From a virus, in the IMG/VR virus record IMGVR_UViG_3300032050_001021, positions 1-20,439 of that record: a stretch of 20,439 bases of DNA. One strand, 5' to 3'. The position numbers and the translations under genes were made by a program. Under the pieces are notes generated by a model that did not search any database, was not told where the DNA came from, and worked only from the letters and a program-made list of their open reading frames with translations. Positions 1 to 20,439 of this stretch are shown here, piece by piece. The stretch's first letter is position 1; the number at the start of each line of letters is the position of its first letter.

Positions 1-598
1 TGGTCTTGGCCGCCACTGACATGGATTGGAAATTGGGATTGATGTCTCGGATCACATACTGTTCAGGACGCTTGCCTTCGCTTTCGTTCACGATCACACG
101 GGCCACTTTGGTCATATCCACCCAGTAGAGTTCAAAGGTTTCAGGATCACGCACAAACACTTGATCGCCATACTTCAGAGTATTGCGGAACATCTTGAAC
201 ATGCGATTGTCAAACTTGTTGAGTTTGGTCCATTGCTGGAGCTGTTTCTTGATGATGTCTACTTCGTGCTCAGTGGGTGTTTCTGTGAAACCTATTTCAA
301 AAGGTGTGTCGTTGGCCTCACAGGTCTGTGTGGAAAATTCGGCTAGGATGTCAAGGCAGGCATTGATTTCCGAATCGCCATCCATGTTCTCGTATTGATT
401 GTAGCGTTCCATCCTGTTGGGATGGCCAGTGTAGACCTCTGGCAGTCTGCTGGCATAGTTGCGGAAGGCAAATTCCGCATGGGCTTTGTCGTCTACACCG
501 TAGCCTGTGCCATAACTGGGACCGCGTGGAACCTGCCCCGAAATTGGGCTGAACTGTCCTGAAACATCAGCGACTTTAAAATATTTTTTCCATGACAT
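1..598 (-). CDS. gp20: Portal vertex protein, gp20-like (partial, N-terminal 199 residues)
   Basis: The leftward frame from the ATG at 598 stays open to the window edge and gives 199 residues of a longer protein. It begins MSWKKYFKV and carries a portal-type stretch, NQYENMDGDSEINACLDILA, followed by EFSTQTCEAND and a segment with KYGDQVFVRDPETFELYWVD. Portal proteins of T4-like phages form the 12-subunit ring at the capsid vertex through which DNA is packaged and to which the tail attaches. The C-terminal part lies outside the window. The tape-measure gene ends 19 bases upstream, so the two are probably co-transcribed. There is no Shine-Dalgarno sequence, and a TAAATA late-promoter-like element lies only 7 bases before the ATG. 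The identification rests on remembered family motifs, not on a search. Confidence 0.82.
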   Translation of the reverse strand, partial: MSWKKYFKVADVSGQFSPISGQVPRGPSYGTGYGVDDKAHAEFAFRNYASRLPEVYTGHPNRMERYNQYENMDGDSEINACLDILAEFSTQTCEANDTPFEIGFTETPTEHEVDIIKKQLQQWTKLNKFDNRMFKMFRNTLKYGDQVFVRDPETFELYWVDMTKVARVIVNESEGKRPEQYVIRDINPNFQSMSVAAKT

Positions 599-603
599 AG
601 TGT

Positions 604-615
604 TATATTTACCGC
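604..615 (-). promoter_or_regulatory. Possible late promoter before the portal gene
   Basis: On the minus strand the sequence reads GCGGTAAATATA, with TAAATA at 611-606. It matches six of the eight bases of the T4 late promoter TATAAATA, and the same CGGTAAATA string occurs before the rightward baseplate operon near 13619. Start at the usual distance would fall at about 599-600, giving an almost leaderless mRNA. It overlaps no coding sequence. Confidence 0.4.
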
Positions 616-617
616 TA

Positions 618-2996
618 TCAGCGGGTTGCTGACAGTAACTTGCGAGATATGTCCACGTTGTTCTGTAGCAGACCAATCATGGTATCAAATCGGCTCAACT
701 GCTCGCCCATCATGGTCACTTGTTGGCCCATGGTGTCAGTCATGCCAGTCATCTCTACCGGTATGGATCTGCCGCCAGCCAGGGGAACCACTGCTTCTGT
801 GCCGTGTAGCATGGCCGCATATCCCGACTTTGGACCAGATGCTATGCCACCATATTGGAAATTCCCTACCTTGCTGGGTTCTATGCCCAGCGCCTGGGCC
901 ACAGCAAACTGTATGCCCCCGCGCATGTTGTAACCTTTTTCCAGACCGCCCATGCTTTCCTTGCCAATGATACCTACCATGAGTTTGGCCATGGTGGCTG
1001 GATCTCTGGGCAGGACTTCATCAGCACCTTTGCCCATGAAGCGGGCCATTTGCTCGATATACAATCTGGTGTCGTTTTCATTGGGCGGTGCGTAAGCCGA
1101 AATGATGCTGGAGATGGTATCTCTTTTGCCACTACGGCTTTTACCTGTCAGGTAAAGATCTAACTGACGGGCCAATGCTACCAGACCATCGTCCACAGTT
1201 TCAAATTTGGCAAATCCGCCGGTGCCCACTGTGGCTTTGTCCTGGCCTGCAAAACGTAGATTGCCAGGATTGAGATTCTTTGCGGCAGCACCCATGAGTC
1301 CAGCTGATCCTGTCATGGGTGGTTTACCAGGAGGACCACCTGCTGTTCCAGGCGGCCCCGCTCCCTGGGTGCGACTGTAGGAGCCGGGAGGTGCACCTCT
1401 GGTGATACCTGTGCCTAATATTTTGTCCAGTGCGCTGGCACCAGAGGCCAGTGAATCGGTAAACATTCCCACAGCACCTGCCATCTTGGGAAACTGTTGC
1501 ACTACCACGCTGTCTATGCCCACTGCAAAATTTCTCAGCGATTTTTGTGCGCCAACCACTGTGTTTGTGAGGTCACTTTGATTGTTCTTGGCATCTTTTT
1601 GCTCTTTACCCACGGCATTTATAGCTTCTGCCGTTCCAAGGATGCCATTGGTCACAAGGCGCATTTCGGCGTATACAGGATCAAAGTATGTGCCCAGGCC
1701 TCCCACCATGCGTTCCTGCTTGGTACCGCCCATGGTTTCATACGTTGCGGCTGTGGCTTGCCCTAGTCGTTCCATGAACGTGGCTAGATCGCCGGTGCGT
1801 TCCAAGAAATTGACCAGTTCTGGTCCAGCACCACCAGTGGCCTGGAAGAACAACTGTGCTTCTTTAGTGCCTAGATTGTCAAAGCTGTCTTTGAAACCTT
1901 GGGCCATAGTTTTCAACCCTTTAGCTTCCAACATTGTTGCGGCACCACTGATCGCATCTGCAAATGATTTACCACGTTTACCAGCATCAGCCAACACAGC
2001 GCCAAATTTCAACTCTCGATTTTGTTGTTCCAACCGAGACGCAACTTCTTGTCGGCTCATGCCTGTGAGTCTGGCCAGTTGATCCAATTGCAAGATGTAT
2101 TCTTTAGACGCATCAGCCAGTGAGCGAGTGTCGCGGAGATTGACTCCTGTCTGGGTGCGCTGATAACTCAGGAACTGTGCTGTGAGATCTCGCTGTTCTT
2201 CAAAGCCAATTCCCAACTTAAGAAACTGGTCTTCAAATCCTTTGCTGGCCTTGGTGATGTCCACCACTGCTCGCATGCCCTGTGTGACCGATCCACCTGC
2301 AAGGGCCAGACCTCGGCTGTTCTTGGCAATGACGCGGGCAAAGGAATCCATGCTGAGCCCAGTTTCCAGAGCAGCCTGTTGCAGTCCTTGGAAACTGTTG
2401 CCAGTGACACCACCAATCTTGCTGAGTTCTTGGAAGGCTCCGACCACACGTTGGGTTTCGTCCAACGAGAAGTTCATGAAAGCAGTGCCTGCGTCTACTA
2501 CATCTTTACCGTGTGCCTTGATAGCCTTGCCAATCACTGACGTCACTGAACCAAGGCCCATGCCTATCATGCTGGCAATCGCACCCTTGGGACCCAGCAT
2601 TATTCCAAATGACGATATGCCCGAAACGGCCTGGCCCAGGGCATCTATGGCAGTGCCCAGTCCACCGGTCATGTTTTTGAGCGCAGTGCCTGCGGCACCC
2701 ACTGCTGGTTTTAATGAACGGAAATCTTCGCGATTGTCTCTAGCACCTTGCGCAGCTGATCCCAACCCAGACAACACTGCTCGAGTGGTGTCTTTGAACT
2801 TTTCCATGGCCTCGGCAGCTTTCATGGTCTGCTGGGTATGCTCGTCTTGTGCTTTGGTATTCTCGTCTTGTGCTTTGGTATTGGTATTGATGGCCTTGTT
2901 GAGTTTGGCCATGGTTTCGGCGCTGTTGCTGCCGCTTTTGCGGAATTCCGCCATGGCCTCTTGCATCATCTTGATTAGTTTTTCTGATTCGTCCAT
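618..2996 (-). CDS. Tail tape-measure protein with C-terminal muramidase-like domain
   Basis: This 792-residue protein probably sets tail length and is carried in the tail tube. Residues 1-75 are charged and likely coiled coil, with a tandem seven-residue repeat NTKAQDE at about 39-52. Gly/Ala-rich hydrophobic segments follow at about 97-160, then a long helical body to about 530. A Pro/Gly linker lies at 534-562. Residues 575-655 (NPGNLRF, GFAKFETVDDGL, AYAPPNENDT) match a domain found in many phage virion proteins and thought to be related to peptidoglycan-cleaving folds. The C-terminal GGIASGPKSGYAAMLHGTEA followed by VVPL is a classic tape-measure ending. The start is preceded by a TAAATA element. 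It lies next to the portal gene and diverges from the gp26-like gene. Homology to T4 gp29 itself cannot be shown by eye. Confidence 0.78.
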   Translation of the reverse strand: MDESEKLIKMMQEAMAEFRKSGSNSAETMAKLNKAINTNTKAQDENTKAQDEHTQQTMKAAEAMEKFKDTTRAVLSGLGSAAQGARDNREDFRSLKPAVGAAGTALKNMTGGLGTAIDALGQAVSGISSFGIMLGPKGAIASMIGMGLGSVTSVIGKAIKAHGKDVVDAGTAFMNFSLDETQRVVGAFQELSKIGGVTGNSFQGLQQAALETGLSMDSFARVIAKNSRGLALAGGSVTQGMRAVVDITKASKGFEDQFLKLGIGFEEQRDLTAQFLSYQRTQTGVNLRDTRSLADASKEYILQLDQLARLTGMSRQEVASRLEQQNRELKFGAVLADAGKRGKSFADAISGAATMLEAKGLKTMAQGFKDSFDNLGTKEAQLFFQATGGAGPELVNFLERTGDLATFMERLGQATAATYETMGGTKQERMVGGLGTYFDPVYAEMRLVTNGILGTAEAINAVGKEQKDAKNNQSDLTNTVVGAQKSLRNFAVGIDSVVVQQFPKMAGAVGMFTDSLASGASALDKILGTGITRGAPPGSYSRTQGAGPPGTAGGPPGKPPMTGSAGLMGAAAKNLNPGNLRFAGQDKATVGTGGFAKFETVDDGLVALARQLDLYLTGKSRSGKRDTISSIISAYAPPNENDTRLYIEQMARFMGKGADEVLPRDPATMAKLMVGIIGKESMGGLEKGYNMRGGIQFAVAQALGIEPSKVGNFQYGGIASGPKSGYAAMLHGTEAVVPLAGGRSIPVEMTGMTDTMGQQVTMMGEQLSRFDTMIGLLQNNVDISRKLLSATR
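2841..2882 (-). repeat. Perfect 21-bp tandem duplication inside the tape-measure gene
   Basis: The 21-base unit at 2841-2861 is repeated exactly at 2862-2882. It adds one seven-residue unit (NTKAQDE) to the N-terminal coiled-coil region, so the reading frame and heptad register are kept. Identity at the DNA level suggests a recent duplication. Confidence 0.85.
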
Positions 2997-3022
2997 TATC
3001 TACGCCGATAAGTATTGTATCA

Positions 3023-3032
3023 ATTATTTATG
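3023..3032 (-). promoter_or_regulatory. Late promoter for the tape-measure/portal unit
   Basis: The minus strand reads CATAAATAAT with TAAATA at 3030-3025, seven of eight bases of the T4 late consensus TATAAATA. Predicted start is near 3018, leaving a leader of about 20 bases before the ATG at 2996. It lies in the 46-base gap between two divergent structural genes, the expected place for a promoter. A weaker copy on the plus strand, GATAAGTA at 3006-3013, could serve the rightward genes. Confidence 0.55.
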
Positions 3033-3042
3033 GTGCCCAAAT

Positions 3043-3891
3043 ATGCCAGAAACCTCTAATCCGTTACGCAAATTTTTCCGTCAGCCGGCCATTTACATCC
3101 GCCTGCCGTCGGATGGAAACTACTACCCTCAAGGTTCGCTCGAACTGCCCCCAAATCGAGAGCTGCCAGTGTATCCCATGACTGCCATCGATGAAATAAC
3201 TTATCGCACAGCAGATGCATTGTTCAATGGATCAGCATTGGTCAATGTGATCCAGAGTTGCATTCCTGCCATCAAGAACGCATGGCATGTTCCGCAGATG
3301 GATCTTGACACACTGTTGATCGCTATCCGTATCGCCAGTTATGGACACGAAATGGATTTTGAAAGCAACTGCCCGCACTGCAACAACGAGAACTCATTTG
3401 GCCTAGATCTCCGACAAGTCTTGGACAACATCAAAGCCGGTGACTACAGCGAATCTATCAAACACGGCGACGTAGAGATATTTTTCCGGCCGCTGAGTTA
3501 TGAACAGGCCAACGCCAATTCCATGAAGCAGTTCCAGGATCAGAAAATCCTGGACAGCCTACCAAATTCCGATCTGCCCGAAGAAGAAAAGATACGCTTG
3601 CTCACACAGGCCTTCCAGAAACTCACGGTCATGACTATGTCTGCCCTGAGCGGTGTGATCTCCATGATCCGTGCCGATGGTGAAATAGTGGTGGAACCCG
3701 AACACATAGAAGAGTTTGTTCAAAACTGCGACAGAGAGATCTTCAACTCCATACGTGATCATGCCACACAACTGCGTGAGCACAGCGAACTCAAACCCTT
3801 GAGACTCAAATGCAACGGGCCAGAATGCCAGAAAGAATACGAAACACCATTCACCCTGGATGTCTCAAATTTTTTCGTATCCGCCTCCTGA
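3043..3891 (+). CDS. gp26: gp26-like baseplate hub / tail-assembly protein (T4_baseplate family)
   Basis: A 282-residue protein beginning MPETSNPLRKFFRQPAIYIR. The segment from IYIRLPSDGNYYPQGSLELP through PVYPMTAIDEI, DALFNGSA and VIQSCIPAIKNAW is typical of the T4_baseplate family (T4 gp26 and relatives). CPHC at 110-113 and CNGPEC at 257-262 could form a zinc site. The frame is open for a long way upstream, through the antisense of the tape-measure gene, but conservation begins just after the ATG at 3043. The ribosome site is weak. T4 gp26 is needed for hub assembly yet was not located in the published baseplate structure as I recall it, so a chaperone role is possible. Near its end the codons TCA AAT TTT contain a -1 slippery heptamer leading into the next gene. 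Confidence 0.83.
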   Translation: MPETSNPLRKFFRQPAIYIRLPSDGNYYPQGSLELPPNRELPVYPMTAIDEITYRTADALFNGSALVNVIQSCIPAIKNAWHVPQMDLDTLLIAIRIASYGHEMDFESNCPHCNNENSFGLDLRQVLDNIKAGDYSESIKHGDVEIFFRPLSYEQANANSMKQFQDQKILDSLPNSDLPEEEKIRLLTQAFQKLTVMTMSALSGVISMIRADGEIVVEPEHIEEFVQNCDREIFNSIRDHATQLREHSELKPLRLKCNGPECQKEYETPFTLDVSNFFVSAS

Positions 3892-4106
3892 CCTCGAGTC
3901 CTGAGCGCATCACCAAAATAGTAGAAGGATATGATCGTGAAGTCAAAGCAATCAAAGACGACATATTCAAGATGTGTTGGTATATGCGAGGAGGCCTGAC
4001 CTATGAAGAAGCACTCAATCTCAGTTTTGGTGAGCGAGAATCTGTGGGTGCATTGATCAAAGAAAATCTCGAGACCACTAAAAAAACCGGAATGGCATTC
4101 TTCTAA
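3810..4106 (+). CDS. gp51: gp51-like tail/hub assembly protein, start unclear, probably made by frameshift
   Basis: The recognisable part runs from about 3876 to 4103: RIRLLTSSPERITKIVEGYD, then IKDDIFKMCWYMRGGLTYEE and ENLETTKKTGMAFF. It resembles the small protein annotated as gp51-like that follows gp26 in marine T4-like phages. The ATGs at 3810 and 3825 lie inside the gp26 gene and would add a Pro/Arg-rich leader that does not look like real protein. A -1 slip at 3867-3873 (A AAT TTT in the gp26 frame) enters this frame exactly at the conserved start and would yield a gp26-gp51 fusion. Loss of one T in the T6 run would instead give a separate protein starting ATG at 3860 (MSQIFRIRLL). The end overlaps the next ATG as TAATG. 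The gp51 name is moderately sure; the mode of expression is inference. Confidence 0.6.
   Translation: MQRARMPERIRNTIHPGCLKFFRIRLLTSSPERITKIVEGYDREVKAIKDDIFKMCWYMRGGLTYEEALNLSFGERESVGALIKENLETTKKTGMAFF
3867..3873 (+). promoter_or_regulatory. Candidate -1 ribosomal frameshift heptamer A AAT TTT
   Basis: In the gp26 frame the codons are TCA AAT TTT TTC, so AAATTTT fits the X XXY YYZ rule with the correct phase. A -1 slip continues as TTT CGT ATC and runs on without a stop to 4106. The zero frame stops at 3889-3891, five codons past the heptamer. I see no strong downstream stem and only a weak GGA upstream. Confidence 0.5.
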
Positions 4107-4609
4107 TGCAACTAGAGCAAGTAAAACAAGATATCGAACGATGGATAGAAACCTTTGTTGAAGTCCCTAATCCTGCGCTGGGCGGATGGCCACCTTGCCC
4201 TTATGCACGCCGAGCACGCTTGGATCGCAGTTACGAAATACGCATAGGTGTTGATGTTTACACCGATCTCATGGATCTAGCAACCACAGGATTGGGCAAC
4301 AAAGAAGTCATCATCTATGCATATGATCCCGCGCAATGGCCCAGAGAACAATTTGCCCGCGATCTTCATTCTGTGAATGTTGGATTTCTCTTGCCTCAAG
4401 ATATCATTGCGCTAGAAGATCATCCTGCAGATCTTGAATGGGTAAATGGTGTGTGCATGAACCAAGGAACCTATGCCCTGGCACTGTGCCAGAGTGTGAG
4501 TGATCTTGACAGCAAGGCCCGGTCCATGGCCACGAAAGGCTTCTACCACACTTGGCCAGAAGAATACCTAAAAGATCTGTTCCAACATAGAAAGGACCCA
4601 AGACAATGA
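4106..4609 (+). CDS. Conserved phage protein of unknown function
   Basis: A 167-residue soluble protein that I do not recognise as a named family. Distinct features are a Trp/Pro/Cys patch near the N-terminus (GGWPPCPYARRAR, about residues 26-38), the segment IALEDHPADLEWVNGVCMNQ in the middle, and a C-terminal part with GFYHTWPEEYLKDLF. No signal peptide or membrane segment is visible. The start overlaps the previous stop (TAATG) and the end overlaps the next start (ATGA), so it is translationally coupled on both sides. Placement directly after the gp26/gp51-like pair suggests co-expression with tail genes, but gives no function. Confidence 0.75.
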   Translation: MQLEQVKQDIERWIETFVEVPNPALGGWPPCPYARRARLDRSYEIRIGVDVYTDLMDLATTGLGNKEVIIYAYDPAQWPREQFARDLHSVNVGFLLPQDIIALEDHPADLEWVNGVCMNQGTYALALCQSVSDLDSKARSMATKGFYHTWPEEYLKDLFQHRKDPRQ

Positions 4610-5046
4610 CCTATCAATTTGCCCGTATCAATCTAGCAAAAACCAATTATCAAGCATCAGCCCAGTGGGGATATCTCATACCTACCGAACAGCAAATGGT
4701 GGAACTTGACAATATCTATAGAACTTACTGTATCTATAAGCATTTCAGTAGTGTGATACCCATGTTTCGAAGCCGATATACCGATCCAATGACTGACGTC
4801 ATTGGATATTTTGATCAAGAACGCATGGTAGCATTCAGTCTCATACGAAGGTATGACGACAAAAATGCTCTCTGTGATCAATTTGCATGGACATATCATG
4901 ATCCGCAATCAAGATTGGGCATTGAAACCATGAAAACAGAATGTGCCATATACAAAGCAAGGGGCTTTGATTATCTCTATCTCGAGCAGGCACATCTTTA
5001 CAAAAAAGAGATAGAAGGATTTGAAATACTAGGACCAATGACATGA
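4606..5046 (+). CDS. GNAT-like acyltransferase domain protein
   Basis: A 146-residue protein. The central and C-terminal parts, with DVIGYFDQERMVAFSLIRRY, then QFAWTYHDPQSRLGIETMK and a last block with YKARGFDYLYLEQAHLYKKE, follow the strand-helix order of the GNAT fold: a strand with AFSL, a helix with LGIETMKTECAIYKARGF, then a strand DYLYLE. The nearest likeness is to the acyltransferase-like half of arginyl-tRNA-protein-transferase-type GNATs. A clear acetyl-CoA loop (R/QxxGxG/A) is not seen, so it may bind a different donor or be non-catalytic. It is coupled to both neighbours by 4-base ATGA overlaps. Substrate unknown. Confidence 0.6.
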   Translation: MTYQFARINLAKTNYQASAQWGYLIPTEQQMVELDNIYRTYCIYKHFSSVIPMFRSRYTDPMTDVIGYFDQERMVAFSLIRRYDDKNALCDQFAWTYHDPQSRLGIETMKTECAIYKARGFDYLYLEQAHLYKKEIEGFEILGPMT

Positions 5047-5378
5047 GCGACTTATACACGATATGGGCAGACAAAGAAGGTGATATCTCAGACCTTGATT
5101 GGGTCACAGGAATGCGAAGTTTTTTTGAGCACCTGATGTCTGAGGGCAAGATGATGAGTTATAGGATAACCCGTTGCAAGATGGGATTCCGTTCAATCGC
5201 AGACATGCCCGAATGGATGATCATCATGGAGTTTAAAGACATGGCACAGATGGACTCAGCATTTCGTCGTGTGGCGCCATTGGAAGGCGAACTCGAAGAA
5301 AAACACAAAAGTTTCAATCAGTTTGTTTCGGGCAACATCCAGCACGCACTGTTCCGTGATTGGCCTGATCAGTTCTAA
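5043..5378 (+). CDS. Small conserved phage protein, possibly ferredoxin-like dimer fold
   Basis: A 111-residue protein beginning MSDLYTIWADKEGDISDLDW, with a middle segment RITRCKMGFRSIADMPEWMI and then IMEFKDMAQMDSAF. The pattern of strand, helix, strand, strand (EWMIIMEF), helix is compatible with a dimeric alpha/beta-barrel (ferredoxin-like) fold. It resembles a domain of unknown function found in bacteria and marine phages; I cannot name it with certainty. It begins within the stop of the GNAT-like gene (ATGA) and is the last gene of the rightward operon; the terminator at 5636-5664 follows after a long untranslated stretch. Function unknown. Confidence 0.7.
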   Translation: MSDLYTIWADKEGDISDLDWVTGMRSFFEHLMSEGKMMSYRITRCKMGFRSIADMPEWMIIMEFKDMAQMDSAFRRVAPLEGELEEKHKSFNQFVSGNIQHALFRDWPDQF

Positions 5379-5388
5379 CATCCAATTG

Positions 5389-5407
5389 AGACTTGCTACG
5401 CAAGTCT
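5389..5407 (+). repeat. Perfect inverted repeat just after the rightward operon
   Basis: AGACTTGC at 5389-5396 pairs with GCAAGTCT at 5400-5407 around a 3-base loop. It starts 10 bases after the stop at 5378. There is no T run after it, so it is not a simple terminator; it may protect the mRNA 3' end or be part of a larger RNA fold. Confidence 0.7.
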
Positions 5408-5412
5408 ATTCA

Positions 5413-5456
5413 TTCGCTGTCGCTCATGAATTGATTACATAATCGAGCGAAGCGAG
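5413..5456 (+). repeat. Bulged stem-loop, 12 pairs, with a competing short stem
   Basis: Bases 5413-5425 pair with 5445-5456 (CGCTC with GAGCG, then TCGCT with AGCGA past a single bulged G). The loop is 19 bases. A competing 6-bp stem ATTCAT/ATGAAT (5408-5413 with 5426-5431) uses the same left arm, so two folds are mutually exclusive. Confidence 0.5.
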
Positions 5457-5488
5457 ATAACAGTTATCATCCAGATTGTTTGGTCACA

Positions 5489-5509
5489 CTTTGCCCGCCC
5501 AGGGCAAAG
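5489..5509 (+). repeat. Perfect GC-rich hairpin
   Basis: CTTTGCCC at 5489-5496 pairs with GGGCAAAG at 5502-5509, 5-base loop GCCCA. No T run follows, so it is not a rho-independent terminator. Confidence 0.65.
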
Positions 5510-5635
5510 AGGTGTCATCATCCGAGTCGACTCAGTCACACAGCGTTAGAGCATTACAGAGGCGGTTGTCCGATACCTCGAGCTCCGTCTTTATTACAAC
5601 GGCGGCCAACACGACATACGCTATCATATCATGCT

Positions 5636-5664
5636 GACGTGTGCTATCACTAGCACGTCTTTTT
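5636..5664 (+). terminator. Rho-independent terminator of the rightward operon
   Basis: GACGTG and CTA at 5636-5646 pair with TAGCACGTC at 5651-5659 across a 4-base loop and a 2-base bulge, and are followed directly by TTTTT (5660-5664). It lies 258 bases past the last rightward stop and is the only hairpin with a T run in this gap. Confidence 0.7.
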
Positions 5665-5811
5665 CCCTTTATATTCTATTCAAACAATCAAACCGCAGGT
5701 GTTTGCGATCGTGGTCCTGTCAAGGATACTGATTGAGTGCTCACTAGCGCGGTGAGTCTTCCATCCCTGTGATCCTGGATCCAGGTCTAGGGCACACGAC
5801 ATTGGCCTGTG

Positions 5812-6252
5812 CTAGCCTTGACTGCTTAGTTTGCCTTTGATGTGACTGCCATGCACACGGACCTGTATGTGTCCGTTGTAATAGTCATCACTTTCTAATA
5901 CACGTCGGGAGAATTGTTCGCGAGCCTCTATGTAACTGCATTCCGATTTGGATTGGCAGTAATACAGTATTTCACGTGAGAAGTTTTCGGTGCCTAGCAG
6001 TTCAACATCTCGAGATAACTCCGGAGAACTGCCATAATATGTCTGCCAATCTGAATCTATCGCGCCTCTGATTTTTTTGCGTTTCTTTTTGCCATTTTTG
6101 AGTTTGACTACTCGATATGTTGTTTTCTTGAACTTTGCTAATTTTTTGCCAATATACTGCCGGCCGGTAAGTTTATTGGTGATCAAATAAACAAACCCGA
6201 CACACGTTTCGGGTAACTCTGTGATTTCTCGGGATTCGAAAAGCCATGACAT
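5812..6252 (-). CDS. GIY-YIG family nuclease-like protein
   Basis: A 146-residue protein from the ATG at 6252 (a GTG at 6258 in the same frame would add two residues). It carries GFVYLITN at 19-26 and RQYIGKK at 31-37, the GFVY and QYIG pair of the GIY-YIG core, then a Lys-rich strip (KLKNGKKKRKKIRG), then SDWQTYYGSSPELSRDV and NFSREILYYC, and a Cys/Glu segment CSYIEAREQF that may hold the metal-binding Glu. Similar stand-alone proteins are common in T4-like marine phages and are usually annotated as putative endonucleases. It is not an obvious match to T4 DenA. It is the last gene of the leftward operon, starting 17 bases after the split radical SAM gene, without a clear ribosome site. A homing or DNA-degrading role is inference. 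Confidence 0.68.
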   Translation of the reverse strand: MSWLFESREITELPETCVGFVYLITNKLTGRQYIGKKLAKFKKTTYRVVKLKNGKKKRKKIRGAIDSDWQTYYGSSPELSRDVELLGTENFSREILYYCQSKSECSYIEAREQFSRRVLESDDYYNGHIQVRVHGSHIKGKLSSQG

Positions 6253-6269
6253 GAGCACATAATTATCAA

Positions 6270-6590
6270 TTATTTCTCAGATATAGAAATATCACGTTTT
6301 CCAATCAAAAGATCGTCGGTACAACCTGTGCATCGATTCCGTCGACAGATTCCGGGAGCATCAAACGGGCTCCATTCTTTGAAAAGATTGCCCAAGCGAT
6401 CGTTTTGACAAACTGCGCTGTAGACGTTGAAATCCTTGTCTATATCCAATCGACGATAACCTGCATCGCAACTCCATCCTGACCAATGATCTAAATCGTT
6501 ATTGTGCATCCAGTTGGCACTGACCTTGAACGATCTCCCATCTGACAGTTCTATTTCACAGTTATAGTATTGATGATTTTCAAATTCCAA
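6270..6590 (-). CDS. SPASM-like C-terminal part of a frameshifted radical SAM protein
   Basis: The frame codes 106 residues and opens at a TTG with no ribosome site. It contains SGWSCDAGYRRLDIDKDFNV with Cys41, then Cys61 in SAVCQNDRLGNLF, and Cys82, Cys87 and Cys90 in ICRRNRCTGC. This cysteine layout, with the G-R/L-ID-D-G-V-Y style strand and LGNLF, is that of a SPASM/twitch auxiliary iron-sulfur domain found at the C-terminus of radical SAM enzymes. It overlaps the upstream radical SAM core frame by 11 bases. Removing one G of the GG at 6587-6588 would join the two into one enzyme of about 312 residues. So this is most likely the second half of one gene, by mutation, read error or, less likely, +1 frameshifting. 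Confidence 0.65.
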   Translation of the reverse strand: MEFENHQYYNCEIELSDGRSFKVSANWMHNNDLDHWSGWSCDAGYRRLDIDKDFNVYSAVCQNDRLGNLFKEWSPFDAPGICRRNRCTGCTDDLLIGKRDISISEK

Positions 6591-7203
6591 GATTCAATTT
6601 TCCTTTGAATATGGGCACGGTGCGAGTCTGATAGGAATAATCTATCTTGTTCACAGTGTAGCTGATGTCGTGATGTTCTAGCAGATTGATATACAACGGA
6701 ATACGATCTTGATTCCAGTATTCATCCATGATAGCGACCTGCAAGAATTTATCAGGTGAGATACTTTTCTTAAGTTGTATGATCATGTCAAAAAATTTCT
6801 CTTCATTGATGTGTTCCGAATGCACACTGAATGCGATGTTGTCTAACGCTTGGAACATTTTCTGATAATACTTGAGATTGGCGCTGCCATTGGTGGTAGC
6901 CAGCAATTTGAATATGTGCTGATCATATTCCTTCCGCAACCAAGTGACAAACGGTAGAAAGTGTTTGTTTGAAGTGAGTTCTCCACCGGTAAATGCGATC
7001 TTATAGGGTAGATTTTGTTTGCTGGTCTTTTCAAATATGTTTAACCAAGCCTGTTTCATAGTGTCAAGATCATGATGCTGGCTATGATCATCATGCCACA
7101 TGGGAGAACAATACATGCAATCATAGTTGCAACGCACAGCCAATTGCCAATTGATGCTGAAGTATTGTTCGGTAGGTGTGACTCGTATGATCCGGGATGT
7201 CAT
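6580..7203 (-). CDS. Radical SAM protein, core domain (N-terminal part of split gene)
   Basis: This 207-residue frame has the radical SAM cluster motif CNYDCMYC (Cys25, Cys29, Cys32, CxxxCxxC) and FTGGEL at 71-76 in the position of the SAM-binding GGE motif. Later strands include FKLLATTNGS and IAFSVHSEH, as expected for the partial TIM barrel. Such enzymes cleave S-adenosylmethionine to a 5'-deoxyadenosyl radical. The start overlaps the gp46 stop (ATGA), so the two are co-translated. The stop at 6580-6582 cuts the protein before its SPASM-like domain, which continues in the +1 frame. Unlike the other two radical SAM proteins of this operon it has no N-terminal twitch segment. Substrate unknown. 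Confidence 0.8.
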   Translation of the reverse strand: MTSRIIRVTPTEQYFSINWQLAVRCNYDCMYCSPMWHDDHSQHHDLDTMKQAWLNIFEKTSKQNLPYKIAFTGGELTSNKHFLPFVTWLRKEYDQHIFKLLATTNGSANLKYYQKMFQALDNIAFSVHSEHINEEKFFDMIIQLKKSISPDKFLQVAIMDEYWNQDRIPLYINLLEHHDISYTVNKIDYSYQTRTVPIFKGKLNLGI

Positions 7204-8963
7204 GCTATGTCAATGTCGGTGTTGTATGACGTAAAGCCGTTTTCTTTGACCACACGCAGGATGTTTTCAACACGTCCAGCCAGTTCGTCTCTGTGCGATA
7301 CTAACCATATTGACTTGTGCCGTTCACGACTCATCTTCTTCAGCAAGGCCAACGAATTTTCCACACCCTGTGTGTCCATGCCTGAATCTACCAGTTCGTC
7401 GATGAACAGCACGTTGATGGGATGATACAATGATTCCCATACATCACGGAAGGCCCATGACATTGACAAGATCAGTCTATTGCGCTCTCCGCGACTTAAA
7501 TTGTCAAAGTCTAGATCTCGTCCCAATTCTTGTATTTCCACAGTGAGATCGTTTTGGAATATTACCGAATGTGGCAAGCCGATGCGATCAAGATAGTATG
7601 TCAACCGAGCATTCAAATAACTCAAATTCTGCTCAATAATCTTTTTGCGGATGAATGAGTCTTTGTTGGTCAAGAGTTTTAACAGGAAGTCTTGATGCTC
7701 TTGCAAGCGGGTGAGTTCGTTGAGAGTGTCATAGGTCACTGTTTGCAGGGCCTGTCCTGTCATCTCTTCGATCTGTTCACCGTAGGGATCTGTTTCTTGT
7801 GCCTTGATGTCCAGTTGTTGTTGTAGGTTGTCTACGTTGGCACGATGTTGTATGGCATCTTCTTCCGCATCATAGAACATCTTGGGAGGTTTTCCTAACT
7901 GGCCCAAGGAGGTGTGGGCAGCCTCCATTTCTGATAGCGTTTGTGTATGCTCCTGGCAAGACGTTCTTGCTGTTGCCAAATCCTCCTGCTTGCTTGCCAG
8001 TACCTGTTGGTGCTTTGAGTCGTGGAAGGCTTGACCGCATGTATGACAGGTATGCTGTTCAAGAGTCGCAATCTCTTTGCTAAGTTTGCCAATGTTTTTC
8101 GTCTCGCGATCAACATCAAGTTTCGTGCGGGATATTTGTCCAGCAAGATCGTTGATGTCTTTGCGCTTCTGATCCCAAATTTTGTAGTCCTTGTGCGCTT
8201 GGATCTCTGCGTCAATGTCGATCTTTCGCAGTTCTTCCAAGGCCTTTTGGATTTTATCTGTCTCTTCCTCATGTTTGGTCTTCCACATTGTTTGCCTACG
8301 CCGCAGATTTTCGATCTGTTCTTCTATACGCTTGTTGGCTTCTTGCACAGCTCGGATACGCATTTCTTCCTGAGCAATGGCATCTTTGGTTTCTCTATTG
8401 AGTTCTTTGATGCGCTCAGCACGCTCACTCAAAAGGGTGATACCCAACAGTTGTTCTATGATCACACGTTGATCATTGGCCTTCAAGCTCAAAAACGGTT
8501 CTGTGTATGTGTTCAGCGCCAGCACATGTCGGAACATGTCGTGAGTCATGCCCAGGGCAGACTCTATGGCATCTTGTGTTTCTCGACTGTCGCCTTGCGA
8601 GTTGTCATCTGCTGCCTGTTCTTCGTTGTTGACGTAGAATTTCAGTATGTTGGGTTTGCGACCACGCTCGATGCGGTAGTCGCGGCCATTGATGTTGAAA
8701 TCTAAACTGACCAACATGTTCTTGCTGTTGGCTTTGTTGATGAGATTGTCGCGTCGGATATTGGTGAGAGCTTGACCATACAGCGCATAACTCAGTGCAT
8801 TGATTATAGTGGTCTTACCTGTGCCGTTACGGCTGCCATCGCCGCCTAAATCTAAGTTTTCACCTAGAACTAATGTAAGGTCTTGACGATCAAAGTTGAT
8901 GGCTTGTGTGGCATTGCCCACACTCATAAAGTTTTTAACGGTTAGGTCTTTGATTTGTATCAT
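7200..8963 (-). CDS. gp46: Recombination nuclease ATPase subunit, gp46 / SbcC / Rad50-like
   Basis: A 587-residue SMC-type ATPase, close to the length of T4 gp46. Walker A is GSRNGTGKTT (43-52). A long coiled coil spans about 175-450 and is broken by a zinc hook CHTCGQ (Cys306, Cys309), as in Rad50. The ABC signature is LSRGERNRLI (489-498), Walker B is NVLFIDEL (517-524) and the switch His is in LVSHRDEL (554-561). With gp47 it forms the nuclease that resects DNA ends for recombination-dependent replication and helps host DNA breakdown. In many T4-like phages genes 47 and 46 are neighbours; here a radical SAM gene sits between them. The next gene overlaps by ATGA. No strong ribosome site; the upstream stop is 9 bases away. 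Confidence 0.95.
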   Translation of the reverse strand: MIQIKDLTVKNFMSVGNATQAINFDRQDLTLVLGENLDLGGDGSRNGTGKTTIINALSYALYGQALTNIRRDNLINKANSKNMLVSLDFNINGRDYRIERGRKPNILKFYVNNEEQAADDNSQGDSRETQDAIESALGMTHDMFRHVLALNTYTEPFLSLKANDQRVIIEQLLGITLLSERAERIKELNRETKDAIAQEEMRIRAVQEANKRIEEQIENLRRRQTMWKTKHEEETDKIQKALEELRKIDIDAEIQAHKDYKIWDQKRKDINDLAGQISRTKLDVDRETKNIGKLSKEIATLEQHTCHTCGQAFHDSKHQQVLASKQEDLATARTSCQEHTQTLSEMEAAHTSLGQLGKPPKMFYDAEEDAIQHRANVDNLQQQLDIKAQETDPYGEQIEEMTGQALQTVTYDTLNELTRLQEHQDFLLKLLTNKDSFIRKKIIEQNLSYLNARLTYYLDRIGLPHSVIFQNDLTVEIQELGRDLDFDNLSRGERNRLILSMSWAFRDVWESLYHPINVLFIDELVDSGMDTQGVENSLALLKKMSRERHKSIWLVSHRDELAGRVENILRVVKENGFTSYNTDIDIA

Positions 8964-8972
8964 TTTTATATT

Positions 8973-10463
8973 TTACATATATCTCATGGCTTTTGCAATC
9001 TCAGAGTGACTTGCTGAAAAACTTTCACTTCGAACCTGATCAAAATATTGCATTTTAGATTGAAACTTCTTGCCATCACTGTCAGGCAAATTTTGTATTA
9101 TCTTAATAACATTTTGGATTTCATTCCAGGGGTGATCTTGAAACTTGTCAATAATAATTTTTTTGGCTTCTTTTGTAAGATCCTGTAGCTCCATTCCTTC
9201 ACCTTGCACATGGTTAACAAATATAGGAAAACCATGTTTGCAAGCCCAGTCGTAGACTTGGTCTATGTAGTAAACGCTCATGACACTGATAGTGGGCATG
9301 ATACTAATAGACAGGTTGGGTAACTGTAAATCTTTGAGCCTTAGTATGTTGTCCTCAACTTCAGACCACTGACCGCCTCTTTGTAGTTCAAAATGTGAAC
9401 CAACAGCATCAATACTAAAATGTATGTCTACCAGTTTAAAACTAGGCCAAACAGGTAGCAAATGATTGGGCCAAATGGATCCGTTGCTGTTGTAGTGTAA
9501 TCTAATGTCCTTGGCGTAGTCTTTTTCAACTGCCATCTCCAACACCGATTTAAAACGTTTAATCAAAAACGGCTCGCCGCCAAACATGTCAATATTTTTT
9601 ATGTCAGGCAAGTACGTTAGAACTTGATCAATAAAATCTTGACTCTCCCCCCAAGCATCTTGTACAACTAACTTAGATCCGCGGAACTTTTGATCTTCAA
9701 GGGCAAACAACGAGCTGTTTCCACCGTTACATATCCTGCATTTGAAATTACAGGTGTTATTAAACTTCAAATCTAATGTAGCTACTCTTGGTTGATCAAG
9801 ATATTTGGTTAAAAATTCTCTCTTTAAATGCTTGACATTGTGCAGTCTAATAGAAGTTAGATTTTTTTCTTCCACTTTCCAGCAGTTGTCGCACTCTTTT
9901 GGTTTTTCTCCAGCCAATAAACTAGCCCTTAACTTTTGTAGTTTTTCGTCATGGAACGCTTGATCTAGTTTGATACGGTTGACGTTACCAAGATCAAGAT
10001 TGTTCATGCAACAAGGAGTAATAGTTCCGTTTTGTGTTATCTGTAAGTTGTGCCAGGGTATAGAACAAATAGTATCGGGTAAATTAAAGTTGTTTTCAAT
10101 CTTGTGTGTTTGTTTGTCTAACTCAACTGGGTGGAACCAAATTGGAACAGAGTCAAGTGAAAACTTTTTACAACACGACAACACGTCGTGCTCAATTTCT
10201 TTTGGCCCACATATCATTATGAACCAGTTGCTGATATCTATAAAATTGATAGTTTCGTAAAAGAACTGTAGAAAACTCTCAGGAATAAAATGTGAAGTGT
10301 AAAAAACCAACCGATCGTTTGTCTCGTAACTAGTTTGGTAAACACTGTCTAGTAGCTTAAACAACTCCGTGGGGCCGGTTGACAGCTTGCCAAGATCGTG
10401 AATTACTTTGACGTTGTGGGTTGACTTTAGTTGGTGTTCTAACTCTAGGGTGGAAATAATCAT
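8973..10463 (-). CDS. Twitch-domain radical SAM protein, AT-rich, with unique N-terminal domain
   Basis: A 496-residue protein. Residues 1-128 form an unrecognised domain (LVFYTSHFIPESFLQFFYET, INFIDISNWFIMIC). Residues 131-200 have the N-terminal twitch layout: Cys133 in CSIPWHNLQI, CC at 151-152 followed by LGN, then CDNCW at 191-195. The radical SAM core follows with LDLKFNNTCNFKCRIC (Cys238, Cys242, Cys245) and MFGGEPF at 293-299, and DIHFSIDAVG further on. Twitch-type clusters usually bind an auxiliary 4Fe-4S centre; such proteins are often tied to modification of peptides, sugars or nucleotides. It starts in the gp47 stop (ATGA). Four sampled 60-base lines give 82 G/C in 240 (34%), against 90 in 180 (50%) in neighbouring gp46 and gp47, a sign of separate origin. 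Confidence 0.85.
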   Translation of the reverse strand: MIISTLELEHQLKSTHNVKVIHDLGKLSTGPTELFKLLDSVYQTSYETNDRLVFYTSHFIPESFLQFFYETINFIDISNWFIMICGPKEIEHDVLSCCKKFSLDSVPIWFHPVELDKQTHKIENNFNLPDTICSIPWHNLQITQNGTITPCCMNNLDLGNVNRIKLDQAFHDEKLQKLRASLLAGEKPKECDNCWKVEEKNLTSIRLHNVKHLKREFLTKYLDQPRVATLDLKFNNTCNFKCRICNGGNSSLFALEDQKFRGSKLVVQDAWGESQDFIDQVLTYLPDIKNIDMFGGEPFLIKRFKSVLEMAVEKDYAKDIRLHYNSNGSIWPNHLLPVWPSFKLVDIHFSIDAVGSHFELQRGGQWSEVEDNILRLKDLQLPNLSISIMPTISVMSVYYIDQVYDWACKHGFPIFVNHVQGEGMELQDLTKEAKKIIIDKFQDHPWNEIQNVIKIIQNLPDSDGKKFQSKMQYFDQVRSESFSASHSEIAKAMRYM

Positions 10464-11476
10464 AGCGCCTGATATATTTGGAGTAATAGTTTAGGATCGT
10501 AGAACTCTGATTCTATCTTGGTGATCTGATCTGTGACGATCTGATCCACTGATTCAAATTTCACATCTCCGGGAGCCATGTCTTCTTCCAAGGCAGATCG
10601 CTTGTTGGGTATCAGGGCCATTTCTCGCAGGCCATGCTTGACGATAAATGTGTCTTTGATGAAAGTGGCTTCTTCATAGGATATTTCGATGTCTAGTTGC
10701 ACACGCACATGCATGTTGGGCTTCAAGATTTGTTCAGCGTTGTCAATGACATGGCTGAGATCCCAGACATTGTATAAGGGCTGTTCGGGCCATGCATGAT
10801 ATTCGGGTTGCTTGCCCCACTCCAATATCATGCAGCCACGATTGGCATCACCAGCATCGGCAAAGTTGTGCGGAAACGCATTGCCAATGTAGTTGATGTT
10901 GTTTTTGTGTTGTCGAAGATGAAAGTGACCAGAAAACACTTGATCGATATGTCCAAAATGATCTACCTGTATGGTTCCATGATCGGGCATTTCTACCATG
11001 GCATTCATTTTGAAGTGTGGCAGTTCAAAATGACCAAACATGTATTTGGCATTCAATTTTTCGATGCGTCGGTGTTCGTCTCCGACCAACCAAGGAGCAA
11101 TGACAACATCACCTTCTTGGAACCAATCGTTGCAGATATGTATGTTGGGCAAGTGCCGGGCCCAGGCCGCACCGTGGATATCCCGTTTGTCGCGATAATA
11201 CAGATCGTGATTGCCCGGAATAAAAAAGAACTGAGAGAATGCTTTGCTTAGTTTTTCCAATGCTTGTAGACTGAAGTTCAGTGTTTGTAAGTTGATAGCC
11301 GCACGATGGTGATGCCAGTCACCCAAGAACATGCCGGTTTCGCAACCGTGTTCCTTGCCCTGGGCGATGATCCAATCTACAAACTGCTCGCAATCTTGAT
11401 TGTGCAACAGGCTATTCGATTTCAGTCCAAAATGGATGTCAGTGAAGACTATGGCTTTTTTAAATAGATTGGTCAT
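10460..11476 (-). CDS. gp47: Recombination nuclease subunit, gp47 / SbcD / Mre11-like
   Basis: A 338-residue metallophosphoesterase, the same size as T4 gp47. Motifs in order are FTDIHFGL (Asp13, His15), LGDWHHHR (Asp53, His55), PGNHD (Asn89, His90, Asp91), MFGHFELP (His149) and FSGHFHLRQ (His184, His186), which supply the two-metal site. It works with gp46 as the Mre11-Rad50-type complex that processes DNA ends in phage replication and recombination. The gene begins 1 base after the stop of the upstream radical SAM gene and ends in an ATGA overlap with the next radical SAM gene, so its translation is tied to both. Confidence 0.95.
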   Translation of the reverse strand: MTNLFKKAIVFTDIHFGLKSNSLLHNQDCEQFVDWIIAQGKEHGCETGMFLGDWHHHRAAINLQTLNFSLQALEKLSKAFSQFFFIPGNHDLYYRDKRDIHGAAWARHLPNIHICNDWFQEGDVVIAPWLVGDEHRRIEKLNAKYMFGHFELPHFKMNAMVEMPDHGTIQVDHFGHIDQVFSGHFHLRQHKNNINYIGNAFPHNFADAGDANRGCMILEWGKQPEYHAWPEQPLYNVWDLSHVIDNAEQILKPNMHVRVQLDIEISYEEATFIKDTFIVKHGLREMALIPNKRSALEEDMAPGDVKFESVDQIVTDQITKIESEFYDPKLLLQIYQAL

Positions 11477-11477
11477 G

Positions 11478-12626
11478 TTATTGTAGATATCTTTCGATCA
11501 TATCAATGGTATCCGGCCATAAAACGTTGAACTTTAGATCTGACCAGGAGTCATACCACTGAACTTTTTCATAGAAATTCTTTTTGTTGACAGTGTTTTT
11601 GCTGTGAGATTCGATCAGCCCTTGGCGAATCGACTGTAACCCAGAGATAGGATATAGATCAGCATCTATGCCATGGGTCTGTGCGTGCCAGGTTGATATG
11701 CGATCCAGGACGTTCACCAGTTGTTGTTTGATAGGAGTTGGCATGTTGAACGCACTGATTTCAGGATGTCCGGCGATCGGCATCAACGTTATTTTTTTCA
11801 CACCGTGTTCATGATAGTATCGCACGATATCGTAAAGATCCAACGCATTGAACATGCTGTAAACCATGTTGAAACTCACGCTGTCGGGCCAATACTGTAA
11901 CACCAACTTTAAGTTGGCAAGAAATCTATCCCATTGTATGCCGTTGCGCACATACTCCAATTGCTGTCCAATATTCTCGATGCTGATGTTCCATATGACA
12001 TTGTTTCGAGGTCGCCGTAGCAGATCTTCAAAACATGGCAGCGTGGCTAGGTCGTAGGCAAAATTGGTTATGATGCTGATCCTACAATCTTGTGGTAATT
12101 GTTTTAGCAACTCATAATTTTGTTTCATCAACATGGGCTCACCGCCCACTAACATTAATTCCTTGAGTTCGTGTGATTTTTCAAGCACCCATTGTAACAA
12201 ATCATCCTGATAGCTTTTACGAGGAGAGGTTGTGGATACTCCCATTCGATCTTCCCAAACACTGCTGAATGTAGGCGAACAATACTGACACGCAAGGTTA
12301 CATTTGTTGTTCCATCTCACATCAACGAATCTCAGTTTGTGGGTAAAATCATCCAACGGATAGTGAGTTTGGTAATGCTGTCGCAATGAAGCCGTGTTGT
12401 GTTGTTTGTCGTGCATGATGCATTCGGCACAGTTGCTATGCTCACGACCGTCCAACAGATAGGATTTTATTTCTTCCAAAGCGTCAGAGTGGTGCAATAT
12501 CTCTCTAATAGATTTGGAATTGAGATTGCCCAGAGATGTTTTGCCTGAACAACAGGTTTTGACGTCTCCATTTTCTCTCACGGTCACTCCTCTCCAGGGA
12601 GCCGAACAATAAATTCCACTATCCAT
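11478..12626 (-). CDS. Twitch-domain radical SAM protein
   Basis: A 382-residue protein. The N-terminus is the twitch segment: CSAPWRGVTVRENGDVKTCC (Cys7, Cys25, Cys26), LGNLNSKSIREIL, then CAEC with Cys66 and Cys69. The radical SAM core begins with FVDVRWNNKCNLACQYC (Cys109, Cys113, Cys116), followed by LVGGEPML at 159-166. This is the same order as in the 496-residue protein, without its extra N-terminal domain. It is 14 bases downstream of the gp55 gene and 1 base upstream of gp47. The two homologous copies in one operon suggest duplication or repeated capture, but they are distant in sequence. Enzyme activity is expected from intact motifs; the substrate is unknown. Confidence 0.87.
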   Translation of the reverse strand: MDSGIYCSAPWRGVTVRENGDVKTCCSGKTSLGNLNSKSIREILHHSDALEEIKSYLLDGREHSNCAECIMHDKQHNTASLRQHYQTHYPLDDFTHKLRFVDVRWNNKCNLACQYCSPTFSSVWEDRMGVSTTSPRKSYQDDLLQWVLEKSHELKELMLVGGEPMLMKQNYELLKQLPQDCRISIITNFAYDLATLPCFEDLLRRPRNNVIWNISIENIGQQLEYVRNGIQWDRFLANLKLVLQYWPDSVSFNMVYSMFNALDLYDIVRYYHEHGVKKITLMPIAGHPEISAFNMPTPIKQQLVNVLDRISTWHAQTHGIDADLYPISGLQSIRQGLIESHSKNTVNKKNFYEKVQWYDSWSDLKFNVLWPDTIDMIERYLQ

Positions 12627-12640
12627 AGAGTAGCAGTATA

Positions 12641-13528
12641 CTATTCTTCTGAAGGAGATGCGACCGCTTCGGCTGCTTTGTTATGGCTTTCCGAATACTG
12701 TCTAGTCCACGAAGGATTGAGTCCGTTCATTTCCAAGATATCATCGCGTATGTTCTGCATCTTCTTTTCTATGTTCAACACACGAGTGAAGCTATTAGTG
12801 ATAGCGGCAGTATAATACGCAAAAGGGTTCTGCGATTTTGATTCATCGAACTGCAATCCGATCTGGCTGAGCTGTAGCAGGGCCTGACCCCGCATTTCTT
12901 CGTTGTAGGTGTATCCACGCCAATTGCTCCTTGTAGCGTATCTTTCGCACAGTTTGATAAACATGTGCGCCAATTTTGGGGTCATTTTGCCATGTTCCCT
13001 GCAGAACTCGCCCCCGTCTAGACTACCCCGCCAGTGTGATTTACCCACCACAAACGGCTGTTTTTCTTCGTCCAAACGATAGTGCCAAAACGGCGGAAAA
13101 TTCAATCTGACATGTGCAGTATCCAGCACAGGCACATCTACGATGTCCTCGAGCCCGTCGCTTTCCTGGGTGTCATCCAGTTCCAGCAGTTCCTCCATCT
13201 TGGCTTTTTTGGCCTGGGCTTTGGTTTGCTTTTTGGGTGCCATGGGTATGTGTTCCCAGGTAGTGATACGGAACACAAGATCGGTGTGCGGAATCTTCTT
13301 TTCGTTGACTGCTTCGCCGGTTTCTTTTTTGATCCTATCAGCCCTGTTGCGCCGGGCTTCGGCTATGGTTCGCTGATTGATCTTGGACAGCGAAGGCAAG
13401 ATGATGTCATACTGATGATCCATTTGTGGGTTCACATAGGTGCAGTATGAATTCTTGCTGTGGTGTATTTCTTTCAATATATCTTTGTTGTTGAGATAAT
13501 TGGTCTTGGCTGGAGTCTTGATAGACAT
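12641..13528 (-). CDS. gp55: Late-transcription sigma factor, gp55-like, with long N-terminal extension
   Basis: A 295-residue protein from the ATG at 13528, chosen because AGGAGA at 13544-13539 lies 10 bases before it; an in-frame ATG at 13567 would start above the promoter -10 box and is ignored. The C-terminal part, with LAHMFIKLCERYATRSNWRG, MRGQALLQLSQIG, NPFAYYTAAITNSFTRVLN and MNGLNPSWTRQ, is the gp55-type sigma region 2, which binds RNA polymerase core and the TATAAATA box. T4 gp55 is about 185 residues; this protein has an extra N-terminal part (NYLNNKDILKEIHHSKNSYC and on) and a charged linker (KKQTKAQAKKAKMEELLELD) at about 90-115. It is first in the leftward operon under a sigma70 promoter, so it is made early and then switches on structural genes. 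Confidence 0.88.
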   Translation of the reverse strand: MSIKTPAKTNYLNNKDILKEIHHSKNSYCTYVNPQMDHQYDIILPSLSKINQRTIAEARRNRADRIKKETGEAVNEKKIPHTDLVFRITTWEHIPMAPKKQTKAQAKKAKMEELLELDDTQESDGLEDIVDVPVLDTAHVRLNFPPFWHYRLDEEKQPFVVGKSHWRGSLDGGEFCREHGKMTPKLAHMFIKLCERYATRSNWRGYTYNEEMRGQALLQLSQIGLQFDESKSQNPFAYYTAAITNSFTRVLNIEKKMQNIRDDILEMNGLNPSWTRQYSESHNKAAEAVASPSEE

Positions 13529-13555
13529 CGTTGATGATTCTCCTATATTGTAGTT

Positions 13556-13583
13556 ATTATACAACATTTGGCATCTTTGTCAA
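13556..13583 (-). promoter_or_regulatory. Strong sigma70-type promoter of the gp55/recombination operon
   Basis: On the minus strand TTGACA (13583-13578) and TATAAT (13561-13556) are both perfect consensus, with a 16-base spacer. Start is expected near 13549, giving a leader of about 20 bases that carries AGGAGA before the gp55 ATG. Host polymerase should therefore transcribe the operon from the beginning of infection. Confidence 0.85.
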
Positions 13584-13617
13584 ATCATTTCAATCATTAT
13601 GTTAGCCGTTTTGACAT

Positions 13618-13628
13618 CCGGTAAATAC
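13618..13628 (+). promoter_or_regulatory. Late promoter of the baseplate operon
   Basis: The plus strand reads CCGGTAAATAC with TAAATA at 13622-13627, six of eight bases of the T4 late consensus and sharing CGGTAAATA with the element before the portal gene. It precedes the ribosome site AAGGAA (13632-13637) and the ATG at 13644. It is back to back with the sigma70 promoter of gp55. Confidence 0.55.
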
Positions 13629-13643
13629 ATCAAGGAATCCACG

Positions 13644-15350
13644 ATGTCTACACAGGCCCAAACAAATCAAGCGGATCTCGCACTACAGCGAGCAAACCAA
13701 GAAAGGCTAGATGCGCTAGGTGCGCTGAATCGAGCACAGCGTATCCTGGCACGAGCACAAGAAGCAGGATCAGACGTTGATCCCGGTCTGCTGGCACAAG
13801 CACAAGACGGAGTCACCCAGGCCGCGGCGCGACTGGAACAGGCCGTCAATGCCTCGCAAGCGGCCCTACAGAACTATACCACGGTGTTCAACCAGCCCGA
13901 CACCGATGCCGCACAGAACCCACAGGTCAACAACAACCCACCTGCGCTACCACCACCTCCGCCGCTGACCTCCGCGGCACCACCACAAGGCAATCCCCCC
14001 GATCCCACCGTTGAACCAGCAGTTACCAGTCCAGTGACAATATCCAACATCACTGCTTCTCCTCTGCCCGTGGATCAAGGTCCGCAGAGAGATCCCAACG
14101 CTGAGCCATTGGCCACAATCTCCAGACCTGGACAATTTGTTTTTGATGCCAATGGCGAACTGTTACCAGCCGACAGCGTGGTAGCACAACAGATCGAGTT
14201 TGAACGACGCGAAGCCGATGCGGAATTCAACAGAGTGATCAATGTCCAGCCAGGTCCGTTGGGCGGCAGATTTACCGCGGTATATGATCCCGAAACTGGC
14301 AAGTTCAACGTAGAAAATCTTGACACTGGTGAAACAGTGCAATCAGGACTCACTGACGCCCAAGCCACTAGATTGGCCGGCGAATTGTCCGAAGGCGATC
14401 CTGCATATTTTTCCCAGCGAGATGAAGATGATCCAAACGATAGCGATCTTGTTCGAGTAGCTACCGATGATGATGTGGCCCTGGCCTCGCAAGCGCAAGC
14501 ACTGTTGTCACAGGCCCGCCAGCAAGCCGAAGTGTCGGAAATACGCAAGGCCAATGGCAAAGCAGTGGGCGATGGCGACTGGCGTGTGCGCTTGCGCCTG
14601 GCACCTTACGCTACCTATCTCTACAAGAATCCCGAAGGCGCAGGTATCATGGAACCCCTGCGCAACACCGATGGCGTGGTATTTCCTTATACACCGCGCA
14701 TCGACATGAGTTATAACGCAGATTACAATCCCACAGATTTGGTGCATTCCAACTATCGTGGCTATTTCTACAAAGGCAGCCGGGTAGGCGAAGTGACGAT
14801 CACGGCAGATTTCACAGCACAGGATTCGGCCGAGGCCGATTACCTATTGGCCACCATACACTTTTTCAGATCATGCACCAAGATGTTCTACGGTCAAGAC
14901 GACGATCGCGGAGCCCCACCGCCCTTGGTATTCCTCACAGGGTTGGGCGAATTCCAATTCAATGAACATCCCTGCGTGATCAGCCAGTTCAACTACAACT
15001 TGCCCAATGATGTGGACTACATCCGGTCTCGAGGACGCCAGTCAACATCGGCCGGTGTCACACAAGGCGGCAATGGTCTGCTGTGGCGCAGACAACAGAC
15101 TGGCGGACCAACCAACAGTTACAGCCTATCAAACATCTGGTCCAGATTGACTGGAGCCAACTTGCCCAAGGGAGCTATAAATTATCCCCCGGCGCCGCCC
15201 AATCTTGGATTGAATTCTCCCACCTATGTGCCCACCAAGATGCAGGCCATACTGACACTGTTGCCCATGCCCACACGCAGTCAAGTCACGCAACAGTTCA
15301 GCCTTGATCGTTATGCCAATGGTAACTTGCTCAAAGGAGGATTCTGGTAA
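13644..15350 (+). CDS. Baseplate structural protein, tail-tube-cap-like (gp48/gp54 type), with disordered N-terminal half
   Basis: A 568-residue protein; the ATG at 13644 is chosen over one at 13599 because AAGGAA lies 6 bases before it and the late promoter lies between. Residues 1-80 are Ala/Gln-rich helix, 90-150 a Pro/Asn-rich linker (PALPPPPPLTSAAPPQGNPP), and 150-310 a poorly conserved acidic part. The conserved domain is about 313-565: VRLRLAPYATYLYKNP, FPYTPRIDMSYNADYNPT, ATIHFFRSCTKMFYGQDD, then QFNYNLPNDVDYIRSR and a final QAILTLLPMPTRSQ. This domain is known in phage baseplate or tube-end proteins; linking it to T4 gp48 or gp54 is my inference from position before gp53 and general pattern. 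It overlaps gp53 by one base (TAATG). Confidence 0.6.
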   Translation: MSTQAQTNQADLALQRANQERLDALGALNRAQRILARAQEAGSDVDPGLLAQAQDGVTQAAARLEQAVNASQAALQNYTTVFNQPDTDAAQNPQVNNNPPALPPPPPLTSAAPPQGNPPDPTVEPAVTSPVTISNITASPLPVDQGPQRDPNAEPLATISRPGQFVFDANGELLPADSVVAQQIEFERREADAEFNRVINVQPGPLGGRFTAVYDPETGKFNVENLDTGETVQSGLTDAQATRLAGELSEGDPAYFSQRDEDDPNDSDLVRVATDDDVALASQAQALLSQARQQAEVSEIRKANGKAVGDGDWRVRLRLAPYATYLYKNPEGAGIMEPLRNTDGVVFPYTPRIDMSYNADYNPTDLVHSNYRGYFYKGSRVGEVTITADFTAQDSAEADYLLATIHFFRSCTKMFYGQDDDRGAPPPLVFLTGLGEFQFNEHPCVISQFNYNLPNDVDYIRSRGRQSTSAGVTQGGNGLLWRRQQTGGPTNSYSLSNIWSRLTGANLPKGAINYPPAPPNLGLNSPTYVPTKMQAILTLLPMPTRSQVTQQFSLDRYANGNLLKGGFW

Positions 15351-15649
15351 TGGCCATATATGCAAGCACTAGTGCTTATTTTACCACGCCCAAAAATGGT
15401 GTGTATCTTGACTTCATGACCAATCGGCCCATCCCCAAACAGGCCGACGACATCCTGTTCCGCATCAATGCCACTTACAATCTGCGCCCGGATCTCTTGG
15501 CCTATGACCTTTATCAAGATGCTGGTCTGTGGTGGGTGTTTGCCCAGCGCAATCCCAACACTCTGCCTGATCCGCTGTATGATTTCCGTGATGGTGTGCA
15601 GATCTACTTGCCCAAGATAACCACCCTCAAAGCCGCCCTGGGATTCTAA
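15350..15649 (+). CDS. gp53: Baseplate wedge protein, gp53-like
   Basis: A 99-residue protein beginning MAIYASTSAYFTTPKNGVYL. The C-terminal block YDLYQDAGLWWVFAQRNPNT followed by LPDPLYDFRDGVQIYLP is typical of T4 gp53 and related wedge proteins, whose C-terminal fold is LysM-like. It is shorter than T4 gp53 (about 196 residues) and keeps mostly the conserved C-terminal domain, as in many non-coliphage relatives. gp53 holds neighbouring baseplate wedges together around the hub. The start shares a base with the previous stop, so translation is coupled; the next gene begins 3 bases after its stop. Confidence 0.83.
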   Translation: MAIYASTSAYFTTPKNGVYLDFMTNRPIPKQADDILFRINATYNLRPDLLAYDLYQDAGLWWVFAQRNPNTLPDPLYDFRDGVQIYLPKITTLKAALGF

Positions 15650-15652
15650 TCG

Positions 15653-18616
15653 ATGGCAGCCACTTTTATCCTGAGCCAGTCCGCGGCCATTGTCGATCTA
15701 GATCAAGCCGATCGGCAATTGGGCACAGCAGTGAGGCTCACTGGCGATCTTGGAGCTGCTGTGGCCACGCGATCCGTCACCCGTGCAGAGAATCTGTTTG
15801 GGCAGGTCAATACCTATCTGGGGCTGGCCGAATCCAGCAACAGTCGAGCATTCGCCCAAATACAAGACATGGGCCGCCAGAGCACCAATGAACTAGAGCG
15901 TCAAAATACCCGGAGCCTCAGTGCCCGTTATGACGCTGTTCAGGCCGGCATTGACGGAACCCGTAGAGAAGCCAGTGCATTGATCAATCGTCTCAATACA
16001 GTGCGCTACGATGAAGCCAACAATCGTCCACAGGCATCAGCTGACAGCGCCGGCGACGAAGTGGTCAACGCACAGCGAGGCAATCAAGAAGATGCCAACG
16101 TATCGTCCCCGCCACTGCCGCTCCAAACCTTTGACGATGACGGCAATCTAGTAGATGCCAATCCTGGCTACAGTCGGGAATCCAATGCCGACCAACCGCA
16201 ACTGCTGAACAATGCGGATCTTGGGCTAGACCAAGGTTCTACCACGGTAGGCGGTGCTAGACCAGTGGTCACTGTGAATCAAACTCAATCTGGTCCTGCC
16301 GATGGAGGTGACGATCAACGCGACACTACCACGGTCAATGTGGGCGGCACGGCATCTACCGACGGAAGGCCCGCTATCGCGCCGGAATTCCTGTCGCCCA
16401 TTGACGCACGCCCCAATCCACTGGCCAAGCTGGCATCCATGACTTATACAGTGAGCTGGTATATAATGACACCTCGTGAGTATGTGAACATGCTGAACAG
16501 CCAACGCAAGTCCATAACCACAGAATCTCTGATCGTGCAGAGCGGTGGCATTGACGGAACTCCCATCCAGGGAGTAGGACGTCGTAATCCTTTTTTCAAA
16601 TATGATTACTATTTTGATGATCTCACTATAATGAGCCAGATCGGCACGCAGAGCGGCGCCAGGGCACACAACGCAGTAGAGATGGAGTTCAAGATCATTG
16701 AACCCAATGGTATCACCTTCCTGCCCACGCTGAGGGATGCCGTGAGAGCACATCTCAAGAACAGTGATCCCACAGTGAGTTACACTACGTGCAACTACCT
16801 CATGGTCATTAGATTCTATGGCTATGACGCCAACGGACAGCTGATCAACGGCAGCCAATTAGGACAGACCGAAATTGGCAGCGATCGAGACAGCATCGTG
16901 GAAAAATGGATACCTTTCACCATATCTGAACTCACTTACAAGATAGCCAGTCGCAACGTGGAATATCTCGTGAAGGCTTCTATACCTCAGACCACAGTGG
17001 GATTCAGCCAGTCCTATGGAACCATACCCTTTGACTTTGAACTCAAGGCTCCAGACATAGCAACCTTGCTCAATGGCAGACCTCTGCTGGCACCGGTCAC
17101 TGCCACACAGCGGCAATTGAATCAAGATGAGATTAGAGATCTTGAATCATCCAGCCAAGCACCAGCCAAGGCCAGTGAACTTTCTGCCCGCAAGACTTAC
17201 ACACAGGGTCTTTGTGAGGCGCTGAATCAGCACCAACTGGAATTACAAAAATCTGGCGCACAAGAAACTGCGGACATCTATGAGATCAGGATTGAAAATG
17301 TGGCTGGCCTGGCCGATGCAAAAATAGCACGCCCGGCCAAACAAGACAAGAGCCGCACAGCGTTTGTGCCTGGACAGAACGCCCGAGATGACCTTTTGAT
17401 GCGGACCAGCAGCTATAACAAAGACAACAAGAATTTTTCTGTCACCCGAGGAACGCAGATCGTGCAGTTGATCGATCTGATCATGCGCAACAGCAGTTAC
17501 ATCGTCAGCCAACAGAATCTCATCCAGGACGAAAAAACACGGCAATGGAAAGTGCAGACTCCTGTGAAAACAGTGCAGTGGTATAAGATCCGTTGCCGCA
17601 TAGAACCTCAAGATCAGTATGACAAAAAACGCCGGCAGTATGCCAACAAGATCATATATCTCATCAGCCGATATCAGATCAACGATCCTCGCATCGCTGA
17701 GTTCCCCACAGCAGGCTATCGCGGCGCACACAAGATCTACAACTATTGGTTCACGGGACTCAACAGCGAAGTGATGGATTTTGAAATCAATGTCAATGCC
17801 AACTATGTGACCATATTTGGCAACAACCAGAACAGAGTGGCACAACCCTTGGTGGGTGGCAGCGGTAGGCTCTACGAAAAAGTGGTGTATCAGAACAAGC
17901 CCAACATGGAAGGCACTGGCGGCCCCGGCGATACCAATTCAATCGCGGCCAATCTGGCCGATCGACTGTATCAAGATACGGACATTGCCAATTCTCAAGT
18001 GGTGATCATTGGAGATCCAGATTGGTTGGTGCAGAGCGATGTGTTTTACACGGGATCATTTAGTCTAGCCCAAAGCATGCCCGACGGCAGTGTCAACGCC
18101 GATGCATCAGAAATCCTGTATGAACTGCGATTCAATCCTGTGGCAGACTACAATATCTCAACAGGCTTGGCCCAGGTCAATGCCAACAACACTGCCTATA
18201 GCCAGAGCACCGGAGAGCGCAACTTGCCCAGTGAAAGTTCTGTGTTCTCTGCACACACTATCTGGAGCATGTTCAAAGGTGGTAAATTCACACAGCGATT
18301 GGCAGGAAATATCAAGAACTTTGATCTCAGCAAGGGTGTTAAACCTCTGCTGGGACAGGCACAGCCCACCCAAGGCAGCCGATTCAGCCAGGCTGATGTG
18401 CGTCGCGTGGACAACGAGATTGCCGCTCGAGATGCCAGCCAGTCTACCAACACTGTGCCTGCACCCAGTTTGTTGGAGTTAGAGTTTGGTGCATCCAGTG
18501 ATCCTGATGCAGTAAGTAATGCGACGGGCAGTCGAGTCAGCGAAGTACCACCCAAACCAGGGTCCAGAGTGGTCAGCGATGATGCCCCGCAGATATCAGA
18601 TATCATAGCACCATAA
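15653..18616 (+). CDS. Large baseplate hub-like structural protein
   Basis: A 987-residue protein. Residues 1-110 are helical and charged, 110-250 a low-complexity Asn/Asp/Gly/Thr-rich linker. A first conserved block spans about 253-465 (NPLAKLASMTYTVSWYIMTP, FFKYDYYFDDLTIMSQIG, EFKIIEPNGITFLPTL, ISELTYKIASRNVEYLVKA). A second spans about 530-720 (RGTQIVQLIDLIMRNSSYIV, KIIYLISRYQINDPRIAEFP, WFTGLNSEVMDFEINVNANY). A third has GDPDWLVQSDVFY from about 786. The tail after about 850 is again low complexity. Its place between gp53 and the gp5-like spike and its blocks resembling phage hub proteins suggest the gp27-type role of carrying the spike at the tube end. I cannot confirm gp27 homology by eye. 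No clear ribosome site; start follows gp53 by 3 bases. Confidence 0.6.
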   Translation: MAATFILSQSAAIVDLDQADRQLGTAVRLTGDLGAAVATRSVTRAENLFGQVNTYLGLAESSNSRAFAQIQDMGRQSTNELERQNTRSLSARYDAVQAGIDGTRREASALINRLNTVRYDEANNRPQASADSAGDEVVNAQRGNQEDANVSSPPLPLQTFDDDGNLVDANPGYSRESNADQPQLLNNADLGLDQGSTTVGGARPVVTVNQTQSGPADGGDDQRDTTTVNVGGTASTDGRPAIAPEFLSPIDARPNPLAKLASMTYTVSWYIMTPREYVNMLNSQRKSITTESLIVQSGGIDGTPIQGVGRRNPFFKYDYYFDDLTIMSQIGTQSGARAHNAVEMEFKIIEPNGITFLPTLRDAVRAHLKNSDPTVSYTTCNYLMVIRFYGYDANGQLINGSQLGQTEIGSDRDSIVEKWIPFTISELTYKIASRNVEYLVKASIPQTTVGFSQSYGTIPFDFELKAPDIATLLNGRPLLAPVTATQRQLNQDEIRDLESSSQAPAKASELSARKTYTQGLCEALNQHQLELQKSGAQETADIYEIRIENVAGLADAKIARPAKQDKSRTAFVPGQNARDDLLMRTSSYNKDNKNFSVTRGTQIVQLIDLIMRNSSYIVSQQNLIQDEKTRQWKVQTPVKTVQWYKIRCRIEPQDQYDKKRRQYANKIIYLISRYQINDPRIAEFPTAGYRGAHKIYNYWFTGLNSEVMDFEINVNANYVTIFGNNQNRVAQPLVGGSGRLYEKVVYQNKPNMEGTGGPGDTNSIAANLADRLYQDTDIANSQVVIIGDPDWLVQSDVFYTGSFSLAQSMPDGSVNADASEILYELRFNPVADYNISTGLAQVNANNTAYSQSTGERNLPSESSVFSAHTIWSMFKGGKFTQRLAGNIKNFDLSKGVKPLLGQAQPTQGSRFSQADVRRVDNEIAARDASQSTNTVPAPSLLELEFGASSDPDAVSNATGSRVSEVPPKPGSRVVSDDAPQISDIIAP

Positions 18617-18625
18617 AGGAAAACA

Positions 18626-20439
18626 ATGGCAGAAAACGTCCAACGCACCTCGGGCATACCCGGTGCCTACAAACTAGACAGAGGCAACGCTCCCACTCAG
18701 GTGGGCATCTACATAGGCGAAGTGAGATCCGTGGTAGATTCTCAGGTTCGTGGCGGTCGAGTGCAGGTCTGGATTGAAGACTTTGCCGGCCCAGACAAAA
18801 ACAATCCCGACCTTTGGCGCACAGTGAGCCCTGTGAGTCCTTTTTATGGAACCACAAATCCTACCACCGAACAAGACACTGGTGAAGGCAGCTACATAGG
18901 TAACCGCCAAAGTTACGGCATGTGGTTCACTCCGCCGGATATCGGCACACAAGTAGTTTGCGTGTTTGCTTCGGGGGATGCCAACAGCGGCTATTATCTC
19001 GGTTGCATCGTGCAACCCGGACTCAATCACATGTTGCCGGCTATCGGTGCCAGTAGGAAATTCAAACTAGACAACAACAATCAAAGTTCTTATTTCCAAA
19101 ACAGTCCTCAACTGCCAGTGGTAGAATTCAATGACGACAATCAAACACTGAGCGAAAATCCCAGATTCTTTGATCAGACCAAACCGGTACACGGCGTGGT
19201 CGCTGCCACGCTGTTACAGCAGGGCTTGATCAATGATCCCTTGCGCGGTCCCATTGGATCCAATGCCCAACGAGAGAGTCCCAGTTCGGTTTACGGCATA
19301 TCCACACCAGGAAGACCGATCTATGCTGGTGGACTGAGCGAACAAAACATACGCCAACAGTTGGAGCAAGGTCTATTGTTACCGCAAGATGTGCAAGTGA
19401 TTGGCCGACGTGGTGGCCATAGCCTCGTGATGGACGACGGCGATCTCACTGGACAGGATGCCCTAGTGCGCATACGCACTGCCAAAGGTCATCAGATAAC
19501 CATGTCAGACACCGGCGATTGTTTCTTTATCACCCATGCCAATGGTCAGTCATGGTTGGAGTTTGGCAGCCAGGGCACAGTGGACATCTATTCTACCAAC
19601 AGTATCAACTTGCGCAGCCAAGGTGACATCAACTTGCACGCTGATCGCAACATCAACATGAATGCCCGGAACTCCATCAACATCCGCGGCGAACGATCAG
19701 TCACAGCAGAAAGTGAAAATCTCATCCAGCTCAACAGCAAAAAAGCCATGTTGCAATACGCAGACAGTTTCATTGGTATCAAGAGCGATGGAACCTTGAG
19801 CATGAAATCAACAAAAGCCGGAACCTGGGACGCAGGATCAAACATGGTGCTGTCCGCAGGTTGTATCAGCCTCAATGGCGGCTCTGCTCCTGATGTGCCC
19901 AAACCCAATAACCTTTCCATACAGAATCTTCCTGACGTGAAGTTTGAACAGAACCAAGGATGGATAGTAGAAGGTGGTGCGATCAAGACAGCAGTGACTC
20001 GTGCGCCCACGCACATGCCTTATCCTTTTGCCAATCGTGGTATCCAGGCCCAGACCAGTATTGATACCTTCGCTGATGCAGAATCATTGTTGCCCACTGA
20101 AATTGAAACTCGCTATGTAGAAATACAAAACACTGAATTTGACGCCATCAATGAAACTGATTATGAAGAACAAACTCCGGCCACTGTGAGCGTGGGATCC
20201 ATAGAACCCGAGCAAGTGACAGGCATGCTGGCACAGGCCAGCAAAGATGTGCCTCAAGACGCCATAGAAATCAGCAACGAGTATGGTGTGGGCAAGTATG
20301 GACTCAGTCCTCAACAGTTGGAGGCTGCTGGATATCTCAAGCCCGGAACCTATGAATTTTATCTGGCCGACAGTGAAACCGATGTCACTGATATCCTGAA
20401 CAATCCCACGGTATGGACTGGATATGCCGGCGTCAACAA
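18626..20439 (+). CDS. gp5: Baseplate central spike, gp5-like / VgrG-like (partial, C-terminus outside)
   Basis: The frame opens at an ATG with AGGA 5 bases upstream and stays open to the window end (604 residues seen). Residues 25-135 look like the gp5 OB-fold: VGIYIGEVRSVVDSQVRGGR, VQVWIEDF, MWFTPPDIGTQVVCVFASGD, GYYLGCIVQPG. At about 285-400 short alternating repeats (GTVDIYSTNSINLRSQGDIN, INMNARNSINIRG) form the intertwined beta-helix of spike/VgrG proteins. No lysozyme domain of the T4 gp5 kind is seen between them. After about 540 a different domain starts, with EYGVGKYGLSPQQLEAAGYL and LNNPTVWTGYAGV, also seen in other phage virion proteins and perhaps cell-wall related. The protein should cap the tail tube and pierce the outer membrane. 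Confidence 0.82.
   Translation, partial: MAENVQRTSGIPGAYKLDRGNAPTQVGIYIGEVRSVVDSQVRGGRVQVWIEDFAGPDKNNPDLWRTVSPVSPFYGTTNPTTEQDTGEGSYIGNRQSYGMWFTPPDIGTQVVCVFASGDANSGYYLGCIVQPGLNHMLPAIGASRKFKLDNNNQSSYFQNSPQLPVVEFNDDNQTLSENPRFFDQTKPVHGVVAATLLQQGLINDPLRGPIGSNAQRESPSSVYGISTPGRPIYAGGLSEQNIRQQLEQGLLLPQDVQVIGRRGGHSLVMDDGDLTGQDALVRIRTAKGHQITMSDTGDCFFITHANGQSWLEFGSQGTVDIYSTNSINLRSQGDINLHADRNINMNARNSINIRGERSVTAESENLIQLNSKKAMLQYADSFIGIKSDGTLSMKSTKAGTWDAGSNMVLSAGCISLNGGSAPDVPKPNNLSIQNLPDVKFEQNQGWIVEGGAIKTAVTRAPTHMPYPFANRGIQAQTSIDTFADAESLLPTEIETRYVEIQNTEFDAINETDYEEQTPATVSVGSIEPEQVTGMLAQASKDVPQDAIEISNEYGVGKYGLSPQQLEAAGYLKPGTYEFYLADSETDVTDILNNPTVWTGYAGVN

Follow-up and report, generated by a model that had tools for sequence, protein, structure and literature searches.

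Radical SAM genes as cargo in the gaps of a gp55-gp47-gp46-segE operon of large uncultivated phages

Why do three genes for radical SAM enzymes (rSAM1, rSAM2 and rSAM3) alternate with the genes of a late sigma factor and a resection nuclease in a viral genome? The initial annotation of this locus had proposed a functional unit of the enzymes with the nuclease, and had named chance insertion as the alternative.

Gene content of the operon

In the window, i.e. the whole stretch of 20,439 nt analysed, the genes gp55, rSAM1, gp47, rSAM2, gp46, rSAM3, ORF7 and a SegE-type GIY-YIG gene form one tight operon:

13556..13583, minus strand: predicted promoter upstream of the operon, TTGACA-N16-TATAAT (12/12 sigma-70 consensus, a match to the consensus only)
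12641..13528, minus strand: gp55-type late sigma factor, core gene (phrog_12791, 264 bits, E 3e-78)
11478..12626, minus strand: rSAM1, N-twitch radical SAM enzyme, 382 aa (NF033640, PF04055, SPASM)
10460..11476, minus strand: gp47, SbcD/Mre11-type nuclease subunit, core gene (phrog_100, 187 bits, E 1e-54)
8973..10463, minus strand: rSAM2, N-twitch radical SAM enzyme, 496 aa (NF033640, AlphaFold2 model)
7200..8963, minus strand: gp46, SbcC/Rad50-type subunit, core gene (phrog_77, 329 bits, E 2e-97)
6580..7203, minus strand: rSAM3, radical SAM core half of an apparent split enzyme, 207 aa (phrog_13987, E 9e-14; relatives of the same length)
6270..6590, minus strand: ORF7, predicted auxiliary Fe-S (twitch-like) half, 106 aa, UUG start (recurrent junction, fusions)
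5812..6258, minus strand: SegE-type GIY-YIG nuclease, conserved last gene of the module (PF19835, SegE_GIY-YIG)

Profile matches confirmed the order and coordinates of the seven genes named in the initial annotation, which had overlooked the eighth, ORF7, and recomputation gave the same junctions from gp55 to rSAM3 (14, 1, -4 (ATGA), 9 and -4 (ATGA) nt). ORF7 shares 11 nt with the end of rSAM3, and 11 nt separate its own end from the GIY-YIG gene. AGGAG is found upstream of the gp55-type start at 13528, and the sigma-70-type match at 13583-13556 makes the early expression assumed before plausible. In Pseudomonas phage Cassandra the genes for late sigma factor, gp47 and gp46 are contiguous, in agreement with the earlier view that a core module has taken up enzyme genes in its gaps. 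The GIY-YIG product matches PF19835 with 113.3 bits (cut-off 25) and thus is of the SegE type; the gene is found at the same place in most relatives. The idea that this gene acts as a mobile element and so accounts for the cargo was rejected because most loci have it as a fixed part of the module.

All three enzymes carry the CxxxCxxC and GGE motifs of the radical SAM superfamily in the PF04055 domain, as read before from the sequences (CNLACQYC/VGGEP in rSAM1, CNFKCRIC/FGGEP in rSAM2 and CNYDCMYC/TGGEL in rSAM3). PF04055 scores were 41.4 bits for rSAM1, 39.1 bits for rSAM2 and 28.3 bits for rSAM3, the latter just below the curated 29.5. With 212.5 bits (model positions 4-394 of 398) and 276.4 bits (2-396), rSAM1 and rSAM2 belong to the N-twitch family NF033640 (N_Twi_rSAM, curated cut-off 170 bits), whereas rSAM3, with 29.4 bits, does not. 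The twitch/SPASM-like cysteines, which had been ascribed to all three enzymes, are indeed present in rSAM1 and rSAM2, N-terminal to the radical SAM core (SPASM at residues 7-69 (PF13186) and 133-195, respectively); those expected for rSAM3 are located on ORF7 instead. None of the three reached the viperin cut-off of 180 bits (NF038283; 56.7 bits for rSAM3, 39.3 for rSAM1 and 25.6 for rSAM2), and rSAM3 was therefore rejected as a viperin-like ddhNTP synthase.

The AlphaFold2 model of rSAM2 had a mean pLDDT of 90, and the fold search covered residues 145-458. Unlike the NF033640 model, rSAM2 carries an additional domain of ~125 aa at its N-terminus. Stand-alone relatives of this domain were observed in three loci (L009, L079 and L070) and, more weakly, in L030 and L074; its profile also matches five long array rSAMs, in part due to the twitch region, since the profile takes in the start of that region.

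ORF7 is conserved and cysteine-rich, with a weak NCBIfam match (E 0.002) to the C-terminal part of an STM4011-type rSAM. It follows a short rSAM3 in 57 distinct junctions, and in L047 and L050 the two are fused. The model of a fused relative matched BlsE best (residues 11-328, Z 16.3 over 247 residues), followed by MoaA (Z 14.0), BtrN (13.0) and SpeY (10.2). It aligns with these enzymes over the core and the C-terminal part at 15-21% identity, but in the window separate genes encode the core and the auxiliary part, the second being UUG-initiated. Judged from sequence, rSAM3 and ORF7 appear to be the two parts of a split twitch-type enzyme, the first half and the Fe-S half, respectively. A sequencing error in one gene was ruled out because the split recurs in the 57 distinct junctions. 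A programmed +1 frameshift was judged unlikely, although 56 of the 57 junctions share the same +1 relation, because AUG replaces UUG in 10 of the 57, L119 keeps UUG in the other frame and in L139 a stop codon immediately precedes AUG. One junction (the first pair of L127) has neither UUG nor AUG by the rule used.

The gp55-to-GIY-YIG module in related phages

The distribution of PF04055 matches was determined in 17 related records, long contigs picked by hand (15 fetched by gp46; G001 and G020 by rSAM). The module holds 30 of 174 places as compared to 8.3 expected by length (binomial P 1e-9, in a calculation which treats related genes as independent); 85 places lie in an array with borders set by hand, and 59 elsewhere. 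Without G001 and G020 the module holds 24 of 146. All rSAM counts are lower bounds because PF04055 misses some of these enzymes, such as a 437-aa relative in the module of G011.

In 68 distinct gp46-fetched loci an rSAM was found in 3 of 48 gp55-gp47 gaps, 16 of 62 gp47-gp46 gaps and 45 of 66 gp46-GIY gaps. In the analysis with rSAM-fetched loci added, gap occupancies were not significantly associated (P 0.70, 1.0 and 0.075). At least one rSAM was present in 34 of the 46 complete gp46-fetched loci and none in 12. The full alternating order, expected to recur if the enzymes and the nuclease formed a unit, was absent from all 46; with rSAM-fetched loci added it was found in 2 of 59, of which one is from the species of the window. 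It is thus very improbable that the rSAM products directly help or protect the resection nuclease reaction: the tight spacing and overlapping codons of a single operon would fit such a role, but the sigma-gp47-gp46 set of Cassandra works without rSAMs, and the same rSAM families also occur far from gp46.

Chance insertion alone does not explain the distribution either. In a tree calculated without the commonest gap-3 type (cl0), N-twitch rSAMs from the same gap mostly cluster together, and a few gap sequences fall outside the gap-pure clades. Together with the enrichment at the module, this suggests that the rSAMs are inherited at their sites and frequently lost. Cargo turnover was high even among close gp46 relatives (L004-L007), and non-rSAM cargo equals rSAM in frequency in two of the three gaps, as expected for neutral passengers that come and go by recombination in the conserved flanks with no selected benefit at this site. 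We regard such neutrality as quite unlikely in view of the enrichment, the invariant catalytic and auxiliary cysteines across rSAM2 relatives and the 68-88% identity of array rSAMs between phages. In sum, the rSAMs of the window are best explained as dispensable cargo at a hotspot, i.e. the gaps of a conserved gp55-gp47-gp46-segE operon. Their carriers are large, uncultivated, myovirus-like phages, which form a group with an unusual wealth of radical SAM genes.

A conserved radical SAM array outside the module

G001, a record of 315,778 bp that belongs to the same phage, encodes at least 14 rSAMs, three of them in the gp55-gp46 module and five in or near an array whose partner genes were not found in the 20,439-nt window record itself. 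Four consecutive rSAMs adjoin a carbamoyltransferase gene and a fifth lies ~5 kb off; the island also encodes GDP-mannose-dehydratase-type and epimerase-type enzymes and a cupin. Two of the array rSAMs were scanned and, like rSAM1 and rSAM2, scored above the NF033640 cut-off, along nearly the whole model. G001 also has a porin gene and TctC-like genes, which would fit a Gram-negative host, perhaps a betaproteobacterium. In general, the array comprises N-twitch rSAMs, the families f4 and f5 and a NodU/TobZ-type carbamoyltransferase. The marker rSAM, r2, is encoded in at least 583 viral loci. Among the best 80 of these 583 confirmed loci, near-identical ones included, r2 and f5 were present in 80 each, r0 and r1 in 78 each, the carbamoyltransferase in 75, f6 in 64, an SGNH-like protein in 39 and an amidinotransferase in 34, and 77 loci had four to eight rSAMs.

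The carbamoyltransferase, found in 16 of 19 records, matches PF02543 and PF16861 over cut-off (G001). Its nearest solved relatives are novobiocin-type enzymes, GdmN and TobZ; it does not belong to the NodU equivalog NF041651 (138.8 bits, cut-off 1000). The amidinotransferase is related to AGAT and inosamine-phosphate amidinotransferase. Epimerases were found in 13 of 19 records, with seven in G001, and A-type Fe-S carriers in 5 of 19, which are all five records above 230 kb. The families f4, f5, f6, f10, f14 and others gave no Pfam match (for f4 and f5, including the G001 proteins), the profiles of f4, f9, f10, f12 and f14 matched no solved structure in the PDB, and f5 had no match in NCBIfam, PHROGs or 50,697 phage records. 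Among phage records, r2 matched only Vibrio phages K566 and K567 (22% identity) and r0 matched these and Marine virus AG-345-D19. As to a bacterial origin of the array, 84,980 species genomes contained seven such loci, all in MAG records, which may be phage contigs.

Candidate products of the enzyme set

The partner genes, as far as sequence tells, point to glycan tailoring. In cultured Vibrio phage K566 the rSAM1/rSAM2 profiles detect four rSAMs (genes 0303, 0305, 0306 and 0308), which lie among two GT8 genes, with PagP (by annotation) and LpxC beyond them. That the hotspot rSAMs are part of a tailoring set centred on the array and acting on a surface glycan has, in our judgement, slightly less than an even chance. 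From these data we infer the following chemistry, substrate and purpose. The rSAMs would be expressed early with the recombination genes from one early promoter. Each would cleave SAM reductively at the [4Fe-4S] cluster of CxxxCxxC, and the resulting 5'-deoxyadenosyl radical would abstract hydrogen from a sugar-type substrate held near the twitch Fe-S cluster, which is thereby oxidised, epimerised or rearranged; rSAM3 and ORF7 would work as a two-subunit enzyme. Array partners would add carbamoyl and amidino groups, and the product would serve to decorate a glycan at a surface, with host lipopolysaccharide, where it would block competing phages, as the most likely target and the virion as the alternative. 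More tentatively, the array may be a conserved biosynthetic cluster in a widespread group of such phages, whose usual members are five or six N-twitch rSAMs together with an O-carbamoyltransferase and f5. During infection the cluster would produce a new glycan or small molecule that is carbamoylated and often also amidinated, and the rSAMs at gp55/gp47/gp46, split enzyme included, would serve as its exchangeable accessory tailoring enzymes.

Ordinary glycosyltransferase domains are sparse, which counts against a glycan: GT8 was found in 5 of 19 records, none of them G001, and GT2 in 4 of 19, over cut-off in 2. A gene beside an rSAM in KVP40, annotated as PF00534, was not confirmed by the Pfam scan. 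Some of the families without a Pfam match (f4, f5, f6, f10, f14 and others) may be glycosyltransferase-like, to judge from a motif. Structural matches at similar Z, which include peptide maturases (SkfB, SuiB and anSME) and viperin, also argue against a sugar.

These peptide maturases, along with EpeE, are what would be expected if the N-twitch rSAMs matured a ribosomal peptide or modified a protein of the virion or host; peptides are the substrates of many characterised SPASM/twitch enzymes, and f5, a constant partner that matches no family, could be the substrate. The array leaves little space for a precursor, with 85 of 105 same-strand junctions overlapping or at most 10 nt long, yet 19 exceed 60 nt; short of a dedicated search, no precursor or leader-binding domain turned up. 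We consider a peptide or protein product improbable.

Modification of DNA precursors, suggested in the initial annotation, is possible but weakened. The rSAMs and the carbamoyltransferase would build a protective modified base and be expressed with the recombination genes, for which the position within an early replication/recombination operon and the viperin-type NTP-binding folds among the structural matches speak. A phage NodU-type carbamoyltransferase, of the same Pfam families PF02543 and PF16861 as the array enzyme, acts on 5-hydroxymethylcytosine (PMC8670742). In that paper, however, DNA-active carbamoyltransferases co-occur with, and the 5-hydroxymethylcytosine enzyme adjoins, thymidylate-synthase homologues (PMC8670742), whereas here the neighbours are rSAM genes. 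A thymidylate synthase or dCMP-hydroxymethylase homologue was found in only 2 of 19 records, some of which are fragments, and not in G001; its lack in 17 of 19 weakens a DNA product, and the island partners are of sugar type. Tet_JBP had no match in the 19 records, which shows little because its control matched no genome either. Hypermodification of DNA thus appears improbable, and the preferred reading suggests that such viruses make a modified molecule, a surface sugar with greater probability than an alteration of the viral DNA.

Phages with multiple rSAMs have been published before. The T4-like marine phage TARA_ERS488813_N000010 has 12 rSAM genes and, like the phages described here, combines many rSAMs with an A-type Fe-S carrier gene in one large genome, but the available part of its description includes no array, carbamoyltransferase, gp46/47 hotspot or split enzyme (PMC5332604). 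Pelagimyophages likewise combine variable rSAM cassettes with LPS-type genes in a host recognition cluster, but there the cassettes are located between VrlC and gp14 rather than in gp55-gp47-gp46 (PMC7029224). An rSAM/f5/carbamoyltransferase array of this kind was not found in our literature search.

The number of viral loci that encode the marker rSAM indicates a common occurrence of the enzyme set in viromes, aquatic ones and others. To our knowledge, few biosynthetic pathways of such length have been described in phages. Since the cluster is conserved and repeatable, the gain to a phage from five or more radical enzymes per infection is testable, and the rSAM3 and ORF7 halves, expressible apart, would allow a test of the role of the auxiliary cluster in a two-gene twitch radical SAM enzyme. 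That a recombination operon can dock unrelated metabolic cargo calls for caution in reading function from operon neighbours.

Operon layout and gap contents in relatives

The window is the complete IMG/VR record (20,439 bases); its operon and one neighbouring small gene are laid out as follows:

13583-13556: TTGACA-N16-TATAAT, 12/12 match, upstream of gp55
minus strand, in order: gp55 late sigma factor, rSAM1, gp47, rSAM2, gp46, rSAM3, ORF7, SegE-type GIY-YIG gene
5043-5378, plus strand: small DUF6614 gene (77 bits)

The successive junctions from gp55 through the GIY-YIG gene measured 14, 1, -4, 9, -4, -11 and 11 nt. Gene order, junctions and motifs were as described in the initial annotation, but ORF7, the small gene after rSAM3, had been missed and the auxiliary cysteines had been placed on rSAM3 instead of ORF7. 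The observation was confirmed and extended, and its interpretation is supported in part. The DUF6614 gene is one of four small genes that overlap in a row ahead of the operon's end. The best PHROG match of the GIY-YIG gene (5812-6258; SegE_GIY-YIG in Pfam) was PHROG 447, whose label, NAD synthetase, looks wrong.

The core order gp55-gp47-gp46-GIY-YIG was kept in related loci, but the contents of the gaps varied. A set of 68 distinct loci was retrieved with gp46 as the sole query; in it, 3 of 48 first (gp55-gp47), 16 of 62 second (gp47-gp46) and 45 of 66 third gaps (gp46-GIY-YIG) contained rSAM genes, whereas 10, 25 and 10 gaps, respectively, held other cargo alone and 35, 21 and 11 were empty. 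Such cargo in the second and third gaps (for example L065:6471-7940, L070:6815-7969 and L025:7258-8004) includes an AMP-binding enzyme (39.9 bits), a DUF6071 protein and, judged by sequence likeness, putative amidinotransferase-like and short-chain-dehydrogenase-like proteins. At least one rSAM was present in 34 of the 46 gp46-fetched loci with all three gaps, and three rSAMs in none. With rSAM-fetched loci added (n = 59), all three gaps held an rSAM in two loci, one of them from the window's own species, and no gap did in 13; occupancies of the gaps were not significantly associated in this set. The sigma factor, gp47 and gp46 genes are contiguous in Pseudomonas phage Cassandra, which has one of the nearest gp46 proteins known from cultured phages (50.8% identity). 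Judged by the refuting condition of the initial annotation (rSAM genes at unrelated loci, or gp46/gp47 without them in most close relatives), the proposed functional unit of rSAMs and resection nuclease (gp46/gp47) does not hold; the module is a hotspot for rSAM genes instead.

Chance insertion alone does not account for the pattern, since rSAMs are in excess in the module and most of those in the tree form gap-pure clades. The 17 records counted contain 174 rSAM places, of which 30 fell in the module (8.3 expected), 85 in a conserved rSAM array elsewhere in these genomes and 59 in other places. In a tree of 125 rSAMs, from which the commonest third-gap type was left out, most sequences from the module fell into clades drawn from a single gap: 8 of 10 first-gap sequences (support 0.99), 8 and 6 of the 17 from the second gap, and 4 of 4 from the third. 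Beyond the window's own species, 11 loci (not dereplicated) contain an rSAM1 orthologue; in 10 of them it lies between gp55 and gp47, and the stretch of the eleventh, L100, contains neither of these two core genes.

The radical SAM proteins and the rSAM3-ORF7 pair

rSAM1 and rSAM2 both belong to NF033640, the family of twitch domain-containing radical SAM proteins (212.5 and 276.4 bits, cut-off 170); rSAM2 has in addition an N-terminal domain of ~125 residues. In a fold search with its AlphaFold2 model (mean pLDDT 90), BlsE, anSME, viperin, MoaA and SkfB were tied for the radical SAM core at Z 11-12 and, therefore, do not fix the substrate. rSAM3 (207 aa, phrog_13987) is unlike both and scored below the cut-offs for NF033640 and viperin.

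ORF7 directly follows the short rSAM3 and starts inside its end in 57 distinct junctions of relatives, in a +1 frame relation in 56, with UUG (46), AUG (10) or an unassigned codon (1) as start; the sole short rSAM3 without ORF7 (L118) stops at a contig end. In two relatives, L047 and L050, both halves are joined in a single protein of ~330 aa. The best fold match of the L050 model (mean pLDDT 80; linker 219-260 not confident) was BlsE, with Z 16.3 over 247 residues across both halves. We infer that rSAM3 and ORF7 probably constitute a two-subunit twitch-type enzyme, of which ORF7 would be produced by coupled re-initiation. A second core region, between two genes that by eye resemble those of gp32 type and UvsX type, is also interrupted by rSAM3-ORF7 pairs and other rSAMs in L117, L132 and L146.

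The rSAM array and its possible function

The 27 records examined contain 2 to 19 rSAM genes each. G001, the 315,778-bp record of the window's phage, has 14, its three module rSAMs being identical to those of the window; four consecutive rSAMs adjoin a carbamoyltransferase gene and a fifth lies ~5 kb further. This island also encodes GDP_Man_Dehyd, Epimerase and Cupin domains and, by reading of the sequence, a putative sugar-kinase-like protein. The array was surveyed with the rSAM type r2 (68-88% identity between phages) as marker, using the best 80 of at least 583 confirmed loci, not dereplicated. In these 80, r2 and the partner family f5 were always present, and rSAM types r0 and r1 each occurred in 78. 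The carbamoyltransferase was encoded in 75, the five exceptions being loci that end within 2.4 kb of r2; 64 had f6, 39 had SGNH-like genes and 34 had an amidinotransferase. Four to eight rSAMs were counted in 77 loci. Partner families f4, f9, f10, f12 and f14, which matched no Pfam or PDB profile, align with L009:7424-8005 in an invariant TEK...I motif with HPF..G..LR..GFKTF, which we take to be reminiscent of a fucosyltransferase-type motif.

A published T4-like marine genome (PMC5332604) encodes an A-type carrier along with 12 rSAM genes. rSAM-rich phages are already known, but the conserved array behind the present finding is undescribed: neither the array nor the gp55-gp46 hotspot nor the split enzyme was found in the full-text literature covered (subscription journals and some preprints lie outside it), nor in the passages covered of PMC12619734 and PMC9723584. 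Of 19 records, the five above 230 kb, and no others, encode A-type Fe-S carriers; such an Fe-S supply fits active enzymes.

DNA hypermodification, the main rival to a tailoring of sugars, is suggested by the 5hmC carbamoyltransferase described in PMC8670742, but a thymidylate-synthase-type partner is absent from 17 of 19 records. Peptide modification by the rSAMs is possible. Against sugar tailoring count the scarcity of glycosyltransferases (GT8 in 5 of 19 records and none in G001, GT2 rare) and the many array partners that matched nothing in family and profile searches. Among the array enzymes, the carbamoyltransferase has novobiocin-type, GdmN and TobZ enzymes as relatives, and the amidinotransferase has AGAT and inosamine-phosphate amidinotransferase; 13 of 19 records encode epimerases. 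Cultured Vibrio phage K566 has four rSAMs, scoring with the rSAM1/rSAM2 profiles, among two GT8 genes, followed by PagP (annotated) and LpxC, and the host recognition cluster of pelagimyophages carries rSAM cassettes and LPS genes (PMC7029224, in the part accessible). Because of these kinships and neighbourhoods we favour sugar tailoring, perhaps of host lipopolysaccharide.

G001 further encodes:

L200:11344-12483 (G001 231344-232483): Gram-negative porin (PF13609, 133 bits)
L200:12504-13442: TctC-like binding protein beside the porin (23.8 bits, under the cut-off of 27)

A stronger TctC (115 bits) lies in the gp47-gp46 gap of L065. The porin may hint at a betaproteobacterial host, and its production from a phage gene could change how receptors are displayed.
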